Below, piece by piece: positions 1-64,000 of a stretch of 64,000 nucleotides of DNA (position 1 is its first letter; each line of letters begins with the position of its first letter). The DNA lies in the IMG/VR virus record IMGVR_UViG_3300043409_002109, positions 62,001-126,000 of that record, one strand, 5' to 3'. Both the position numbers and the translations under genes were made by a program. Under the pieces are notes generated by a model, which made no database searches, was not told where the DNA came from, and saw only the letters and a list, made by a program, of their open reading frames with translations. This stretch comes from a virus.

Positions 1-1
1 T

Positions 2-430
2 GTATCTTCAGGCGATACTATTTATGACCCGCTTACGCTAGTTTCTAGTGTGGTGATGGAACTAAGAGTAACGAATATGGGAGACGAGGACTTAACTGAT
101 CTTGGCTTCTATCTCGTCCCCTCAACCGATATCGGAGATGTGGATAATCCCTCTGAGGTTCCTGCCGAAACAGATTTCCAGGATGTTCTTTCTTGGGGGC
201 AGGCGGTCTTTCTTGGAGAGGAAGTCGCTGGTGGAATAAAGATAACCTGTGATCCTGACGGAAGCGGCGATGAAACCACCTACTTCACTCGTGCCGCTGG
301 TGCCTCAGGCGCAACCAAGATCCCACTTTTAGATTTAGATAGTGGAGATAATGCTCTCTTCTCTCTTGAGTTAGAGACTCCCCCAGGCGTTCCTTCTCGC
401 AGGCTCTACGTAGACTTAGTTTTGGAGTAA
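2..430 (+). CDS. Structural-type protein, 5' end outside the window
   Basis: The reading frame is open from base 2 to the TAA at 428-430, so the gene begins left of the window; the GTG/ATG codons at 50-58 are probably internal. The visible 143 residues are acidic and rich in beta-branched residues and Gly (segments such as LRVTNMGDEDLTDLGFYLVP). They lack a signal peptide or membrane segment, as in a beta-sandwich virion protein. It sits 3 bases before a run of large tail-type genes on the same strand, which suggests a tail or baseplate role. No specific family was recognised. Confidence 0.7.
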   Translation, partial: VSSGDTIYDPLTLVSSVVMELRVTNMGDEDLTDLGFYLVPSTDIGDVDNPSEVPAETDFQDVLSWGQAVFLGEEVAGGIKITCDPDGSGDETTYFTRAAGASGATKIPLLDLDSGDNALFSLELETPPGVPSRRLYVDLVLE

Positions 431-433
431 AGA

Positions 434-2533
434 ATGTCTCTGAAATTAAAAGAAGCAACAGACTTTATTCTGAACGAGAGGAAGGCTGCCCGTAGACGGG
501 CAGCGGATACCCCACACGTTGAGATAGAAGAGAAGAGGCTAGATAGCCTAGAGCAAAGAACCATTGAGCTGAAGAGCCTCCTAGAGGCTCAGAGATCTAT
601 TCGTGGCGGGGGGCTAATGACCTCTGCCAGTGAAGTGAACTTTATCAAGAATGCGAAATATCAGGCAGCCCTAATGGCTGACAAGACGAACACTCTGGGA
701 GAGAGAATCCAGCACAATGTTCACGAAGGCTTTTCTATCATTGAGGGGATAGAGAGATCCCTTGCCTCTCTTGAATCAGATATAAAAGAGAGTGAGCTTG
801 AGTTTAAGAACGGCTACACAAAGGTTCATTTTAATAGCTTCGTTCGACACATAGACATGGATGAGGATTTTGAAACCACCCCTGTCCGAAGGGATCCTAA
901 AACAGACATCCCTTACATCTCTAGTAGTATCTGTGAGATTGTTCCTGGAGTAGGCGTTACCCTTCCTTTGCTTCACGAAGAATCTATAGCATTCATTGAT
1001 GCAAGTTTAGTCTCAGAAGGTACGGACCGAGGGGATACAGAGAATCCCCTGATTCAAACAAGCCCAAGGAATGTGCTCTTACCTAATGGCTTGTTTAGAT
1101 ACTACATTGTGAAGAGAGAGTTCGATGAGACTTCGCGTCTATACAAGGCTGGAGATGTGACTTGTACTTTGCAACTTGAACTCTCTGGACTGCAGCTTAT
1201 TAACACACTAGTTATAGAGCCAGTATCTAGTTCAAGTATCTTCCTGACTAATCTTAAATGTGTCTCTGATAATGGAACAGAGATAACTATTGAAATAGAG
1301 CCCCAAGAGTTAATAAAAAAGACCACTCTTCTTTTTGGCGCTATTCGAGCTAGGTATATAATCTTCACCTTTAAGCAGTATGCTCCGGTAGAGCGCACCC
1401 AAATCTCTATGGGTAATAGTTATGCAGAGAAATTCAACGAACTGTTAGAGTCATCTGGGCTCACCCCGACTCTTTCTGAAAGCAAAGAGCTTGTCTATGG
1501 GGCGGCTTATGACTTCTCTTTGAAATCCATTAAAGGCTTTTTCAGAGAATACAACTCCACAGGCGTCTTTACTTCAGGTCCCATTCGCGCGAAGAACCTG
1601 ATTTCATTATCTTTAAATGAGAATACCGAGACTCCTAGCTATGTAGAAGATCAGTACCTGTATGGCAACACTATTGAAACGCCCTCTATAGAGAGATATG
1701 TTCACGCAGATGTGAAGACTCCTACAGGGCAGCTTTGTGTTACTGGGTTAATCCCGCTGAGAGATAGTTCGAACCTGCAGAATGAGTCTTTGCCTTTGTT
1801 CGGAAAGATATCTCGCCTAAAGTTTTTCCCAGATATATATAAGGACCTTTCTAAAGGGCGCTGTACAGCTACTTATAACGGGAGTCTTAATCTCTGGGTT
1901 GTTACTTGTGCAGATGGTATACCTGGATTGAGTTCCAAGACCACAGGAGTCCTTTATACTGACAGTGACCTTAGGTTCATTGGCGCAGATGGATCGGAGC
2001 TTGTAGCGGGTCCTGCCAATTATGTTAAGCTCACTGCAACATCTTTGTGGGTCGCGCCCTTCGGAACGGGGAATAGAGACAGAATTACATCAGTGTCTCT
2101 TCCTTATCTCTATGGCTTCTTTGTCTCTGAGCAAACTAATTCTATTGTTGTTTCTGATTCCGGGGCAGAGTTAGTTCTTGGTACAGATTATCAGCTCTCT
2201 TTTGATCGAGGTTCAACTTGGGTCTCGGTTCTGCCTTGGGGGGTAGCTACACTAGGCCAAGAGATGGCTGGTGATGTCTGGGTAAAGTTCCTTTCTCCTG
2301 ACTATACTGAGCGCTACTCAGTGGAGTATCCTGTCTTGAAGAACCAATGGCTTGAGCAGACTAAGACTTTCAGGATGAAGAACTATCGGATTACGGTTGC
2401 GCCAGAAAAGAAACACAACATATGTTCTCTTAGAAGCGTCTACGTTATCCGAGCGTCGAGCGAAAGCACTTATTACACTCCGGTTATACAGAATTATTCT
2501 TTGAACCTGAGAGAGTTGAATGTCAATAAGTAA
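434..2533 (+). CDS. Large tail/baseplate-type structural protein 1 (699 aa)
   Basis: The start is supported by a GGAG ribosome site just before ATG 434. The first 150 or so residues are predicted mostly helical and charged (coiled-coil-like), and the remainder is beta-rich with many Ser/Thr/Gly. A segment around residues 240-255 (CTLQLELSGLQLINTL) resembles segments in the next two proteins, so the three look like diverged paralogues. No catalytic motif was seen. Size, operon position and architecture fit a baseplate or tail-fibre-network protein of a large phage, but the exact role is unknown. The 3' end overlaps the next gene by 14 bases, which suggests translational coupling. Confidence 0.75.
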   Translation: MSLKLKEATDFILNERKAARRRAADTPHVEIEEKRLDSLEQRTIELKSLLEAQRSIRGGGLMTSASEVNFIKNAKYQAALMADKTNTLGERIQHNVHEGFSIIEGIERSLASLESDIKESELEFKNGYTKVHFNSFVRHIDMDEDFETTPVRRDPKTDIPYISSSICEIVPGVGVTLPLLHEESIAFIDASLVSEGTDRGDTENPLIQTSPRNVLLPNGLFRYYIVKREFDETSRLYKAGDVTCTLQLELSGLQLINTLVIEPVSSSSIFLTNLKCVSDNGTEITIEIEPQELIKKTTLLFGAIRARYIIFTFKQYAPVERTQISMGNSYAEKFNELLESSGLTPTLSESKELVYGAAYDFSLKSIKGFFREYNSTGVFTSGPIRAKNLISLSLNENTETPSYVEDQYLYGNTIETPSIERYVHADVKTPTGQLCVTGLIPLRDSSNLQNESLPLFGKISRLKFFPDIYKDLSKGRCTATYNGSLNLWVVTCADGIPGLSSKTTGVLYTDSDLRFIGADGSELVAGPANYVKLTATSLWVAPFGTGNRDRITSVSLPYLYGFFVSEQTNSIVVSDSGAELVLGTDYQLSFDRGSTWVSVLPWGVATLGQEMAGDVWVKFLSPDYTERYSVEYPVLKNQWLEQTKTFRMKNYRITVAPEKKHNICSLRSVYVIRASSESTYYTPVIQNYSLNLRELNVNK

Positions 2534-5477
2534 CATAAAGGAACGTCTGAACGATATTGAGATCGCGGGCTTTAAAGCTATACTTCCTCAATATGCATTC
2601 CGTCGTCAGCTAGCCTCTACCGCTGAGGCCAGACAGCTGGCCGAGAGCGAAGCTATCGTTTGGATGGAGTCTCTTCTTGAGACCACGACTAGACCCCTGG
2701 AAGTGAAGAAGGGCGATGCTCTCTTTGCACAAGACCTGGCTGCGGACTACTCAAGATACTCTAGCCTGAGCACCTTGCTAAGGGCTAACTTCCAGGCGCT
2801 CGCTGATCTATATATTGAGTATGAGAACACTAAGAAGCTCAAACTTCTTGAACTGACCGCGAAATTGCGTAGAGTTCATCAAAAGAAATCTTCCTTGTCT
2901 CTAGGTAATGAGGAATATAGATACTCTTTAGTTGACTCTTTCCTCAATCAGGATTGGCTTCTTTCGAAGTTTCTTTCCGGGAAGGTCTGCTCGGTCTCTC
3001 CTGAGCAAGGCATAGTAACTCTTCCGGTTTTGTCTCAGACTAATATCCGCATCAAAGGTGTAGTAATAGCTAGTGGCTCAAATGGCCGAGCAGGAAACTC
3101 AGATACGGAAGTTGATGTCAATGTAAGCCAGTCCCTCAATATGCTTGATGGGTCGGATGATAGCTGGTTCGAGTATGAAAGACTTGATACGGGCCCATGT
3201 GAACTCGTATTAAATTTTGAGCTTGAGTCTTCTCAGATAGTAAACTCTATGCAGCTTCTTGGGGCGAACCTTTCTGGACTTTCAAGCTTTGAAATAAAGG
3301 ATATACTTTTTTCTGATGTCGGATTGGATTCGATCAGTGTTAAAGATCTAGTTAATCAAGATCTCCCTCAGTCTTTTTGGACTTGTAATGGAATCTCTGC
3401 AGACGGGACATGGAATGTGGTCTTCCTTCCTGTAAGAGCCCGGACCATCTCCCTTAAGTTAAGCCAGAGGAGTTCAACTCAAATTGTTACCCTCTCCGCT
3501 GATAGCAGAGAGGTCACGCGAGATCGGTATGGTATTGGAATAAAGGAGATTAGAGTATTCCAAAACAAGTATGCGGGGAAGGGTGAGATAGGGAGTACTG
3601 CTCGGGAGTACCCGGCTGGGCTCTATACTGGAATAGCTGAAGCTGAAGTTCATCCACCTAGTCCAGACCTATACGATCTGAACTTTGAGTTTAGCTTGGA
3701 TCGAGGAAGCAGTTGGTCTTCACGACAGAATATAGACAAAGAAAGGTCTAAGACCTTTCTGCTAGATGGCCTTGGTGGAGACTATACTTGGAGAGCGAGC
3801 CTTGAGAGACAAGATGATAGCTTCCAGCACCTTGAGACTATGTTCCAGAAAGAGAAGGCCACCAAAGTAATTGAGAGCTTAGCTAAGACTTTCTCCAGAT
3901 TCAACTCCCCTATGAGTATTGCGCTTAAAGAAAAACCAGCTTTTGACAAAGTGTTTCTTCTTCAGCCTAAGATTGCTAGAAGAGGAGACCGGCTTTCAGC
4001 TACTCCTATCTCAAGAAACTTCGGGGTAACTTCTGCTATAGAGTCTCCAGTAGACTTCCTATCCATGGCAATAGATACAGAGTCATTCCATCTTTATATT
4101 AACGGTTCTGAGTACACCCAGACTGAAGACAATTCTACCATAGAGGCAGGTGAGTGGGCTTTCTCTGATGACTATAGGCAGATGCTTTTAGCCGAAGACC
4201 TCCCCATCAGTAGCCAGGTTAAGTTTGTTCTAGATCCAGAACTCATGTCTTTTAAAGAACGTTCCGATGGTTATTACCATCAGATGGAGTTCCTTTTTGA
4301 TCCGGATAAGAAGAATATCAAGATTACGTTCCTCTCGAAGGACGTGAAGAAGTTGAATAAGCTTCTTCCTCGGGACAAAAGAATCATCCCCCTGGGAGTT
4401 TCCTTTATCGAAAGTGAAAGTGTTGTGTTGACTTCTTCTGATGGGACGGCTCTCGCTTCTGTAGCGAGTAAGGACCTAGTTCTATCTGCAACAGACTTTT
4501 ATATCGACTGTATCAACGGGGTCCTTTACCTTGAGTCTGAATCAGCGAACGATCAGCATCGCATATCTCTTAGGCATCACACGCCAGTAGCTCTAAGCCC
4601 TGAAGACTACAGTGTTGTTTTTGAGAAGATGAAGCCTGTAGGTATCTTGATCCATCGCAATGCTTTTGAAGCAAAAGCCTATACCCAGACTACAGATAAT
4701 GTTACAGAAAAGACCATGGACCTTATCTCTGGTTCATACTCTGAGCGAGACTCTTTGTTCACTGGAACTATTGACGCTTTAACTCTGAACCAATTTCCTA
4801 TCATAGAAGGCAGCGTCTCTGTCGCTTCTGACTTCCTGGAGGACAGTTCTGTGCCAGAGGAAATTCCTTTTCTCGATGGCCACAGTGAGTTCCTTGGACT
4901 TATAGAGATGAAGAAGGAAACTACATCTGCTGCTGCTGCAGATGTCAATGATCTAGTCATATTCAACCTTGCTGCCGGAGCAACATGGTTCTCCGATTAC
5001 CCTGTTGTATTTGATAACACAACCCTCTTCAGTACTCTTGTAGCCACCTTAGGAGATGTAACGACCACTGGTGAGTACTTCGTAAGTACCAGCGGAGAGG
5101 TAACTCTCTTCTGCGCGGCGGGGATACCAGCTTCTACTTATAGCTACTTTTATAGAGACCCTTCTTTTAATCCAGATAGAAAATTTTCTGTTGACTATAA
5201 GAAGGGGCGGGTGTATTCCTTTGCTGCTATCAATAGTAGTTCTTCTATTTCTTATAAGGTTGCGACTTATATCGCATCTTATGATATAGCTTCTCAGATT
5301 GATGACTTCACTTATGATAGCAAAACTAATACGGTTTCCGTCCGGACAGAGAATCTAAAAGATTTTAATAGTTCTATCAAAGTGTTCTGGGAGAAAATAG
5401 ATAAAGCTCAGAATCTTGAACAACTAAGAGAGTTCTTCTCTCCTCTGTTAACTGCTATGAAGATAAGGTTTGCCTAA
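2520..5477 (+). CDS. Large tail/baseplate-type structural protein 2 (985 aa)
   Basis: The start ATG overlaps the end of the preceding gene. The N-terminal 130 residues are helical and rich in Leu, Lys and Glu; the rest is a long beta-rich chain with Ser/Thr-rich linkers. Residues near 225-245 (CELVLNFELESSQIVNSM) match the pattern of the neighbouring 699- and 670-residue proteins. The central part reads like repeated beta-sandwich domains (FEFSLDRGSSWS also resembles FDRGSTWVS in the 699-aa protein). It probably builds a large peripheral tail structure. No enzyme motif was seen. Confidence 0.75.
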   Translation: MSISNIKERLNDIEIAGFKAILPQYAFRRQLASTAEARQLAESEAIVWMESLLETTTRPLEVKKGDALFAQDLAADYSRYSSLSTLLRANFQALADLYIEYENTKKLKLLELTAKLRRVHQKKSSLSLGNEEYRYSLVDSFLNQDWLLSKFLSGKVCSVSPEQGIVTLPVLSQTNIRIKGVVIASGSNGRAGNSDTEVDVNVSQSLNMLDGSDDSWFEYERLDTGPCELVLNFELESSQIVNSMQLLGANLSGLSSFEIKDILFSDVGLDSISVKDLVNQDLPQSFWTCNGISADGTWNVVFLPVRARTISLKLSQRSSTQIVTLSADSREVTRDRYGIGIKEIRVFQNKYAGKGEIGSTAREYPAGLYTGIAEAEVHPPSPDLYDLNFEFSLDRGSSWSSRQNIDKERSKTFLLDGLGGDYTWRASLERQDDSFQHLETMFQKEKATKVIESLAKTFSRFNSPMSIALKEKPAFDKVFLLQPKIARRGDRLSATPISRNFGVTSAIESPVDFLSMAIDTESFHLYINGSEYTQTEDNSTIEAGEWAFSDDYRQMLLAEDLPISSQVKFVLDPELMSFKERSDGYYHQMEFLFDPDKKNIKITFLSKDVKKLNKLLPRDKRIIPLGVSFIESESVVLTSSDGTALASVASKDLVLSATDFYIDCINGVLYLESESANDQHRISLRHHTPVALSPEDYSVVFEKMKPVGILIHRNAFEAKAYTQTTDNVTEKTMDLISGSYSERDSLFTGTIDALTLNQFPIIEGSVSVASDFLEDSSVPEEIPFLDGHSEFLGLIEMKKETTSAAAADVNDLVIFNLAAGATWFSDYPVVFDNTTLFSTLVATLGDVTTTGEYFVSTSGEVTLFCAAGIPASTYSYFYRDPSFNPDRKFSVDYKKGRVYSFAAINSSSSISYKVATYIASYDIASQIDDFTYDSKTNTVSVRTENLKDFNSSIKVFWEKIDKAQNLEQLREFFSPLLTAMKIRFA

Positions 5478-7490
5478 ATGAAGATATCGAAAGAGTACAG
5501 AGACGCTATAAAAAGGCGGATAGTAGTAGATTTCATAAAGGACCAGCAACGCTCGCCTACCCCGTCTGAGTTATTAGAGCTTTTAAATACAGCTTATAAA
5601 AAGTATGAGGCTATAGATGAGGTCGGTTTCTGTGGGTTCGATTTAGAAAGACCGAGTTATAGTGACAGTAGTTCTGCTGCTTTAGAGATGCTCAATAAAG
5701 AGACTATGGCTAGAGACCAGGAAGTGCTTCAGGCGCGATTAAAGAGCCTGTCTTCTTCTATGGAAGAGTCATTTCGCTCTTTCATCTCATCTATAAATAG
5801 AAACTATAAGTATCTAACCAAGATTGAAAGTCGGGTAGATTCTTTATTACTACTTAACGGGCAGAGTGATATCTTCCTCAATGGGATAGAAGAGACTTTT
5901 GACAATCATCAACATGTAGATTATGAACTGACAGATGCTACAGTCGCTGACGGCTATGTTACGATTGGGCGTGGCGGTTATCGCCTAGCAGATCTAACTA
6001 CCGCCAACCTAAAGCATATGGTTATTGCCCCTCAAGGTATTCTTTCTAAAAGGATTAGCTCTTCCATCGATAGCCTGATAGAGGATGATGGGAAGTTCTG
6101 GGAGTACATACTTTATACTGATTATGAGACAGGAAGAATCTCTCTCGTTCTTGAGATAGAGTTCCAAGAGCCTACGTATGTTTCTGATATCAGACTAGGT
6201 ATCGCACCGTCTTCTGTCTCGAAACAAATGACGGCAAATTTTTTTGCATCTTTAGATGGGAAAGTATTTAACCTTATAGGTGATCCTGAGTTACCTATAA
6301 CTCAACAGTCTTTTCTGTTGAATGTAGGGTTAGATGAAGTTAAGAAGCTTCAAATTCTCTTATCTAAGGATGCATTTGATACGAAGAGCGCTGATAATAA
6401 GCAGAATGTCTATACGTTCTCTTTAGATTCGCTTAAGCTGTATACAGACCCTTATAAGAACTTGGTCTCGACTGTTGTCTGCGGCCCTTATCCGGTAATA
6501 GACGCAGAAGATTCAGAAATCAATTTCACTAAAGCTAAGCTTTCTGCTTGTACTATAGAGCCAATCGGAACCTCTATAGATTTTTATTTATCAAATGACG
6601 GTGAGACCTGGACACATGCTTCTCACGATAATAGTTCTAGCAATCTAGTCTTGTTTGGAACTTCTGAAGTAGGCAACTCTATTGGCTATATAGACGGGGC
6701 AGTAACTGCTGGAGTCTTAGTCGAATCATCCGATGATGTTGAGGCGCTAGAGTTTGCTACAGAAGCACTTCTAAACGGCTATATTACTGGCTCGGCGGCA
6801 GCAGAGGTAGCAATTGAAACCATAGTCCTAAAGCGCAATATAAATACAGACTATGATTCTTCTACTGTGCTCTCAGCTGAACGAGGGTGGAAGCTTGATA
6901 CTAAGACTAACCGATACAGTACTACTATTTACATCGACGCCCTAGAGGGGAGGTCAATAGATTTTGGTCCGAAACCGGTTCTTATAAATGGTAGAGAGTG
7001 CACCGGATTAATCAAGCTGAATCAGGGGTACTCTGTTGTTGAAGTTTCTGATGCTAGTTTCGGGATAGTTATTGGAGGGCTGACTACACTAGCAGAGCTG
7101 AAGACTGCGGACCCCCTCTATCCATACAATCATAAACTCCTTATCTCTGGGTATGATTACCCAGGTTCTTTCTCAGAGGATAGGGTATATCTTGGAGCTG
7201 ACGAATTCTTCGCAACGAAGATGCGGTATATAGCTCCAGACTTTTTTGCTTTCATAGAGCCTACTGAAAAAAACTATTATGATGTTTTTACTCTGGAGGA
7301 TGTAGATGGTACACTCTATTTCAAAGTAAAAGTAAATAAAACTGATGCCTCTTGGTCTGAAGAACTTTTCAGCATGACCTGGCTAAGACAAACTACTAAT
7401 ACAAATCAATTATGGGTTAAGGCGCTATTGTCTACGGACAGTGTACAAAACTCTCCTAAGTTAGAATCTTTTTCTGTTCAAGTGATATAG
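5478..7490 (+). CDS. Large tail/baseplate-type structural protein 3 (670 aa)
   Basis: The ATG directly follows the previous stop codon, with AAGG upstream inside the preceding gene. The N-terminus (residues 1-150) is helical, with a coiled-coil stretch near residues 75-135. It is followed by beta-rich domains. The segment near residues 205-225 (ISLVLEIEFQEPTYVSDIRL) is the counterpart of similar segments in the two upstream proteins. This type of strand pattern also occurs in F5/8-like carbohydrate-binding sandwiches, but no firm assignment is possible. Inferred role: tail periphery or baseplate. Confidence 0.75.
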   Translation: MKISKEYRDAIKRRIVVDFIKDQQRSPTPSELLELLNTAYKKYEAIDEVGFCGFDLERPSYSDSSSAALEMLNKETMARDQEVLQARLKSLSSSMEESFRSFISSINRNYKYLTKIESRVDSLLLLNGQSDIFLNGIEETFDNHQHVDYELTDATVADGYVTIGRGGYRLADLTTANLKHMVIAPQGILSKRISSSIDSLIEDDGKFWEYILYTDYETGRISLVLEIEFQEPTYVSDIRLGIAPSSVSKQMTANFFASLDGKVFNLIGDPELPITQQSFLLNVGLDEVKKLQILLSKDAFDTKSADNKQNVYTFSLDSLKLYTDPYKNLVSTVVCGPYPVIDAEDSEINFTKAKLSACTIEPIGTSIDFYLSNDGETWTHASHDNSSSNLVLFGTSEVGNSIGYIDGAVTAGVLVESSDDVEALEFATEALLNGYITGSAAAEVAIETIVLKRNINTDYDSSTVLSAERGWKLDTKTNRYSTTIYIDALEGRSIDFGPKPVLINGRECTGLIKLNQGYSVVEVSDASFGIVIGGLTTLAELKTADPLYPYNHKLLISGYDYPGSFSEDRVYLGADEFFATKMRYIAPDFFAFIEPTEKNYYDVFTLEDVDGTLYFKVKVNKTDASWSEELFSMTWLRQTTNTNQLWVKALLSTDSVQNSPKLESFSVQVI

Positions 7491-7499
7491 GTGATATAA

Positions 7500-8990
7500 A
7501 TGGCTATTCTTTCCGAGCAACTTCAGACTCTTGTGCAACGGGTAGGCGCGAATGCAGGAAAGCTTCGTACAGAGACTGAACGTGCCGCCTTTGTATCTAA
7601 TGTAAGAGCAGACTTATCTAATATCATCAGTATGTACAACGATATTATTACGCCTATTCTTTCTACTTTGCCTGAGGAAGTTCTAACTGCCGGGCTGAAT
7701 GGCGCGCATCTACCTACTTACTATGAAGCTACAGCAGCAGATTCTGCAGCCTTTTACTCTTCCAGCTTAGGAAGAGCCCTAACCGTAAAGGAGAGTATAG
7801 ACGTTTTAATATCAGAGATAAGTCGTATCGAGAATGAAATAGGTAGTATAGATGAGGCTGCAGTCTACGATGATTCGGCTTTAGTGTCTGCTGTTAATAC
7901 TCTAGAGCAGGATATAACTCAGTTAACAGAAGATATTATGGGAGCAAACTATACCCTAGATGGCGATGGAAGTCCTAATCTAAGCTATCCTCTTTCTCAG
8001 ATTGTTGATGCCCTCGGGGCTTTCTTTGCTGGTTACACTCCTACGGGGAACACTTATTCTGGATCTTATCCTGCTATTAGTTTCTCTGGAGGAACTCTTC
8101 AGGGGGCCTATACTGCTGGTACAACCGGAGCAGGGGACGTAGAGCTAGAGAATGCCAAGGGGCATATAGTAATAAAGGATGACCCCATTACCCCGATTGA
8201 AGTTTATCTAGAGTGGCAAGATGATGGAGCAGTTTCCTTAGGCGAGATCGGCGCAGATGGCATATATCTGAAGACTGACGCTGGAGCTTATAAGCTAACC
8301 AAGACTGCCGCAGCCCCAGCTGCAGCGGCGAATACTGGTGCGATCATTGTCATGGATGATGCTGTGACTAGTGATGCTGAGTTGCACTATCGGAATGACG
8401 AAGCGGCAGATGACCCTGCTCAGATAACTAGAGCTGGTCGAGTCAAAGAGCTTGAAATGGGATCTGAGTGGGTAACCCCAGTGGCAATGATCCAGACCTC
8501 TGCGCCTCCGACTCGTAATAATATTGTCTTAGGTGTAGCCCCTAACACTGATATGGAATATGCTGCTGTGCAGCTTCCTGATGCAGCCAACACCCTTCTC
8601 TACGTTACCACCTCCATGCCTGTCGATGAGGATGGATTAAATCCTGGTAGTGCTTTTATCCAAGTATTCTCTGCTCCGACTACGAACCCTGGGGCAGGAC
8701 CGTATACGTACGAATTAGTGTTACATGCTAATGACACTGGAACGTCTCCTATTGTTGCAGCAGGAGGTACGCTTATACCTACGGTATGGTCTTCTCTTGG
8801 AATAAGCGCGTCTCCGGCAATAGCTATGCCGGCTAATCTTAATCGACTAGACGAGCATCATTGGACTCTTCCACTCTCTGACATGGCAGGGGTACTCCCC
8901 CTTAAGATTGAGCGGAATACGGCTTCCGGCGGGGACACCTACGTAGGAACAGTTTCTATTATTGGAATGAAAATTACTTGGTATCGCTAA
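7500..8990 (+). CDS. Tail-fibre-like structural protein (496 aa)
   Basis: A good ribosome site (AGGTGATATAA) precedes ATG 7500. Residues 1-150 form predicted helices with heptad character (IDVLISEISRIENEIGS; LEQDITQLTEDIM). The rest is Gly/Ala/Thr-rich and beta-rich, with a segment around 240-300 (YLEWQDDGAVSLGEIGADG, AAAPAAAANTGAIIVMDDA) typical of trimeric fibre shafts. The C-terminal third could be a lectin-like head. It follows the three giant structural genes and precedes a GT9-like gene. It is likely a tail fibre or appendage; the receptor cannot be inferred. Confidence 0.7.
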   Translation: MAILSEQLQTLVQRVGANAGKLRTETERAAFVSNVRADLSNIISMYNDIITPILSTLPEEVLTAGLNGAHLPTYYEATAADSAAFYSSSLGRALTVKESIDVLISEISRIENEIGSIDEAAVYDDSALVSAVNTLEQDITQLTEDIMGANYTLDGDGSPNLSYPLSQIVDALGAFFAGYTPTGNTYSGSYPAISFSGGTLQGAYTAGTTGAGDVELENAKGHIVIKDDPITPIEVYLEWQDDGAVSLGEIGADGIYLKTDAGAYKLTKTAAAPAAAANTGAIIVMDDAVTSDAELHYRNDEAADDPAQITRAGRVKELEMGSEWVTPVAMIQTSAPPTRNNIVLGVAPNTDMEYAAVQLPDAANTLLYVTTSMPVDEDGLNPGSAFIQVFSAPTTNPGAGPYTYELVLHANDTGTSPIVAAGGTLIPTVWSSLGISASPAIAMPANLNRLDEHHWTLPLSDMAGVLPLKIERNTASGGDTYVGTVSIIGMKITWYR

Positions 8991-9755
8991 GTGTACAATT
9001 ATCTTCTGGGTAACCCTGAGGCTAATTGTCTTGTAGTTAAGAGAGGAGGAGGTCTGGGAGATTCTCTGATGTTAGAGTTCTCTATCGGCTTTCTCAGGCA
9101 GCAGTTTCCAGAGGCTAAGGTAACTGTAGCCTATGGTACGGAGAAAGAGGCCGCCTACTTCAGCGGGAGTCTTGCTGATTACCTGGACCCCAGAGATTTT
9201 GATAAAGTGGTTGACGTTAGCTCTTGCTCTGTGGCTTATGAGCGGCCGGGCTCCCTCATCAAGAACAGAATAGACATCTATAAGAATAGATTGTCGTGCC
9301 CTGGGATTCTTTATCCGCAGCTGAAGCAGAAAGAAACTGCTTGCCCCTCTGAATTTATCACTGTGCACTGTACTTCTGAAGATCCTAATCGCTCTTGGCC
9401 ATTATCTAATGTGGTTAATCTTAGCAAGGTCTTTTCTGACGAGCGGTTCAAAGTTCTGGATACGGGGTACTCTCTTGAAGAGGCCGCGTATTTGATAAAT
9501 AAATCTAAACTTTTTATTGGTGTCGATTCCCTGTTCATGCATATGGCTGGGATACTAGGGCGTCGCGCCATAGTACTCTTTGGACCTTCTGTTCCTTCTT
9601 CAAGGCTTGCATATTACCCTACCCATACACCTCTATATGATCCTTCCTGTCGGCATTGTTGGCATCAAGAATGCTTGCTAAAAAGAAGCTGTATGAATAG
9701 AATCCCTTTAGATACCGTTAGTGCTCAGCTTGAAAAGATTCTTGCTGAGATTTAA
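8991..9755 (+). CDS. GT9-family glycosyltransferase (ADP-heptose:LPS heptosyltransferase-like)
   Basis: The 254-residue protein follows the GT9 fold order: N-terminal VVKRGGGLGDSLML (the ...GDxL glycine loop), a middle phosphate/sugar region ITVHCTSEDPNRSWP, then KLFIGVDSLFMHMAG and ALFGPS-like AIVLFGPSVPSSR. The tail is Cys-rich (CRHCWHQECLLKRSCMNRI), as in many GT9 enzymes. It starts with GTG directly after the previous TAA, with no strong ribosome site, so it is probably translationally coupled. GT9 enzymes transfer heptose or related sugars from nucleotide donors. In a structural operon it may modify a virion protein or host surface glycan; the substrate is unknown. It is somewhat shorter than host heptosyltransferases (about 320-350 aa). 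Confidence 0.8.
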   Translation: MYNYLLGNPEANCLVVKRGGGLGDSLMLEFSIGFLRQQFPEAKVTVAYGTEKEAAYFSGSLADYLDPRDFDKVVDVSSCSVAYERPGSLIKNRIDIYKNRLSCPGILYPQLKQKETACPSEFITVHCTSEDPNRSWPLSNVVNLSKVFSDERFKVLDTGYSLEEAAYLINKSKLFIGVDSLFMHMAGILGRRAIVLFGPSVPSSRLAYYPTHTPLYDPSCRHCWHQECLLKRSCMNRIPLDTVSAQLEKILAEI

Positions 9756-9773
9756 TTATCTTAAGGAGTTTTT

Positions 9774-10229
9774 ATGTCGGAGGGAAGTAAGTTATTAGAG
9801 CTGGAGATGGAGATGCTGGATATTACTCGCCGGCTGGATAGACTCTCGGGAGATTATTCTAATATGAGTTCTAGTCTCAAAACAATTCAAGATGATCTGG
9901 GCTTAGTGAAGGGAAATTTAAATAGATTCTTTGAACATGAGTGGCCGGCAGTAGACAAAGCTATTACTCAAACCAATAGACAGCTTGGAGATATGGCAGA
10001 AGCTGCTGTAGCTGAAAGAATAAAGGCCGCTGTTCATGCTGTTCAGCTAGTCTATGAGAGCAAAGAGCGGGAAAAGGAAAGTCTCTTCTTCAAGCAAGAG
10101 ATTGCAAAAAATAAAGCCGAGATGGAAAGGCAAAAGAATACCATAATCAAAATTGCTTTGATTGCACTTGCCAGTGGTGGTGCGGGATCGGCAGTAATAC
10201 AGGGGCTTAGCGCCTTATTAGGTGGATAA
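9774..10229 (+). CDS. Coiled-coil protein with C-terminal membrane segment, holin-like candidate
   Basis: An AAGGAG site precedes ATG 9774. Residues 1-120 are almost entirely charged helix with heptads (LELEMEMLDITRRLDRL; KEREKESLFFKQEIAKNK). The last 28 residues form a hydrophobic Gly/Ala-rich membrane helix (IIKIALIALASGGAGSAVIQ). A soluble coiled coil with a C-terminal anchor at the end of a structural operon resembles haemolysin/XhlA-like or holin-accessory proteins. No lysin gene is visible beside it, so the lysis role is only an inference. Confidence 0.6.
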   Translation: MSEGSKLLELEMEMLDITRRLDRLSGDYSNMSSSLKTIQDDLGLVKGNLNRFFEHEWPAVDKAITQTNRQLGDMAEAAVAERIKAAVHAVQLVYESKEREKESLFFKQEIAKNKAEMERQKNTIIKIALIALASGGAGSAVIQGLSALLGG

Positions 10230-10457
10230 ATGGCAGTTACTGATAGTCAATACGCTTCTCTTCTATCTCGACTTACGAAGATAGAACGTGTTATGAATGA
10301 CCTAATCACTGCTCAAGGCAATCTCGTGTCAGCATTACAGGTCAATGAAGTATTCACTGTGCTTCAGCAAGAGATGGATTCACTTAGTTCTGATGTGGAG
10401 GCTCTAACTAGTCGAGTGGAGACCATCGAGAATGAGCCTTACGATGAGAATGGGTAG
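10230..10457 (+). CDS. Small coiled-coil protein (75 aa), last gene of the + operon
   Basis: The ATG abuts the previous stop codon and a GGTGG site lies in that gene's end. The protein is one long heptad-repeat helix (LTKIERVMNDLITAQGNLVSAL ... SSDVEALTSRVETIENE) with an acidic end. No enzyme motif is present. It is likely a small structural or assembly protein; its pattern resembles that of the small coiled-coil gene encoded convergently on the opposite strand (10512-10754). Confidence 0.6.
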   Translation: MAVTDSQYASLLSRLTKIERVMNDLITAQGNLVSALQVNEVFTVLQQEMDSLSSDVEALTSRVETIENEPYDENG

Positions 10458-10472
10458 GGCGGAAAAAGAGAA

Positions 10473-10490
10473 GGGCGCCGTGAGGCGCCC
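10473..10490. terminator. Bidirectional hairpin terminator between convergent operons
   Basis: GGGCGCC-GTGA-GGCGCCC forms a perfect 7-bp GC stem. It is followed by TTT on the + strand and by TTCTCTTTTT on the - strand, so it can end both the + structural operon and the long - operon. The same stem sequence recurs at 56989-57005. Confidence 0.85.
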
Positions 10491-10511
10491 TTTAGCTTAG
10501 TAGCTTAAAGG

Positions 10512-10754
10512 CTACTCTTCCGGATTCCTGATAAAGGAAACAGCTGCTGGAAGTTTTGGGTTGGAAGCTTTGTATCTCTTCTCTACTGAACTCAATAGGG
10601 TTGGATTAGCCACTCTGCTTGCTGTCTCTAAGCTCGTAATTCGAGATTCGAGTTTAGATATTACACTTCTGAGAGTTTTGTTTTCTGCGTGGAGAACTTC
10701 TATCTCGGTAAAGATAGCATCTATATCTGCATCATTAACTGCGGTAGACGGCAT
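10512..10754 (-). CDS. Small coiled-coil protein (80 aa)
   Basis: Last gene of the long minus-strand operon. The middle is a heptad-rich helix (IFTEIEVLHAENKTLRSVI; LESRITSLETA), followed by a basic Pro/Ser tail. Its start overlaps the end of the 176-aa gene by 20 bases. No family was recognised; it probably forms a small oligomeric or adaptor protein. Confidence 0.55.
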   Translation of the reverse strand: MPSTAVNDADIDAIFTEIEVLHAENKTLRSVISKLESRITSLETASRVANPTLLSSVEKRYKASNPKLPAAVSFIRNPEE

Positions 10755-11265
10755 ATTCGCCTTTGGCTCTGTAGTTAGGTAGGAATTCTACATAAGGCTC
10801 CCAGTCTGCGGACTCTATTCCAAAAGAGTTAGACTCATCAGTTGTTACGCTGATACCGGTTTTGGTGACATCTACTGCTACAACGTTGTTATGATCGAAG
10901 ATTATATCGGCAATTTTCTCAGCTAAGAAATATTTTCTAGCTGGATGTATCTGCCAGATAGGAGAACCGTCTGGGGTCGCATCGAAGTCTACAACCTTAG
11001 AGGTTCTAGTTTTCATTTTATGAGCTGGGTTTGCAAAGCCTACCCGTACTTCATTGAAGAAGCGGGTATGCCGAAGCCACGTATACACAGCCTCTACGAG
11101 GTGCTCTTTAGTCTGGATTGATCCAGTATCTTTCTTCATCATATCTCGACCGCCTGGGATCAGGAATTTCTGACGCCGTTTGGGAGAAGGTAATGTCTTC
11201 TTTACTAAGGCCTGCTGATGCTGTATGCCGGAGTCTTTGGCTATGTCGTGTTTAGTCGCTTCCAT
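10735..11265 (-). CDS. Hypothetical protein (176 aa)
   Basis: The N-terminal 45 residues are basic (KKTLPSPKRRQKFLIPGG). The rest is a compact alpha/beta domain (HLVEAVYTWLRHTRFFNEVRVGF; VVDFDATPDGSPIWQIHPARKYF). No known catalytic motif was found. The VVDFDATPDGS stretch weakly recalls nuclease-like or nucleic-acid-binding folds, but this is not enough to assign. It overlaps both neighbours by about 20-25 bases in the operon. Confidence 0.55.
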   Translation of the reverse strand: MEATKHDIAKDSGIQHQQALVKKTLPSPKRRQKFLIPGGRDMMKKDTGSIQTKEHLVEAVYTWLRHTRFFNEVRVGFANPAHKMKTRTSKVVDFDATPDGSPIWQIHPARKYFLAEKIADIIFDHNNVVAVDVTKTGISVTTDESNSFGIESADWEPYVEFLPNYRAKGEYAVYRS

Positions 11266-11918
11266 AGTTCTTGTTGCTCTTGTCTTATGATGTGTTGAGG
11301 GTAGTGAGAGTACGTCATCATCTCTTCTCTGTTGTATCCTCTCTTGTACATTTCGAAGATATAACTGTTCCAGGATGACAAGCCTAGATTCTCTATGAGT
11401 AGTGTATCTACCTCAGAGTCTATCCACGGCTGTGTATACTCTTCTATATCCACCACAGGAACGTAGTCAACCTTAGAGTTGGTCTGGGTTATAAGATTCC
11501 TAATTTTATATCTATAAAGCGTTGCTACTACCTGTGCGCAGCACCTGGGGTTTAAAAATCCCATTTTAGCAATCCAGTATTTGGATCTAACTAATTCTAT
11601 TAATAACACTTCTAGTTCTTCTTTCAGGGTGCCACCGGAGTTATCTATCTGTTTAAGCCAATACTCTATTAGCCCTCTTGGTTCTCCTGCGGGCTCAAGG
11701 CTCATCAGAAGGAACTGAGTTTGATGTCGAGGAAAAGGCTGAGCTATTTCTAGCTCAGCCTTCCACTCTTCTAGCCATGGGTCACAAAGGAAAAGCATGT
11801 AAGACAAATCTTTTGCTTTGTCTTCTTTTAGTTTTGTCCATTCTTCCTGCAGGTCTAAATAAGAACCGTTAAGAGGAATGATCTTCTTCGGATACTTCCT
11901 TTGTAAATATTGATGCAT
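11241..11918 (-). CDS. Hypothetical protein with possible C-terminal helix-turn-helix (225 aa)
   Basis: Mostly helical. The C-terminus (SYIFEMYKRGYNREEMMTYS) looks like a possible helix-turn-helix followed by a basic Gln-rich helix, but the match is weak. The start overlaps the Hjc-like gene by 50 bases; no later start codon makes a better gene. It could be a regulator or a packaging/terminase-small-type protein. Neither can be shown from the sequence. Confidence 0.5.
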   Translation of the reverse strand: MHQYLQRKYPKKIIPLNGSYLDLQEEWTKLKEDKAKDLSYMLFLCDPWLEEWKAELEIAQPFPRHQTQFLLMSLEPAGEPRGLIEYWLKQIDNSGGTLKEELEVLLIELVRSKYWIAKMGFLNPRCCAQVVATLYRYKIRNLITQTNSKVDYVPVVDIEEYTQPWIDSEVDTLLIENLGLSSWNSYIFEMYKRGYNREEMMTYSHYPQHIIRQEQQELWKRLNTT

Positions 11919-12303
11919 CGAAACTCTTGGTATCTCCCTTTTCTAATCTAGAAGCTACATAGAGATTGAACAATACGATCCAATCTCTATATGGCATAGT
12001 CACTAACATTTCTTCTCGATCATCTTTAGTAATTACTACTAAAGAACGGTCCTGTAAAGAAGTTTTAATATCATGCTTACCTTGACGTATTGCTTCTTTA
12101 ATGTTGCAACGTATCTGGCGTTTGCATTCGATATGTATGTCCTCTAACAGGGGAGAGTAGACATCGGCGTTCTCAGAGCCACCGGCACGAGCTTGACCCA
12201 GCCCTCTTTTGAAGGGAATGTTTGTGTTTTCGGTTAATAGGTTGGCCACTTCTCTTTCGAAATTATGGCCTTTTAACCTTGCTCCTTTTCCTGGGGAAGC
12301 CAT
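11869..12303 (-). CDS. Hjc-like Holliday-junction resolvase / PD-(D/E)XK nuclease
   Basis: The 144-residue protein has the archaeal Hjc-type signature. An N-terminal KGHNFEREVANLL helix carries the first acidic residue, RGLGQARAGGSENADV supplies the active-site Asp, and HIECKRQ gives the E-x-K pair, followed by Lys/Arg helices and VVITK. Such enzymes cut four-way junctions symmetrically during recombination or before DNA packaging. The start TAATG overlaps the ClpP-like gene stop. The C-terminal 15 residues (acidic, SEEDHSS) overlap the next gene. A related phage resolvase role is well supported by the motif order. Confidence 0.8.
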   Translation of the reverse strand: MASPGKGARLKGHNFEREVANLLTENTNIPFKRGLGQARAGGSENADVYSPLLEDIHIECKRQIRCNIKEAIRQGKHDIKTSLQDRSLVVITKDDREEMLVTMPYRDWIVLFNLYVASRLEKGDTKSFDASIFTKEVSEEDHSS

Positions 12304-12956
12304 TAGAAGCCTTCTAGTTTAATCTTAGGCTTCTTCTGGTATTCGAGAATATCATCAATGATATTTAGTTCCTTCGCTTCCTTGGCGCTAAAGAATATTG
12401 AAGTCTGACCAGCAAAGTATTTTGCCCAATTGGTTTTATTCATCTTGGTTCGCTTACGAATTATCTCATTCATAGTATCAAGGCCCCAGTTGTAGCACTT
12501 AACATGAGAATCTAATTCGACTACAGAGCTTATCTGAGTTTCAGAGATAGGCTCGTGATAGAAGAGGCGGGCACTAGGGAATGCCACTCTAATGTCGCCA
12601 GCCTGCATCAGGAGGAATCCTCCTGAATAAGCCATACCTTGTACTACCGTGATGATAGGACAGTCTACGGCGCGCAAGGTGTCGTAGATAGCTAGGGTTT
12701 GGACTACATCTCCACCGGGGCTGTTTATCATAACCTTAATCGGTGCACTGTCCTCAGCTGCTAGATATTCTATCTGAGAACATATGGCAGACCCTAAGGT
12801 AGGTTCTATCTCTCCTCCGATAAGTATAGTTCTTGTATTTGCGCCGAAGCCGGCGAGAGAGTGAGGAGTCCAAGAGTTAGCAGCACTATCGTGCTCTTCG
12901 TCCTCTTCTTCGGATTCCTCCTTGATATAAAAATTGTTCATTGTATTCAGTATCAT
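12303..12956 (-). CDS. clpP: ClpP-like serine protease
   Basis: Residues 35-215 follow ClpP: TILIGGEIEP, then NSPGGDV (oxyanion region), GMAYSGGFLL with the nucleophilic Ser, and RLFYHEP with the catalytic His. The position equivalent to the ClpP catalytic Asp appears to be Ser (TSIFFSA), so activity could be altered or another Asp used. The N-terminus carries an acidic tail (EESEEEDEEHD). It lies in an early-type operon rather than next to portal/capsid genes, so it is not an obvious head-maturation protease. The ATG overlaps the upstream stop (ATGA). Role: degradation or processing of proteins, perhaps with a host or phage AAA+ partner. Confidence 0.85.
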   Translation of the reverse strand: MILNTMNNFYIKEESEEEDEEHDSAANSWTPHSLAGFGANTRTILIGGEIEPTLGSAICSQIEYLAAEDSAPIKVMINSPGGDVVQTLAIYDTLRAVDCPIITVVQGMAYSGGFLLMQAGDIRVAFPSARLFYHEPISETQISSVVELDSHVKCYNWGLDTMNEIIRKRTKMNKTNWAKYFAGQTSIFFSAKEAKELNIIDDILEYQKKPKIKLEGF

Positions 12957-13384
12957 TCGTCGTCCTCATTTGTAAGTATAAACTTTTTAAGTTTCTCAGC
13001 TGTAAGCTTTTTTGCTTCTTTATATGAGATGACTTTATAGATTAGACCTTGTTTAATTGCTGCTGTGTATTTATCGTGATCTCTCACTTTACCTTTAAGA
13101 AACTCTCTCTGAGCTTGTTCGAATTGAACATTGCCTCTGTTGGTAAAGCTGTAGTGTTGCGCACCATGTAACTCTAAGACTATCCCAAGATCTTCTATAT
13201 ACCAATCGAACCTATGTAGGTTGGTATGATACTCAGGGCAAATATCTTTTACTGGCACTTCCTGAAAGCATTTGAGTCTTGAAAAGAAGGGGTCTTTTGT
13301 AAAGATAACTCTCACTTCGTTATGGAAGTTAGAGTTGCCTTCGATTATTTGGAATTGGTTTTTCCATTTAGTTCGAGGGGGCAT
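12953..13384 (-). CDS. Vsr/EDxHD-like putative endonuclease
   Basis: The 143-residue protein contains RFDWYIEDLGIVLELHGAQHY followed by a helix with DHDKYTAAIKQG and YKVISYKEAKKLT. The D-x9-E-x-H-G-x-Q-H order resembles the Vsr-fold family that includes mismatch endonucleases and the EDxHD homing enzymes such as I-Bth0305I. It may nick DNA at mismatches, or act as a free-standing homing nuclease. No intron is visible around it. The C-terminus is basic, then acidic (NEDDE). Confidence 0.6.
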   Translation of the reverse strand: MPPRTKWKNQFQIIEGNSNFHNEVRVIFTKDPFFSRLKCFQEVPVKDICPEYHTNLHRFDWYIEDLGIVLELHGAQHYSFTNRGNVQFEQAQREFLKGKVRDHDKYTAAIKQGLIYKVISYKEAKKLTAEKLKKFILTNEDDE

Positions 13385-13673
13385 TGGCTAACTTGAAGTC
13401 TCCAATTAGTAAGCACCCTCTATCTTTTAAAAATAGGTATAGGTCTTGCCATAACGCATCGTCTTCTATTTTCTTGAAGGCGCCTGGAGTATGTATATCA
13501 ATTTCCTCTATGTAGGTTTTGTTGTGTCTTAGTTTGTGAGTAAAGCATACGTATTCATTGAAGCCACGCTTAACAGTAGCTAAGTGGATCCAGGGACCTC
13601 CGCTAAAGGTATTGGTGGGAAGTTCTTGGCGCACGTCAGTTACTAGTATGAAGTCTGTTCCGAACGAATTCAT
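13368..13673 (-). CDS. Hypothetical protein (101 aa)
   Basis: A small alpha/beta protein (TDFILVTDVRQELP; WIHLATVKRGFNEYVCF) with an Asp-rich centre and a final strand-helix segment ending GDFKLANA. No family was recognised. It overlaps its upstream neighbour by 38 bases and the Vsr-like gene by 17, so it is embedded in a run of nucleases and may act with them. Confidence 0.5.
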   Translation of the reverse strand: MNSFGTDFILVTDVRQELPTNTFSGGPWIHLATVKRGFNEYVCFTHKLRHNKTYIEEIDIHTPGAFKKIEDDALWQDLYLFLKDRGCLLIGDFKLANAPSN

Positions 13674-14412
13674 CTTTTCTTCCTGGGAAGCAATTTGTTT
13701 TAAAGGGACACCTATATGAACAAGGTGTTATAGGGTAGTGATAACCAGACTCTAACGCCTGAACAAGAGAGTTCACTGAACTCAACTGCTCACCAGTATA
13801 AGAAGTATCTGAAACTTCTAATATGGTTACCTCACCTTTGTCTGCTATATGCATGACAAGAGCGGTGACAGTCGGGCGGGCCCAATGTTTGACCCCTAAC
13901 TGAGAGATCAACTGCATCTGCAAATGCAGAACAGGATCTGTCTCAGCTGAATGAAGGAGGCCATAGGGAGTGAAGAAAGGCAGAATCAATTCTTTGGTCT
14001 TCTTTCTTCTCATTAGACCTGAGATATGTAGGTCTATAGGGGTCTTGCTCACTTTCATTCTATGAGGAAGCGCGCCACTTACCGTGTAGAACTCTGTAGG
14101 GTCTAGTATTTTCCAGACCTTATTCAATGCGTAGGTACAGCATCTTAGTATCTCTTGGAGTTCAGTAGGAGTGTACTTCTCATCTATATTCTCTGCTACC
14201 CATATTCTTCTAAGAGCTTTCTGGAAGGTAATAGCAGGATTAGAAATCTCTTCTTTAATAGAGAAGGCCAACATGTATTCAACAGTTTTCCTTACTATAG
14301 ATTGAACTAAAGTCTCTTCGACTAAGCCCCCATAATGAAAGAACTGAGAACATTTTACGAATGCCCTCAGTTCCTGTTCTGTTAAGACTGAACCTAAAGT
14401 AATAGGTTGCAC
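13636..14412 (-). CDS. RecB/Cas4-like PD-(D/E)XK protein with probable 4Fe-4S cysteines
   Basis: The likely start is the GTG at 14412, two bases after the upstream stop and behind a GGGGG run; an ATG at 14505 would overlap that gene by 92 bases. The domain opens with LRAFVKCSQFFHYG, the Cas4/AddB-type first Cys. The middle has TPIDLHISGLM (Asp motif) and GEVTILEVSDTS (E-x-D/K-like strand). The end carries the Cys triplet of ITPCSYRCPFKTNC. This order is that of Fe-S RecB-family exonucleases, which resect DNA ends. The Lys of the E-x-K pair is not clear, so catalytic activity is uncertain. Confidence 0.7.
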   Translation of the reverse strand: MQPITLGSVLTEQELRAFVKCSQFFHYGGLVEETLVQSIVRKTVEYMLAFSIKEEISNPAITFQKALRRIWVAENIDEKYTPTELQEILRCCTYALNKVWKILDPTEFYTVSGALPHRMKVSKTPIDLHISGLMRRKKTKELILPFFTPYGLLHSAETDPVLHLQMQLISQLGVKHWARPTVTALVMHIADKGEVTILEVSDTSYTGEQLSSVNSLVQALESGYHYPITPCSYRCPFKTNCFPGRKDEFVRNRLHTSN

Positions 14413-14413
14413 T

Positions 14414-14737
14414 TTACCCCCAGGGGTTCTTCTTGGCTTTGACTTTCGTTTTCTCTTCAGCAAGGATTGTAGTGGCCACATGCTCATTAATGAATACCCT
14501 TTCAATGGGGTACTCTTTTTCTTGAGCTAGCTCTAGGTTCATATCTAGATATGGCTCTTCTCCTTTAATAGTTTTCTGTCTTACCTTGTAAGACAGAATG
14601 TTTCTACTCATGAGAACGCTTCTGAGTTTATCTCCCGAGAACTTGAGATGAGTTGGGCCAGTCTCAAGCCAATAAAATGTTTTATTTGCCCGGACCCATA
14701 TACCCCAGATCTTAGAAGGAGGTTGACTGCCAATCAT
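14414..14737 (-). CDS. Hypothetical protein (107 aa)
   Basis: It starts with a beta-rich region containing aromatics (KIWGIWVRANKTFYWLETGPTHLKF), then a basic region ending KTKVKAKKNPWG. The charge pattern would fit nucleic-acid binding. It overlaps the cupin-like gene by 4 bases. No family was recognised. Confidence 0.5.
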   Translation of the reverse strand: MIGSQPPSKIWGIWVRANKTFYWLETGPTHLKFSGDKLRSVLMSRNILSYKVRQKTIKGEEPYLDMNLELAQEKEYPIERVFINEHVATTILAEEKTKVKAKKNPWG

Positions 14738-15237
14738 TTTTCACTCAGGATGATAAAGTCATCTGTTAAATTACTGTTAGAGATAGAGATAAATTCTGCT
14801 TCAAGATCGGCCAGAAGCCGATGAGGAGTTCCTCTTGGAATACACCAACCGACACCACAGCCTATCCTATACCTTGAGAATTTAGATTCAAGATACACTT
14901 CGAGTATAAGCACGCCTCTAGTCACTATCAACTGTAAATCAGTATCAGTATGCAATATTAATGGAGTCGTAGCCCCAGAAACAAACTTATTGAAAACGAT
15001 ATTGGTAGTGCCGGTGTTCTCAGCATAGAGAAGAGAGAACCCCTGGGGGCTCTCTTCGAAGATGGGAAGAATCTTACCAAGGAGGCGATGGCCTATAAAG
15101 TGAGTAGCCTTAACCCCAGGCGAACAAGAGGTGAGTGCGGACTCGTCTACTATATCGCTAGGATTAACCACCTCTATCCCCTCAATTAATAAAGAAGCAT
15201 CATTGAAGATGTCCTGAGAAGGAGTAAGATTTAGCAT
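14734..15237 (-). CDS. Cupin-like protein
   Basis: The likely start is ATG 15237, coupled to the upstream TAA (ATGCTAA); ATG 15255 is the alternative. The C-terminal 80 residues look like a cupin barrel: TPLILHTDTDLQLIVTRG, then GVGWCIPRGTPHRL, which matches the usual G-D-x-x-x-I-P-x-G-x-x-H motif 2, and EAEFISIS. Motif 1 metal ligands are not obvious (HTDTD). Possible roles are sugar or small-molecule binding. The assignment rests on motif 2 only. Confidence 0.55.
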   Translation of the reverse strand: MLNLTPSQDIFNDASLLIEGIEVVNPSDIVDESALTSCSPGVKATHFIGHRLLGKILPIFEESPQGFSLLYAENTGTTNIVFNKFVSGATTPLILHTDTDLQLIVTRGVLILEVYLESKFSRYRIGCGVGWCIPRGTPHRLLADLEAEFISISNSNLTDDFIILSEK

Positions 15238-15545
15238 AAGAACATGCCCTGACATATGAGACTACGATTACCAATTAGGGGTAACCGGTCGTTATCAGAG
15301 AAGAGAACAAAGGACTTGAAATCTGAAGTTGGCACACAGTCAGCAACTTTTCCGTCTCGCTCCAAGATATAGACATCTACTTCTCGCACTTCTATATAAC
15401 CAGCGACCTTCTTCTTTACCAAGGTTCTAGTTGGACTAGCAACCCAGACTTGATCTCCAACATATACGGTTCTGCCAAGAAAATCTTCGCATACCCATTG
15501 AGAGGTAGTGAAAAATTCATGATCTGTATGACCATCACTCATGTT
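15231..15545 (-). CDS. Hypothetical protein (about 104 aa)
   Basis: The start at ATG 15545 overlaps the previous gene's end; an ATG at 15587 would overlap it more. The protein is beta-rich (RTVYVGDQVWVASPTRTLVKKKVAGY), a pattern seen in small SH3/KOW-like barrels, followed by DVYILERDG. Function is unknown. It is similar in style to the 87-aa protein at 40979-41242, also a KOW-like small barrel. Confidence 0.45.
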   Translation of the reverse strand, partial: NMSDGHTDHEFFTTSQWVCEDFLGRTVYVGDQVWVASPTRTLVKKKVAGYIEVREVDVYILERDGKVADCVPTSDFKSFVLFSDNDRLPLIGNRSLICQGMFLC

Positions 15546-15720
15546 CGTACTCACATATGATTTCGACATCGCGAATTTGGACATCAACGAGGTGGTCTAA
15601 GTTGTTACATTCTAGGCGCACAAGATCTCTAGCAAGGCCCAAGGCCTCACCTTCAGATTCAGCTTCTATAGTTACATCTCTATAGCCTATTACCTTGACA
15701 CTTATTTCAAAGGTTTTCAT
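15535..15720 (-). CDS. Small protein (61 aa)
   Basis: It begins MKTFEISVKVIGYRDVTIEAESEGEAL, a beta-beta-alpha pattern also seen in the adjacent 104-aa gene (MNVYTFECWRKDERRISIKAETEEEAEKL). The two are likely diverged tandem duplicates of a small fold. Function is unknown. Confidence 0.5.
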   Translation of the reverse strand: MKTFEISVKVIGYRDVTIEAESEGEALGLARDLVRLECNNLDHLVDVQIRDVEIICEYEHE

Positions 15721-16021
15721 CGTCTTCCTCTAAAGTTAAATCGCTTTCTCTTAATATATTCTGTATGTGTTGAGGCGCGGGCGTGTGCTCAAGTCCGTAG
15801 AAGTCAACGGAAAGTTGACCATCTTTCTTTTGTAAAGTGGGGACATAGCTATCTGCCGAGTGAATAGAAGATAGAAGCGTATTGTCGTAATTGATACGCT
15901 CTCTTTCGTAGACCCTTCGGAGTTCTGTAGCTAGTAGTTTCTCAGCTTCCTCTTCTGTCTCTGCTTTGATAGAGATGCGTCTCTCGTCCTTCCTCCAGCA
16001 TTCGAATGTGTATACGTTCAT
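15707..16021 (-). CDS. Small protein related to its downstream neighbour (104 aa)
   Basis: The first 35 residues share the strand-strand-helix pattern and the (I/T)xAE(T/S)E-E motif of the 61-aa neighbour. A central region follows, and the acidic end is LTLEEDDENL. The start overlaps the upstream stop by 4 bases. No known family. Confidence 0.5.
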   Translation of the reverse strand: MNVYTFECWRKDERRISIKAETEEEAEKLLATELRRVYERERINYDNTLLSSIHSADSYVPTLQKKDGQLSVDFYGLEHTPAPQHIQNILRESDLTLEEDDENL

Positions 16022-16305
16022 CCTTCAACTCCTTGGATCCAGTAGCCAAGTGCCATTAGGCGCGCTTGGTATCGCTCTTGGATTATCTTCTCTATGTTTA
16101 AGACCTTCTCTTCAGATAGAGTCTCGGGGGCATACGTTATGCCTTCTACATCTTCTCGGTAATCCCAGATACCACCTAGGGTATACTCTCCGTTATCATC
16201 TACCACTACCTCTAGAGCAAGCCCCAAGGGGTGTAAGAATAACCTGTTGAGTTCATGGAGGTAGCCTTCATTTCGGAACTCTTCGATATTAATATAATTT
16301 GGCAT
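16018..16305 (-). CDS. Hypothetical protein (95 aa)
   Basis: Recognisable features are an N-terminal helix (NEGYLHELNRLFLHPLGLAL), an acidic beta segment (VVVDDNGEYTLGGIWDYR) and a C-terminal helix with Glu/Lys/Arg. This resembles small phage proteins of unknown role. The ATG lies 2 bases after the stop of a 35-aa membrane peptide gene. Confidence 0.5.
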   Translation of the reverse strand: MPNYINIEEFRNEGYLHELNRLFLHPLGLALEVVVDDNGEYTLGGIWDYREDVEGITYAPETLSEEKVLNIEKIIQERYQARLMALGYWIQGVEG

Positions 16306-16306
16306 T

Positions 16307-16414
16307 TTATAAGCCTATCTTTATATCTCTGAGCATCGACCATAGTAGGGCTAGGCTAAAACCCGAGGCGACACCAACGAGAAAGCAAAGTGAGCCAATT
16401 AAAATATTAGTCAT
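16307..16414 (-). CDS. 35-aa single-span membrane peptide
   Basis: ATG 16414 overlaps the upstream TAA as TAATG. The peptide has one membrane segment (ILIGSLCFLVGVASGFSLALLW) and a basic tail. It is one of two consecutive tiny membrane genes in this operon. No family was recognised; possible roles are host membrane modulation or lysis. Confidence 0.5.
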   Translation of the reverse strand: MTNILIGSLCFLVGVASGFSLALLWSMLRDIKIGL

Positions 16415-16509
16415 TAGAAATCTCTACGAAAAAAGTAGTATAGAGCATAGAAGCCCAGGCCTATGGAAACACTCCCGGCGCAACAGAGCCCTGCTAAAAA
16501 TTCAAACAT
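16414..16509 (-). CDS. 31-aa membrane peptide
   Basis: ATG 16509 overlaps the stop of the upstream 80-aa gene. The sequence is nearly all hydrophobic (EFLAGLCCAGSVSIGLGFYA), ending YFFRRDF, with a positive end that would face the cytoplasm. It is coupled by TAATG to the next 35-aa membrane peptide, which supports both as real genes. Confidence 0.5.
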   Translation of the reverse strand: MFEFLAGLCCAGSVSIGLGFYALYYFFRRDF

Positions 16510-16744
16510 TTATTTTCTCCAACAGCCCTTGTATTAAAGGGGCTATAATAAGTTTACGTTGATGACGTGCTTGTTCAGGGGTCATCTCTTCTATCTCCTC
16601 TAAGGTAAAAGTGTTACTCAAAGAGAATTTATCTTTACCAAAGATGATCTTGCATGTGACTCGGATCTTATCTTTGTCTAGAGTCGGGTCAATATCTATC
16701 TGAGTAAAGGGGCTCATAAGATCCAAGAATTCAGATCTGTCCAT
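16502..16744 (-). CDS. Hypothetical protein (80 aa)
   Basis: Two beta strands (TRVTCKIIFGKDKFSLS-like region) are followed by a Glu-rich helix (LEEIEEMTPEQARHQRKL) and a final hydrophobic helix. No family was recognised. It is translationally coupled to the 31-aa membrane peptide downstream. Confidence 0.5.
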   Translation of the reverse strand: MDRSEFLDLMSPFTQIDIDPTLDKDKIRVTCKIIFGKDKFSLSNTFTLEEIEEMTPEQARHQRKLIIAPLIQGLLEKINV

Positions 16745-16755
16745 TTTGTTTATCC

Positions 16756-17004
16756 TTATCCATCTTCTGGATCCTCTGGTAATGCTTCCGATCTGCGTCT
16801 GGCTAATTTTGCTATTTTTTGGAGTTGATAACTATGGGAAGCTAATCTCCCAATCGTATCTTCAATACTAGCCCTTCTGGGTTTGCTATCTTCCCACCAC
16901 TGAATTTCTGCTTCTACCGAAAGCACTAGCAGATCTAGCTCGGCGGCTAGAGATGTAAGACCATCTCTATTGCCTCTTTGATACCTAGTCAGAACAGGAT
17001 TCAT
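16756..17004 (-). CDS. Hypothetical helical protein (82 aa)
   Basis: Almost entirely helical (LTSLAAELDLLVLSVEAEIQ; IEDTIGRLASHSYQLQKIAKL) with a basic-to-acidic C-terminus. It overlaps the upstream 59-aa gene by 20 bases. No known domain was recognised. Confidence 0.5.
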   Translation of the reverse strand: MNPVLTRYQRGNRDGLTSLAAELDLLVLSVEAEIQWWEDSKPRRASIEDTIGRLASHSYQLQKIAKLARRRSEALPEDPEDG

Positions 17005-17164
17005 AACGCTCTCCTAATTCCATTCGGCGAAGAATTTCCTCGTGTAAGTCAGAGAAAGATATACTGAGGTTATGGTTGCCCTCGAATGGGCAGTAGGTAT
17101 TACAAGAGACTTGTTCTTCTAGGTAGTCTAGGAGTTCTGTATTAGTTAAATCTTTTGGGCTCAT
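16985..17164 (-). CDS. 59-aa small protein
   Basis: ATG 17164 overlaps the upstream stop as ATGA, and the frame runs to TAG 16985. The sequence starts MSPKDLTNTELLDYLEEQV and contains SCNTYCPFEGNH and HEEILRRMELGERYESC, with four Cys and two His that might bind metal. No family was recognised. Operon coupling supports it. Confidence 0.5.
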   Translation of the reverse strand: MSPKDLTNTELLDYLEEQVSCNTYCPFEGNHNLSISFSDLHEEILRRMELGERYESCSD

Positions 17165-17598
17165 TGTGAGTGCTCTATTCGATAATGATCTTTACAGATA
17201 TTGCAGATGTAATAATCACAACAATCATTAGAACAGCTTCCATTGTCTGTAGAATCAGGGTGTACCCAAATGCCAGGTTCACCTTTTGTATAGGGGCGCT
17301 CCTCTGTACAGATAAAGGCGCCACTTATTATGTCTAGGGTAGGAGTAATATCTGTTTCAGTGTTCATGTGGACCTTAAGAGGCTTGAATATTACTGCATC
17401 ATCTGGAAGCTCCTGAGCAAGAACATAAGGTCCACTGTTGGTAAACCACCGTGCCACAGGTTCATAGCCTGTACCGTCATCATATTTTTTGACTATGTAG
17501 AACATATGTCTTGCTTTGCTGTAAGCCTGAGTGCCTTCGAGGTGGCGCCTTGGATCCCTCAACTCTGAAACCTCGCACTTCATTTCGTTAAATTGCAT
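17161..17598 (-). CDS. Hypothetical protein with Cys-rich C-terminus (145 aa)
   Basis: The first 100 residues are mixed alpha/beta (HMFYIVKKYDDGTGYEPVARW). The C-terminal 35 residues carry a dense Cys set (SCSNDCCDYYICNICKDHY) that could bind zinc or another metal. ATGA/TAATG-type overlaps tie it to both neighbours. Function is unknown. Confidence 0.5.
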   Translation of the reverse strand: MQFNEMKCEVSELRDPRRHLEGTQAYSKARHMFYIVKKYDDGTGYEPVARWFTNSGPYVLAQELPDDAVIFKPLKVHMNTETDITPTLDIISGAFICTEERPYTKGEPGIWVHPDSTDNGSCSNDCCDYYICNICKDHYRIEHSQ

Positions 17599-17819
17599 TA
17601 TGGTATCTCCGGCAATTCTAAATACCAGCTAGGAGGAAATAGAGTGTACCCATCATCAGAAGATATATCTGAAGCATAAAGCCATTGCCCCTCTCCGTTG
17701 GCTTCTTCATCCTGTTGCCAAGAACGCCAGCCCACTATAGCTTCGTCAATTGCTCTTGATCGCGCAAATACCACTACCTCACCCTCTAGGGGCTCGGTTT
17801 CTGTTATTCGTTTCCACAT
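17598..17819 (-). CDS. Hypothetical protein (73 aa)
   Basis: The likely start is ATG 17819 (MWKRITETEPLEGEVVVFAR), which overlaps the upstream gene's end; a further ATG at 17888 gives an unlikely long overlap. The WKRITETEPLEG...VVVF..S pattern with a later W resembles small phage proteins of the DUF551 type (W-x(n)-PxxG-x-VL). Function is unknown. Confidence 0.5.
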   Translation of the reverse strand: MWKRITETEPLEGEVVVFARSRAIDEAIVGWRSWQQDEEANGEGQWLYASDISSDDGYTLFPPSWYLELPEIP

Positions 17820-18034
17820 GTAATTTCCAAATAAAAAGTGTCTGGGGGGAGATCTACGCAGCCTTCCCCTGCAGGGTATGTTATCCAACGACGCCCGGGA
17901 GGTGTGTCTGTCACGGCTAAACGATAAAAAGCTTTAGCTGTCTCAGAGTAGGCTATAGTGTTCAAAGGGAGAGAAAGCATGATGCTCTCCTCATAAGCAC
18001 CATACCAATGTAAACTATTCTGATGAAAGGACAT
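17804..18034 (-). CDS. Hypothetical protein (76 aa)
   Basis: A small, mostly beta protein (IAYSETAKAFYRLAVTDTPPG; CVDLPPDTFYLEI). The start codon overlaps the previous stop by one base. No family was recognised. Confidence 0.45.
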   Translation of the reverse strand: MSFHQNSLHWYGAYEESIMLSLPLNTIAYSETAKAFYRLAVTDTPPGRRWITYPAGEGCVDLPPDTFYLEITCGNE

Positions 18035-18204
18035 CAGCCGCCACCATTAGGAGCCGAGACATCATGGAAGTGGTAGACTACGTTAGAGAAGGAGTTCGGG
18101 CCAAGTAGCTGATCTAGAAGATCGGCGGCCGGGAGAATAGGGTGAACTAAACAATTATGAACTGCACACCAGAAGTACCATGTGAAGTCGCGCGAGTTAC
18201 TCAT
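18034..18204 (-). CDS. Small protein (56 aa)
   Basis: The probable start is ATG 18204, overlapping the upstream TGA as ATGA. The sequence is aromatic and His/Cys-rich (DFTWYFWCAVHNCLVHPI), with a C-terminal His pair. An alternative start at 18246 would add a hydrophobic membrane-like leader. The family is unknown. Confidence 0.45.
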   Translation of the reverse strand: MSNSRDFTWYFWCAVHNCLVHPILPAADLLDQLLGPNSFSNVVYHFHDVSAPNGGG

Positions 18205-18440
18205 AAAACACCATAACAAATAAAGAATCCACACCAAGAAAAACATCTATAATGTGAATGTGATTTAGGAAGAATCTTAGAAACATATTGAGGATAGAGA
18301 GATAAAGGCATCTCATGATCGTGGCCCCAACCACCAACTACAGCCCAACCTTTTGTGGGGTTGCCTATACCGCAAGAGGCTTCCCATGCACCGCCCTTGT
18401 TAGGGCCAAAGGCGTAGAGGAGTCTGTAATCACTTAACAT
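18201..18440 (-). CDS. Small Gly/Trp-rich protein (79 aa)
   Basis: Contains a Gly/Trp-rich middle (GKGGAWEASCGIGNP-like, AVVGGWGHDHEMP) and a Cys-rich hydrophobic end (HYRCFSWCGFFICYG). Its start overlaps the previous gene's end. No known family was recognised. Confidence 0.4.
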   Translation of the reverse strand: MLSDYRLLYAFGPNKGGAWEASCGIGNPTKGWAVVGGWGHDHEMPLSLYPQYVSKILPKSHSHYRCFSWCGFFICYGVL

Positions 18441-18712
18441 GGTTGCACTTCTTTTTCTAAATATATTTTCATAATATCAAGCAATTGGTTATAGTCCATT
18501 TCTGGAATAGCTTGTAGTTCTTTTACGAAGAACTGTTCATCACAGAAATCGCTAGAGAGATATTCGCTAATCACTTCGACTTCTTTAGGAGTTAGCATCT
18601 CTCTGAAATAGGAGACTACAATCACTTTCCTTGCGGTATCAAGACCAGGAACGACTACTCTAATTTTTGTTTTTGTAACTGTAATAGTATCTACGGAGTA
18701 TGGGTAACTCAT
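18434..18712 (-). CDS. Hypothetical protein (92 aa)
   Basis: Residues 10-40 form a strand-rich region (DTITVTKTKIRVVVPGLDTAR), followed by an acidic helical region (LTPKEVEVISEYLSSDFC) and a C-terminal helix. Partly similar in layout to the 99-aa gene at 22146-22445 (strand-rich N-terminus, then a YFxE-(M/I)-type segment and a terminal helix). Function is unknown. Confidence 0.5.
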   Translation of the reverse strand: MSYPYSVDTITVTKTKIRVVVPGLDTARKVIVVSYFREMLTPKEVEVISEYLSSDFCDEQFFVKELQAIPEMDYNQLLDIMKIYLEKEVQPC

Positions 18713-19251
18713 ATTAATCCTTGTTCTTTATAGAATCTTTCAACTACTTCTATTTGCGCTTTGCAATCTGCTAAGGGATTATGCAGATTGGGATTCCTCG
18801 GGAAAGTTTTATCCTTTAAGAATTCTCTGATAGTTCGAATATCGCGCCATTCGCGGAATTTCCACGGAGGGGCTATGGAGAACTCTCTGTAAAGCCCGGT
18901 CATGATTGTCTCATCGAAGTTAGGTGAGTTCCCCCACCATATAGCTTGTTCCCAGCTTAGTCCAGAAGATGAACTGGCCATCCACTTTAGTTCCTTAAGA
19001 GCGGTCAAAGTTGGAAGACGCTCTTGGGGGTGCACCCAATGGGCTGCAGCTTCTGGCTTCTGAGTCATCCACCAGCGGATAGTATCAAAGTCCGCCTTCC
19101 GTTCTCGCTGATCCTCAGGGTCAAGTATCCATAGCATTTCCCATTGGGTTTCTTTTCCTGGTTTGAAGGCTACTACAGCAACAGAGACAACAGGGGCATT
19201 TGGCAACTGACCTAGTGTTTCTATATCTAACATAAAATGTTGTGTTGTCAT
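18709..19251 (-). CDS. DEDD 3'-5' exonuclease (DnaQ/T4 DexA-like)
   Basis: The protein (180 aa) has all DEDD exonuclease motifs: Exo I at residues 8-12 (LDIETLG), Exo II near WGNSPNFDETIM and Exo III HNPLADC, the His-Asp pair. The WWMTQKPEA stretch is typical of the Rv2179c/DexA-like subgroup. The DnaE-type polymerase here has no proofreading domain, so this enzyme could proofread in trans, or trim single strands. It overlaps both neighbours by 4 bases. Confidence 0.85.
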   Translation of the reverse strand: MTTQHFMLDIETLGQLPNAPVVSVAVVAFKPGKETQWEMLWILDPEDQRERKADFDTIRWWMTQKPEAAAHWVHPQERLPTLTALKELKWMASSSSGLSWEQAIWWGNSPNFDETIMTGLYREFSIAPPWKFREWRDIRTIREFLKDKTFPRNPNLHNPLADCKAQIEVVERFYKEQGLI

Positions 19252-19505
19252 ATTATTGGTTCTTCTATTTTTATATGTTTTGTGTAATCAGGATGTTCGC
19301 TAAGCTTGTAATATCTTCTTGCATTTCTGAGTGGTTCTGTTGTGTACCAGAGTTCTCCTGCGCCGCCGCCCCTAATCACATGGAGGATCATCTTGAAAGA
19401 ATGAAAGCCCGCAACATTGTGTGTAGTAGCGAATGTGTCCTCACAGAGGATCCAGTAGTAGCCGGGAGATGTTGGTGGTCCTTCAATCCATTCTGAATTT
19501 TGCAA
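19248..19505 (-). CDS. Hypothetical protein (85 aa)
   Basis: Begins with WIEGPPTSPGYYWILCED, a W-x(n)-PGxYW pattern common in small phage proteins, followed by a basic C-terminal half. It overlaps thyX by 23 bases. Function is unknown. Confidence 0.45.
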   Translation of the reverse strand: MQNSEWIEGPPTSPGYYWILCEDTFATTHNVAGFHSFKMILHVIRGGGAGELWYTTEPLRNARRYYKLSEHPDYTKHIKIEEPII

Positions 19506-20331
19506 TGAATTCCTCTTGTTCTCTTCTGTTAGAGATTTGACTAGCAGCGGCGCTCTCTACACAGTATTCCTCAGGAAAGGAGAGCATCAGCTTTAATGCG
19601 CTGTACTCACGGGCACTTAACACCACCCTATTCAATTGATAATCTCTAAATGCTTCCATAGATATAGGAAAGAGTTGGTTTAGTATCTGCTGAATAGCCT
19701 CAGCATAGACACGAATCTCTTGCTGAGCATGGCTATCAAGGCGCTGCTTTAGGAGCAACATCCAATCACCAAGATTAGCTGTTACAACGCCTTCTGTGTA
19801 CTGGCCCTGAGGGAGTACGGTGCGCGCCTGCTCTCTACAGACACCAAGCCCAAGAAGCTCCTGATAATCAAGTTGGGCGCGATGATTAGAAGATTCAACA
19901 GCAATGAAGGCGTCCTCTTCGGCAGCTTCACTCAATTTGCCAGAGCCAACCTGTTTGTTGCCAGAACCCTGCCCACGAATATCATCAGGAAGGATAGGCT
20001 GCCACTTCTCATCAGGCATAACTGAGTAACGACCACTCATCATATTCCAGGAAAATCTATCGTGCCTAATGAATTGTGCATGTACGAACAAGGGAAGTCT
20101 CAAATGAAACTTAACCTGAGCCATACTGAAGGGACTATAGTGTTCGTGGCGCATGAGGAATCTAATGAGATCGCGATCTTCAGACACCTTACGAGTACCC
20201 TTAGCATAGCTAACTCTTGCTGCCTGGCTAATTGATTCGTCAGTGCCCATAAAATCAATTATCTGGACGAATCCTGAGTTTAAAACTTCTACTTTTCTAT
20301 TCCACTCGGATGTGTTTCCAAGTTCTTTCAT
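19483..20331 (-). CDS. thyX: Flavin-dependent thymidylate synthase
   Basis: Makes dTMP from dUMP using FAD, NADPH and methylene-tetrahydrofolate. The 282-residue chain has the ThyX order: SISQAARVSYAKGTRK, then RHEHYSPFSMAQVKFHLRLP, and the signature FIRHDRFSWNMMSGRYS followed by late HAQQEIRVYAEAI. Canonical ThyX has RHRx7S; here the third residue is Asp (RHD-R), an unusual substitution at a substrate-binding position. The gene start lies inside the end of the GIY-YIG gene (35-base overlap). It supplies dTMP next to the phage RNR and dUTPase. Confidence 0.9.
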   Translation of the reverse strand: MKELGNTSEWNRKVEVLNSGFVQIIDFMGTDESISQAARVSYAKGTRKVSEDRDLIRFLMRHEHYSPFSMAQVKFHLRLPLFVHAQFIRHDRFSWNMMSGRYSVMPDEKWQPILPDDIRGQGSGNKQVGSGKLSEAAEEDAFIAVESSNHRAQLDYQELLGLGVCREQARTVLPQGQYTEGVVTANLGDWMLLLKQRLDSHAQQEIRVYAEAIQQILNQLFPISMEAFRDYQLNRVVLSAREYSALKLMLSFPEEYCVESAAASQISNRREQEEFIAKFRMD

Positions 20332-21064
20332 ATTTTATATCTCCTATACTGCTGATACTGATGTTATATTTGCGAGCCAATTCGGCAGAGCCACTACCAT
20401 TTTGCAGGGCTTTTTTGATCTCATAAGCTATTTCATTAGTGATCTTATGATTATGATGTTGTTCTCCAGATGGAGTGCCTATTTCTAAAGGGATGCCCCC
20501 GGTAATATCAGAGAAACTACGACCTCTAGCAATATCGCAAATAGTTGTTCTTGATACTTTATATTCCTTAGCAATATTTAACTCTCTTTCTCCAGCTTGA
20601 AGACGAGCATAGATAATGACAGCTTGCTCAGCGCTCAGATATGCACGCTTTTCTCTAGCTTGTAAGAGACCATTTTTGATACTTGTTCGATGCTCTATAG
20701 ATAGTTTTCTACCTTTAAGTCTTTCAGACTGGGCCACTCTTTGTTCCTCGGTCCATGACCTTCCAGGGCAGTCGGCGCCGGCTCCATTAATGTTATAACC
20801 AATTTTAGGATTCATAGTATCTAGGCGGGAGATCCACTCATGCTCTCTGAACCTCAAGATTTGGAAATCTTCTACCACTTCTAGAATCGAAAAACTAAAA
20901 GACCCACATCCATATTTATTCCATGCTCTTTGTAAGTGTGGATTCTGATGTGTTCCTTTTTTCAAATACCCTAAGTGGTCAGACCACCTTTTTGCAAGAG
21001 CGATAGTTGAACCGACATAAAGTTTTTGGTTGATATTACATTTGATAAGATAAATACATTGCAT
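20297..21064 (-). CDS. GIY-YIG homing endonuclease
   Basis: Residues 1-90 are a GIY-YIG nuclease: CIYLIKCNINQKLYVGS, then the catalytic Arg (AKRWSDHL) and Glu (REHEWI). A NUMOD3-like segment follows (SERLKGRKLSIEHRTS). The C-terminus carries two helix-turn-helix-like repeats (EYKVSRTTICDIARGRSFSD and ARKYNISISSIGDIKYERTW) that would bind the target. It is inserted directly before thyX, overlapping its start, and no intron core is visible around it. It is probably a free-standing mobile gene that targets the thyX-flanking region. Confidence 0.9.
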   Translation of the reverse strand: MQCIYLIKCNINQKLYVGSTIALAKRWSDHLGYLKKGTHQNPHLQRAWNKYGCGSFSFSILEVVEDFQILRFREHEWISRLDTMNPKIGYNINGAGADCPGRSWTEEQRVAQSERLKGRKLSIEHRTSIKNGLLQAREKRAYLSAEQAVIIYARLQAGERELNIAKEYKVSRTTICDIARGRSFSDITGGIPLEIGTPSGEQHHNHKITNEIAYEIKKALQNGSGSAELARKYNISISSIGDIKYERTWKHIRVE

Positions 21065-21097
21065 AGTCTACACCTTTGGATACTTTGGCAGTATACT

Positions 21098-21247
21098 CTA
21101 GTGCTTTTTGACTTGCAATACAAATCCATCGTTAAGAACTGGGATTGGTTTCTCAAGTTCGTCTATATCTATTTGCATTTGTTCTATCACTTTGTTTAAG
21201 TCCAAACCTTTGTAAATACCAATAGGCTGGGGTAGTTCACTTTCCAT
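21098..21247 (-). CDS. 49-aa small protein
   Basis: ATG 21247 overlaps the end of the upstream gene and the frame ends TAG 21098. The sequence is acidic, with a Leu/Ile helix (LDLNKVIEQMQIDIDELEKP). The homing endonuclease sits between it and thyX, so the gene may have been adjacent to thyX before the insertion. No family was recognised. Confidence 0.45.
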   Translation of the reverse strand: MESELPQPIGIYKGLDLNKVIEQMQIDIDELEKPIPVLNDGFVLQVKKH

Positions 21248-21527
21248 GTTGTTTCACTGCTGAGGGAGGCCAAGGTAGATTATTCGTGGCAGCAAAGACC
21301 TTGAGCTTCTCTACGTGACGATAGACCTTAGTTGTGCCTGCGGCCATCACTTGTAAATAATGTGTGCGTGTGCGCTCGGTTTGTCGTTCTTCATAGATGT
21401 CCCAGACATTACGCCCGTTATACTTGATACGAAGTAAGCGCGCGTTCTCTCTACTGCAATTAAGAATCTGAGATAGTTCTTCATTCGTGTATTGGCTCAT
21501 CAAGCCAATGTAGTTTTGTTCATTCAT
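21237..21527 (-). CDS. Small helix-turn-helix-like protein (96 aa)
   Basis: Residues 10-40 (MSQYTNEELSQILNCSRENARLLR) read as a helix-turn-helix, followed by a basic helix (EERQTERTRTHYL). A role as a transcription regulator is plausible but weakly supported. It is coupled to both neighbours by short overlaps. Confidence 0.5.
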   Translation of the reverse strand: MNEQNYIGLMSQYTNEELSQILNCSRENARLLRIKYNGRNVWDIYEERQTERTRTHYLQVMAAGTTKVYRHVEKLKVFAATNNLPWPPSAVKQHGK

Positions 21528-22149
21528 CTTCTTTCTCTATGTTGAAAGTTATATCTATTGTCTTGATCGGGGACAGTCGAATTGAGATTGGTACAACGCT
21601 ACCCATTTGATAGATGTTTTGTATTTCATACTGAGTAGTTTTCGGCCCCGCTGAAGGAGCATCTATTTGTGGGTTAACCCAATCTACAGTCTCTATATCG
21701 TTATCCAGGTCAGATATTTTAAAGGAAGGTATTGACACTGGTTCGATACTAAGTTGTTCTACTTTGGATGGGGATTGACCCTGGTATTCATCCCTCACTG
21801 TAGATATGCGATATTTGCTCAGAACGCCAATCTGGCCCATTTCGTAGATAGGAAGTTTTTCCCGAGTAACTTTGTAAGGCAGAGGATCATAAGAAGTGAT
21901 TTTTCCTGGTAATTTTTCCCAAGGAAGGTAAGTCCTTTTAGGCCTTGGTAGATCACTTTCAACTATGCGTTGCCAATCAATTGGTTTGCAATTATCTTTA
22001 TTGATTTTGCAGCCAAAGAAATCTAAATATTCTTTTGGTTTGTAGGTTGGAGTTTCGGGCGCCATTGTTATCAATAGCACAATGCCGATATCAAAATCTC
22101 TTTCTATTAATTCTTGTATATAGAAAGGTATATCTGAATAGGGGTTCAT
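21520..22149 (-). CDS. Hypothetical protein (209 aa)
   Basis: The N-terminal helix (IPFYIQELIERDFDIGIVLLI) is followed by a Pro/Lys-rich middle and a beta-rich C-terminus (YEIQNIYQMGSVVPISIRLSP). Two YxMGx(V/I) patterns (YEMGQIGVL, YQMGSVVPI) repeat about 85 residues apart. The final part (TIDITFNIEKEDE) is acidic. No family was recognised. Confidence 0.5.
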   Translation of the reverse strand: MNPYSDIPFYIQELIERDFDIGIVLLITMAPETPTYKPKEYLDFFGCKINKDNCKPIDWQRIVESDLPRPKRTYLPWEKLPGKITSYDPLPYKVTREKLPIYEMGQIGVLSKYRISTVRDEYQGQSPSKVEQLSIEPVSIPSFKISDLDNDIETVDWVNPQIDAPSAGPKTTQYEIQNIYQMGSVVPISIRLSPIKTIDITFNIEKEDE

Positions 22150-22445
22150 GAGGAGACTACTCCGCTTTTTACTTGAGCTAAAGAAATTGAGTATGAGCGC
22201 TCAACTTCATCAAGCATTTGGTAGTAAAAACTTCTTGTTAGCGCTTTCAGTTCAATAATGAATATCTCTTCTGTGTAATATTTTAGATTGGTATCTGAAT
22301 ATACTTTTAAGATGTTGATTCTTTGAAAATTCATTCGCTCTCTTAACTCGATAACGAGAGAACCTGTATTCAAGTCTATTCTTAGGTTTTTAACATTTGT
22401 AGGTAAGTATGCATCTGCTAAAACATATGCTTGTTCGGCGTTCAT
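22146..22445 (-). CDS. Hypothetical protein (99 aa)
   Basis: Recognisable elements are strand-rich segments (NLRIDLNTGSLVIELRE) and a helix-rich end (RSFYYQMLDEVERSYSI). ATGA-type overlaps with both neighbours support the gene. The layout weakly resembles the 92-aa gene at 18434-18712. Function is unknown. Confidence 0.5.
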   Translation of the reverse strand: MNAEQAYVLADAYLPTNVKNLRIDLNTGSLVIELRERMNFQRINILKVYSDTNLKYYTEEIFIIELKALTRSFYYQMLDEVERSYSISLAQVKSGVVSS

Positions 22446-22684
22446 TGTTTTGTTACCACTATTGCGAATTGATATGGATCAGAATATCTGTCCCAGATTA
22501 TTCTAATTCGAGGACAAGGCGACACCATTCTAACGCTATATTTTTCAAATAAGTGATGGAGTTCTGTCTCAAGCATATCTCTGTGGTATTGAGTAGAGTT
22601 TTTACCCTCATACTTGCCAATGACCTGGTATGCTTCTTTTACATAAATATTCCATTGCTCTTCATATTCAGTCAGAGAGACCAT
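22442..22684 (-). CDS. Hypothetical protein (80 aa)
   Basis: A GAGGTAG ribosome site precedes ATG 22684. The sequence is mostly helical (EYEEQWNIYVKEAYQVIGKY; YHRDMLETELHHLF) and ends with a beta strand pair (PRIRIIWDRYSDPYQFAIVV). No family was recognised. Confidence 0.5.
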   Translation of the reverse strand: MVSLTEYEEQWNIYVKEAYQVIGKYEGKNSTQYHRDMLETELHHLFEKYSVRMVSPCPRIRIIWDRYSDPYQFAIVVTKQ

Positions 22685-22745
22685 AGGCTACCTCTGTCGC
22701 TTGCACTAAGACATAAAAATGATTGTTTAATTCGTTATTGTTCAT
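22668..22745 (-). CDS. Possible 25-codon leader peptide
   Basis: ATG 22745 follows a GGAAAAAAT stretch and the short frame ends inside the next gene (22668). It encodes NNNELNNHFYVLVQATEVAY. The ribosome site of the 80-aa gene lies inside this peptide, so it could couple translation. It could equally be chance. Confidence 0.3.
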   Translation of the reverse strand: MNNNELNNHFYVLVQATEVAYGLSD

Positions 22746-22764
22746 ATTTTTTCCATGTAAATAA

Positions 22765-22780
22765 GGCCCACGAATGGGCC
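22765..22780 (-). terminator. Hairpin after the 77-aa gene
   Basis: GGCCCA-TTCG-TGGGCC on the - strand (stable UUCG-type loop), followed by TTATTT. It lies directly downstream of the primase-side 77-aa gene and would attenuate transcription between the replication block and the small-gene block. Confidence 0.65.
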
Positions 22781-22787
22781 AGTTAGT

Positions 22788-23021
22788 TTAAATTTCTACA
22801 GAGACTTGATAAGGTCTACCAGTTACTACACTGGGAATCTCAGCATCTTCTAGATGTTTTTCTATCTTGCGTCGTACCCATTCTATTTCTGACTGGATAC
22901 TTTCGAAGATATTTTGTTCATCTTTAACAGGATCTCCAGTGAGATCTGTTTCAGCTTCGATAGGTCTATCGATCTTTAGTTTGAATTCTATTTCTTTTGA
23001 AATGTATTTTGTGTTGTTCAT
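22788..23021 (-). CDS. Hypothetical protein (77 aa)
   Basis: Acidic, with a strand (EIEFKLKIDRP) and a long helix (EQNIFESIQSEIEWVRRKIE). It overlaps the primase-helicase stop by 4 bases, so it is coupled to that gene and might act in replication. No family was recognised. Confidence 0.5.
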   Translation of the reverse strand: MNNTKYISKEIEFKLKIDRPIEAETDLTGDPVKDEQNIFESIQSEIEWVRRKIEKHLEDAEIPSVVTGRPYQVSVEI

Positions 23022-25501
23022 GCTTCAGCCTCTACATAGTAAAGTTCTTCTTGCTCTGCTTCGATCTCTTGCTCGGTATCAATCGCTATTCCGCTTTCTC
23101 TCCGTGCCTCATTCAGATCTTTCTCTATTAAAGTCACAGTTGAGGGATCGAGATCCATCATAATTTTATTCTCTGGGCTCTTGAAAGAAGTAATTTTGTT
23201 TTTACCGAAGACTAACATTAAGCGGGGGCAAAGAGTTTTAGTCTCTTTGTTCACCCAATGAATCGTAGCATCTTGGCCACGATCATTTAGATCGTTATAA
23301 ACATGAATAATAATGTTGGGTCGGTACATCATGGCTCTAGCGTCAGCGATATCATCGTTGACAGGCAATTTCATCTTGCTAGTGTCCATAGGCATGTTCT
23401 TTCTGTATTCAACAGTGGCGAACATTGCACAATGATATTTAGCAGTCATATTCTTTTGTGATGTCGCGATATTACGCATACGACTAGTTTGGTCTAGCCC
23501 AGGATAGTCGGCGTAGTTTGCTGTGTTATCGGCAACTACTAGGATCTTTCTATCAGGATATTTGGTTCGAGCATATTTCAGTTGTTTCTCTAGAGGAGTA
23601 AGCGTGTTGCCATCCTCAGAGTCAATCAGAATTAAACGCTCCTCGCCTAGGAGATGCCTAAAGATATCAGCTGCTCGCTGATACACTATCCAAGTCTCTT
23701 TACTCTTTATATTCCTGTAGGGGTTAGCGGCTTCACCGATAGTTAGCCTAGACTCTTCTGGCTGCCGAATCATATCTGCTATTGTAGTTATGATTCTTGG
23801 AGCTACCTGTGTGTAGGCATCATCAGTCCAGTGCATAATTACCATGGCGAAGAGATCGTGCATTGCTACATCGATTCCTAAAGATGTGGTAACTGCTGTC
23901 TTACCTGCGTTTGCGCGGCCACCAAAGTAAACTAAGTTACCATCAGTAGCGCTCATACCACCCGCTAAAGCGGCGCCAAACATTCTATAAAATCCGAATT
24001 GGAACTCTGAGAGATTCTTATCTGTAGCTGAAGTTGCCTTGATCTCTTCTAGTGCATCGAATCTACCTACCTGGTGATTTGCTCCCATGATAGTTTTTTC
24101 GTACTCTCTATTGATATCTTCAATGTCAGCTTCGTGTTGAGTCAAAGCCGAAAGAAGATTAGTAGGATCGGCGGAAACTGCTCTCATATATTTTTGAGCA
24201 GCGCCCTCTAAGCGCTCACGACGCTCTTGTTCCTTGCCATCACGTATAGCTGCTACGTCCTGAGTGATACTCTGATAGCTTATGCCCGTGAAGTCAGACA
24301 GTTGCTTCGTTAGAAGCTCTCTCCGTATCGCGCTTGTTTCGGCTGCTATAAGAGGAACCATACTGGAGCATACTTCGTCAGCTGCAGCTTTGTCTGAGAT
24401 GCGTCCGAGGACCCATTCAAACGCTGGCACCTTTTGAAGATCGGTAAATGGTTTACCAGTCTTCTCATTAGCAATGAGTTCGCTGGGATCTTTGGCCTCT
24501 GTGTCTCCAGGAATGACAACAGAGCAGCTTACTCCGGGGGCGAACTTAATTTCATTCATTAGAATGCGCTCAGTGGCCCCTGTGCCGGCTTCGTCCCAGT
24601 CTAGGCAGAAGTATGCCTGACGGATTCCAAGCATCTTCAGTAGAGCCAGGTGCTCACCGGTGAAGGCAGTGCCACAGACAGCTGCTACGTTAAAGATCCC
24701 GACTCTATGTAGTGCGGCCAAGTCTCCAGGGCCTTCTACAATATAGAGTCCATCTTTTTTCGCGCCAGCCTTAAGAGCAATATCGATACCTAATAGAATC
24801 TTCTTCTTTTCATAGATAGCTGATTCATGGGAGTTGATGTATTTCGGGCCGCTGTTTCCCAGATTACGGCTAATGAAACCGACAGGGCGTCCTCTATAGT
24901 CTTTGACTACGAAAGTTAATAGCTCAGAGTCTATGAATTTAGTTGTACTCGTTCGAATCATCATACTACTGATGATATCTGTCTGAGACCAACCTTGCTC
25001 TTGTAGTCTTGAGCTTAACTCTCCAGAGTCTATTGAGCCTATAGTAAGACGATCTCTAGACCATCCTCTTTCCTTGCAGTAAGCTGTACCCTCTTCTGAA
25101 GCGTGAGCTTCTAAGATGTTGCTAATGTCATTAGCTAGTTTTAAGAGCTTAGCTTTCTCTTTCTCAGCGGGGCTTATAGCGCCCATCTGCACTTCGAGCC
25201 CCATCTGCTCAGCTAATGCGGGGAGTGTTTCTGTTATAAACTCTGGCCCGCTTATAGGCAGGTTCTCGATAACAGAAGCGGCGCGAAAGATATCGAAATC
25301 TCCGCAGCCGCTCCAGCATCTAAAAGTCTGATAACCACTCTTCGGATTATATGAGCAGCTTGGAGTTTTATCTTCATGAGAGATGCAATGAAACTTTGCT
25401 TTAACATTACCTGCCTCTGCACCTAAATGTTTTTCTAAATAATTGGTTAACCGTGGGCGTAGCTCCGCCACAAGTTCATTTACGTTACTGATATATGACA
25501 T
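23018..25501 (-). CDS. Bifunctional primase-helicase (T7 gp4-like layout)
   Basis: Three domains are visible in 827 residues. A zinc ribbon of CHC2 type spans residues 39-66 (C39, H42, C62, C66). A TOPRIM primase core has the acidic Glu in IVEGPGD (about 257) and LDWDEAG (301-303). A DnaB/RecA-type helicase follows, with Walker A GGRANAGKT at 527-535 and a Walker B-like ILVVADN near residue 675. It makes RNA primers and unwinds DNA at the fork. It is the only helicase/primase seen in the window. It overlaps the 77-aa gene by 4 bases. Confidence 0.92.
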   Translation of the reverse strand: MSYISNVNELVAELRPRLTNYLEKHLGAEAGNVKAKFHCISHEDKTPSCSYNPKSGYQTFRCWSGCGDFDIFRAASVIENLPISGPEFITETLPALAEQMGLEVQMGAISPAEKEKAKLLKLANDISNILEAHASEEGTAYCKERGWSRDRLTIGSIDSGELSSRLQEQGWSQTDIISSMMIRTSTTKFIDSELLTFVVKDYRGRPVGFISRNLGNSGPKYINSHESAIYEKKKILLGIDIALKAGAKKDGLYIVEGPGDLAALHRVGIFNVAAVCGTAFTGEHLALLKMLGIRQAYFCLDWDEAGTGATERILMNEIKFAPGVSCSVVIPGDTEAKDPSELIANEKTGKPFTDLQKVPAFEWVLGRISDKAAADEVCSSMVPLIAAETSAIRRELLTKQLSDFTGISYQSITQDVAAIRDGKEQERRERLEGAAQKYMRAVSADPTNLLSALTQHEADIEDINREYEKTIMGANHQVGRFDALEEIKATSATDKNLSEFQFGFYRMFGAALAGGMSATDGNLVYFGGRANAGKTAVTTSLGIDVAMHDLFAMVIMHWTDDAYTQVAPRIITTIADMIRQPEESRLTIGEAANPYRNIKSKETWIVYQRAADIFRHLLGEERLILIDSEDGNTLTPLEKQLKYARTKYPDRKILVVADNTANYADYPGLDQTSRMRNIATSQKNMTAKYHCAMFATVEYRKNMPMDTSKMKLPVNDDIADARAMMYRPNIIIHVYNDLNDRGQDATIHWVNKETKTLCPRLMLVFGKNKITSFKSPENKIMMDLDPSTVTLIEKDLNEARRESGIAIDTEQEIEAEQEELYYVEAEA

Positions 25502-25510
25502 GTGTTTTCC

Positions 25511-26590
25511 TTACTTTAGATTCATATGATCTAGACTTTCTCTTCGACCTGCTGATGTTATCCGAATAAAGGTAACATTGTCCGGGTGTAAATCTGCTAA
25601 AGTGACGAGTCCTAGATATGAAATAGCACTCTGGACGCCCTCTCTATATCTCATTATAAGAGTTTCGACAGTCTCTCCATCCCAGTACATATCTTTTGAG
25701 CTGGCCCCTTCGGGGCACCAGCTCGCTTGGCCTTTATAGTCTTTCTGGAACTCGGCGCTAGCCTGACCTCTGTAGACCTTTTTGTAAACCTGAGGCATAG
25801 CCTCAGCCTGTGGACCGCATATAAGAAGGCCTCCTTGATAAGAGTTGTCAACTTCCCATCCTGGAGCTTCAAAGGTCTTTGAGAACTCATGGCCCATCAT
25901 AATACCCTTAGCCCCAGCGGCAAGATACTTTACAGCATCTCCAGAATTTTTAATGCCACCATCGGCAATCACAATAGCTTTTGGATTATGATTGGCTACA
26001 TTATATACAGCTTCAAGCTGTGGAACGCCAATACCAGTTACAATTCTAGTTGTGCAGGCGGCTCCAGAACCTATACCTACTCTAAGGTGAGTAGCTCCAC
26101 TATCGAAACAGTGTCTACCTGCGCTAGAGCTAGCTATAGATCCAGACATTATGCTTTTTATGAATGTAAGTTCTTTTCGTAAAAATCTAATAGCATTTAA
26201 GCCCAGAACAGAATGTCCGTGGGCTATGTCTATTGCGACGTTTACGAAGAAGTCTTTTTCATTCGAAACAGGAACTTCTTCTAGCTCTTTTATGAAGTCT
26301 TGAAGATGCTCAGGAGTCCCCCCGACTGCAAAGAAAGCTTCCGTAGAGTGAAAGTCTCGGAGACATCTTGCTCTTTCTTCCTTCGAGAGGAAGCGGCTTA
26401 CAACAGGGATTTCGTTTAGTTCAAGCATTCGCTTTGTAAGCCAATAACCTGTCACTCTATCCATAGGAGCAGAGTAAATAAAAGGATTCAATGTTGCGTC
26501 TCGCCTTGATGCGAGTATCCCCTTCTGGGGTACAAGCAGTACGTCATCGGCTGATAAGAGTGTGTCTTCGTTTCTAAGTAAGCTCTTCAT
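25511..26590 (-). CDS. guaB: IMP dehydrogenase-family enzyme
   Basis: The likely start is ATG 26590, which overlaps the upstream stop and follows GGAACGAG; an ATG at 26605 is the alternative. The barrel shows [10 protein letters not shown], the catalytic loop [11 protein letters not shown] with the active-site Cys, [11 protein letters not shown], and a mobile flap with CPEG. The end [12 protein letters not shown] matches IMPDH rather than GMP reductase. There is no CBS pair, as in short IMPDHs. It oxidises IMP to XMP, the committed step to GMP. Why a phage carries it is open: guanine supply, or modified-purine metabolism. Confidence 0.85.
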
Positions 26591-26849
26591 AGTATCTCGT
26601 TCCATTTATATTTGGTATGTCTTTAGCTCTTATTCCAATGTCGATCCATCCTCCTTCGCGAGGAAGAACTTCCATAACACAGGCTTGATATGGTTTTGAA
26701 CAGTAAATATTTTCAGTTTCTAAGAGTAGCTCTGTGTACTCTAGCATGACTGAACATGCTTCTGAAAAACTTAGATAAGGTCCATAGGTCTTCGTTATGG
26801 TATTTACTTCAGTTGTTGCTTCAACGTAAATTAAGAAAAATGTATCCAT
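26574..26849 (-). CDS. Hypothetical protein (91 aa)
   Basis: It begins DTFFLIYVEATTEVNTITKTYG, a strand-rich region followed by a helix (SFSEACSVMLEYTELLLETE), then an Ile-rich end. The layout of a strand pair plus helix is like the small proteins at 15535-16021. It directly precedes guaB. Function is unknown. Confidence 0.5.
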   Translation of the reverse strand: MDTFFLIYVEATTEVNTITKTYGPYLSFSEACSVMLEYTELLLETENIYCSKPYQACVMEVLPREGGWIDIGIRAKDIPNINGTRYYEELT

Positions 26850-27914
26850 TTAAATCTCGTTTGGTGTTCCGTCTTTGTTGTAGCAAGTGTTTCTATGAGG
26901 ACACCATCCACAGTTGAAATCACCTTTAACAGGCAATTTCAATTCTACTTTAGGCTTTAAGTCCATAGACTCTCTTTCAAGATTTTCTTGCTCTCTCTCT
27001 CTTATTTTTTCTAATTGCGTTCGATCTGTTTTATTTAAGCTATCGAAAATTTCTGGCGAATCAAAATCTTCTCTTGTGTACTGAAGTTTAAAATCTCTAT
27101 TCGGGATTTCTTGTTTCATAACATAAGAAGCAATCACACTATATTGTTCCAAGATGCTGTTAATAGTAATTAGAGATTTAGTCCATTTAGTTTTAAGAGG
27201 ACTAACTCCTCTGTACCAAATATAGATTAAACCATCTTCATCTTCTTCAGTCCGAACCAAGTACTCTGCGTATTTGCCGCCACCACGATCTCCATAGACT
27301 AGTCTACTTGGGCCGTAAGCCTCATCATTGGATGCTACCCACCAGTGGTAGAGCGCAATCTGCATAAGGTTCTTGTCTCTTGGAGAGCCAAGTTGTCCTT
27401 TTCGATGGTCGGCGTCGGTTCCGATAACTTTGTCCGCTCCGTAGGAGTAGACTGATTTCGCCTCTACTATACTCAATTTGTTTGTTTCTATATCTATGAT
27501 AACAATGTCCTCTTTACCAGAGACATTATGGCTTTTAATATAGACAGGTACTTGAGTATAGACGAAGATTCCTGAATTCTTGCACTGTTCAATGAGGTAC
27601 TCTTCATAGAGTTCTCCCATTGCCCATATGAATCTCATATAATTCGAGACAGGAATTTCTTCCTCTTTTAAACGTTCAACTAATTCTTTTGATTTTTCAA
27701 ATCTGATTGGATCATATTTGTAGTTCTCTTTCAGAAGTCTGAAGAAAGCCTGTCTGCGACACTGCCCTACTACCTGTTCTTGACCATTCGTAGAAATAAT
27801 AGCAGTGGCCTCCGAGGGCCACTGCGTTGGTTCCTTGCTGTCGCCAGGGCGAGGGCGAGAAATATTATTTAAGATATGATCAAGGACAGCGAAATTACTG
27901 TCCTTGTGTGTCAT
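26850..27914 (-). CDS. Cas4-like 4Fe-4S PD-(D/E)XK nuclease
   Basis: The order is that of Cas4/RecB exonucleases. QCRRQAFFRLLKEN carries the first cluster Cys and Arg. GKEDIVIIDIETNKLSIVEAKS carries the PD..(D/E)-x-K catalytic residues. The end CGWCPHRNTC supplies the last three Cys. GSPRDKNLMQIALYHWWVA fits the conserved Q-x3-Y helix. These enzymes resect DNA ends in recombination. No cas genes or CRISPR repeats lie nearby, so it is a phage recombination enzyme, not a CRISPR element. It starts inside the end of the 98-aa gene. Confidence 0.82.
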   Translation of the reverse strand: MTHKDSNFAVLDHILNNISRPRPGDSKEPTQWPSEATAIISTNGQEQVVGQCRRQAFFRLLKENYKYDPIRFEKSKELVERLKEEEIPVSNYMRFIWAMGELYEEYLIEQCKNSGIFVYTQVPVYIKSHNVSGKEDIVIIDIETNKLSIVEAKSVYSYGADKVIGTDADHRKGQLGSPRDKNLMQIALYHWWVASNDEAYGPSRLVYGDRGGGKYAEYLVRTEEDEDGLIYIWYRGVSPLKTKWTKSLITINSILEQYSVIASYVMKQEIPNRDFKLQYTREDFDSPEIFDSLNKTDRTQLEKIREREQENLERESMDLKPKVELKLPVKGDFNCGWCPHRNTCYNKDGTPNEI

Positions 27915-28191
27915 CTAAATTTACGCCCTTATTTTCCATCGCACTGCGAATACGGGAAACCTCTTCATCAATTTCTGCGGATCGTCGTTCGGCGAATTCT
28001 AAGAATTCATTTTCGAGATCTAAGACTATAAGAGGATTCCCCTCGGAATCTCTGGCGGCCTTAATTTTCTCAATTAAGTATTCCATATGAAGACCTAACT
28101 GGACTACATTCTGTCCCATATAATTCAGGCGCTGATCTAGCTTACCGAATGCTCCGATAAGCTGCTGGTCTGTTAACATTCTTTCTGACAT
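27895..28191 (-). CDS. Hypothetical helical protein (98 aa)
   Basis: A fully helical, heptad-rich protein (RLNYMGQNVVQLGLHMEYLIEKI; LEFAERRSAEIDEEVSRIRS), probably a coiled-coil oligomer. Its stop overlaps the Cas4-like gene start by 20 bases, so the two may be partners. No family was recognised. Confidence 0.5.
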   Translation of the reverse strand: MSERMLTDQQLIGAFGKLDQRLNYMGQNVVQLGLHMEYLIEKIKAARDSEGNPLIVLDLENEFLEFAERRSAEIDEEVSRIRSAMENKGVNLDDTQGQ

Positions 28192-28227
28192 CTATTCCTC
28201 TTTTAATTTTAGCCTTTAGCGGCTTGT

Positions 28228-29328
28228 TTATATGACACTTTTCTTTGGCGGCATTACGTAGCCCAAGTACACAGGGCCGCTCTTATTGAAATCACAGTTG
28301 CCTTCTTCATCCTGGTAAACAACAGCATAACCATTAACGGCGCCACCGAAGAACTCCAGCTTTGGACTATGAGCATAAGTCATAAGTCCAGAAAGGCAAC
28401 CCTGTTCGATAAGAAGCTGCTGGGCATGAATCCCCTTGTAGAACTTATGTACATGGCCTATTACTACACAGTCAATAGCACCATGCTGATAGCGGCTATT
28501 AAAATAGTTAGCTACAGTCTGAACTGTAGCTCCCGGCTTTCCGCCACCACGACCATGAGGATGTGCGAAGATTGTTCTGCCTATCCGAAGGTACCAAGAC
28601 TCCCTCTGGTCATAGAAGACGTTAGAGAAGTCTTTCCGATCTACTAAGAGTCCTGTTTCATCTAGCATCTCGCCATTGGCAAGTCTAGCTAATAGGTCCG
28701 GGCGGAATATCTGAGAGGCCTCTTGTTCAAAACCTTCTCTGGCAAGAGCTTTCGCTGAGCGTACATCGTGGTTACCTGCTATGAGATAAACCTTAGGGAA
28801 TAGCTCGGCGCAAAGATTCACGAATTCAAAAGCTGCCTGGTACTCATGCAGGGCAGCAATTCTCTTGTGCTTCTCAAATGTACTGAACACATGGCCCTCA
28901 AAGATATCTCCATTGAGAACACAGATGTCAGCATCTTCATGAGCTTTAACAGCTTCCATTAGATAATCAACACGAGCATAAGGGAAATGAATATCACTTA
29001 AGGTGAGTATCTTTACGCCTGCACTAGTCGGGCGGCCTACGTTATAGTCTTCTGACTCGTCCTCATACTCTTTCTGAATAGCAGCTATCTTTCTAGCCCG
29101 CTCTGTTAGCGGGTTAATCGTTCTGTATTCTTTGAAAGTGACTGGATTTAAGGCTTCACGAGAAATCTTTTTGCGGATAGCCTCTTCTGTTCTTTCACAA
29201 GGAAAGCCAGGGAGGCCCTGATCGTGTCGTCGATTAATCTGCTCTGCGATCTCTCTTTGAGAATTTGTAGGAAGAAGTATTCTTAGGAGATGCTCTTCTT
29301 CAGGGCGCCATTTGAATGTTGTATTCAT
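28228..29328 (-). CDS. Metallophosphoesterase with N-terminal DNA-binding-like domain
   Basis: Residues 1-75 resemble a SANT/Myb-type helix-turn-helix (WRPEEEHLLRILLPTNSQREIAEQ ... AIRKKIS). Residues 100-340 are a calcineurin-like phosphoesterase with SDIHFPY, NGDIFEG, AGNHD, FAHPHGRG and GHVHK. The metal-binding Asp/His/Asn set is intact. The fusion suggests a DNA-directed phosphodiesterase, for example a nuclease of SbcD/Mre11 type or a phage DNA-end enzyme. The gene directly follows dnaE exon 2, so it probably belongs to the replication block. Confidence 0.8.
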   Translation of the reverse strand: MNTTFKWRPEEEHLLRILLPTNSQREIAEQINRRHDQGLPGFPCERTEEAIRKKISREALNPVTFKEYRTINPLTERARKIAAIQKEYEDESEDYNVGRPTSAGVKILTLSDIHFPYARVDYLMEAVKAHEDADICVLNGDIFEGHVFSTFEKHKRIAALHEYQAAFEFVNLCAELFPKVYLIAGNHDVRSAKALAREGFEQEASQIFRPDLLARLANGEMLDETGLLVDRKDFSNVFYDQRESWYLRIGRTIFAHPHGRGGGKPGATVQTVANYFNSRYQHGAIDCVVIGHVHKFYKGIHAQQLLIEQGCLSGLMTYAHSPKLEFFGGAVNGYAVVYQDEEGNCDFNKSGPVYLGYVMPPKKSVI

Positions 29329-29330
29329 TA

Positions 29331-31526
29331 TTAACCTTTATATATGTCTATAGTATCTGCAAATATTTCAATGATTGGAGCTTCTTGAGAAACTTTACCT
29401 GAGACTTTTATTAAATCTTTTACCTCTGGTAGTGCTCGGTATTTAATAATTTGAGCATAACTTCTAGGGAATAGAATTATCTTTGCAGTTGCTGTGCCAT
29501 CGCCTATTTCTAGAATAGCCATAGGTTGGCCTTTTTTTGTTTTCATATCTCTTACTTCTATTACCATTCCGCAAACCACTGCGTTAACACCTTCAAAGAC
29601 GTTAACTAAAGCTTCTGCTTCGGAGTAGATCATTCGTGCAGGGTGTCTCCCTAAGAAGCACCCTATGTATTCTTGTTGAATCATCATTTGATGTAAGGTG
29701 ATAGGTATTTTACTATGTCTCTCTAGGGTTGGCATAGTAGGAAACTCTTTTTCTTTTAAGCTAACTTTCTTTCGAAGGTTTGAAGTTGTTTCTAAGAACT
29801 CTAACTCTTCTGCTGTAAGTTCTCTATCCTTCTTTCTTGCCTCTATCTTTTTAAGTTCAGTTCGGCGCGCGATCAAGGGCTCCAGTTCAAGATTCTCTTT
29901 TTCTCTGATTTTAATCTCTGCTTTTCTTTCATAAAATTCTTGGAGTTCTGTTTTGAAATCATAGAGTTTATGCATTTGAGCAAGTAGGTCTTGTCTGAGG
30001 TAGCCCATAGTATCGAAGGCTCCTGCATTCACTAGAGATTCAAAGACTTTGGTATTTATTTTCTGGGTATTTACTCTTTCAATGAAATCGTTAATATCTT
30101 TAAAAGGGAGTTTACCTCTAGCTGATATGATTGCTTGAGAAGCGGTCTTACCGCAAGAACGGATACCGTTCAACCCAAAATATATTTCTCCCTCGGCCAC
30201 AATATGAAAGCCAAGGTAAGATTTCTGTACTGAGGGCGGTGAGATTCTAATTCCTAATTCTCTTGCTTCAATAATATATTCAGGAGCTTTGGCGGCCCAA
30301 TCTTTAGGCATCATATCTTCTGATCTTACGCTCATTAAAGAGCAAAAGAATTCAGTAGGATAGTTCGCTTTAAAGTAGGCACAGAGGTAGGAAACGTAAC
30401 TGTAGGCTACGGCATGTGATTTGTTAAATAAATATTCTCCGCACCCAAGAATAATTGCCCAGAGATAATCTATCTGATGATCGTTGAGCCCATATCTTTG
30501 ACAACCTTTTTTAAAGGGCTCTGTTATAGTGGCGAGGTATTTGAGATCTTTCTTCCCTATCGCTCTTCTGGCTAAATCGGAATCAACTAGGTCTAGCCCT
30601 GCTATTTCTACGAACAATAGCATGAGCTGTTCTTGGTAGACCAATACATTCCTTGTGTCTTTCCAAAGGGTTTGAATCGCTTCAGGTATTTCGGGATCAG
30701 GATCATTGTTTAGATACCTATCTAGGAATCCTGCTGATGATGGCCCAGGCCGAACAAGTGATGTTATATCACTCAGCTCTCCTATACTTTTAGGCTGAGC
30801 TTGCAATGAGGCGCGTTTGATAGAAGCTGATTCTTCGAACTGGAACACTCCAGTCAAGTGACCATCAGCAAATAATTTATAAGCTTTTGGATCTCCGTCA
30901 GGAACAGTATAAATATCGTATACCTTATTGTGTCGCTCGCGTATAAGTTTCACACATCTCTTTAGGATATCTAAGTTCTTGATAACCAGGAAGTCGAATT
31001 TAATGAGACCTTGAGCTTCGGTATCTCCCATTTCAAACTGAGTTATTCTTTCATAGTCTTTATTTCTCCAGACAGGAACGTGATTCGCTATAGGAGTATT
31101 GTTTATCACCATGCCAGCCGCGTGAACCCCATAGTTAGATACCATACCTTCTAACTGGTAACAGAAATCATGCCAATCTTTATATTTGCCGATAGTGAGT
31201 TCAGGTTGCTCTGGGTAATTTTTGTCTGGATTACCTTCTATGATTTCTTTGAATGTGGCTTCTTTCCCGAATAAGGGTGGCGGTATTTTTCCCAGGATTG
31301 TTTGCATGAGACTATAATGGGTCTCTCTCTCAGCAGGGTTCTCTGGCTCGGTTAGTTTGAAGTAGCGGCGCGTTAAGCTCTTAGTCCCGAATGTTCCTTG
31401 AGTACCTATGTTAGCTACATTGTCGCGGCCCCACTCTTCTACTATCCATTCTAGGACTTTCTCTCGACCTTCTCCATCAAAGTCCATGTCAATCGTTGTG
31501 TTTGGATAGATCGTTATTCTATCACT
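29331..31526 (-). CDS. dnaE: DNA polymerase III alpha subunit (DnaE), exon 2 / C-terminal part
   Basis: Encodes the palm, thumb, fingers, HhH and OB parts. Palm residues are in TIDMDFDGEGREKV (equivalent to the PDFDVDF catalytic pair of E. coli DnaE); later come IKFDFLVIKNLDILKR, VRPGPSSAGFLDRYL, YQEQLMLLF and FNKSHAVAYSYVSYL. The frame has an internal ATG at 31487 but no ribosome site, and homology continues upstream through SDRITIYPNTTID to 31526. There the coding homology stops at a group I intron end. The predicted joint with exon 1 is RFLN|SDRITIYPN, giving 1133 aa in total. Confidence 0.85.
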   Translation of the reverse strand, partial: SDRITIYPNTTIDMDFDGEGREKVLEWIVEEWGRDNVANIGTQGTFGTKSLTRRYFKLTEPENPAERETHYSLMQTILGKIPPPLFGKEATFKEIIEGNPDKNYPEQPELTIGKYKDWHDFCYQLEGMVSNYGVHAAGMVINNTPIANHVPVWRNKDYERITQFEMGDTEAQGLIKFDFLVIKNLDILKRCVKLIRERHNKVYDIYTVPDGDPKAYKLFADGHLTGVFQFEESASIKRASLQAQPKSIGELSDITSLVRPGPSSAGFLDRYLNNDPDPEIPEAIQTLWKDTRNVLVYQEQLMLLFVEIAGLDLVDSDLARRAIGKKDLKYLATITEPFKKGCQRYGLNDHQIDYLWAIILGCGEYLFNKSHAVAYSYVSYLCAYFKANYPTEFFCSLMSVRSEDMMPKDWAAKAPEYIIEARELGIRISPPSVQKSYLGFHIVAEGEIYFGLNGIRSCGKTASQAIISARGKLPFKDINDFIERVNTQKINTKVFESLVNAGAFDTMGYLRQDLLAQMHKLYDFKTELQEFYERKAEIKIREKENLELEPLIARRTELKKIEARKKDRELTAEELEFLETTSNLRKKVSLKEKEFPTMPTLERHSKIPITLHQMMIQQEYIGCFLGRHPARMIYSEAEALVNVFEGVNAVVCGMVIEVRDMKTKKGQPMAILEIGDGTATAKIILFPRSYAQIIKYRALPEVKDLIKVSGKVSQEAPIIEIFADTIDIYKG

Positions 31527-31740
31527 CTGTATATTTCTATACAGACCAGACTATATCATCACCCTTTTCAGGGTGTCACACACTTCGACCTCACTTAAGG
31601 CCTACTCCCGCTCCCGGGATAGTCGTTGAACCTTCAAGAATATTTCTATTCAAGCTCGGCTGCTGATTGCCCAATCCTGAAGATTATTACTCGGTGAGTA
31701 CTTCAGGCTCTAAGGGGTTTCCAGCAATTCGTGTAATTTT
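31527..31740 (-). ncRNA. Group I intron catalytic core (3' half)
   Basis: On the - strand a canonical core can be read. P3 is TTACAC (31736-31731) with GTGTGA (31581-31576). P4 starts in TTGCTGGAAACC (31728-31717) and pairs with the AATCAGCAGC segment. The R box GTTCAACGACTAT and S box GATATAGTC form P7 as GACTAT/ATAGTC (31624-31619 with 31554-31549). P8 is CACCCT-GAAA-AGGGTG (about 31575-31560). Two small P7.1/P7.2-like hairpins fit subgroup IA. P9 is CTGTAT-AGAA-ATACAG, ending at the proposed terminal G at 31527. Confidence 0.85.
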
Positions 31741-32033
31741 TCGAATATCCTTTTCGGATATAAGGGACTGTGCATATCGCAATCCGGAGGACTTCCGCCA
31801 GTACTCTCTGATCGTTCCTTTTTTAGATCAATAGAATCTGTTAATCCGCTTGTATATAGCAATAAGCTATTGTAAGGATTAGCTTTAAAGAATTTATTTT
31901 CTTTAATGCATTTAAGGATGAATTCTAGATCACTATCTTTTGCTTTCTCTAACTCGAAAGACAAGAAATCTAAATCTACTTCATCTATTCGCTCTGTATA
32001 AAGACACTCTTTAACCTGTTGTCTTAGGTTCAT
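31710..32033 (-). CDS. Intron-internal ORF (107 aa), unknown
   Basis: A ribosome site (CACGGAGTATTAA) precedes ATG 32033. The product is acidic and Leu-rich (EVDLDFLSFELEKAKDSDLEF), and its 3' end runs into P3/P4 of the group I core, as intron-encoded ORFs often do. No LAGLIDADG, GIY-YIG, HNH or EDxHD motif was seen, so it is not an evident homing nuclease. It may be a remnant or a structural adaptor. Confidence 0.6.
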   Translation of the reverse strand: MNLRQQVKECLYTERIDEVDLDFLSFELEKAKDSDLEFILKCIKENKFFKANPYNSLLLYTSGLTDSIDLKKERSESTGGSPPDCDMHSPLYPKRIFEKLHELLETP

Positions 32034-32060
32034 TTAATACTCCGTGACCGGGTTGTTAAC

Positions 32061-32075
32061 TTGCAGAAACTGCAA
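32061..32075 (-). other. Hairpin at the 5' side of the intron (P1 or P2 candidate)
   Basis: On the - strand TTGCAG-TTT-CTGCAA forms a perfect 6-bp stem. It is flanked by AAAT before and GTT after, which extend the helix with a T-G wobble, like a group I P1. It lies 30 bases before the intron ORF. It could be P1 of the ancestral intron, or P2 if P1 lies at 36.6 kb. Confidence 0.45.
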
Positions 32076-32136
32076 ATTTAATTGATAATTCTTTTAGAAG
32101 ACCGGGCTTGATGCCCATTACCTTATGGATGAGAAC

Positions 32137-32550
32137 ATGGCTACTTATACTTCTGTTGCAAAAGTGCACCCTAGTTCGGCGCGGGTACTTTCAATTGCTG
32201 ATGTTAGCGACGGCGATCGAATTGACTTTATTGAGGCCTTAGGTCGCCCAGCCAGAAAGGTCCAGTTCTACATGACTGATGCCGCTGATGAGGTAGGGTA
32301 CACTCTTAACTCATTAAAGAAACTACGCACTGGACGTGAACACGAGATAGTTCTGTCTCAAGCAGAGCGATTCTTTGGAACCTACAACACAGAAGTTGTT
32401 GAGGTATGGTCAGGGGCAGCCTCCTTTCCGAGCCTTACTAGCACTGGCGCAACTACCTTAGAAACTGCTGATGGTATTTCTATTCACAGTATTCAGATTG
32501 ATTCCTTGACTCTTTCTGTTGGAACTACAATTTCAATCGTGGTGTGGTAA
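32137..32550 (+). CDS. Structural-type protein of the receptor-binding module (137 aa)
   Basis: The start is probably ATG 32137 (MATYTSVAKV), behind GGATGAG; an ATG lies 12 bases upstream. The protein is beta-rich with Ser/Thr (TSVAKVHPSSARVLSIADVSD ... LTLSVGTTISIVVW), typical of small virion or fibre-attachment proteins. It overlaps the glycine-rich adhesin gene by 7 bases. It is encoded on the opposite strand to dnaE, inside the region between the two dnaE exons. Confidence 0.65.
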   Translation: MATYTSVAKVHPSSARVLSIADVSDGDRIDFIEALGRPARKVQFYMTDAADEVGYTLNSLKKLRTGREHEIVLSQAERFFGTYNTEVVEVWSGAASFPSLTSTGATTLETADGISIHSIQIDSLTLSVGTTISIVVW

Positions 32551-33506
32551 TGCCAGGGCCTATGTCTTTGAGTACGCTGCTTCGTAGTCAAATATCAACA
32601 GTATCTAATACTGTTGATACGTTAGCTGTTGATGCTGCTGAGATTATTGTAAATGACCCCTATGCTTGGGGGACCGGAGCAGATGGTAATATCTCATTAG
32701 ATGGTATAACTACTGTTACTATTGGTGGGGTAAGTCATGCACCGTCAGGAAGCACTTATACTTTGACTCGGCCTTTGAACGCTAGAGTGCTTACTATTAG
32801 CAATGGTGTAGCTTTAAATTCTTCAGGCTTCTTAGTCCATTGTTGGGAATTAGCAGGTACCGGTACTATAAAAGATCGAGGAGCTAATGCCTCTGGCGGT
32901 ACAGCGGGGATGGGTCTTACTGCGAGTGGGACGACTCAAAGAACTTCTGGTAACGGTGGGGCTGGGGTATCTTCACCTGGCGCTGGTCAAGCGGGTTCAG
33001 CAATCACTAGCGCCCTTGGTGGTGGAGGAATGTCTGGAGGCACCGCAGGTGCTAACCCTGGTGGTGGAGGGGGCTCTCCAACTGTGCCTACTGCAGCTGT
33101 AGGGTTTCCTTCTTCTTCGATCTCTACTTGGGCGTTTCTAAAAGGTGTCAATGGTACTGCTTACGCAGGTGGTTCCGGTGGTGGTTCAGGGGCTATCGCT
33201 GTTGGCGCCTCTGGAACTTCTGGTGGCGGTGGTGGCGGTGGTGGGGTGATAGGTGTATTCGCACGGAAATCAGTAAGTACCATTACGATTAACGTCGGTG
33301 GGGGTAACGGGGGGAATGGGACTTCCAGCAGTGGTCAGGTCGGTGGTGGCGGTGGTGGTGGCGGTGGGTATGTTCTTTGCGTATACAAGGATGGCGCAGC
33401 TCCCACCATTACTGTGGGTGGCGGTACCGCTGGCTCTGCTGCTGGAGGCGCGAGCGCTGCTTCGAACGGTTCTTCTGGCAGCAGCACTGTAATACAGATG
33501 TCTTAG
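32544..33506 (+). CDS. Glycine-rich tail-fibre tip/adhesin-like protein (320 aa)
   Basis: After an N-terminal beta-rich part (residues 1-110), the chain is built of many poly-Gly/Ser runs separated by short hydrophobic strands (residues 115-310). This resembles the polyglycine-helix lattice of T-even gp38-type adhesins, where the loops between Gly runs bind the receptor. The terminal strand is STVIQMS. It probably defines host range. The layout inside the dnaE interruption and on the opposite strand is unusual. Gly repeats use varied codons (ggt/ggc/gga). Confidence 0.7.
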   Translation: MVMPGPMSLSTLLRSQISTVSNTVDTLAVDAAEIIVNDPYAWGTGADGNISLDGITTVTIGGVSHAPSGSTYTLTRPLNARVLTISNGVALNSSGFLVHCWELAGTGTIKDRGANASGGTAGMGLTASGTTQRTSGNGGAGVSSPGAGQAGSAITSALGGGGMSGGTAGANPGGGGGSPTVPTAAVGFPSSSISTWAFLKGVNGTAYAGGSGGGSGAIAVGASGTSGGGGGGGGVIGVFARKSVSTITINVGGGNGGNGTSSSGQVGGGGGGGGGYVLCVYKDGAAPTITVGGGTAGSAAGGASAASNGSSGSSTVIQMS

Positions 33507-33535
33507 GCTGGCAGCCTATCCCCCTTATTCAGTCG

Positions 33536-34546
33536 TTATGAGGCTGCTTTAAGCATTAGTCCGTCTGCTACTGCTGATGTATCCGTGCTTATGCAATGGT
33601 ATAGATCCGTAGCGCCGCTACGGATTGTCTTACCGCTCTGGAAGGACCCCGAGGGATAGATTCCGCGCAACATTCCCATCCGGGAACCGTTAGGCGATAC
33701 AGATCCGGAGTTGCGGTGGAAGGCCATAAGGTCCCCTACGAACATCCCGGCTGGAGTCGTGGTAGCTGCCACTGCAGTGCCTGCCTGCATCGTGTGCTTC
33801 CGGCCACCCGTGTATAGGGTGGAGGTCCCCGGTTGCCACACCATCCCGTGACAGGCTCCAGCTGTGGTGCCGTGGCCAAAAGGGGCTTGTGTAGCATTCG
33901 AATTGAGCCACGCATTAGTCATGATCCCGCTTCCACCCGTAGCCCACATTCCGTAGAGTCGATCGTCTGTCTCCGCGTCAAGCCCCCCGCTTGCAGCGTT
34001 CGTCTGATGAGGCTCCACAATCGCCCCAGAGGATAACCACGCTTGTTGGGTCACGGTTGTCCCGATAAGCTGGAGGAAGATCACCTCCTCCGAGATATAG
34101 GCTCGTACCTTGGCAGTGGTACTATTCCAAGTGGTGCCCGCAGCTCTCCAGTATCCGGAGTTGGTACCGCTCGTGAAGGGTTGAGCGTTTGCCCAGTCGT
34201 TCCACGCCCCGCGATTCTTAACGATTCCCATCAGCAAGTTAGAAGCCGTGAAGGTATCCGGGGATGCCATAGTAGGAGCAGGCGCCCCACTGTCCCCAGC
34301 CCAAATAAGACCGGGTGATAGACCCATGCCCGTTCCTCCTGGAGGAGTAGCATAAACAGCTTTAGTAACAGCTACGACCTGTCGATTCCAGGACCAGGTA
34401 TGAGTGGCTGCAAGTGCCGTTGCCCGGTAATCGTTGGCCGCTGAACAGGCGGTGTATATAGCGTCCAGGAGACCTTGAATGTCTGAGGAAGCGGGAGAGA
34501 CATCGGCCATTCTATAGAATGTAAGAGATGATAGAGGGAGTGCCAT
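33536..34546 (-). CDS. Receptor-binding or tail-tip protein (336 aa), GC-rich
   Basis: A mixed beta protein rich in Ala, Thr, Gly and Trp (YRATALAATHTWSWNR; GIWAGDSGAPAPTM-like; FGHGTTAGACHGMVWQPG) with no membrane or enzyme motif. It overlaps the start of the large repeat-fibre gene upstream in transcription by one base, so it is likely the distal part of the same fibre. Its base composition is clearly more GC-rich than flanking phage genes, suggesting recent acquisition. Confidence 0.6.
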   Translation of the reverse strand: MALPLSSLTFYRMADVSPASSDIQGLLDAIYTACSAANDYRATALAATHTWSWNRQVVAVTKAVYATPPGGTGMGLSPGLIWAGDSGAPAPTMASPDTFTASNLLMGIVKNRGAWNDWANAQPFTSGTNSGYWRAAGTTWNSTTAKVRAYISEEVIFLQLIGTTVTQQAWLSSGAIVEPHQTNAASGGLDAETDDRLYGMWATGGSGIMTNAWLNSNATQAPFGHGTTAGACHGMVWQPGTSTLYTGGRKHTMQAGTAVAATTTPAGMFVGDLMAFHRNSGSVSPNGSRMGMLRGIYPSGSFQSGKTIRSGATDLYHCISTDTSAVADGLMLKAAS

Positions 34547-36210
34547 TAGACGAGAGCCCCTGTGGTAGCGGCCGATCCGTTAAATCCGGTGGCCAGTTCT
34601 GGTATTAGGACGGCTGCGATTGCCATCATGAGGAATGTCCCGACGATTGTGCTTCCAACTCGTTTAAGCACCTGACCGTCCGAGACGGCACCCATTGTAA
34701 GGCTAGTAGGGCCTGAAGTTTCTCGGATTCCTCGCACATCAGGATTGGGATAGGTACCGCCCAATTGCCCACCGGCTGCGCCGGTAGGTGTCCGGCTGTC
34801 ACTCAGACGTGAATCATCACCAGCAGCAACCGTTCCTGCAGTAGTTCCAACATTCAATATCGCCGCCCCACCAAGTCCAAGTGTAGTGCGGGCCGTTGAT
34901 GCGTCAGCATCATCAATCAGTGAAAGTCCGTATGCTGTAGGGGTAGTACCATTAACCCGAGTCACCGTAGCAGCTGGCCAATCACCTGTAATATCACCTG
35001 TCGATGTTTTGGATAAGGCTGCGATAGTCCCTAGTGTGGGAAGCCCAGAAAGATCTGAATAGGCTCCGGTTGCTGCGACTGTAGCGAGTCCAAGATTCGT
35101 ACGAGCCCCTGCCGCTGTACTGCTTCCAGTGCCACCATCTGCTACTGCTACGTCGGTGCCGCCAGGCCGATAGCCGGCATCGGCGTAGGTCTTGGTCGCC
35201 TTCTGCGTGGCTAGCTTAGCGTCTGAGTCGGCAGCGAGAGTACCGTCCGTGTCTACAGTGACAGATACTCCACCGATCTTGGCTACCCCGGGATTTGGAT
35301 AAGTTCCAGATAGGTCTCCAGCAGCAGCTCCTGTTGGTGCACGCGAATCAGTAAAGCGTGAATCATCGCCGGCCGCCACAGTGCCTACAGTGGTTCCAAC
35401 ATTTAGCACGGCTGCTCCTCCAAGCCCAAGATTGGTCCGTGCAGTGGATGCACTTGCGAGGTCGGAGAGGTTGGAGGCTTTCTGCGCTGCGCCTGTAATC
35501 CGGGAGTCATCTCCTGCTGCGACCGTACCAGCGGTTGTCCCTACGTTAAGGACGGAAGCCCCGCCAAGACCGAGATTCGTTCTTGCGTCAGCAGCGCTAC
35601 TAGCCCCAGTACCGCCATCTGCTATGGCTACATCTGTTGAGCCTGGGGCGTAGTAGTCTGTACCGGCGGCGGCGGCCGATAGAATGCCAGCCGCAGCCTT
35701 AACAACCGTAGCTGTAAGACTGGACCTCTTAATAAGTTTGCCAGTTGTCCCATCAAAGATGGAAACTTCAGAATCGACAGAAGAGGAGGGGCCGACAACA
35801 TCTCCACTTCCGCCCCCGCCCCCACCTGTGGCGTTTAAGGTTGTACCACTCATAGAGAGATTAGTCCCAAGAGTTATTTCTTGTGCTACTCCGCTACCTC
35901 CACCCGCCCCTCTTCCGAGAAGTCTCTCTGCAGTAAGAGAAGTTATGGCCCCTATAGAGTGAGTGTGAGAAGCTGGAGTCTGAGGATCTGCTAAAACCCC
36001 AGATAAGCCAGTTACATCAATTTCATCGGCTCCGCCGTTTTGATGTGACGTTTTATGAGCTGCAGCTGTTGCAGCAGTAGAGATGGCAGGGATGCCATCT
36101 GCGTCAAAATAAAGATAACCCTCTTCGTCAGACCCTATCTTTTTATATTCTATTAGAGAATTCTTATAGGGAGGCGAGGTCCGTGCAGTGCTAACTTTTT
36201 GGCGGCGCAT
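34546..36210 (-). CDS. Tail fibre with repeated shaft motif (554 aa), GC-rich
   Basis: The chain contains at least four copies of an approximately 40-50 residue unit: (D)GGTGASSAADARTNLGLGG, then A-x-LNVGTTAGTVAAGDDSR. These units build trimeric tail-fibre shafts in many phages. Pro/Gly units (GGQLGGTYPNPD, AGDLSGTYPNPG) and a C-terminal Ala/Thr region follow. The N-terminal 80 residues may attach the fibre to the virion. GC content is higher than in the neighbouring genes. The large repeat content makes the gene prone to recombination. Confidence 0.8.
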   Translation of the reverse strand: MRRQKVSTARTSPPYKNSLIEYKKIGSDEEGYLYFDADGIPAISTAATAAAHKTSHQNGGADEIDVTGLSGVLADPQTPASHTHSIGAITSLTAERLLGRGAGGGSGVAQEITLGTNLSMSGTTLNATGGGGGGSGDVVGPSSSVDSEVSIFDGTTGKLIKRSSLTATVVKAAAGILSAAAAGTDYYAPGSTDVAIADGGTGASSAADARTNLGLGGASVLNVGTTAGTVAAGDDSRITGAAQKASNLSDLASASTARTNLGLGGAAVLNVGTTVGTVAAGDDSRFTDSRAPTGAAAGDLSGTYPNPGVAKIGGVSVTVDTDGTLAADSDAKLATQKATKTYADAGYRPGGTDVAVADGGTGSSTAAGARTNLGLATVAATGAYSDLSGLPTLGTIAALSKTSTGDITGDWPAATVTRVNGTTPTAYGLSLIDDADASTARTTLGLGGAAILNVGTTAGTVAAGDDSRLSDSRTPTGAAGGQLGGTYPNPDVRGIRETSGPTSLTMGAVSDGQVLKRVGSTIVGTFLMMAIAAVLIPELATGFNGSAATTGALV

Positions 36211-36540
36211 TTAGGACTCGTACTCTATCTGAACTGTAGCTTGAGTGGCGACAGAGCCTTTAACGGCAACGTAAAAGGTACCACGCTTGGGATCTGAGCC
36301 CTTAGCTTCTGCGTAAATATTTTCTTCGCTGTCTAAGGGTGATGTAGTTAGGGCATATTCCAAAGGAATATCTAGATCTGATGAGGCCGAAGACGTTTCT
36401 CTGAAAGATACAGCTACGTTTCCAGGATCGTCTAAGATCGCACGTACTCGTTTTATTTGTATTTTTTTAGGTAGAATTATTTCCTCTACTGTCCAAGTAG
36501 CACCATCTACAGATACTGTAAAGCGTTTACGTGCAATCAT
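36211..36540 (-). CDS. Small structural-type protein of the fibre module (109 aa)
   Basis: A ribosome site (AGGAACAAG) precedes ATG 36540. The product is beta-rich (TVSVDGATWTVEEIILPKK; GTFYVAVKGSVATQATVQIEY), like a virion decoration or fibre-base protein. It begins 7 bases after the premature stop of dnaE exon 1 and is the first gene of the inserted module. Confidence 0.65.
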   Translation of the reverse strand: MIARKRFTVSVDGATWTVEEIILPKKIQIKRVRAILDDPGNVAVSFRETSSASSDLDIPLEYALTTSPLDSEENIYAEAKGSDPKRGTFYVAVKGSVATQATVQIEYES

Positions 36541-36601
36541 CTTGTTCCTAACTTTGAAGCATTTCTTCTGTAAAGATTAGTGGTGTCGCAGCGCGACCTA
36601 T

Positions 36602-37807
36602 ATTTAGAAATCTACTAAATAACAAATTGTATTTTATAGGATCTACATGCGTTATGCCAAGTGCATAACATACGAGACTTCCTGCGGCTGAGCCTCGGCC
36701 TGGTCCACTTACTACATCTAATTCATCTTTAGCGTAATTAATAAACCTACTTACAATCAGGATATAATCTGAGAAACCCATTTTTTTAATTGCTTTTAAT
36801 TCTAGTGTTAGTCTTTCTCGATATTCTAGAGGAGGTTTTTCTCCAAATCTTTCTGTAAGTTTTTGCTTAGAAAGTTTGGCTAAATATTCCCAGCTAGTAC
36901 ATTCTAAAGGCAATGGATATTTGGGGTAGTGGTTGGCTGTATCTTTGAAGTAGCTCTTATCATCTATCATATTGGCAATATGAATTGTATTTTGTAAAGC
37001 CTCCATTGGAATTCCCTGCTCTTGGGCGCGCAACATCATCCACTCTGGAGAACCAACATGTACATCTATTTCTCCAAAAGTAAATCTCTTAGGATTATAC
37101 ATCGTATCATTAGTTTGCATACACAATGCCTGTTCATGCAAGGACTTATGTTCTGGGTGAGTATAGTGCGCGTCGTTAGTAAGAATCAAGGGAAGATTTT
37201 TTTTAGCAGCAATTTCCATAAGACCTTTATTCAAAGCCTGCTGCTCCTCATCCCTATGGAGCTGTAGCTCAATAAAGAATCGATCCTTGAAGATATCGCA
37301 GTGACCATCGATGAGGCGCTCCGCTTCATCTCTACGGTTAAGGAGAATGAGTTTACTGAATGCGCTTCCGAGACAGGCTGTAGTTGCGATGATGCCTTCG
37401 TTGTGCTCCTTGAGAAGAGCGTCATCGGCCCTTGGCTTGTAGAACATCCCTGAGGTATAGGCGTTGGAGCTGATGGCCATAAGGTTTTTCCAACCCACAG
37501 CATTTTGAGCTAATAGAACTAAATGATAGTACTTCTCCCCCATGGCATCTACTTCGCGGATAGAACGATCTTGGACGGTATAGTAAGCCTCTAAACCTAG
37601 GATAGGTTTTATACCAGTCTTCTTGCATTCTTTATAGAATTTGTATGAGCCTGCGAGGTTACCATGATCAGTGATGGCACAGCTTCTCATTCCCATTTCT
37701 TTAATCTGAGAAGGGAGTTGGTGTATCCGATTAATCCCGTCTAATGTGGAGGTCTCGAAATGGCAATGAAGATGACAGAAAGAATCTGTATTATCTGAAG
37801 TAGTCAT
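36602..37807 (-). CDS. dnaE: DNA polymerase III alpha subunit (DnaE), exon 1 / N-terminal part
   Basis: Contains the PHP domain (HLHCH at residues 12-16, AITDHGNLAG, GLEAYYT, THPEHKSLHEQ) and the start of the palm (SGPGRGSAAGSLVCYALGITHVDP). Family homology ends at LFSRFLN. The open frame continues for 17 non-homologous codons to TAG at 36548, which would be intron sequence. The proposed last exon base is 36602. A downstream segment at 36552-36545 (GTTAGGAA) can pair with the exon end TTTCTAAAT as an internal guide sequence, with one bulge. Unspliced, the product would be a 419-aa truncated protein. Confidence 0.85.
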
Positions 37808-37810
37808 GAT

Positions 37811-38077
37811 TTACCAACAAACCCATAAATTGAAGTCGCGAGGATATCCAGCATCAATGAGCCTCTGCGCTAGATCTATTTCTTCTTCACTAAAGATATT
37901 TTTATTATCTAATGTGAATCCTGGAGAAACAGATGTCATTTCGCCGTTGCTATTCTCATCACTTACTAACAAAATTAATTCTTGTTCAGTCCAGCCACGG
38001 CCGCGAAGATCGTTTTGGAATTCACTCCAATTAAAGTAGGAAATTCTATGTATTTTAATAGGTGCTTTTGTTTTCAT
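37811..38077 (-). CDS. Small protein, paralogue of the next upstream gene (88 aa)
   Basis: Its sequence parallels the 92-aa gene at 38137-38415: I(P/H)xxxISYFNWSEFQNDL / LSYYNSTELKIHL, RGWTEQEL / TGWTELEV, and an end DAGYPRDFNLWVCW / AGGYPSHFNIWIF. This is a tandem duplication. The conserved Trp/aromatic set is notable. It ends 3 bases before dnaE. Function is unknown. Confidence 0.6.
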   Translation of the reverse strand: MKTKAPIKIHRISYFNWSEFQNDLRGRGWTEQELILLVSDENSNGEMTSVSPGFTLDNKNIFSEEEIDLAQRLIDAGYPRDFNLWVCW

Positions 38078-38136
38078 TTTGGTATTTACTCCTTACCAAG
38101 GGGTTTATGAAGAGGACTAGTCCTCCATATGATCCT

Positions 38137-38415
38137 TTAGAAAATCCAAATGTTGAAGTGACTAGGATATCCCCCAGCCATCAATTTTTGGTCTAACGGA
38201 TCTTCGCTATTTGAGTCAAAACTATAAGTAGTCATAGTTCCATTAGGAATTTTGGGGTTGATTAAAGTATCAACTTCAAGTTCAGTCCATCCTGTATGCA
38301 GTAAGTGAATTTTTAGTTCAGTAGAATTATAATAAGATAAACTCCGTACAGGGACTGTTGGTATTGAATTGTACTCTGGGAATAAATTAAGTTGCTCTGG
38401 CATAGTTGTATCCAT
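38137..38415 (-). CDS. Small protein, paralogue of the next downstream gene (92 aa)
   Basis: Tandem duplicate of the 88-aa gene (see aligned pieces there): Y-N-S-T-E-L, GWTE.EV, GGYPSHFN(I/L)W. The N-terminal 20 residues (EQLNLFPEYNSIP) are unique; QLNLF resembles a sliding-clamp-binding motif (QxxLF), which would fit a gene adjacent to a replicative polymerase, but this is only a pattern match. Confidence 0.55.
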   Translation of the reverse strand: MDTTMPEQLNLFPEYNSIPTVPVRSLSYYNSTELKIHLLHTGWTELEVDTLINPKIPNGTMTTYSFDSNSEDPLDQKLMAGGYPSHFNIWIF

Positions 38416-38824
38416 GTAGTTTCATTAATTGAGTACGTAGTACATCAGCACGCATCTCGCGCGCGTCGTAACACTCAAGCTCAGCCACCACCTGATTGAT
38501 CCAATCTTCTTGTATCTGGTGAAGATCTCTCTTTATCTCAGGGGCAGGAGGTGTTGGTGTCGAGACTGGTGCGGAGGAGAAGTCTCTGGCATCATAAAAT
38601 AGCGGTGCATATTTTTTTATCCAACTCTCAGACATGTCTAGGGGATCAAGAAGAGATCCCGGATCCTTGCCCGTCTCACTGCTGAATGTTCCGACATGGA
38701 AATTGTTTATCTTTGGAAATTTTACTGTAATCATGTTATCTCTTTCTCTTTGGAAGGTTTTAAAGTCTTTCCCATATATTTCTTCGGCTATCATTTTGAG
38801 TGCTGCGTAATCATCGTTATGCAT
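38387..38824 (-). CDS. Hypothetical protein (145 aa)
   Basis: A helix-strand N-terminus (DYAALKMIAEEIYGKDF ... NMITVKFPKINNFHVGTFS) is followed by a Pro/Thr-rich linker and a helical, basic C-terminus (IKRDLHQIQEDWINQVVAELE). No family was recognised. It is coupled to the zinc-finger gene upstream (8-base overlap). Confidence 0.5.
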   Translation of the reverse strand: MHNDDYAALKMIAEEIYGKDFKTFQRERDNMITVKFPKINNFHVGTFSSETGKDPGSLLDPLDMSESWIKKYAPLFYDARDFSSAPVSTPTPPAPEIKRDLHQIQEDWINQVVAELECYDAREMRADVLRTQLMKLHGYNYARAT

Positions 38825-39059
38825 TTGGATCCCAGACTGTTAGCACTTTAGTGCAGCCTTTGCAGAATGAACCTAGATGTTGGGTCGGAACTGTAGAACT
38901 AATCTTTGGAACGTCGTAGAAGAAACTTATACAATAATATCTTTCACATCTAATACATTTGCCATGATTGTTAAGAATAGTTCGCTTGTCATTACAGATT
39001 TCTAAAAGCAATTTACCTGTAATAGAACACTTTATGTGTCTAGCTATGCTGGAGGACAA
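38817..39059 (-). CDS. Small zinc-ribbon-like protein (80 aa)
   Basis: Contains paired Cys motifs: KCIRCERYYCISF and SFCKGC, plus HIKCSITGKLLLEIC near the start, so four to six ligands are available for one or two zinc ions. It overlaps the recA start by 20 bases. It could bind DNA or protein in recombination. No precise family was recognised. Confidence 0.55.
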   Translation of the reverse strand: MSSSIARHIKCSITGKLLLEICNDKRTILNNHGKCIRCERYYCISFFYDVPKISSTVPTQHLGSFCKGCTKVLTVWDPNA

Positions 39060-40071
39060 GATCTTTTAATACCTGAAGCTCGTCTGGATGGGTTCTATAC
39101 CATGTAAAACAAGCTTCTTTGCCTTTCGGCATATCTAAAGAAGGGGCTATCCATTCTTCTTTTTCTAGGTCTAGTCGGATTTTGGATTGACCCGCACTAT
39201 GGCGAATGAATCCTAAGGTACGTGCCATCTCCAAAGCTTCAGCAACAGGATCTGTTCCTCGGCCATAGTAGAATGTGAACTCGACACCATCTTTTATACT
39301 GTGTGGTTTCCCACACTTATTCTTCTTTACCTTCACATGCATGATGAAGGCGCCGGGGTTATCAGTACAAGGTTTAGACTTAAGAACTTCTAGTCTTACT
39401 GAAGAAAAATATGGAAGAGCATTGCCACCCGGCGAGGTACGGGGGTCGCCATATGTGACTCCCGGCTTATAAGTTATATGATTAATAAATACATAAGTCG
39501 TATTTGTCTCTTCACTAATCTTTGAGATTTGCCTCATGGCCCAGTGCATCATCTTGGATACACCACCGACAAGGCTTTCTCCTGCCTCCTTCTGTATCTC
39601 GGCAGCCGCTTGCATTGCACCAACCGAGTCAAGCAAGACGAAGCCTATCTTTCCTGTCTTGGGCAAGTCTATTGCAATCTGAAGTGCCTCTTCAGCGCTT
39701 GTGGGACGTACATGTAATACCTTCTCGGTATTAATACCAAAGCCCTGCATAAACTCTTCAGTGATCGTCTGCTCTAGATCGATGATAAGATCAATTAGAT
39801 CTGAATCACTTGGTCGAGATGCCTGATCGTTGGCTAGTATCTGTAAGGCCAGGGAGGTTTTTCCACTGCTGGGCTCTCCTAGGATTTCGGTTACACGCCT
39901 ACTAGGTATGCCTCCTATGCCTAGAGCTGCATCTAATGCATCTGAGCCGGTAGGGATACCTGGTGGAGCAGAGAAAGCTTCTTCACTGAAGACACTCTTT
40001 TCAAACTTCTTGTTTACTTGCGCGATCATGGCATCCACTTCTGGGATGCCAGTTATCTTTTTATTTGCCAT
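39040..40071 (-). CDS. recA: RecA-family recombinase
   Basis: Promotes strand exchange and is the recombination core of the phage. The 343-residue protein has TGSDALDAALGIGGIPSRRV, Walker A GEPSSGKT at 65-72, the catalytic Glu region IDLEQT, Walker B GFVLLDSV, loop L1/L2 region TSPGGNALPYFSSVRLEV and the KNKCGKP segment. It is shorter than E. coli RecA but has the same order. It is preceded by the HD gene and followed by a zinc-ribbon gene. The likely partners are the resolvases and RecB/Cas4-like nucleases of this window. Confidence 0.93.
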   Translation of the reverse strand: MANKKITGIPEVDAMIAQVNKKFEKSVFSEEAFSAPPGIPTGSDALDAALGIGGIPSRRVTEILGEPSSGKTSLALQILANDQASRPSDSDLIDLIIDLEQTITEEFMQGFGINTEKVLHVRPTSAEEALQIAIDLPKTGKIGFVLLDSVGAMQAAAEIQKEAGESLVGGVSKMMHWAMRQISKISEETNTTYVFINHITYKPGVTYGDPRTSPGGNALPYFSSVRLEVLKSKPCTDNPGAFIMHVKVKKNKCGKPHSIKDGVEFTFYYGRGTDPVAEALEMARTLGFIRHSAGQSKIRLDLEKEEWIAPSLDMPKGKEACFTWYRTHPDELQVLKDLVLQHS

Positions 40072-40075
40072 GGTT

Positions 40076-40720
40076 TTATCCTAATTTACTTTCATCTAAG
40101 GTATACGTGCCGTCCGCTGAGGTGTTGAGAGGTTGCTGAAGATTAGCGTAGGCAGTACCTATGTAATACCAGATCGTATTCCAACATGCATCAGTGGGTG
40201 CAGCTTGCACAAGGCGAGCTATAGCCATTTCTTGATTTGTGGGAACTCCACCATATAGATCTGCACAAGCTCCTTTACTTTTGTGGTCTAATAAATACAT
40301 TTCACATACTAGTGCGCGAAGATCAATAAACTTTACCTCTTCAGAAGGTCTACTTTCAATAGGTAAATTCAGTTGTCTATGGACACTACGTTCAGCTTGG
40401 TCTTCTAGTCTGCAATAATCTGGAATATATTTTTTGAGACCTGCAGGGATATCAGCCATATAGATCTCGTGAAAATCATGCATAGAAGAATAGCCAGGTG
40501 TTAACGGACTAGAGATTTTCTTAGTTTCCCAAAGGTGATGAAAAGCCAATCTACTGCACAGAGCAAGGTGTCGGACAAGAACCCAGTCTAGGTGCCCAAC
40601 ATACCTGCGGATATTACTTGAAGCTACCCTCACGTCCTCTATGGCAAAAGGGAGGCTATCCAGGTCATCATAAAATACATGTTGACCTGTAAAAGTTGTC
40701 ATATCAGGGTGTCTGGTCAT
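40076..40720 (-). CDS. HD-domain nucleotide hydrolase
   Basis: The start is probably ATG 40720, behind GAGGAAG; an in-frame ATG at 40753 also exists. The HD pattern is clear: VRHLALCSRLAF (first His), SSMHDFHEIYMADIPAGLKK (HD pair and downstream Glu/Asp), and VKFIDLRALVCE (final Asp). The family includes phage and YfbR-type 5'-deoxynucleotidases and the dATP-hydrolysing DatZ of aminoadenine phages. It overlaps the 92-aa gene and lies three genes from a DUF5664 protein, so a dNTP-pool role is likely. The substrate is not known. Confidence 0.75.
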   Translation of the reverse strand: MTRHPDMTTFTGQHVFYDDLDSLPFAIEDVRVASSNIRRYVGHLDWVLVRHLALCSRLAFHHLWETKKISSPLTPGYSSMHDFHEIYMADIPAGLKKYIPDYCRLEDQAERSVHRQLNLPIESRPSEEVKFIDLRALVCEMYLLDHKSKGACADLYGGVPTNQEMAIARLVQAAPTDACWNTIWYYIGTAYANLQQPLNTSADGTYTLDESKLG

Positions 40721-40982
40721 TCCGTTTTCTTCCTCGTCTACTCGGCGAATCAACTGGAAGGAGATTATCCAACCGTTGTTCTTGTGCGTTGAGTAGTAAT
40801 TCTAATGTTGTTATTCTTTCGGTCAGACTATTGTTTCTTGCTATGAGTTCTAATTGATCTGTGGCCTTCGGGGCCGCTAACTCTAGTCTGACTACATTAA
40901 TCAGATAATGCAGCTGAGCCGAAGGCAACATATCGTCTCTGATATATCTACATAGGTGATTAAATGCTTCTGTTCCTGTCAT
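40704..40982 (-). CDS. Hypothetical coiled-coil protein (92 aa)
   Basis: Helical with a heptad region (LELIARNNSLTERITTLELLL) and a basic C-terminus (SPSRRGRKRNDQ). It is short and of unknown function. It is coupled to both neighbours by short overlaps. Confidence 0.5.
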   Translation of the reverse strand: MTGTEAFNHLCRYIRDDMLPSAQLHYLINVVRLELAAPKATDQLELIARNNSLTERITTLELLLNAQEQRLDNLLPVDSPSRRGRKRNDQTP

Positions 40983-41242
40983 AGTTTTCCTCTTAATAGT
41001 TCTGCTGCTTCTGTGTAGGGTGCTTTAGGAATCTCATCACATACAAGAAGAGTGTGAGGTGCTTTAGCAGAGGTCTCTATTTTAGAGCTATCAGTAATAT
41101 GAAGATCTGTGTATTTGATCTTCACTCGTTTTTCTGTTAAGCCTTCTACGATACCCATGATCCATTTGAATCCTCGGTATTTAGTTTGCACTGAGAGTAC
41201 ATAGCTACCAACCTGGATTTCATTACCAATCATATCTGTCAT
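40979..41242 (-). CDS. Small barrel-like protein (87 aa)
   Basis: The N-terminal part (GNEIQVGSYVLSVQTKYRGFKWIMGIVEGLTEKRVKI) reads as a small SH3/KOW-like beta barrel, followed by an Ala-rich helical end. This could be a nucleic-acid- or protein-binding adaptor. No precise family was recognised. Confidence 0.5.
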   Translation of the reverse strand: MTDMIGNEIQVGSYVLSVQTKYRGFKWIMGIVEGLTEKRVKIKYTDLHITDSSKIETSAKAPHTLLVCDEIPKAPYTEAAELLRGKL

Positions 41243-41619
41243 GGTTTCACCTTGAAGGGTCGGTCATCCCTTTCTTGATTTGTGCGTTCGTATTCCAATA
41301 AGAAGGTAAGGTTGCACATAGCATGAGCAAGGTGAGATAAGCCTGATTCAGGATCAGTATTTTCTCCTTGGTACCATGCCTGGATGTGTCTCATGGCAGA
41401 TGCATAGCATCTGCTCCAAGCCATTCCCCCGTCATTTCTCCAGTTCGAATCACCATATTTGGCGGCACCTCCGGATAGAACAGCAACAAGATCTTCTATT
41501 GCTTTAGGAGGTAGTAGGTCGTATCTAAGTTTTCCTTTATCTGCTCTTCCTGCTTTGCCAGTCGGATCAACTACCATAAGATCGCTTAGTTGAGCACGGT
41601 CTATATTCCATTCTTTCAT
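41239..41619 (-). CDS. DUF5664-type dATP/dGTP diphosphohydrolase-like protein
   Basis: The 126-residue protein shows KGKLRYDLLPPKAIEDLVAV, the GAAKYGDSNWRN loop, SRCYASAMRHIQAW and ESGLSHLAHAMCNLTFLL. The order matches the phage family annotated as dATP/dGTP diphosphohydrolase N-terminal domain (formerly DUF5664), an all-alpha MazG-like fold. It would remove or shape purine dNTPs. With the HD hydrolase and IMPDH of this window it recalls the MazZ/DatZ set of aminoadenine phages, but PurZ is not seen here. Confidence 0.75.
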   Translation of the reverse strand: MKEWNIDRAQLSDLMVVDPTGKAGRADKGKLRYDLLPPKAIEDLVAVLSGGAAKYGDSNWRNDGGMAWSRCYASAMRHIQAWYQGENTDPESGLSHLAHAMCNLTFLLEYERTNQERDDRPFKVKP

Positions 41620-42227
41620 TTCTGATATCTCTTTAAGGTATTGGTATCTTGATTCCAGGTAGCGAAATTAACTCTACCTTCTACGATGGCGTCTCTGATG
41701 CGCCGCTGAGTCTTGTTCAGATCAGCTTCTCCAGTCTTAATATCGAGGAAAAGCACTTCATCTATATGGTCTTGGGTGCCATCCTTGATGGCAGTGCTAC
41801 CTGCGAAGATTAAATAGTCTACTGGATTCCCTAGATGGTTATAATCCCTGGGATTAAATTCCATTTGAAAGGGAGCGAAATGCTCAGCAGTAAAACCTTT
41901 CTGTACTTGTTTAGACTTTGCAATTGCCTCAGTCCGAATACGTTCTGATTCTTTGGCAATAAATAAGGAGGCGCTTGTATGAGCTTCCTGTGTTGCTGTA
42001 GCAAGCTGGAGTTGTAGTTCTCTCCTTTGTTTAAGGAGATCGTTTTTTGTTAATTCTATTTCTGTAAGAAGTGCTGTTTTAGAACTGAGAAGAGCTTGAT
42101 CGGCTTTGAGTTTAGCTTCCAAAAGATCAATCCGCTCCTTTCTTTTTCGTAGATGATCAGAAGTTGCTGCTGCATGGAATAGAAGTAAAAGGACGAGCCC
42201 AGCTAGGATGCTACTTAAGATTATCAT
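41616..42227 (-). CDS. Membrane-anchored resolvase-like endonuclease (COG4741-type)
   Basis: An N-terminal membrane helix (IILSSILAGLVLLLLFHAA) is followed by a coiled coil to residue 100, then a nuclease-like domain: FNPRDYNHLGNPVDYLIFAG, VLFLDIKTGEADLNKTQRR and VNFATW. VLFLDIKTG has the D-x-K pair of PD-(D/E)XK folds. The layout matches predicted endonucleases related to Holliday-junction resolvases (COG4741). Membrane tethering suggests action on DNA at the cell envelope, for example entering DNA. ATGA-coupled to the DUF5664 gene. Confidence 0.75.
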   Translation of the reverse strand: MIILSSILAGLVLLLLFHAAATSDHLRKRKERIDLLEAKLKADQALLSSKTALLTEIELTKNDLLKQRRELQLQLATATQEAHTSASLFIAKESERIRTEAIAKSKQVQKGFTAEHFAPFQMEFNPRDYNHLGNPVDYLIFAGSTAIKDGTQDHIDEVLFLDIKTGEADLNKTQRRIRDAIVEGRVNFATWNQDTNTLKRYQK

Positions 42228-42810
42228 TTATAACTAATGTCTCATAGAGAAGCTCAGAGAATTCTTTGCGGGATTTTGCGGAGATCTTCATTTCAAGGAA
42301 GTCCCATATGATATTAAGAATCGCTTCTACGAATTCTCTTTGACCTTGAGCTGTTTTTTTATTTACATAGATAACTCGTTCATCGAAATCTATTTGATGT
42401 CCATCTTTCTCTTGGTGTTCAGTGTACCAAGGAGTAGATTTTATTGTGATGATTGGTGGTATTTTAATCAAAATTTCCTTTTCCTCTGGTTTCCAATGTT
42501 CAAGAGAGGATTCCCTTAAGTATCTATGCAAGCCGGGGATATCTGTTCTGTCTCTGTCTGTAGCTATCTTTAAGAAGCCCTCCAGATCTACAGGTAGGTT
42601 ATCATCATCGACGAATTCACCAACGATATAGTCTGGATCAAAGAACATATCTGCTGAGTCCATAAAGGCCTCTAATAGATAGCGCCTATCCCTATGAGCT
42701 GGATGTTGAAGGCGCACATAATCGAGCATTGCTTGCCAAAGAACCTTTTCAGCTAGCAACTGGTAATCATCTCTTAGAGTTTCATCTAATTCTAAATCAT
42801 TATCCTTCAT
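42211..42810 (-). CDS. Hypothetical protein, possible degenerate metalloprotease-like C-terminus (199 aa)
   Basis: The likely start is ATG 42810; upstream ATGs at 42846-42814 would overlap the previous gene by more. The first 110 residues are helical and acidic. The C-terminal part (QIDFDERVIYVNKKTAQGQREF then AILNIIWDFLEMKI) has the layout of phage proteins where E-x-I...Q...TLLHEILHA occurs, but the HExxH residues are absent. It is therefore probably not an active protease. Confidence 0.45.
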   Translation of the reverse strand: MKDNDLELDETLRDDYQLLAEKVLWQAMLDYVRLQHPAHRDRRYLLEAFMDSADMFFDPDYIVGEFVDDDNLPVDLEGFLKIATDRDRTDIPGLHRYLRESSLEHWKPEEKEILIKIPPIITIKSTPWYTEHQEKDGHQIDFDERVIYVNKKTAQGQREFVEAILNIIWDFLEMKISAKSRKEFSELLYETLVINDNLK

Positions 42811-43063
42811 CATCGTCATCATCTGATGGTTCATGAATGTTTTCATCCAACCAAGCTTCAGTAGACATCCCTAGAAGAAGAGATAGGAATGCTTCTCCGT
42901 TGGGAGTCTCCTTTAGAGCGCAAAACAGATCCATCAGTTCATTCGCATCTTCTGGAATAAGGTCTAATTGATTTTGTACGTCATCGACAAAGAGCACTGC
43001 GAAATCTGCTTCTCTGCCTCTGAACACTCTAAATATTTGTTCGTTACGTCTAGCGCTTCTCAT
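42800..43063 (-). CDS. Hypothetical acidic protein (87 aa)
   Basis: The N-terminus is basic (MRSARRNEQIFRVFRG), the rest Leu/Glu/Asp-rich and ends EPSDDDDDEG. The gene overlaps the start of a 42-aa gene and the next gene downstream. Its acidic tail resembles SSB-interacting or DNA-mimic tails, but nothing firmer can be said. Confidence 0.45.
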   Translation of the reverse strand: MRSARRNEQIFRVFRGREADFAVLFVDDVQNQLDLIPEDANELMDLFCALKETPNGEAFLSLLLGMSTEAWLDENIHEPSDDDDDEG

Positions 43064-43178
43064 TGATTCTCTCTATTAAGATCTTTATATTTTTCTTTAT
43101 CTTAGATTGCTTGGTTTTAGAATTCTTAAGTGCCAAAGCTCTTAGGAATATTTCTGTAATTTCTTTAGAAGAAGACAT
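43050..43178 (-). CDS. 42-aa basic peptide
   Basis: ATG 43178 lies 3 bases after the stop of the 187-aa gene. The frame ends at TAG 43050. The peptide is strongly basic (LKNSKTKQSKIKKNIKILIE), in a helical context, so it may bind nucleic acid. The start overlaps the next gene by 14 bases. It is too small for a confident family call. Confidence 0.45.
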   Translation of the reverse strand: MSSSKEITEIFLRALALKNSKTKQSKIKKNIKILIERINEKR

Positions 43179-43180
43179 GG

Positions 43181-43744
43181 TTACTCTCTCAGTTTGAGTT
43201 CTAAGTGCATTAAGAACCCTAGTTGCTCTAATGTCTTACGTATTTCAATAAGTGTATCTTTTTGATCCTTGAAGAAATCTTTAGCAATTTTAGAAGCTGT
43301 TTTCATATAGCCTATGTCTAAACAGGTGTCAGCCATTTGAGATATGACAGAACTTGCAGGACGACGAGCTTTATTTGTTTCGTATCTCTTTACAAGAGCT
43401 GTTGTAATATCAGCTTTTTTCACTTGGCTTCCCTCTGTCAGGGCAGTAAGCATAGAGTTGGCACGAGAATAAAGAACGTGAGCAGTTTGAAGTTTTCTTA
43501 GAAGTTCAATATATATTGAGCGTAAGTCGTCAGGGCTAGGGTCCTTCGGAATACGAATAGATAAATCAATTCCCCATTCTTGTAAAGTCTTATCGTAAAA
43601 TTTATAGCTCTCTATGAAATTTTGTGTTGCCGCTGAATGTTGTTCAGCAGAAGCTAATACCTCTGAGATCAAATCTTCTGGAGTATATCTGTCTGTTTCA
43701 ATGGTTTCATTGTCATCTTCTTCTTCGTCTTGATCTAATCTCAT
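43181..43744 (-). CDS. Hypothetical helical protein (187 aa)
   Basis: Mostly helical, acidic at the N-terminus (MRLDQDEEEDDNETIET) with long Leu/Lys/Glu helices (IYIELLRKLQTAHVLYSRANSML; DFFKDQKDTLIEIRKTLEQLG). No catalytic motif was seen. It follows the SpoVG-like gene across a terminator, so it may begin its own transcript. Function is unknown. Confidence 0.5.
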   Translation of the reverse strand: MRLDQDEEEDDNETIETDRYTPEDLISEVLASAEQHSAATQNFIESYKFYDKTLQEWGIDLSIRIPKDPSPDDLRSIYIELLRKLQTAHVLYSRANSMLTALTEGSQVKKADITTALVKRYETNKARRPASSVISQMADTCLDIGYMKTASKIAKDFFKDQKDTLIEIRKTLEQLGFLMHLELKLRE

Positions 43745-43768
43745 TTATTTTCCTATGATTGAAATGAA

Positions 43769-43793
43769 GAGGGGGAGGCTATGCCTCCCCCTC
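43769..43793 (-). terminator. Strong hairpin terminator after the SpoVG-like gene
   Basis: GAGGGGGAGGC-ATA-GCCTCCCCCTC on the - strand is a perfect 11-bp stem, followed by TTCATTTC. It separates the SpoVG-like gene (upstream in transcription) from the 187-aa gene. Confidence 0.8.
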
Positions 43794-43811
43794 TATTAAG
43801 CTAGAAGTAGT

Positions 43812-44225
43812 TTACCACTCATCGCTTATTGGGTCTGTCTTCCGTGGAGCGCTTGGGCGGCCGCCAGAAGGGTTGCTACGACTGGCCTGGGCTGAGCCCC
43901 CTGCACTAGTATTGGATGGCCGCTTGGCACCTATACCGCGCTTATACTCTTCGAGTATAGCGGCGCTAATCGCCTCCTCTACAGGACCGCGGCGATTATC
44001 ATCGCCCTTGTCTTCTAGATAGTTCACGTCATTGAAGTACTTCTCAGCACCTTCCTTATCCACTCCCTTATGGGAGGGAGGAGTCACGAAGACGCCGTTG
44101 CGACCATCAAAGATCTTATAGCCTTCTATGGCAATAACATCATTAATGATTAGAGTAGCAAAGGCCTTTAGGCTGTTGCTGGAGCTGATGGTCCGCACTT
44201 TGGCGGTGAAGTTTAAATTACTCAT
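43812..44225 (-). CDS. SpoVG-like protein with SSB-type acidic tail
   Basis: Residues 1-100 follow the SpoVG fold: KVRTISSSNSLKAFATLIIN, IEGYKIFDGRNGVFVTPPSHK, YFNDVNYL and AISAAILEEYKR. SpoVG proteins bind nucleic acids. Residues 105-137 are a Gly/Ser/Pro/Arg-rich linker ending in the acidic ISDEW, like the C-terminal tip of bacterial SSB. It is probably a phage single-stranded DNA-binding protein whose tail recruits replication partners. The terminator behind it and position between replication genes fit this. Confidence 0.75.
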   Translation of the reverse strand: MSNLNFTAKVRTISSSNSLKAFATLIINDVIAIEGYKIFDGRNGVFVTPPSHKGVDKEGAEKYFNDVNYLEDKGDDNRRGPVEEAISAAILEEYKRGIGAKRPSNTSAGGSAQASRSNPSGGRPSAPRKTDPISDEW

Positions 44226-44397
44226 TATTTTCCTTACTTTGATTTTTCATATAATGATCCCTAGCTAGTCCCCAGGCTATATCATCTAGTGTATCGTTAT
44301 ATTTTTTTATGATTAAATTTGTGCCGCTTGTAGCGGCTTGATAAGTAACTCTACGTGTTGCCGGGAACCGTAGGGCTAACTCTAGGAGTCTTGCCAT
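44218..44397 (-). CDS. Small basic protein (59 aa)
   Basis: Probable start ATG 44397 (MARLLELALRFPATRRVTY). A basic/hydrophobic helical protein. It overlaps the SpoVG-like gene by 8 bases at its end and the 103-aa gene by 47 bases at its start. The family is unknown. Confidence 0.4.
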   Translation of the reverse strand: MARLLELALRFPATRRVTYQAATSGTNLIIKKYNDTLDDIAWGLARDHYMKNQSKENNE

Positions 44398-44662
44398 GTT
44401 CATCAGTAGCATTTGTTGTAACCTTGTTCTGGGTTAAGAATATTTTATAGAAGTATCCTAGGTCTAAAGCCATTAAGGCTAATTCATAGGAACTGCATTT
44501 ACTCAGTATTCTCTTCTCTTCTAGGTAGTCGATAAAAGTTCTAACGAGTTCCTCATGAGGAATGCGTTGATCTTTCATACTTCTTTCTACTAATTGTTTT
44601 ACTAACTCTGAAGAGTCAAGGGTTACGTTACCTTGAGAAGTTTCGACAACCCATTGGATCAT
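44351..44662 (-). CDS. Hypothetical protein (103 aa)
   Basis: Helical (SSELVKQLVERSMKDQRIPHEELV; ELALMALDLGYFYKIFLT), acidic-basic balanced, with a Pro/Thr tail. Four-base overlap with the Whirly-like gene suggests coupling. Function is unknown. Confidence 0.45.
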   Translation of the reverse strand: MIQWVVETSQGNVTLDSSELVKQLVERSMKDQRIPHEELVRTFIDYLEEKRILSKCSSYELALMALDLGYFYKIFLTQNKVTTNATDEHGKTPRVSPTVPGNT

Positions 44663-45165
44663 GACTTTAATCGCACCTGGAGCTTAAGGATAAGCTCTCG
44701 CAACTCGTCTATCTCTGCAAATAACTCTTCGTTGTCATCTTCCCATCCGACTAGGTAAGGAGCCATGCTCATTAAGGTCTGACGAAGGACACGCCACTCG
44801 CCATCTGTTAAAGAGACTTTTACCTCACGTCTGTTGTCGCCCTTACCTTCTCCAAGACTTAGAAAATAACCTGACTCTTGGCCTGGATTAACTCTAAGCT
44901 TCTTGGGGGTATCTTCAGACTGGTGAAAGATATCTACGGTATCGCCATTAAAGATATTTGTTATATCTGTGAATGATATTGCGAATGTAATCTTTTTGCT
45001 CCAGTCCCAGGAGAGGTCTCGGCCAGTGCCGGTACCGGGTGCTGCTTCTAAAAGAACTGCCCCCTCCTTCTCTAGAAAACCTTTCTCATTTAGCCGGGGT
45101 GGAATCAGTCTAAGCTGTGCAGCTCCACCCTTTTTGTAGAATTTTAATGTACCTTTTCTTGACAT
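44659..45165 (-). CDS. Whirly-like ssDNA-binding protein
   Basis: The likely start is ATG 45165 (MSRKGTLKFYKKGG), two bases after the upstream stop. The order is that of the Whirly/MRP nucleic-acid-binding fold: AAQLRLIPPRL, SWDWSKKITFAISFTDITNIF, DIFHQSED, YFLSLGEGKGDN, REVKVSLTDGEWRVL, and the end MAPYLVGW, like Whirly's LPHIxGW. This is a pattern match to a family mainly known from plants and kinetoplasts. It probably binds single-stranded DNA in replication. A C-terminal acidic/Leu helix follows. Confidence 0.6.
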   Translation of the reverse strand: MSRKGTLKFYKKGGAAQLRLIPPRLNEKGFLEKEGAVLLEAAPGTGTGRDLSWDWSKKITFAISFTDITNIFNGDTVDIFHQSEDTPKKLRVNPGQESGYFLSLGEGKGDNRREVKVSLTDGEWRVLRQTLMSMAPYLVGWEDDNEELFAEIDELRELILKLQVRLKS

Positions 45166-45167
45166 TC

Positions 45168-45425
45168 TTACTCTTTTAGTTGTGCAATCCAATCTAGCAT
45201 TATTAGTCCTTGTAAGGCCATGCTGTTTCCAATTGTTTCGCCGTTAGTTGTTCGGTCTTTCATAACAATATGAAAGACATTGTGTTTATCCACCGATCTA
45301 GTGTCAGGAGGAACTCCGATTTCCTCGAAGCCCTCAAGCACTAGAAGGTTGGCTATTAAAGATATTTTATCAGAAATAGAGAGACCATACAACTGTTCTC
45401 TCATAATTTCTATTTTATTTGTCAT
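45168..45425 (-). CDS. Hypothetical protein (85 aa)
   Basis: A small mixed protein (MREQLYGLSISDKISLIANLLVLEGFEEIG ... DKHNVFHIVMKDRTTNGETIG, quoted in parts). It follows phoH with an 11-base overlap and precedes the Whirly-like gene. No family was recognised. Confidence 0.5.
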   Translation of the reverse strand: MTNKIEIMREQLYGLSISDKISLIANLLVLEGFEEIGVPPDTRSVDKHNVFHIVMKDRTTNGETIGNSMALQGLIMLDWIAQLKE

Positions 45426-46281
45426 ACTCTTTGCGCGTCCATAAATGTATCTCAGTTGCTAGTTGACAGATAGCAGACCTGTACTGAGTCTTTAATTCTA
45501 CTATAGAAGAGATAGGGGACTCCAAGAATGGGGTGCTATCAGCTATGGTGTATAGTCCAGTCTGGTTCAGGGGTACTTTGATATCTATCTGGTTCAGATC
45601 ACCTAGCGCAATGAATTTTGAGTTCTCACCCATTCTGGATAGTAGGGTATTCATCTCTGGCCAAGTAGTGTTTTGAGCTTCATCTATTAGGAAGGTGCAG
45701 TTCTCATAAGTGCATCCTCGGGTCAACTCTAATGGGATGAACTCAAGGTCTTTGTTATCTATCATTTGTTTAAGGTAGTTATCTGCTTTATTTCCTAGGA
45801 TCTTTTTAAGAACAATTTCGAAGGAAGCGAGGTATGGCGCATACTTCTCTTCGAACGACCCTGGCACAGCACCGAATGCTTTGCCTTGGCCCACCATTAT
45901 GGCGGGCTTACATAGAATAATCTTCTTCTTCTGGCTAAGGTATTGATCAAATGCATAAGATAAAGCTAATGAAGACTTGCCGGTGCCTGCAGCGCCAAGC
46001 GCTATATTCACTAAGATGGTTTCGTTGAGAAGGGCCTCAGCAAAAGCAGATTGATGAGCGTCCCGCGTAGTGATGCTCCCTAGCTTATACGTCCCGCCAG
46101 CGAGAACAAACTCGCCGTTACCAAGATGACGAGCAAAAGCTGTATGTTTTTCATTCATTTCAGAGCGAAAAATTACACAAGAGTTTACTGGTATATAAAC
46201 TGTCTCTATGCAGATGCGACGTTTGTCGTACAAGCTTTCAACGAAATAGGAAGGAACAAGAATTTCTTTTACGCAATGCAT
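45415..46281 (-). CDS. phoH: PhoH-like ATPase
   Basis: The 288-residue protein has an N-terminal beta domain and a PhoH/P-loop core: VNIALGAAGTGKSSLALSYAF with Walker A, KPAIMVGQGKAFGAVPGSFEEK, TFLIDEAQNTT with Walker B, and FIALGDLNQIDI. The ribosome site AGGAAAG precedes ATG 46281. PhoH family members are common in phages, often with unknown targets in nucleotide or RNA metabolism. It is likely the first gene of a transcript reading toward 37.8 kb. An inverted repeat lies just upstream. Confidence 0.88.
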   Translation of the reverse strand: MHCVKEILVPSYFVESLYDKRRICIETVYIPVNSCVIFRSEMNEKHTAFARHLGNGEFVLAGGTYKLGSITTRDAHQSAFAEALLNETILVNIALGAAGTGKSSLALSYAFDQYLSQKKKIILCKPAIMVGQGKAFGAVPGSFEEKYAPYLASFEIVLKKILGNKADNYLKQMIDNKDLEFIPLELTRGCTYENCTFLIDEAQNTTWPEMNTLLSRMGENSKFIALGDLNQIDIKVPLNQTGLYTIADSTPFLESPISSIVELKTQYRSAICQLATEIHLWTRKEYDK

Positions 46282-46293
46282 TTAATAACTTTC

Positions 46294-46334
46294 CTATAGT
46301 TAATGGAAGCAATCATTACTTTCCATAGCTATAG
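46294..46334 (-). promoter_or_regulatory. Inverted repeat in the phoH leader, operator or hairpin candidate
   Basis: CTATAG at both ends flank TGGAAAG...CTTCCA arms, an imperfect palindrome of about 41 bases ending 13 bases before the phoH start. It could be an operator, an RNA hairpin controlling phoH translation, or part of a promoter (TATAG boxes). No clear -35/-10 pair was found. Confidence 0.4.
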
Positions 46335-46429
46335 AGTAACAGAAGGAACTTTTATTTGTCATCGTTTTTAGATTAAAACACTTGACTCGGCACAGCGACA
46401 TCAAAATGTTAATAAAAAAGAATATTAAT

Positions 46430-46448
46430 AGAGAAGCGAAGCTTCTCT
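46430..46448 (-). terminator. Hairpin terminator after the 78-aa gene
   Basis: AGAGAAGC-TTC-GCTTCTCT on the - strand, overlapping the stop codon of the 78-aa gene and followed by ATTAATATTCTTTTTT. It ends the ubiquitin-like operon before the phoH leader. Confidence 0.8.
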
Positions 46449-46683
46449 ATTCCGGACTCTGGCAATCTAAATTTTCATAATCAGGTATTAATATATCTCC
46501 ATAAGATTCTATATTTTCTAATTTTATTAATGGAGAAATTGCTATTCCATTTTCGTAATTGTTTTCTACGAAACTGTCAACATCAAAAATTCCTGGGGGG
46601 ACGTAAAGGATTCTACAACCTTTTAATTCTGTATAAGTTTCTCCGTCACTTAAAACTACTACTAACATACTATTAGTTTCCAT
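46447..46683 (-). CDS. Hypothetical protein at the end of the Ubl operon (78 aa)
   Basis: A beta-rich acidic protein (MLVVVLSDGETYTELKGCRILYVPPGIFD in parts, then acidic end YENLDCQSPE). It is separated from the Ubl gene by a hairpin and followed by a terminator. It may be a partner or substrate of the Ubl system, or independent. No family was recognised. Confidence 0.5.
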   Translation of the reverse strand: METNSMLVVVLSDGETYTELKGCRILYVPPGIFDVDSFVENNYENGIAISPLIKLENIESYGDILIPDYENLDCQSPE

Positions 46684-46707
46684 TCTTTAATCCTTCGTTA
46701 TTTAAAT

Positions 46708-46729
46708 GATGACGCCCAAAGGCGTCATC
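46708..46729 (-). terminator. Hairpin after the Ubl gene
   Basis: GATGACGCC-TTTG-GGCGTCATC on the - strand (9-bp stem), followed by ATTTAAATAA. Located between the Ubl gene and the 78-aa gene; it may reduce readthrough or protect the Ubl mRNA. Confidence 0.65.
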
Positions 46730-46742
46730 ATCTTGTTCTATT

Positions 46743-47003
46743 TTAGAACTTGGTACAGTAATGCAGTGCGCCTTTGACCACGCCTGTGGCGCTTACGAGG
46801 TCTCCTGCGTAAACCTGCTCACTATCCCAACGATTCTTATCTACGGTCTGGCCGTTGACAGCAATCTCGTTGTTAATGGAGCAGTCGGCATTATAAACTT
46901 CACGCGCACGGTCAAGCACACGACGAAGGGTTACTACGCTTTCACCCGGGAAATCTAGCTGCTTCTGGCCGTTGCCAGGAAGACGAAGAAATTCTACTTT
47001 CAT
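46743..47003 (-). CDS. Ubiquitin-like beta-grasp modifier (ThiS/PRTRC-C-like)
   Basis: The start is ATG 47003 (MKVEFLRLPGNG), two bases after the E1 stop; an ATG at 47042 lies inside the E1 gene. The 86 residues follow the ThiS/MoaD beta-grasp pattern, ending INNEIAVNGQTVDKNRW, then YAGDLVSATGVVKGALHYC. The usual C-terminal GG is replaced by a single KG followed by eight residues, so activation would need removal of that tail. The linked JAB peptidase is the natural candidate. Operon E2-JAB-E1-Ubl makes a modifier role very likely. Confidence 0.8.
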   Translation of the reverse strand: MKVEFLRLPGNGQKQLDFPGESVVTLRRVLDRAREVYNADCSINNEIAVNGQTVDKNRWDSEQVYAGDLVSATGVVKGALHYCTKF

Positions 47004-47005
47004 TT

Positions 47006-47755
47006 TTAATTCTCTGATTGTTCTGTTGTTGAAGCACGACACAAAGATCGTACAGTAAGATTGGGAGCAAAGTGGAACATAGTCCTACGACGGTCTAGCA
47101 TGTTCCAAGGTTCACCAGTAGAGTCTTGAATCATTCGATCACACATCTGATGGACCAGGAAAGATACTGTGTTGAATACTAGGGTACTACATATCTTACG
47201 ATTGCATGGACCTTCTGGTGTTTCAGCATCATTCCCTAAGCTGTTAAGCCAAACGTCTACTTGCTCACTATCTAGATTATCTAGAAGATTTACTTGGCCG
47301 AAGTCAAATCCAAGCCTTGTCTCGAAAACTCCAAGAATCTGAGGATTCATCCGGAAGACTTCAGCGACTGCTCGTCTAGAGTCAAAAGAATCTGTAGCCA
47401 GAACTAAAGGTCCGCCTTCTGCAATAGTCGATTCTTTCGAAAAGAATTCTGCATGAGTAGTTACATCTATTTCTGGATTGAATCTGCGGAGTACATGTGC
47501 AAGTGCATCTACCTTTTGCAGGCCTATGTGTTCAACATCATAGGCCTGATTGGGAAGATTGTGTGGCTCGACCTGATCACGATCCCAAAGATCGAAACGA
47601 GTAAAGCCCATTCGAGCTGCTAAGAGAGCAGCATTGCTGCCAACAGCCCCACAGCCTACAACAATAACTCTGCATTCAGCTAAAGCAGGATTAAACCAAG
47701 AAGAATGTCTTTGAAAACTAACCTTCTTCTCAAATTCAACGGGCGCTTGCGTCAT
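47006..47755 (-). CDS. E1-like Ubl-activating enzyme (ThiF/MoeB family)
   Basis: Adenylates the C-terminus of a ubiquitin-like protein. Visible motifs are the nucleotide loop VVGCGAVGSNAA (residues 34-39), LWDRDQVEPHNLPNQAY (residues 56-72, D-x-D and the NL-x-Q loop) and LATDSFDSRRAV. Candidate catalytic Cys residues lie in GPCNRKICS (184 and 189). At 249 residues it is a minimal E1 without a Ubl-fold domain. The 3' end is 2 bases from the Ubl gene and the 5' end overlaps the JAB gene by 20 bases. Confidence 0.88.
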   Translation of the reverse strand: MTQAPVEFEKKVSFQRHSSWFNPALAECRVIVVGCGAVGSNAALLAARMGFTRFDLWDRDQVEPHNLPNQAYDVEHIGLQKVDALAHVLRRFNPEIDVTTHAEFFSKESTIAEGGPLVLATDSFDSRRAVAEVFRMNPQILGVFETRLGFDFGQVNLLDNLDSEQVDVWLNSLGNDAETPEGPCNRKICSTLVFNTVSFLVHQMCDRMIQDSTGEPWNMLDRRRTMFHFAPNLTVRSLCRASTTEQSEN

Positions 47756-49052
47756 TTTCTTTCCTGGACTTTTTATTCTTATTCTTATTCTTATTCTCGT
47801 AAGCGTTAACGTTCTTGAGGAAAAGCTTCATCCATTCATTGTCTAGCTCTTTAGCAATTCCTGGCATTCTCTCAGAAAGTTTATAACCAAAAGCAATTTC
47901 AGCAGCAGCAACAAAGAGATCTGCACCAAAGGTGTCTTGCCCTATAGCAAGCTGTCTAAAATCTTCTCTAGCATCTTTATAAGGAGCCATAGAATCAGCG
48001 TTCACCTTAAAAGCATAGAGAGTTGGAACATCATTCTTGTCTTCTTCGAATAGAAGAGCACTCATAATTTTCCAACAGTACTTAGCTTCTAACGAGTCTG
48101 GATCCCCAAAATACTGATCCATTTCTTTCATGAACCTCGCAGTAGGAACTTCACTAGCTTGAAGTGTCTTAGCGTTTGTAATAGCTTCTGCACATTCAGA
48201 AAGAGTTGGGTAACTTGGTGCGACCCAAGAAAGAATAAATCCATCTTTAATCGAAGTGTTCTGGCCAGTCTGTTTCGTCGTAGAGTCCTGGGACTTTCCA
48301 CCAGTGTGGGTTTGCCCCTGCACAGGAAAATTTTTAGTGCCATTACTATTATTGCTACCTCCTGTATAAGCAGTAGAGGTATGAACTCTTGTCTTAATTC
48401 TTTCTTTCAGGAGGGTGTCAATTTTCGCAAAGTCGAATCCATCGGAGATATGAAAGGTGGCATTTTGTACCTCGGCCCCCAAAACCGGATCGTAAAGACG
48501 ACAAAAGTATTCATCTTTCTGATTAAGGATTACCATCATAACAGGCTGAGAAGGATTATCTTCTGTGATTTTACGAGCAATCCAATCTTTCCACTGCTCA
48601 TTATCAGTACCGCTTGGATTACAAGCCATCTGGACGTGAGAGTGACACCAGACTGCCATACGAGAACAGTCTAGGTTGAATGCTTCTAGAGCTTCATCTC
48701 TGGGGGGGATTCTATTGCCCTCTTCATCCACTGGAGGAACCAAAGTCCCTTCAGTGTTACGAACCATCAGGCCATGACGCTCGCGAAGCTCGAATGCAAG
48801 CTTCAAAAGCATGTTCCCGTCAGTCTCGACTGTTTGTCCAGTAACAGTTTGTTCTGGAATTAGAATATCAGAAATGAAATAGTGAATCATCTTATTCTTA
48901 TGATCGACTTCTCTATCTATCATATGAAACCACTGACATTCTTGTGCGTTACACTTAGCAGTTAGATACCTTGCCTGCTCTAGTGCAAATCGATCCCAGG
49001 TTATCTGGTATCGATACCGTGTACTAAGCAGTTCCGGTGTTGTTGCTTTCAT
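47736..49052 (-). CDS. JAB/JAMM metallopeptidase of the Ubl system
   Basis: JAMM peptidases cleave Ubl precursors or isopeptide bonds. The zinc motif is complete: H137-S-H139, then S147 and D150 (CHSHVQMACNPSGTD), with a Glu candidate upstream in the QECQWFHM strand. Residues 1-200 form the JAB domain. The remainder contains a Gly/Ser/Asn/Thr-rich linker (residues 235-285) and a helical C-terminal domain with a Lys/Asn tail (NKNKNKNKKSRKEN). The extra C-terminal domain may bind the E2-like protein. It overlaps the E1 gene by 20 bases and the E2-like gene by 29. Confidence 0.88.
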   Translation of the reverse strand: MKATTPELLSTRYRYQITWDRFALEQARYLTAKCNAQECQWFHMIDREVDHKNKMIHYFISDILIPEQTVTGQTVETDGNMLLKLAFELRERHGLMVRNTEGTLVPPVDEEGNRIPPRDEALEAFNLDCSRMAVWCHSHVQMACNPSGTDNEQWKDWIARKITEDNPSQPVMMVILNQKDEYFCRLYDPVLGAEVQNATFHISDGFDFAKIDTLLKERIKTRVHTSTAYTGGSNNSNGTKNFPVQGQTHTGGKSQDSTTKQTGQNTSIKDGFILSWVAPSYPTLSECAEAITNAKTLQASEVPTARFMKEMDQYFGDPDSLEAKYCWKIMSALLFEEDKNDVPTLYAFKVNADSMAPYKDAREDFRQLAIGQDTFGADLFVAAAEIAFGYKLSERMPGIAKELDNEWMKLFLKNVNAYENKNKNKNKKSRKENDASAR

Positions 49053-51513
49053 TATTTTCCTGTTGTTCGTTTAGAACTTTTTCAATTTTTGCAGTTTGAT
49101 TCACAAGAATACCTTCGTATTTTGTATAGCCTTTTCGAAGAATACTACCCATTCTTTTCTCTACTTCTGCATTTGCATTTTCTGGAGTTGAAACTACAGT
49201 TATAGTTTTTCCACCTGAAGAAGGAATGATCCAATTAAAGCCTTGCTTTATCATTGATCCGAATCGAATGACTACATCAGGCAAACCATCAGTATATTTT
49301 ATCTGATAGTAAAGATGATTGGTATCATTTGTACTATTAACATAATTGAAAGTTTTTTCTTCAAAAGAATAACTATGAATTAATGTTGGGATTTCAGATA
49401 CTTCTGGAAAGTAAGTGTATTCTTTTCCCCAATGATCGGCTGGATCTGCATTACTTACCCAGCTATTCAATGTTAAGAGAATCAAGTTCAAGTCTTCATT
49501 CTGAAAGCATTGCCATAATGCAGTAGTAGCTTCTCCTGCACAAACTCTAGCTGAATGAGTAAACATAGAACTAATACTTGAATAATCTATTGGATTAATT
49601 ATTAATGCAGCTGTATGTGGATGCAATTTAATTGTTCTTAATGCATTCTTATCAACATTTCTCTCTTCTGGACGAACGCCAAAGATTGTATATTTTTCCG
49701 CAGGAAATAATTCAATAGTTGGGCTATCTCCTGGAACAACCATAGAGACTTTGAAAAGGTATGGACCTCCGACTCTAGAGCCCCACTTAGTTTCCCACTC
49801 TGGGTCTCTTGCTCCTACTCTAATCTTATTAGGCCGAATTGTCCTAGCAATAACTTGATGAAGGAACCAGTTGCTGTTCAAAGAGCATTCTTTATTTTTA
49901 GAAACACTTTCAATTGCACCAGAGACTTTATTCTTATAAAGAACATCAAGAACTATCCAGTTCTGGCGTAACCAAATCTGTTGAATATTAGGTAAGGTTT
50001 CAATACCCAATTCTTTAAGAATATCATCTTGTGAAACTGCAGATTTTAGAGCTAATTCATTCAGAATATCAAAATCTTTTTTAACTTGATCTAATTTTTT
50101 CTGCTGAGCATCTAAAGTATTATTCCAATTTTTAATTTCTTGTTCTTTAGCTAAGAGTATTCTTTTTAGCTCCTTTAATTGATCTACGTTAGCCTGTCTA
50201 ATCGCAAGTATTTGATTGCGTTTAGACTGATGCTGCTTGTATATAGATTCAAATTCAAGAACATTTTTCTCTTTATTCTGGGCAGCATTTAAATTTCTTT
50301 TAAAATTTCTACCAGATTCTGTTCTTACTAGAAGTTTAGAAAAATTCATATTTTGCCAAGATTCACTTGGTAATATTTTTTTTTCTAAAAGAATATTCTC
50401 ATATTTTGACTGTATTTTTAGAGTGGAATTAATTTTTTCTAAGGTAGTATACCAAGATTTACCTAAGGTATTTATTTGATTAGGAAAAAATCTTTTAACT
50501 TCTTTATATCTCTCAACCAAAATAGGATGATTTTCTAAAGATGTTCTTTGTCTAGCTAAATCTTTGACTAAGATATCTAGAGCCTCGGTTAAAATAAGAT
50601 TTTCTTTCTTATCGAGGTCTGAATAAGAAGTATTAAAATGGATTAGCTGAGTTATAGAGACTTCTTCATAGGTCCCTGAAGAAGGATTTATTACTAAAAC
50701 GTTTCTTCGTATTGGGATGAACATACCAGGCTGATAATTTCCTAACGCTATCTTCTCGTTTGAAAATTCAACTTCATTTTTAGAATTAGACTTTACAAGT
50801 AAGACATTAGTTCTATGTGACGGGCCACAATTGTTTATTAGTTCTTTGAGATATTCTTTAGGAAGTAAACTGATAGGTCCATCTTCGTCTACCCAGCCTT
50901 GATATAACCCTATTTTTAACCTACGATTTTCAGCATTAAGATTTAAATTTTTATTATTAACTCTTTTTGTTGTCCAAGTATTAGGAAGTATGAAGCTCAT
51001 ATCTATTTGAGGTTCAACTAGATCGGGATATATCTCTTTAATAGAAGGTGGAATAAGATTATATTCATCGAATACTAAAGGAGTCACATATATTGTATCA
51101 GGATATGGCTGATAAGCAGATAGCTTTTGATCTGGATCCTTAGTATAAGATGAAATAGGATCATCTTCTTCTGACTGTTGTACTATCCAAAAGATACTTG
51201 AAGAACTTGAATTCTGCTTTAATTTTATATTCGACAACGAATATCTTGATCTTAAATATTCGAGATTATCTACTTTTGGGCTGCCACTAGGCTTTAGTAA
51301 TATATCTTCACTTAAAGATATAAATTTATTTTCACTTAGATTAAGTGTATATCTGGCAAGACTTTTAATTATTGGATCAAAGTCTTCATTAAAAGGATGT
51401 CCAGATCTTGTAGCGTTTGCCTGCAGTAAAGAAGGGAAAGCTAAAACAAATCGAGAAGAATGGAGCGGGCGGGATCCAAGACTAGGAAGCGCATGACGAG
51501 AAGTAGAATACAT
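49024..51513 (-). CDS. Large protein with C-terminal prokaryotic E2-like domain (829 aa)
   Basis: The C-terminal region resembles prokaryotic ubiquitin-conjugating (E2/PRTRC-B-like) domains: LFKVSMVVPGDSPTIELFP, then LHPHTAALIIN at 631-640, a Cys candidate C658 in ARVCAGEATTALW, and LLTLNSWVSNADPADHW. The HPH...C spacing is E2-like. The N-terminal 350 residues are beta-rich and unassigned; residues about 400-490 are a coiled coil (LKELKRILLAKEQEIKNW). It would take Ubl from the E1 and transfer it to a target; the N-terminal part may choose the target. Operon position strongly supports this; the fold itself is inferred. Confidence 0.65.
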   Translation of the reverse strand: MYSTSRHALPSLGSRPLHSSRFVLAFPSLLQANATRSGHPFNEDFDPIIKSLARYTLNLSENKFISLSEDILLKPSGSPKVDNLEYLRSRYSLSNIKLKQNSSSSSIFWIVQQSEEDDPISSYTKDPDQKLSAYQPYPDTIYVTPLVFDEYNLIPPSIKEIYPDLVEPQIDMSFILPNTWTTKRVNNKNLNLNAENRRLKIGLYQGWVDEDGPISLLPKEYLKELINNCGPSHRTNVLLVKSNSKNEVEFSNEKIALGNYQPGMFIPIRRNVLVINPSSGTYEEVSITQLIHFNTSYSDLDKKENLILTEALDILVKDLARQRTSLENHPILVERYKEVKRFFPNQINTLGKSWYTTLEKINSTLKIQSKYENILLEKKILPSESWQNMNFSKLLVRTESGRNFKRNLNAAQNKEKNVLEFESIYKQHQSKRNQILAIRQANVDQLKELKRILLAKEQEIKNWNNTLDAQQKKLDQVKKDFDILNELALKSAVSQDDILKELGIETLPNIQQIWLRQNWIVLDVLYKNKVSGAIESVSKNKECSLNSNWFLHQVIARTIRPNKIRVGARDPEWETKWGSRVGGPYLFKVSMVVPGDSPTIELFPAEKYTIFGVRPEERNVDKNALRTIKLHPHTAALIINPIDYSSISSMFTHSARVCAGEATTALWQCFQNEDLNLILLTLNSWVSNADPADHWGKEYTYFPEVSEIPTLIHSYSFEEKTFNYVNSTNDTNHLYYQIKYTDGLPDVVIRFGSMIKQGFNWIIPSSGGKTITVVSTPENANAEVEKRMGSILRKGYTKYEGILVNQTAKIEKVLNEQQENNESNNTGTA

Positions 51514-52028
51514 TATATTTCAAATCCTTTTAATATTATTTGTTCATCTATATTTTCGTCGATAGCATTAACTAAGAATTTGAATTGATTTTCACTGATC
51601 TTTACGTCAGGTAGAATCTCATAATTTTTTAGTAATAGCTGGATATTAGGTTCAAGTTCGCCTTGAGCTTTATATTTTAGTATCAATAGTGTTGGGTGAG
51701 GCCGAAGAGAGCTTAACTCTATTAAGAATTTCTTTCTTAGAGTTTCACGATGCGAAGGAGTTATATTATTTTGAAATAATATTTTAATTCTTTGATAAAA
51801 ATTCTTAGTTAATCCAGCCATAGCTTTTTTTCTTTGAGTTTCGTTCCACGTCTTTGTGGCTCTTGTGCTAGGATAATTTTTAGGTATAGAGAGAGAAAAC
51901 TTCTCCCTCTTTCCATATTTAAATTCTGGTAAAGTTTTATCTGGTATTAAATAAAAATTCTTGTAATCGTCATCCGTATTTTCAGTCGGTGTTATTGGAA
52001 CAAACTGAATCAATTGATTAAGACGCAT
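51513..52028 (-). CDS. Accessory protein of the Ubl operon (171 aa)
   Basis: A basic mixed protein (FSLSIPKNYPSTRATKTWN; LTKNFYQRIKILFQ) that begins 1-10 bases from both neighbours: ATG 52028 overlaps the 52018 gene end, and its stop shares a base with the E2-like start. No family was recognised. Close coupling suggests a cofactor or a target-selecting subunit of the E2-like protein. Confidence 0.55.
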   Translation of the reverse strand: MRLNQLIQFVPITPTENTDDDYKNFYLIPDKTLPEFKYGKREKFSLSIPKNYPSTRATKTWNETQRKKAMAGLTKNFYQRIKILFQNNITPSHRETLRKKFLIELSSLRPHPTLLILKYKAQGELEPNIQLLLKNYEILPDVKISENQFKFLVNAIDENIDEQIILKGFEI

Positions 52029-52623
52029 CTTTTTCCACGGCTATAAGGGCGATGACATACAATCCAACATTGGGCGCTATGTCATCAATAAATATTTGAG
52101 GATGTTTAATCATAGGTAGTAGCTCTTTGGGTAAAACTAGACATCCTATTTCAGTTAGGATTCTTTTAGTATCTAAGAGAATATCTATGATTTTTTCAAT
52201 CTCTTCATTTTTAGATTGAAGAGTTATTTCTAACTTGTAACGAATCTTATGATATTCGATCCAGAGTTTATTAAAAGTAGATACAAGATTATATTCGTAA
52301 TCAGAGAGTAATCGAAGTACTTCTGATTGAATATGAATCTTTAGCGAGTTAAGATTAGGGATTCGATTTGTATTACGTAAACGTACTTGTACTAATCCAT
52401 TAATATAATAATTTGCTTCTATTTCAATTCCGCAACTTTTTAAGTTTATTATCTCACTAGGAGATAATCGATTATATTCATTTCTTTCTAGGAATGTTGC
52501 AGGAGATCCAGCGAATGCTAAACTTAAGCATTCTTGTGGATCCAACCTCAAAGAAATGTTGTTACTCTGGCCCTTTGTTATCAGAAGATTCGTATTTCTC
52601 ACTATCCAAGGGATAGAGTTCAT
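52018..52623 (-). CDS. Accessory protein of the Ubl operon (201 aa)
   Basis: Probable start ATG 52623 (MNSIPWIVRNTNLLIT); an ATG at 52653 lies in the previous gene. The middle is a helix/coiled-coil region (ILLDTKRILTEIG), and the N-terminal half is beta-rich (ISLRLDPQECLSLAFAG). It overlaps the next gene by 11 bases. Function is unknown; operon context links it to Ubl conjugation. Confidence 0.5.
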   Translation of the reverse strand: MNSIPWIVRNTNLLITKGQSNNISLRLDPQECLSLAFAGSPATFLERNEYNRLSPSEIINLKSCGIEIEANYYINGLVQVRLRNTNRIPNLNSLKIHIQSEVLRLLSDYEYNLVSTFNKLWIEYHKIRYKLEITLQSKNEEIEKIIDILLDTKRILTEIGCLVLPKELLPMIKHPQIFIDDIAPNVGLYVIALIAVEKDAS

Positions 52624-52774
52624 TTTGAATCTCCATGATAAAAGATGGAGCATCTTTTATGTCATAGACTAATAAAGGAAAGCCACACTCTTCACACAAT
52701 AGTCTTTCTGGTAGAATTTCTAATGCTTGAGCATAACCGCAGTTATCTAGATCTATACAATAAACTTGATATAA
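52562..52774 (-). CDS. Small Cys-motif protein at the head of the Ubl operon (70 aa)
   Basis: Probable start ATG 52774 (MLYQVYCIDLDNCGYAQAL). Cys residues lie in YCIDLDNCG and LLCEECGFPLL, so a zinc knuckle is possible. It overlaps the next gene by 62 bases, an extensive overlap. A structural hairpin lies just upstream. It could be the first gene of the Ubl operon. Confidence 0.5.
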   Translation of the reverse strand, partial: LYQVYCIDLDNCGYAQALEILPERLLCEECGFPLLVYDIKDAPSFIMEIQNELYPLDSEKYESSDNKGPE

Positions 52775-52795
52775 CATCTTTTGACCTAACCAGCA

Positions 52796-52812
52796 GGGCG
52801 GCATAGCCGCCC
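52796..52812 (-). terminator. Hairpin before the Ubl operon
   Basis: GGGCGGC-TAT-GCCGCCC on the - strand. It lies between the 64-aa gene and the first Ubl-operon gene. The following bases are not T-rich (TGCTGGTTAGG), so it could be an attenuator or processing hairpin rather than a full terminator. Confidence 0.55.
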
Positions 52813-52828
52813 AACAGAGACAAAATCT

Positions 52829-53023
52829 TTAATCTTCATAACGGGTAGGAGTATCCATCCGAAGGATGGCGCGAGTAAGATAAGTATTATTTACTCCCTC
52901 TGCTCGAAGAGCGCGTCTAGCGTTGCGTGCTTCATCACGAGTAGACCAACGGCTATGCACCTTGGTGGTACTGGTCCAGACTGTGTATATGTAGAGCGGA
53001 ATAGTGTTCATTTCGATAATCAT
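52829..53023 (-). CDS. Small basic protein (64 aa)
   Basis: An AAGGAAC site precedes ATG 53023. The product is a strand (LYIYTVWTSTTKVHSRW) plus a basic helix (RDEARNARRALRAEGV), a pattern like small phage SPOR/APOBEC-independent RNA-binding proteins. It lies 8 bases from the Lon-like stop. Function is unknown. Confidence 0.5.
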   Translation of the reverse strand: MIIEMNTIPLYIYTVWTSTTKVHSRWSTRDEARNARRALRAEGVNNTYLTRAILRMDTPTRYED

Positions 53024-53031
53024 TTGTTCCT

Positions 53032-54768
53032 TTATCTACAGAAACCTATAGAAGGTTTATGTAGAATATTTTGTTTGAAAACTGTATCAATAAATTCTTT
53101 ATTGATAGTTTGATTTGTTTTTTCATAAGCGTAGATGTTTGTAGCAGCTACTCTTAAGAGTCTTCGGACGCGCTGTTCGATCTGTCGAACTTGTTTTATT
53201 TTGGCAAGCTCAGAGAAAGCTTCGTCGGTCCATTCAATTGGTAATGTTTTAATATTGTAGTCAAGAACTATCTTGGGCAGAAGATAATCATTTAAGATTT
53301 TATGACGTTCTTCATATTCATATTCTCTAAATCGAATGAACTCTAATCTGTCTTTAAGAGCTTCAGGTATTCTATCTTCATAGTTTACTGTAGCAACGAA
53401 TAGAATCTTGCTAAGATCTACCTCTAACTCTATATAGCGATCGATAAATTCTTTATTTTGAGAGTTATCTAATGCGCTTAAAAGAGCTGATGCGGCTGAA
53501 CCTCTATGAGTATCAAGTTTATCTAGTTCATCCAAGAGTATACAAGGATTCATTGATCCAGCATTGCAAAGAGCATTGATAATTCTTCCGCATTTACTAC
53601 TGATGTATGTTCTTCTGTGACCTACTATATCGGCTTCATCACCGATACCTCCTAAGCTGACGGTCTGGAAGGACCGTCCAGAAGCTTCTGCTAAGGTCCT
53701 AGCTATACTGGATTTACCTGTTCCTGGAGGTCCAGATAAGCAGATAATAGCTCCTGAACTATTACCTTTAATCTTTTCTATGCACATATGTTCAATCAGA
53801 TAATCTTTTACATCATCTAGACCATAGTGGCTTCTGTTAAGATCTTCTCTTAATGCTTTTAGAGAGAAATCTCTTTCTGAACTTTTGCCCCATGGGATTT
53901 TGAATACCCAGCTAAGATAATCTTTTAGCATAGATGCTTCGGTTGAATTTCCTGGCATCGAATCTAATCTACTTATTTCCTCAGAAATTTTTGGGCGATG
54001 CATCTCTGGGAAAGCTGTTATATCCAATCTTTCTTTATAAGAAAGATTCTTAGAAGAAGATGTATTACGCTCTTGTTTCTCTATCTTAGAATTAGTAGCA
54101 GGTGATTTCTTTTTGTGTTTTCTTTCCATAACAAGATCACTAATTTGAGTAGTGGTCATAAGCCATCTTTCTAAATTAGATTCTTCTTGAAGATACTTAA
54201 TTCTAGATTCTTTTTCAGAGAAAACATAATCTGCCATATAATCCATACGACGGAATAAGTTTACTTCTTCTGTTAAGAGATTACATAAAGTCTGTTCAAA
54301 TATATCAGAGTTTTTAGAGATGACTTTAGATAGAGCTTCAATATCTGCATAGATACCATGTTCATCATCTTCTAACTCTTCTATATAAAATTGAGTAGTA
54401 CAATAGATTCTAGAGAGTCCATCAGTATCTATATCTAAAATAACATCTTCAGTAACGAATGCGCGTCCTTCAATTTTAATTGTATATAAAGACATCTCAT
54501 CATTGATATCTTCAGGCTCTGTTATAGAGCCTAATAATCCTATGTCATATACATTATCTAGATACTCTCCAAGATCTTCCATCATTAGAGATGTGTCTCT
54601 AGTTTTGGGTATAGCAAAGAGAATGCGACGTTTAATTTGATCTCTTCCTAAAGAAAATTCTACAGGAGAAAAATACTTTAGACGTTCATTCGAAATTAAT
54701 AAGTGAATTACTTGTCCAGGGATAGGTATGTCATCATTTAATTCTAATACGTAAACGGGATAGTTCAT
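53032..54768 (-). CDS. Lon-like AAA+ ATPase lacking the protease domain
   Basis: Residues 1-215 look like a Lon substrate-binding N-domain with a coiled coil. Residues 283-345 match Lon's linker (YLSWVFKIPWGK; HYGLDDVKDYLIEH). The AAA+ domain has Walker A GPPGTGKSS (346-353), SLGGIGDEADIVGHRRTY and Walker B CILLDELDK (409-417). The sequence ends after the small alpha domain (RQIEQRVRRLLRV), so the Ser-Lys protease domain is absent at 578 residues, while complete Lon is about 780-800. It is probably an ATP-driven unfoldase that may trap, remodel or protect proteins, or work with the ClpP-like protein. Confidence 0.9.
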   Translation of the reverse strand: MNYPVYVLELNDDIPIPGQVIHLLISNERLKYFSPVEFSLGRDQIKRRILFAIPKTRDTSLMMEDLGEYLDNVYDIGLLGSITEPEDINDEMSLYTIKIEGRAFVTEDVILDIDTDGLSRIYCTTQFYIEELEDDEHGIYADIEALSKVISKNSDIFEQTLCNLLTEEVNLFRRMDYMADYVFSEKESRIKYLQEESNLERWLMTTTQISDLVMERKHKKKSPATNSKIEKQERNTSSSKNLSYKERLDITAFPEMHRPKISEEISRLDSMPGNSTEASMLKDYLSWVFKIPWGKSSERDFSLKALREDLNRSHYGLDDVKDYLIEHMCIEKIKGNSSGAIICLSGPPGTGKSSIARTLAEASGRSFQTVSLGGIGDEADIVGHRRTYISSKCGRIINALCNAGSMNPCILLDELDKLDTHRGSAASALLSALDNSQNKEFIDRYIELEVDLSKILFVATVNYEDRIPEALKDRLEFIRFREYEYEERHKILNDYLLPKIVLDYNIKTLPIEWTDEAFSELAKIKQVRQIEQRVRRLLRVAATNIYAYEKTNQTINKEFIDTVFKQNILHKPSIGFCR

Positions 54769-54781
54769 TGTTTTCCTAATA

Positions 54782-54806
54782 CAAGAGGCGCCTTAGGCGC
54801 CTCTTG
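54782..54806 (-). terminator. Hairpin terminator upstream of the Lon-like gene
   Basis: CAAGAGGCGCC-TAA-GGCGCCTCTTG on the - strand is an 11-bp perfect stem following the stop of the 92-aa membrane gene, and ends TATTAGG. It separates the two genes. Confidence 0.75.
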
Positions 54807-54818
54807 CTATCTCTGAAA

Positions 54819-55097
54819 TTATTTTTCAGGAAGTCTATTTAAAGTTTTTGACCATATAGTTTGAAGATCATTTTCTAATTCAGTTATTTTTTCTTCTAAG
54901 TATTCAATTCTAGAATCTTTTTCAGCAAGAATGTATTTAGTTATTGCTTTTTCTTGTTGTAATAGTAATTCGGCAGGATGAAGTGGCCAAGCTTTATTTC
55001 TAATATAGAAAGATATTGTTTGTACTAGAAAATATACTACGAATCCAAGCTGATAAAGACCTAGACAACAAAGAAAATTAATTGCTATTGTCTGCAT
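54819..55097 (-). CDS. Membrane protein with C-terminal coiled coil (92 aa)
   Basis: An N-terminal membrane segment (AINFLCCLGLYQLGFVVYFLV) is followed by a coiled coil (AEKDSRIEYLEEKITELEND). The coiled-coil DNA resembles a segment of the Lon-like gene at 54181-54240 (SEKESRIKYLQEESNLE). The type II-like layout is seen in spanins and in small membrane scaffold proteins. No lysis genes are adjacent. Confidence 0.6.
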   Translation of the reverse strand: MQTIAINFLCCLGLYQLGFVVYFLVQTISFYIRNKAWPLHPAELLLQQEKAITKYILAEKDSRIEYLEEKITELENDLQTIWSKTLNRLPEK

Positions 55098-55314
55098 TAA
55101 TAATCTCTGAGTCTATTGATTCTACTTCTATTTTCTTTAAAGTAGTTTCTCTGTTTTTCTTTTCTTTAATTAGTTGTTTAGGTGTTTTAAGATTTAGTAA
55201 TTCATTTTCTAAATCTTGTAAGCGCCTAATTAAAATAGAGCGTTCATTTTCTAGGGCATAAATCTTAGCATTAGCTGTTTTTACTTTACGCTCTAATTCT
55301 ATTATGGTCGTCAT
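55078..55314 (-). CDS. Coiled-coil protein (78 aa)
   Basis: Likely start ATG 55314 (MTTIIELERKVKTANAKIYAL); an ATG at 55410 would overlap the previous gene by 124 bases. The protein is a heptad coiled coil (ALENERSILIRRLQDLENELL) followed by a basic, then acidic tail. It overlaps the downstream membrane gene by 20 bases. Function is unknown. Confidence 0.5.
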   Translation of the reverse strand: MTTIIELERKVKTANAKIYALENERSILIRRLQDLENELLNLKTPKQLIKEKKNRETTLKKIEVESIDSEIINADNSN

Positions 55315-55558
55315 TATGGATCCAAATGATGTTGTTTTGTAAGCCATAAGATTCCATTTCTTTTTGGGAAACTTTATAAGCTTGTAGAGGAAGTCCACTA
55401 TAATATTCACATCTTTCTCCTAGCAGGATACCTTGTGAATTAATTATTGGAGTCATGATTGGGTAATAAAATCCTTTAGCACCTTTTAACGAGGTATAAA
55501 AGGATTCAATTGAAAAAAAGGTATAGAAAGATTGAGCTAAAGCGAATTCCAAAGGCAT
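55286..55558 (-). CDS. Hypothetical protein (90 aa)
   Basis: The N-terminus is aromatic and hydrophobic (FALAQSFYTFFSIESFYTSL), then GKGFYYPIMTPIINS-like strand and a Lys/Gln helical end. No family was recognised. The 3' end overlaps the coiled-coil gene start. Confidence 0.4.
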   Translation of the reverse strand: MPLEFALAQSFYTFFSIESFYTSLKGAKGFYYPIMTPIINSQGILLGERCEYYSGLPLQAYKVSQKEMESYGLQNNIIWIHNDDHNRIRA

Positions 55559-55565
55559 GTTATTC

Positions 55566-55925
55566 CTATGTTAACAAATGGATAAAATATAACAAGAAGA
55601 TTAAATGTAAAGTTTGATCAAGAGCTTGTATTAAAATTACTTTATTAAAATTCTGATCTATTCTGGCACGTTGAATTTCCCAAGAGGAAAGTGAATCTGA
55701 AAGTATGTGAAACATAGTTATAAGTATAGTATAGTCAATGATATTAAGAAAATTAAAATTGACTACAGGATACAAAGTTAAACCTGTAACAAGAGTCAAT
55801 GTATAAATCATATGATGTTTAAACATTTCAGAATGTTTCCACCATTTATCTTTAAGCATTATGTTTGTTTGGAATAAAAAGTCTCCAATTAAATGAAGAA
55901 TTAGAAGGTATGATATCAGCTGCAT
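55566..55925 (-). CDS. DUF3307-like membrane protein (119 aa)
   Basis: Three to four hydrophobic segments with the family pattern: LHLIGDFLFQTNIM, KHHMIYTLTLV, MFHILSDSLSSW and LIQALDQTLHLIF. The DxxQ and H..D/DQ..H residues match DUF3307, a small family of unknown function in phages and bacteria. It probably sits in the inner membrane. No strong ribosome site was found. Confidence 0.65.
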   Translation of the reverse strand: MQLISYLLILHLIGDFLFQTNIMLKDKWWKHSEMFKHHMIYTLTLVTGLTLYPVVNFNFLNIIDYTILITMFHILSDSLSSWEIQRARIDQNFNKVILIQALDQTLHLIFLLYFIHLLT

Positions 55926-55980
55926 ATGGTGATCTTTAAAGAATATTATTATTTAGAGATTAAATAAGATTCGTATATTA

Positions 55981-56007
55981 TAGAGATACTCCTAAGGAGT
56001 ATCTCTA
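55981..56007 (-). terminator. Hairpin terminator
   Basis: TAGAGATACTCC-TTA-GGAGTATCTCTA on the - strand is a 12-bp perfect stem, placed just after the stop of the 108-aa gene. The following bases (TAATATACG) are not strongly T-rich. Confidence 0.7.
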
Positions 56008-56012
56008 TATAT

Positions 56013-56339
56013 TTAATAACTAGCTGATTCGGTAAGTATTGGAAAATCTTCGAAGATGTTTTTAACTAAATTTCTAATACTTTCATTTGTAGAGTCGCTT
56101 CTATCGATTTCTAAGTAAATTCTTTGTAGAGAATTTAGAGAAACCTGTAAGATACCCGCTAGTCGGCTGTCAGTAGCGCCATGGCCGTCTGCGATATAAC
56201 CAAGTCTATTCATTAGGATTCCAAGAATATCACATGGTTGGTAATTATAATCCCATACTCTAAACTTCAGACTTGATTTGGCTTTGACATCGAACTCATC
56301 GAAAAGACCGAGAAAGGTAATACGTGCTAGATTGCTCAT
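56013..56339 (-). CDS. Hypothetical protein (108 aa)
   Basis: An AGGAAAATTTA site precedes ATG 56339. The protein is mixed (ITFLGLFDEFDVKAKSSLKF; ILQVSLNSLQRIYLEIDRS). The AGILQVSLNSLQRI portion weakly recalls a helix-turn-helix. It stands alone between two hairpins, so it forms a monocistronic unit. Function is unknown. Confidence 0.5.
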   Translation of the reverse strand: MSNLARITFLGLFDEFDVKAKSSLKFRVWDYNYQPCDILGILMNRLGYIADGHGATDSRLAGILQVSLNSLQRIYLEIDRSDSTNESIRNLVKNIFEDFPILTESASY

Positions 56340-56372
56340 TAAATTTTCCTATTAATTGTTATATGTATAGTA

Positions 56373-56400
56373 AGGAGTATGCCGGTAAGGGCATACTCCT
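56373..56400 (-). terminator. Hairpin upstream of the 108-aa gene
   Basis: AGGAGTATGCC-(5 nt)-GGCATACTCCT on the - strand. Followed by TACTATACATATAACAATTAATAGG before the gene start. It marks the end of the non-coding stretch and may end a short non-coding transcript. Confidence 0.6.
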
Positions 56401-56988
56401 AAATATCTTTCTATTTTTTCCATAAGATGAAACTTATAGTATGCGATAGTTTTGATACTGCCAACAAATTAGGCTGATCTTTATTGCATAGAAACATATT
56501 ATATTTTGCTGATTGGTTTCACGCCTTAGCTCGCAAAGAATCTAAGTGAGTACGTTCTTTTCACGTATGCTAGTAGTTAATGTCTAGACTGACAGACTTT
56601 TTATCGAGTAATCTATTATCTTTTAAGTTTTTGTCTTTATATTTATATTTAAATTGATGTTTATTGATATTGTTTTCGATTCAGACAGATATTACTATCC
56701 TCTATATCTACTATCGCACGTATAACAACTTTTTAGATTTTTTCTATTGATTACTAACTTATATTTTCGAAGACAACCTCTATCTAGCAATTTTTTGGAT
56801 TCAATTTCATCTCTTAATCTTTGACTCATTTATTTATTACGTAGAAAATCATTTCTATAGGCAACAAATCATTATTGGCAGATCCCTTTAATGCAATTGT
56901 TGTTTGATCCTATAGTCTACATAACAAATTTATTTATCTCGGAGAGGTTTACTTTCTCTTCTTCGGGTGCCAGCTCGCCAAAGCGAAA
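56401..56988. other. AT-rich stretch without a convincing gene
   Basis: About 590 bases with only a weak 44-codon frame. It is AT-rich with T-runs and lies between the 108-aa gene hairpin and the terminator of the 93-aa gene. No tRNA arm (GTTCRANNC) or ribozyme core was seen. It could hold a promoter for the 43-56 kb block or a small RNA. Confidence 0.5.
56695..56829 (-). CDS. Possible 44-codon ORF in the AT-rich stretch
   Basis: ATG 56829 to TAG 56695 encodes a basic peptide (LRDEIESKKLLDRGCLRKYK) ending SCYTCDSRYRG with a CxxC pair. No ribosome site was found, so it may be chance. Confidence 0.3.
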   Translation of the reverse strand: MSQRLRDEIESKKLLDRGCLRKYKLVINRKNLKSCYTCDSRYRG

Positions 56989-57005
56989 GGGCGCCATAGG
57001 CGCCC
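56989..57005 (-). terminator. Hairpin terminator after the 93-aa gene
   Basis: GGGCGCC-TAT-GGCGCCC on the - strand followed by TTTCGCTTT. It lies 11 bases after the 93-aa gene stop. The stem is identical to that of the 10.47 kb terminator. Confidence 0.8.
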
Positions 57006-57016
57006 CCCACAAAGAC

Positions 57017-57298
57017 TTATAGTGTACGATTAGAGTCAGGTTTAAAACCTTTAAAATTCCCCCAAGGCCATAGAACTTGTAAGAGTTTAACTCTATGTTC
57101 GTGGTTACCTTTACTCGCTACAAATGCTAAGGCAGTTACATCAAAAGGAGTTTCAAATTTTGTAACATACCAATTTATAACTTGTTTCTCTGTATCAGTC
57201 ATAACTATTTTGATATCTCTTGCCTGCATAGAGAAATCAATTTTTATTCCTGAAGAGATTATTTGATGAGGAGAAGGAAAGTCGAAGATATCAAGCAT
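57017..57298 (-). CDS. Hypothetical protein (93 aa)
   Basis: A mixed protein (DFPSPHQIISSGIKIDFSMQAR; DTEKQVINWYVTKFETPFDVTAL) with no recognised domain. The start overlaps the upstream gene by 9 bases. Function is unknown. Confidence 0.5.
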   Translation of the reverse strand: MLDIFDFPSPHQIISSGIKIDFSMQARDIKIVMTDTEKQVINWYVTKFETPFDVTALAFVASKGNHEHRVKLLQVLWPWGNFKGFKPDSNRTL

Positions 57299-57599
57299 GA
57301 GAATTCCTTTCAGGAATTATTAAATAAGAATTTTTATCTTCTGCTGGGTGTGGATCTAACAGATGATATCTGCTGTTACTTTCAGTTACGAGAACTCTCC
57401 CCTCTCTATATCTAATAGGTGAGGTAGTCGTAATTCTAATGTGACTTAAAAGTTGTCCATATTCTGTTAAGACTTGGCCGCTTAAATAGAATTCATCTTT
57501 ATTAAATTTCACTAAACGCCATGTGGTGATAGTTCTATCTCGACTACCTGTTTCATGAGTAACAATAGTGTTGAAGTGTGGTTCCATTATGTTATTCAT
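57291..57599 (-). CDS. Hypothetical protein (102 aa)
   Basis: Beta-rich, small (RTITTWRLVKFNKDEFYLSGQVL; HIRITTTSPIRYREGRVLV). It overlaps the Nudix gene by 4 bases. A small barrel is plausible; no family was recognised. Confidence 0.5.
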   Translation of the reverse strand: MNNIMEPHFNTIVTHETGSRDRTITTWRLVKFNKDEFYLSGQVLTEYGQLLSHIRITTTSPIRYREGRVLVTESNSRYHLLDPHPAEDKNSYLIIPERNSHA

Positions 57600-58021
57600 G
57601 ATATTAGCTCTAAGATTTTAGTTTTTAAGTTAGGGAAAAGATTTTCTGGCAAGTCATCGGCATTAAACCATTCCCATCTTTCACATTTATGTGGCTCCAT
57701 TAGCTTAACATTTTGTTTTAGTTTAGGATCTAAATCCATAAAATAATAACAAGTTATACAAGCAATGTTTAAGTCTGAGTGTTGTTCAATTGTAGCTTCT
57801 AAACTATATAGCTCTGATTGAGATACTTTTAATCCAACTTCTTCAAGAAGTTCTCGCTGACAAGTTTCTTTTAAATCAGTGTCTGTACGATCGACCCAAC
57901 CACCTGGGGCTGACCAAAGCCCAGCTGCATGGGCTCCTTTACGGAGTCCTAAGAGGACCTGATCTTCGTCGTCTATCACTATTATAGCGACACCAACACC
58001 AACGTCATTTGGTCTGGGCAT
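57596..58021 (-). CDS. Nudix hydrolase
   Basis: The full Nudix box is present: GGWVDRTDTDLKETCQREL then LEEVGL (G-x5-E-x7-REUxEE-x-GU), preceded by VAIIVIDDEDQVLLGLRKG. It cleaves nucleoside-diphosphate compounds, for example damaged dNTPs, NAD(H), ADP-ribose or RNA caps. The later macro-domain and phosphatase genes hint at ADP-ribose chemistry. The substrate cannot be told from the sequence. Confidence 0.9.
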   Translation of the reverse strand: MPRPNDVGVGVAIIVIDDEDQVLLGLRKGAHAAGLWSAPGGWVDRTDTDLKETCQRELLEEVGLKVSQSELYSLEATIEQHSDLNIACITCYYFMDLDPKLKQNVKLMEPHKCERWEWFNADDLPENLFPNLKTKILELIS

Positions 58022-58055
58022 AATATATTCCTTGGAGTTTCATAATCCGGACCAA

Positions 58056-58076
58056 CAGGGGGCCATAGGCCCCCTG
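58056..58076 (-). terminator. Hairpin terminator after the RNR gene
   Basis: CAGGGGGCC-TAT-GGCCCCCTG on the - strand, 9-bp stem, located after the RNR stop at 58097. It is followed by TTGGTCCGG. Confidence 0.7.
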
Positions 58077-58096
58077 ACTAACAAAGCATTGTTAGG

Positions 58097-59947
58097 TTAA
58101 ATCAGGCAGGCTCCGCCTGCACATGAAGCTTCGCCAACTAAAGAGGTATCATCATCTAATTCTATGATTCTAGTAAAGTCTAGGTTGTCGGGGAGTCGCG
58201 CATTCATTTCTGAGTATTGTTCTTCAGTAATACTTTCGAAAGGAGCTTGTCTATAAGTTCCTCCATCAAAAGGTAATACTGAGATACCAGCATAGTTATT
58301 ACGATTATCCCACATCCAAGAGCCTACTTCTTCCCATTCATTATCACGAACAGATACAGTTACTGAGATACTATGAGTGTTGTCTCCTCTATTATGTCCT
58401 GGATATACCCATTCATTATAGAATTTCTTTACTCGCTCTAAGAGATCAAGAGCTGATTCAGTATCTCTGGTAATAGCATTATCAGGTGCTTCACAAGGTA
58501 TAGTTAAGATAGCTTGGAGGTCGGGTTTTTCCAGATCATCTTCAAGGAATTCACCAAGATACTTTTGAAAGAACTTATAGATTGCTTCGTGTTTACCAAC
58601 ACGAATGCGACGAATCCACCAGAAATCATGCCAAGAATGAATGCCAGAGCTAGAACCTAACACTACCGAAGTGGTACCGTCAGGCTTTTGAAGAGTGCAT
58701 CGAGCAGCTTGGTTAATACCGAGAAGTTCTGCGAAATATTTATTGGTCTCAACAACTTTTTCAGCAGCCTCTCTATGATTTAGGGCCAAGAATTCATCTG
58801 TGGCTACGCCAGTGCTTCCTACTCCAATTAGTGCATCTTTTTCAGTAGCTTCTTTCCAGCAAGGACGAAGATAATGAAAATCAGTATAGGTGGCTTGTAA
58901 TGTGCCTATGAAGGCTGCGGCCCAAGCAGCCTTGTTATACTGTTCTTGAGTAGTAATAACACTAGCATTAATAGTAGTAAGATTGCAGAAGGAGAATGGT
59001 TCCAATCTGGCTTCAACACAGGGATTTGATCTGGATCTACCCGGATTAGTCCAGAACAGTCCTGGTTCGCCAGACTTGCTATCCTTTAGCCATTGAAAAT
59101 ATTTCTTGAAATCTGCTTCAGTAAATGAATCTCTGAAGGCGACCATGCTGTTGTTTGCGCGCCCAAGATAAGGACGCTCAACCCACCACTCGCCATGTTT
59201 GCAAGTAGCCATGAGTTCGTCATCTTTATCAAAGAAGGCAATCATGGCAGCTCGGCGGATGCCACCAGATAGTACGGCATCTGCCATAAGGCACATGATT
59301 GAATGCACTTCCAGAGAGTTTAGCTGACGGCCTATAGCAGCATTGAGAATGCGTTTGATGAAATTCAATGCAGCCCGCAAGGGGGCTGCACCGGGGGCTC
59401 TACCACCAGAAGTGATTAAGCGTTCACCTTTATGGCGGATACCACTATAATCATACTGAGGGAGCGCATTCCCGAAGAAGAATGCTTTAAATAGCATACG
59501 AACTGACTCTGCCCAGCCCATAATAGAATCTTCTATTACATATTTCTGAGAGAGTGCAGGCTTAACTACTGAAGGTAGTTGACTAATGTTTTCATGTTCA
59601 ACTGAATAACCTACTCCTGTTCCGCCTAAAAGCATGAACATGGTTTCAGAGAAACATCTGTAGTTATCACAAGGTAGATAGCTGCAGTTATTGATTCTGC
59701 TATTGTTAGCAGCGATAGCAGCACCAGCAAATTGAGCACTTCTCATACTGGGAAGTACTTTCTTTTGGTAAACTAATTCATATGCTTCGTTGATTGTGTC
59801 TTCTAAATGAGGAAATTTATCTAGATGCATCTGTTTATTGCGATCTATAATTTCTGAATAGACTTCACGTCGCTTTAAATTATCTAAATACCGGGCATAT
59901 TTTGAATGCACCGTAGCCTCACTAAGTATAGCCATACCTTTATTCAT
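58097..59947 (-). CDS. nrdJ: Class II (B12-dependent) ribonucleotide reductase, monomeric type
   Basis: Reduces ribonucleotides using adenosylcobalamin and needs no small subunit. The 616-residue chain resembles the Lactobacillus RTPR: RNNSRINNCSYLP (first reducing Cys), NPCVEARLEPFSFCNLTT (catalytic Cys and Glu), LQKPDGTTSVVLGSSSGIH (catalytic region and P-loop-like Gly), and a C-terminal CAGGACLI pair for regeneration by thioredoxin. The ATG 59947 has an AGGTGAG site. It supplies dNTPs next to dUTPase. Confidence 0.9.
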   Translation of the reverse strand: MNKGMAILSEATVHSKYARYLDNLKRREVYSEIIDRNKQMHLDKFPHLEDTINEAYELVYQKKVLPSMRSAQFAGAAIAANNSRINNCSYLPCDNYRCFSETMFMLLGGTGVGYSVEHENISQLPSVVKPALSQKYVIEDSIMGWAESVRMLFKAFFFGNALPQYDYSGIRHKGERLITSGGRAPGAAPLRAALNFIKRILNAAIGRQLNSLEVHSIMCLMADAVLSGGIRRAAMIAFFDKDDELMATCKHGEWWVERPYLGRANNSMVAFRDSFTEADFKKYFQWLKDSKSGEPGLFWTNPGRSRSNPCVEARLEPFSFCNLTTINASVITTQEQYNKAAWAAAFIGTLQATYTDFHYLRPCWKEATEKDALIGVGSTGVATDEFLALNHREAAEKVVETNKYFAELLGINQAARCTLQKPDGTTSVVLGSSSGIHSWHDFWWIRRIRVGKHEAIYKFFQKYLGEFLEDDLEKPDLQAILTIPCEAPDNAITRDTESALDLLERVKKFYNEWVYPGHNRGDNTHSISVTVSVRDNEWEEVGSWMWDNRNNYAGISVLPFDGGTYRQAPFESITEEQYSEMNARLPDNLDFTRIIELDDDTSLVGEASCAGGACLI

Positions 59948-59980
59948 TTGCTCACCTCTATCTGGGGGTAGCTTTTGATT

Positions 59981-60493
59981 CTACTTCTTAGCATCTGAAC
60001 TGCCAACACAACCGTCTTGTCGTGCGCTTGACACTAAATATCTTTCCCATTCATCTGGACTAAGCTGCTGAAACTGATTGAATGTAGTTGTGATTAGTAA
60101 CTGAAAGGGAAGCTTATCACCAAAAGTAAAGTAGTGTGGAGCAGCTTCATCATTAAGATGTACGCAATTAACGAAGATCATACCTGTGTAACCTGCGTCA
60201 ATGCATCCCGCTCTTACCTTTAAGTTAGTTTTAGTAATGGAACTACGTTCTATAACTAATCCAACACGATCTTTTTGTAAGGCTATATGTAATCCTGTAG
60301 GAAGTAATATTCTTCCTCTGCCACTATCTGGATCTCTTATGGGCCAAACTTCTTGATTAGGCCCGGTATAATATAAATCAAGACAAGCACTCTCTCCACC
60401 ATAAGCGGGACCATAGGAGTCAGGATTTATCTTGTTGATTCTAAGTGCTTCTTTTAATTGTTCTGTTACGAATATGAGTGTTGGACTTGACAT
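59981..60493 (-). CDS. dut: dUTPase
   Basis: Hydrolyses dUTP to dUMP, giving substrate for ThyX. The start is ATG 60493 behind AAGAAG (ATG 60553 has no ribosome site). Motifs: YGGESACLDLYY (motif 1), GLVIERSSITKT (motif 2 region) and AGCIDAGYTGMIFV (motif 3, catalytic Asp). The C-terminal region lacks an obvious GGFG-like motif 5 (SSARQDGCVGSS is a possible equivalent). It is adjacent to the RNR and divergent from the structural gene at 60.6 kb. Confidence 0.88.
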   Translation of the reverse strand: MSSPTLIFVTEQLKEALRINKINPDSYGPAYGGESACLDLYYTGPNQEVWPIRDPDSGRGRILLPTGLHIALQKDRVGLVIERSSITKTNLKVRAGCIDAGYTGMIFVNCVHLNDEAAPHYFTFGDKLPFQLLITTTFNQFQQLSPDEWERYLVSSARQDGCVGSSDAKK

Positions 60494-60593
60494 TGTTCTT
60501 CTTTGTTTGTAGATTGATGTTGGTCGCGCGATCTCTAGGGTATAGAGCAACATACTGTTGAGCGCGAATAGTATAATTACTATGGAGTTTAAT
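60494..60593. promoter_or_regulatory. Divergent intergenic region with + strand promoter candidate
   Basis: The 100 bases between dUTPase and the + gene contain TATAAT at about 60571-60576 near ATG 60594, and TTGGTC/TATAGA further upstream. A GGAG site lies 6 bases before ATG 60594. Exact -35/-10 pairing is not clear. The divergent arrangement suggests separate transcription of this lone + gene. Confidence 0.45.
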
Positions 60594-61259
60594 ATGAGTG
60601 AATATGCAGGCGTAGCTGAAGGTTGGATTAAAGAACGGTTTCTTCGTCAGCGTCGATTTATCCCTGACTTAACTGTTGGAGCAGAATCTTCAGACACAAT
60701 TTCTGTTGCTGTACAGCTTCGTACATTCGAAGCTTCTGGTAATGAGTATGTAGATGCAGACTCTTCTATCGCATGTCTTTGTACCCTTATCAATAGCAAG
60801 GGCGAGGATGTCGGGGCTGGTAAACTTCGTACTGCTGTTGTAGCAGGCGGAGCCGCTGGTAACATAACAGTAACTGGTATTGCTACATTAGATGAGCTTG
60901 TCAGTGTAATCCACTGTACTGCTGGTGGTGCTGTTGATGGTGATTTCGCTGATTTAACTTCTCAGTTTACAATTTCAGCTGCTAACACTATCAATAACAC
61001 TGCTGGTACCAACACGACTGGTAACAAACTTATTGTTATTTACCGTGATCGTGCCGAGTTCCATCTCGCTGAGAGTGGTGCAGGAACTGCCGTAACTGGT
61101 ACAACCCGTGGGTCCTTACTCGTTACTTCTAGTGCTGCAGGTGCCTTCACAATTGACGTGAAGGATGTTGTAGGTGCTTCTGGGGCTACCCTCTATCTTA
61201 AGATAGAGCCCCTTAACGTACCTGGTTATCCAGCTTATACAGCAGTAACTTTTAACTAA
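60594..61259 (+). CDS. Structural-type virion protein, lone + strand gene (221 aa)
   Basis: The start is ATG 60594 (MSEYAGVAEGWI); a longer frame begins at 60558, but GGAG sits just before 60594. The protein is Ala/Thr/Gly-rich and beta-rich (GGAAGNITVTGIATLDELVSV; TNTTGNKLIVIYRDRAEF), as in virion decoration or fibre proteins. A bidirectional hairpin follows. Its isolation among - strand metabolic genes is unusual. No family was recognised. Confidence 0.65.
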   Translation: MSEYAGVAEGWIKERFLRQRRFIPDLTVGAESSDTISVAVQLRTFEASGNEYVDADSSIACLCTLINSKGEDVGAGKLRTAVVAGGAAGNITVTGIATLDELVSVIHCTAGGAVDGDFADLTSQFTISAANTINNTAGTNTTGNKLIVIYRDRAEFHLAESGAGTAVTGTTRGSLLVTSSAAGAFTIDVKDVVGASGATLYLKIEPLNVPGYPAYTAVTFN

Positions 61260-61280
61260 TACTTAGTTAAGTTATTCCAA

Positions 61281-61302
61281 TGGGCGGCCTTCGGGCCGCC
61301 CA
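61281..61302. terminator. Bidirectional terminator between the + gene and NifU gene
   Basis: TGGGCGGCC-TTCG-GGCCGCCCA is a 9-bp stem with a UUCG-type loop, followed by TTGTCGTTT on the + strand. It serves the converging + structural gene and the - NifU gene. Confidence 0.8.
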
Positions 61303-61309
61303 TTGTCGT

Positions 61310-61543
61310 TTAGTCTTCAAGATTAATAATAGACAAGAATTCATCTGGAAAATATTCTTCGAGAAGGTTAGAAATACTATGCTTGAGGGTGAAGCTCGAA
61401 GAGGCACATCCTTTACAAGCTCCTAGCATTCGAATGTAAACGAAACCATTGCTCGTTTCTACGAGTTCTATGTAGCCGCCATCTTGTTCGACCATAGGAT
61501 TTATTTCTTCTAAGAAGATTTCTTGGAGTACGAGGAGGGTCAT
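61310..61543 (-). CDS. NifU-like Fe-S scaffold domain
   Basis: The 77-residue protein is a single NifU C-terminal domain: LEEINPMVEQDGGYIELVE, then LGACKGCASSSFTLKHSI with the CxxC pair that holds the transient Fe-S cluster. Complete domain, no other parts. NifU/NfuA domains deliver 4Fe-4S clusters; phage examples are uncommon. The two RecB/Cas4-like nucleases and the Cys-rich neighbour are possible clients. It is followed upstream in transcription by a Cys-rich 69-aa gene. Confidence 0.88.
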   Translation of the reverse strand: MTLLVLQEIFLEEINPMVEQDGGYIELVETSNGFVYIRMLGACKGCASSSFTLKHSISNLLEEYFPDEFLSIINLED

Positions 61544-61753
61544 TTAGCTCTCACGAGGGTTAAGTTCGAGTACTTCACCAATGCAAATGATATAGCCTAA
61601 GCAATCACAGGCCTGACAATCTTCTTTTTGGTGCTCATTTCGATTGCAGAATAGCGTTCTTGAAAGACCGCTATAGCAAGAGTTTGTATGATAGTGGGTT
61701 TTGTATCCTCTATGCATACAAGCACCACATGGTACTTTAATTTTAGCTATCAT
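61544..61753 (-). CDS. Cys-rich small protein (69 aa)
   Basis: An AAGGAATATAA site precedes ATG 61753. Nine Cys lie in VPCGACMHRG, NSCYSG, TLFCNRN, EDCQACDCLG and YIICIG. It could bind zinc or Fe-S; its position one base upstream of the NifU-like gene suggests the latter as a hypothesis. No family was recognised. Confidence 0.6.
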   Translation of the reverse strand: MIAKIKVPCGACMHRGYKTHYHTNSCYSGLSRTLFCNRNEHQKEDCQACDCLGYIICIGEVLELNPRES

Positions 61754-61852
61754 TTATATTCCTTGAGAACCTAAATCCCAAATAAGACATGTATAGAGAA
61801 TTAGGAATAATATTCCTAAACCTATTTCTCCTGTGTAATCATGATTATCCAT
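61754..61852 (-). CDS. 32-aa membrane peptide
   Basis: ATG 61852 to TAA 61754, ending right before the next ATG. One hydrophobic segment (GLGILFLILYTCLIWDLG) makes it a membrane peptide. The SD of the next gene lies in its end. No family was recognised. Confidence 0.45.
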   Translation of the reverse strand: MDNHDYTGEIGLGILFLILYTCLIWDLGSQGI

Positions 61853-61854
61853 AG

Positions 61855-62310
61855 TTATAAGTCGTAGATATGGATAGCACGATTATTGAAAACATTTTCT
61901 ATAATTTCTTCAATAAGCTTCCAATCACCACCTGCTCTTCCGGCACCAATTCTTCCACTTGCTACTATTTCTTCATCAAGTATTTTCCAAATGCTTAAAC
62001 GATCTTTAAGCGCTTGAAGACTTGTATCTAAAGCATAGTAATCGAGATGACATTTATCTAATCCATATCGATATTGAGTATAGAGATTAACAAGAATCCG
62101 ATTGTCTTTTAAAGCATGAGTATAGGAAGTAGTACCTAATTTTCCTAAGTCTCCTTTTGGAGTCTGAAGATCTGCTCGATAAGCTTCCGGATATCGCTCG
62201 CGCATTTCTTTGGCTAAGCCTGAATTCATGGTGCAAAAACAATTAGCACCATGGAAGATTACTTTAGCTTGAGAGTCAAAGACATTACCTCTGACATATT
62301 TAATTGGCAT
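61855..62310 (-). CDS. Macro-domain protein (ADP-ribose phosphatase-like)
   Basis: The 151-residue protein has the macro-domain start KYVRGNVFDSQAKVIFHGANCFCTMNSGLAKEM and ends with ASGRIGAGRAGGDWKLI, the Poa1p/ALC1-type signature of ADP-ribose-1''-phosphate phosphatases. Such enzymes remove ADP-ribose groups or process cyclic phosphate products. In a phage it could undo host ADP-ribosylation defence or recycle NAD products. The catalytic assignment is by motif only. Confidence 0.8.
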   Translation of the reverse strand: MPIKYVRGNVFDSQAKVIFHGANCFCTMNSGLAKEMRERYPEAYRADLQTPKGDLGKLGTTSYTHALKDNRILVNLYTQYRYGLDKCHLDYYALDTSLQALKDRLSIWKILDEEIVASGRIGAGRAGGDWKLIEEIIENVFNNRAIHIYDL

Positions 62311-62402
62311 TTTAGAATCTCATTTTTCAGTTTTTGGAATTAATAGGAAGTGCTTTTGTCGAAAATTGAAATTTATAAAATTCTAATTCCTTAATTCGCG
62401 AA

Positions 62403-63185
62403 TCATATAGGAAACTTGTGAGGACTAAAGATAGAGGGGCAATAAGAAACAGGATTCTTCACAGAGAGACTTCTTATAGGCGCCCCCTCTTCTAGAATCA
62501 AAGCAGTTAAGGCCCCACCATGAACACAACCAGTATCCAAGCCAATAGCATAAGGAAAGATACGAGGTCCCATAGAATTCAGAAAAGGCTGATGACCAAA
62601 GATTACTGTACCATATCTACCTTCGTATATCTCCGCCCAGTAAGTATCATATTGAGTAATACTATGTATATCTTTAACAGATTTTCCTGTTGGAGTAATG
62701 TATCTGGTACGTAAAATTTTCTCTAAAGATTTTCTAGGAGTGCTCGAAAGTTGGAAAAGATCTTTAATTAGGAGTTCGTCCTTTAGATCTATATGTTCAG
62801 GCGCGATACCTCCATGAACACACATGTATTTTTGATCATTTATTATAAATGAATAATAAAGGTATCCTTCTAATAACCAATCTATGTCTTCTCGGGTTAA
62901 GCCTTCCTTTTCGAAGTCTTCTACCCATGTCATGAGTCTACGCTCTTCTTCGGTCTTTATGTACCACCTGTAATGCTTATCTTCATGATTAGCAAATATG
63001 AATTTAACATTACAGTTCAGGTTTTTTAAGATCTGAATAATTTGATGGCCGTATCCATTCCTCTTATGGAATAAATCACCGAGACTAATAAAAGTATCTT
63101 CTTGAGTTAATTCTAATGTCTTAAGAAGGATCTGTAATGTTTCTATACATCCATGAATATCACCTATACAAATTGTTCTTCCCAT
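62403..63185 (-). CDS. Ser/Thr-type metallophosphatase (PrpE/ApaH-like)
   Basis: The 260-residue protein has GDIHGC, ISLGDLFHKRNGYG, ANHEDKH, VHGG and FGHQP, the PPP-family metal motifs (usual GNHE is ANHE here). Members dephosphorylate proteins or hydrolyse dinucleoside polyphosphates. With the Nudix and macro genes it forms a small nucleotide/phospho cluster. The substrate is unknown. Confidence 0.85.
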   Translation of the reverse strand: MGRTICIGDIHGCIETLQILLKTLELTQEDTFISLGDLFHKRNGYGHQIIQILKNLNCNVKFIFANHEDKHYRWYIKTEEERRLMTWVEDFEKEGLTREDIDWLLEGYLYYSFIINDQKYMCVHGGIAPEHIDLKDELLIKDLFQLSSTPRKSLEKILRTRYITPTGKSVKDIHSITQYDTYWAEIYEGRYGTVIFGHQPFLNSMGPRIFPYAIGLDTGCVHGGALTALILEEGAPIRSLSVKNPVSYCPSIFSPHKFPI

Positions 63186-63187
63186 AA

Positions 63188-63691
63188 TTATTCCTCTATA
63201 GTATGAGAAATAATACCGTATTTACTTAGTTCTCTTTCATTATTCTCTTGAAGAGTCTTATGTTCTATAACAATGTCATTAACTAAATGTATTACTTTTA
63301 GTTCTATTAATTCAATAAGATCATTAAAGTAACCTTGGCTAGCATTTTGGAATTGAATCCATTCTTCAGGAGATAAATAATTGGTTTTACGATGAATCCC
63401 TCTTACATTAAGAAGAAATGTTAACATCATTTCTTTACCAATATCTTGACAAGCTCCGGGGATATATTCTTCAAGAACAATTAAACATTTTGGCATACCA
63501 TCTTGTTCAATAATCTTCCAGATATCTGTTTTATGCTCTTCTAACAATTGTAGATCATTAATTATATGAGCAACTCTATTAGTTTCTTGATGAAGGATTT
63601 CTGCTAGCTCTTTTAGAGAGTATTTTTTCTCTTTGATTATTAGGAATCCTAATAAATGAAAGAAGTTTGATAGTAGTTGTCGAATATTCAT
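63188..63691 (-). CDS. Hypothetical helical protein (167 aa)
   Basis: Likely start ATG 63691 (MNIRQLLSNFFHLL) after GAGGAATAAACC; a GTG at 63706 is the alternative. A mainly helical protein (SLKELAEILHQETNRVAHI; DLIELIELKVIHLVNDI). The LAEILHQETNRVAHIIN part resembles a winged-helix/HTH pattern. Its end is 2 bases from the phosphatase gene start. Function is unknown. Confidence 0.5.
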   Translation of the reverse strand: MNIRQLLSNFFHLLGFLIIKEKKYSLKELAEILHQETNRVAHIINDLQLLEEHKTDIWKIIEQDGMPKCLIVLEEYIPGACQDIGKEMMLTFLLNVRGIHRKTNYLSPEEWIQFQNASQGYFNDLIELIELKVIHLVNDIVIEHKTLQENNERELSKYGIISHTIEE

Positions 63692-63709
63692 TGGTTTATT
63701 CCTCACAGC

Positions 63710-63734
63710 GAAGGGGAGCCATAGGCTCCCCTTC
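63710..63734 (-). terminator. Hairpin terminator after the right-edge gene
   Basis: GAAGGGGAGCC-TAT-GGCTCCCCTTC on the - strand, 11-bp stem, followed by GCTGTGAGG, then the next gene. It separates the partial right-edge gene from the 167-aa gene. Confidence 0.75.
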
Positions 63735-63750
63735 TTGTGGTACTGATAGT

Positions 63751-64000
63751 TTACTTATTTAAAGTTTCTTGAACAGTCATTAGTTTTTCTTTCATTTCTG
63801 GAGAAAGAACTTCGTTGAACCGACTACATTCTTTCCAACTCATGCGTGCATGAGTACGTACTAGGTTGAAGTAGTCAAACTGATAGTCTACTGGACCTTG
63901 ATCCCAGATGACTTCAAGAAGATCATCTAGTGTTTCAAGGTAAGGGAAAACCATCAAGTTAGCTTTATTAAGATCATGGCTTTCATAACAAACAGAGAAA
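63751..64000 (-). CDS. Hypothetical protein, 5' end outside the window
   Basis: The reading frame stays open to the right edge, so the gene begins beyond the window; internal TTG/ATG codons at 63957-63952 are probably not the start. The visible 82 residues are helical and aromatic (FPYLETLDDLLEVIWDQGPVD; RTHARMSWKECSRF). No family was recognised. Confidence 0.6.
   Translation of the reverse strand, partial: FSVCYESHDLNKANLMVFPYLETLDDLLEVIWDQGPVDYQFDYFNLVRTHARMSWKECSRFNEVLSPEMKEKLMTVQETLNK

Follow-up and report, generated by a model that had tools for sequence, protein, structure and literature searches.

To our knowledge, bacterial ubiquitin-like (Ubl) conjugation has so far been known as host immunity against phages. 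In the Bil system (BilABCD), BilB carries a CEHH motif, with a histidine after the catalytic cysteine, BilD combines an inactive and an active adenylation domain, and BilA contains two Ubl domains (PMC11354881). Related components occur in CBASS Cap2/Cap3 and in E2-E1 fusions (rows 6a/6b of Iyer et al. 2006), in the PRTRC/row 6d operons of the same paper, and in the ThiS-ThiF and SAMP2-UbaA pairs. Outside bioRxiv preprints and most subscription journals, which it did not cover, a literature search returned no description of a phage-encoded E1-E2-JAB-Ubl cassette. Here we describe such a set of genes in a 64,000-nucleotide stretch of viral DNA (the window), for which we computed gene content, homology, catalytic-residue conservation, linkage and genomic setting.

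A four-gene cassette in a large contractile-tailed phage

The window is part of a 150-kb virus contig whose terminase, portal, major head/capsid and tail-sheath genes identify a large contractile-tailed phage; a sequence-only reading of this DNA had also taken it for a phage. That reading had also proposed a minus-strand operon for a Ubl, an E1, a JAB peptidase and an E2-like protein. All four genes were found, contiguous and head to tail on the minus strand, giving the combination of Ubl, E1, E2 and JAB in one operon that characterises prokaryotic Ubl-conjugation cassettes. In order of transcription, the features are as follows.

49024..51513, minus strand: E2-like protein, 829 aa, with an N-terminal region, a coiled-coil-like stretch and a C-terminal UBC-like domain (HMM, BLASTP, alignment)
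49384..49866, minus strand: UBC-like domain of the above, residues ~550-710 (AlphaFold model, invariant P/H/C/G)
47736..49052, minus strand: JAB/JAMM peptidase, 438 aa (motif invariance, weak profile matches)
47006..47755, minus strand: E1, single-domain ThiF-type adenylating enzyme, 249 aa (Pfam ThiF, family profile, C184)
46743..47003, minus strand: Ubl, beta-grasp, ThiS/SAMP2-like, 86 aa from ATG 47003

Since the contig is that of a phage and the four-activity cassette is kept across very divergent viruses, this phage very probably encodes a Ubl pathway of its own, as had been suggested.

The E1, the Ubl and the JAB peptidase

The E1 matches Pfam ThiF far above the cut-off (E = 8e-25), bearing out its assignment as an E1-like adenylating enzyme, and the top solved match of its family profile is UBA5 (2.8e-21). 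Two cysteines, C184 and C189, had been singled out from the sequence. The first stands: C184 (codon 47204-47206) is invariant in all 122 aligned relatives and is the presumed catalytic cysteine; C189 lies outside the invariant columns. Together with the JAMM ligands of the peptidase, C184 is near-universal in ~125 non-redundant relatives.

The Ubl likely starts at ATG 47003, two bases past the E1 stop; the start initially chosen, GTG 47042, gives a protein 13 residues longer. Its match to Pfam ThiS is below the cut-off (E = 0.013). An HMM built without the window ranks it first among the 243 window ORFs (E = 3.6e-6), which upholds its description as a ThiS-like beta-grasp protein, and the family profile, with the window included, matches SAMP2 (3e-8), ThiS (2e-5) and ubiquitin chains. 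The tail reads ...ATGVVKG-ALHYCTKF. By tail alignment, Gly78 (codon 46770-46772) coincides with the end of ThiS and is followed by a short extension that varies among relatives; cleavage is predicted after this residue. The mature end may differ across the family, since the window Ubl has a single glycine ahead of the extension and the tail of a gut clade, ...KADNA, has none. Cassettes of relatives contain one, two or three Ubl domains, against one in the window: three stand in tandem in a sister virus (L040), and other relatives have pairs. Tandem and paired Ubls, together with the tail extension, imply the need for a processing peptidase.

The JAB protein falls below the cut-off for Prok-JAB (E = 0.006), and its profile matches RPN11 and JAMM1 weakly. 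It nonetheless carries the full JAMM signature, E...HxH...S..D, as E38, H137, H139, S147 and D150. Of 132 relatives, all have H137, H139 and D150, 131 have S147 and 117 have E38, and the peptidase is indeed complete in its motif. We predict that it both processes the Ubl and deconjugates it.

A predicted UBC-like domain in the E2-like protein

No model in Pfam, PHROGs or NCBIfam matches the 829-residue protein. We turned to an HMM built from 15 other cassettes with the window excluded. This blind model matched residues 630-712 (E = 7e-6 to 1e-4), ranked the protein top of all window ORFs and scored it above 2,000 shuffles, with HPH...C in register. BLASTP against three sister viruses aligned the same region (E = 2e-18, 4e-17 and 4e-12). 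The motif, in corrected numbering, is H631-P632-H633...C658 (HPH codons 49615-49623, C658 codon 49540-49542), which agrees with the HP[H/N] motif and catalytic cysteine of the E2 (UBC) superfamily; P632, H633, C658 and G660 are invariant across 51 relatives. The E2-type HPH...C spacing first noticed at the C-terminus is thus borne out by the blind model and by these invariant residues.

Structure prediction gave a well-predicted core for the window domain, and a search of the PDB with this model returned nothing significant (best E 0.7). For the relative L120 (AlphaFold pLDDT 89), UbcH7 and UbcH8 were the top matches, with probabilities of at most 0.96 and E values of 0.11-0.14, none below 1e-3; its sequence profile also matches UBE2L3. 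The profile of the crAss-like E2s aligns in register (hhalign E = 2e-6). The single window sequence gave an insignificant hhalign score against the crAss-like profile, yet both cysteines were in register. E2 alignments were made from cores around the cysteine, because global alignment across groups put the motif out of register.

Spread and genomic setting

Exact-peptide scans of viral contigs with the window E2, E1 and PhoH found no relatives, and divergent E1 and JAB alignments were therefore used. Several E1 matches (L007, L011) proved to be ordinary genes of thiamine or molybdenum metabolism and were left out; L010 is an E2-E1-JAB plasmid operon of a different kind. Among the 111 non-redundant loci found via E1 or JAB, 90 also have the E2 and 75 have all four genes. 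The cassette recurs in many unrelated phages and bacteria, usually next to DNA-replication genes. Cultured phages with the cassette include Xanthomonas phage PhiXhv-12 and crAss-like phages of Bacteroides.

This linkage bears on the idea that the locus is a sulfur carrier system, in which the ThiS-like Ubl would be thiocarboxylated by the E1 and trimmed by the JAB, its sulfur passing to a nucleotide or metabolite. The E1 and Ubl do resemble ThiF and ThiS, and ThiF-JAB-ThiS sulfur operons are on record (PMC1779556). However, in those 90 loci E1 and JAB come with an E2-type protein whose HPH...C is invariant, and the neighbour families shown include none for sulfur, such as rhodanese or cysteine desulfurase; we regard a sulfur carrier as very unlikely.

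Around the cassette we find the following features.

51513..52653, minus strand: a pair of accessory genes (171 and 211 aa) that precede the E2 gene, cassette membership unsupported
52562..52804, minus strand: small zinc-ribbon-like protein, candidate adaptor (C-x5-CGY...C-x2-CG), with positional counterparts
53032..54768, minus strand: Lon-type AAA+ ATPase without Lon peptidase domain, conserved neighbour (TIGR00763)
44659..46281, minus strand: conserved downstream neighbours, namely a PhoH-like ATPase (45415-46281), an 85-aa gene and a Whirly-family protein (44659-45192) (Pfam; synteny in L038-L040)

Three upstream genes had been thought to travel with the cassette. This holds for the zinc-ribbon-like gene (80 aa, likely start ATG 52777): in L039 and L040 a counterpart with matching cysteines lies immediately before the E2 gene, and in L038 it lies one gene further upstream. 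The 171- and 211-aa genes have no family match and no BLASTP match in the sister viruses, and we reject them as members. The Lon-type ATPase matches only positions 254-573 of the 795 in TIGR00763, and its homologues adjoin the cassette in L038 and L040. Lon_C was absent from the four virus contigs searched, with a positive control in 13 of 14 genomes. This ATPase is a candidate unfoldase or reader.

Counted at cassette loci only, the neighbours include DNA polymerase, primase, helicase and ssDNA annealing genes. Gene position alone points to the cassette belonging to the phage DNA-replication module, and lends no support to the purposes first put forward, virion modification or counter-defence. 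The Ubl might be placed on structural proteins during assembly, given that Bil is reported to act on phage virions. In lambdoid phages, too, tail genes combine Ubl and JAB domains (PMC1779556). We consider this unlikely, as structural genes are missing from the commonest families of cassette neighbours, and the genes for terminase, portal, head and sheath are found on the opposite strand, elsewhere in the contig. That the cassette disturbs host Bil or CBASS Cap2, through host Ubls or the targets of these, is highly improbable: phages do meet hosts with such defences, and these draw on the same JAB and E1 superfamilies, but the cassette is complete in itself, Ubl included, and has lost none of its catalytic residues. 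It lies among replication genes, not in a variable island of anti-defence genes, and persists in widely differing phages.

A proposed conjugation pathway

We propose, with a probability of about 0.75, that the cassette encodes a reversible pathway of ubiquitin-like conjugation, carried by the phage as part of its replication module. We infer every chemical step, the cleavage site and the targets as follows. The JAB would cut off the short extension past the tail glycine of the Ubl, between ...VVKG and ALHYCTKF. An E1 dimer would adenylate this glycine and then hold it as a thioester on C184, from which the Ubl would be handed to C658 of the E2-like protein. Substrates would probably be chosen by the long N-terminal region of the latter, aided by the small zinc-ribbon protein, and the JAB would also remove the tag. 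The targets are most likely nucleic-acid-acting proteins, either the phage's own or those of the host it has seized.

In eukaryotes, PCNA ubiquitination and Cdc48 regulate DNA replication. It is a tentative and rather doubtful extension of our proposal that viral DNA replication is regulated likewise by a complete reversible Ubl pathway. This would involve a processed Ubl, sometimes polyUbl, an E2 family not described before, served by a zinc-finger adaptor of its own, the JAB as deconjugase and the protease-less Lon unfoldase as reader.

The presence of an apparently complete kit in this phage, and in many unrelated phages and bacteria, suggests that bacterial viruses may themselves tag proteins reversibly; if so, the biology of these viruses includes such tagging as well. 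The E2 family, which Pfam, PHROGs and NCBIfam do not contain, bears on the origins of E2 enzymes, and the catalytic residues and the tandem-Ubl precursor lend themselves to tests.

Comparison with known systems

Like Bil, the phage cassette unites Ubl, E1, E2 and JAB activities in one operon, the proposed role of the JAB being to uncover the glycine of the Ubl tail. A family likeness to Bil, as the sequence-only reading had drawn, does not hold: the phage E2 and its relatives have HPH before the cysteine instead of a histidine after it as in BilB, the E1 has one adenylation domain in 249 residues where BilD has two, and the window Ubl has one domain to the two of BilA (PMC11354881). These differences in E2 and E1 architecture weigh against a Bil-like defence, mounted by phage or prophage against competing phages, as does the position of the cassettes in large contractile-tailed phages, inside the replication module. 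Such superinfection exclusion is decidedly unlikely, even though the organisation is alike and bacterial genome bins also contain related cassettes.

With CBASS Cap2/Cap3 and the E2-E1 fusions of rows 6a/6b, the cassette has in common the E1 fold, a JAB partner and an E2 with histidine before cysteine (Iyer et al. 2006). Unlike in these systems, E1 and E2 are separate proteins, a dedicated Ubl is encoded, and there is no cyclase or metallo-beta-lactamase gene. The PRTRC/row 6d operons also have Ubl, JAB, E1 and E2 as separate genes, but their E2s lack a histidine before the cysteine (Iyer et al. 2006). The likeness to PRTRC that had been noted does not extend to family membership: PRTRC ThiF (TIGR03736) scores 20.2 bits on the window E1 against a cut-off of 144.75, and the NCBIfam PRTRC models (A, B, C, D, E, F) match none of the other six cassette proteins or three neighbours scanned. 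ThiS-ThiF and SAMP2-UbaA have the Ubl and E1 folds in common with the cassette, SAMP2 being the nearest solved relative of the Ubl, but have no E2, whereas the phage cassette includes an E2-like protein. Lastly, crAss-like phages (Steigviridae, Asinivirinae) carry genes for an E2-like protein, a JAB and an E1, ordered as in the window, between primase and uracil-DNA glycosylase genes. Their E1 forms a separate deep clade and their E2 motif is HSH, and their ThiF and metalloprotease genes bear no annotation beyond thiamine biosynthesis and metalloprotease.

Cassette organisation and phage context

The cassette lies on the minus strand. Its genes and those upstream, in order of transcription, are:

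52562..52804 (-), 80-aa zinc-ribbon-like protein
next (-), 211-aa protein, no matches
next (-), 171-aa protein, no matches
49024..51513 (-), E2-like protein, 829 aa, absent from all family libraries scanned
47736..49052 (-), JAB, 438 aa, weak library match, whole JAMM signature (E38...H137-S-H139...S147..D150)
47006..47755 (-), E1, 249 aa, ThiF match 8e-25
46743..47003 (-), Ubl, sub-threshold ThiS match (E = 0.013)

The ThiF match makes the identity of the 249-aa protein as an E1 certain on sequence grounds. The likely start of the Ubl is the ATG at 47003, two bases past the E1 stop. The IMG/VR virus record whose bases 62001-126000 make up the window is linear (150,205 bp) and, since terminase, portal, major head protein and tail sheath are encoded in the window's flanks on the same contig, belongs to a contractile-tailed phage. 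The window also encodes a primase/helicase, PhoH and a DnaE-like DNA polymerase in two genes (29331-31487 and 36548-37807) about 5 kb apart, separated by a tail-fibre-like gene and plus-strand genes. At 44659-45192 lies a Whirly-family protein (plant-type ssDNA-binding; Pfam E=1e-13) that is kept across the phage group.

Related cassettes

Distant E1s of annotated phages adjoin a JAB and large unannotated proteins, as in crAss-like Steigviridae; a gut element carries a distant E1 in such a neighbourhood, and in large Xanthomonas and Erwinia phages one lies beside large unannotated proteins, with no JAB gene noted there. From alignments of these distant E1s and of the JABs beside them, we retrieved viral and bacterial-bin loci, 80 of them from bacterial genome bins (Bacillota, Melainabacteria, candidate-phyla bacteria, Methylomirabilota, Myxococcota and others). 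E1, JAB and E2 occur together in 90 of 111 non-redundant loci, and Ubl too in 75; E1 or JAB served as the way in to the loci, so only the finding of E2 and Ubl is independent in this count. The four-gene cassette proposed by the sequence-only reading is real, and more general than the window sequence alone could show.

Presumed catalytic residues are strongly conserved. In ~125 non-redundant E1s, little or no variation is seen at the nucleotide-binding glycines or at D58, D60, N66, K81 and C184; H137, H139 and D150 are invariant in all 132 JABs. The nearest match of the E1 family profile is UBA5, an E1 with a single adenylation domain.

The E2-like protein

No Pfam, PHROG or NCBIfam model exists for this family. 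As a test of the E2-like call, we trained an HMM on the stretch flanking the putative cysteine in 15 other loci, leaving the window out. It matched residues 630-712 of the 829-aa protein (E between 7e-6 and 1e-4), scoring above all 2,000 shuffles, with the runner-up window ORF at E = 0.2 or worse. By BLASTP, this region matched the sister-virus contigs L038 (183 kb; E = 2e-18), L039 (162 kb; 4e-12) and L040 (124 kb; 4e-17). A crAss-like E2 profile aligned in register with the remaining E2s (E = 2e-6). Only P632, H633, C658 and G660 are invariant across 51 aligned E2s, giving the motif HPH...(P)C(L)G. These alignments argue strongly for homology within the family.

Of window residues 505-760, AlphaFold modelled only ~550-710 with confidence, and Foldseek of this model against the PDB returned no significant match, 4 of 25 weak matches being UBC-type entries. 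A compact relative, L120, is well modelled (pLDDT 89), with UbcH7 and UbcH8 as best PDB matches (probability up to 0.96, E 0.11-0.14); its sequence profile also finds UBE2L3, weakly (E about 0.3). Membership of the window protein in the UBC fold is probable, not proved.

Several E2-like proteins (L028:8255-10000, L103:99-1703, L050:714-2096 and L002:4241-6919) bear cysteine-rich, zinc-finger-like C-terminal tails, possibly built-in E3-like modules. As some E2s of other groups have their own cysteine-rich tail, the window phage's small zinc-ribbon gene is, by analogy, a plausible candidate adaptor.

The Ubl and its tail

Built with the window's own Ubl included, the Ubl family profile finds SAMP2, ThiS and ubiquitin chains; a window-free HMM ranks the window Ubl first of 243 ORFs. 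The tail glycine aligns with the end position of ThiS and is followed by an extension in the window (...ATGVVKG-ALHYCTKF), L039 and L040 (...ATGSVKG-N) and L038 (...QGSKG-AF). Most other groups have KGN or KGG, then a short extension; a gut clade has no glycine there, its tail being KADNA. L040:12674-13315 (+) encodes three tandem Ubls, polyubiquitin-like, each terminating in VKGN. The glycine with its extension and these tandem Ubls suggest proteolytic maturation, with the JAB as the obvious candidate enzyme. L039 has two separate Ubl genes (11991-12242 and 12901-13197). Upstream of E2 in one crAss-like phage, a gene at L003:3350-4276 encodes a ribosomal bL12-like domain at residues 134-220, preceded by a stretch that appears Ubl-like by eye.

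Neighbouring genes

The window, L038, L039 and L040 form one fully supported clade in the E1 tree and share a gene order in which ZnF (the zinc-ribbon-like gene), E2, JAB, E1, Ubl and Whirly recur. PhoH is found in the window, L039 and L040, and a Lon-like AAA+ gene (53032..54768 (-) in the window) in the window, L038 and L040; no Lon peptidase domain was detected in this ATPase or in any of the four contigs (control positive). The 93 ORFs that flank ~40 viral cassettes belong most often to the DNA polymerase A, reverse transcriptase, helicase and primase families, with no structural family in the top 25, a replication-gene neighbourhood that, counted without matched control loci, is no more than suggestive. 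The cassette of crAss-like phages sits with a primase gene on one side and a uracil-DNA glycosylase gene on the other. Reverse transcriptase adjoins many gut-type cassettes (8 of the 93 ORFs; e.g. L018:12504-13874). At L006:10886-16609, behind a Ubl cassette and a reverse transcriptase gene, comes a run of paralogues of ~90-100 aa with C-x-C-[ED]-SLL ends.

Comparison with known systems

Membership of the Bil or PRTRC family was not supported. In Bil, BilB has histidines after the cysteine, BilD two adenylation domains and BilA two Ubls (PMC11354881), features that the window cassette lacks; the PRTRC model scored it far under cut-off. Cap2 is an E1-E2 fusion, unlike the window genes. The portions of Iyer et al. 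2006 (PMC1779556) drawn on here list Ubl-E1-E2-JAB operons for bacteria and a Ubl-JAB pair for phage tail clusters, and contain no phage cassette in which E1 and E2 occur. That this phage carries its own Ubl conjugation pathway is well supported at the sequence level. The cassette is Ubl-conjugation-like in its predicted working, yet stands outside all the named families compared.
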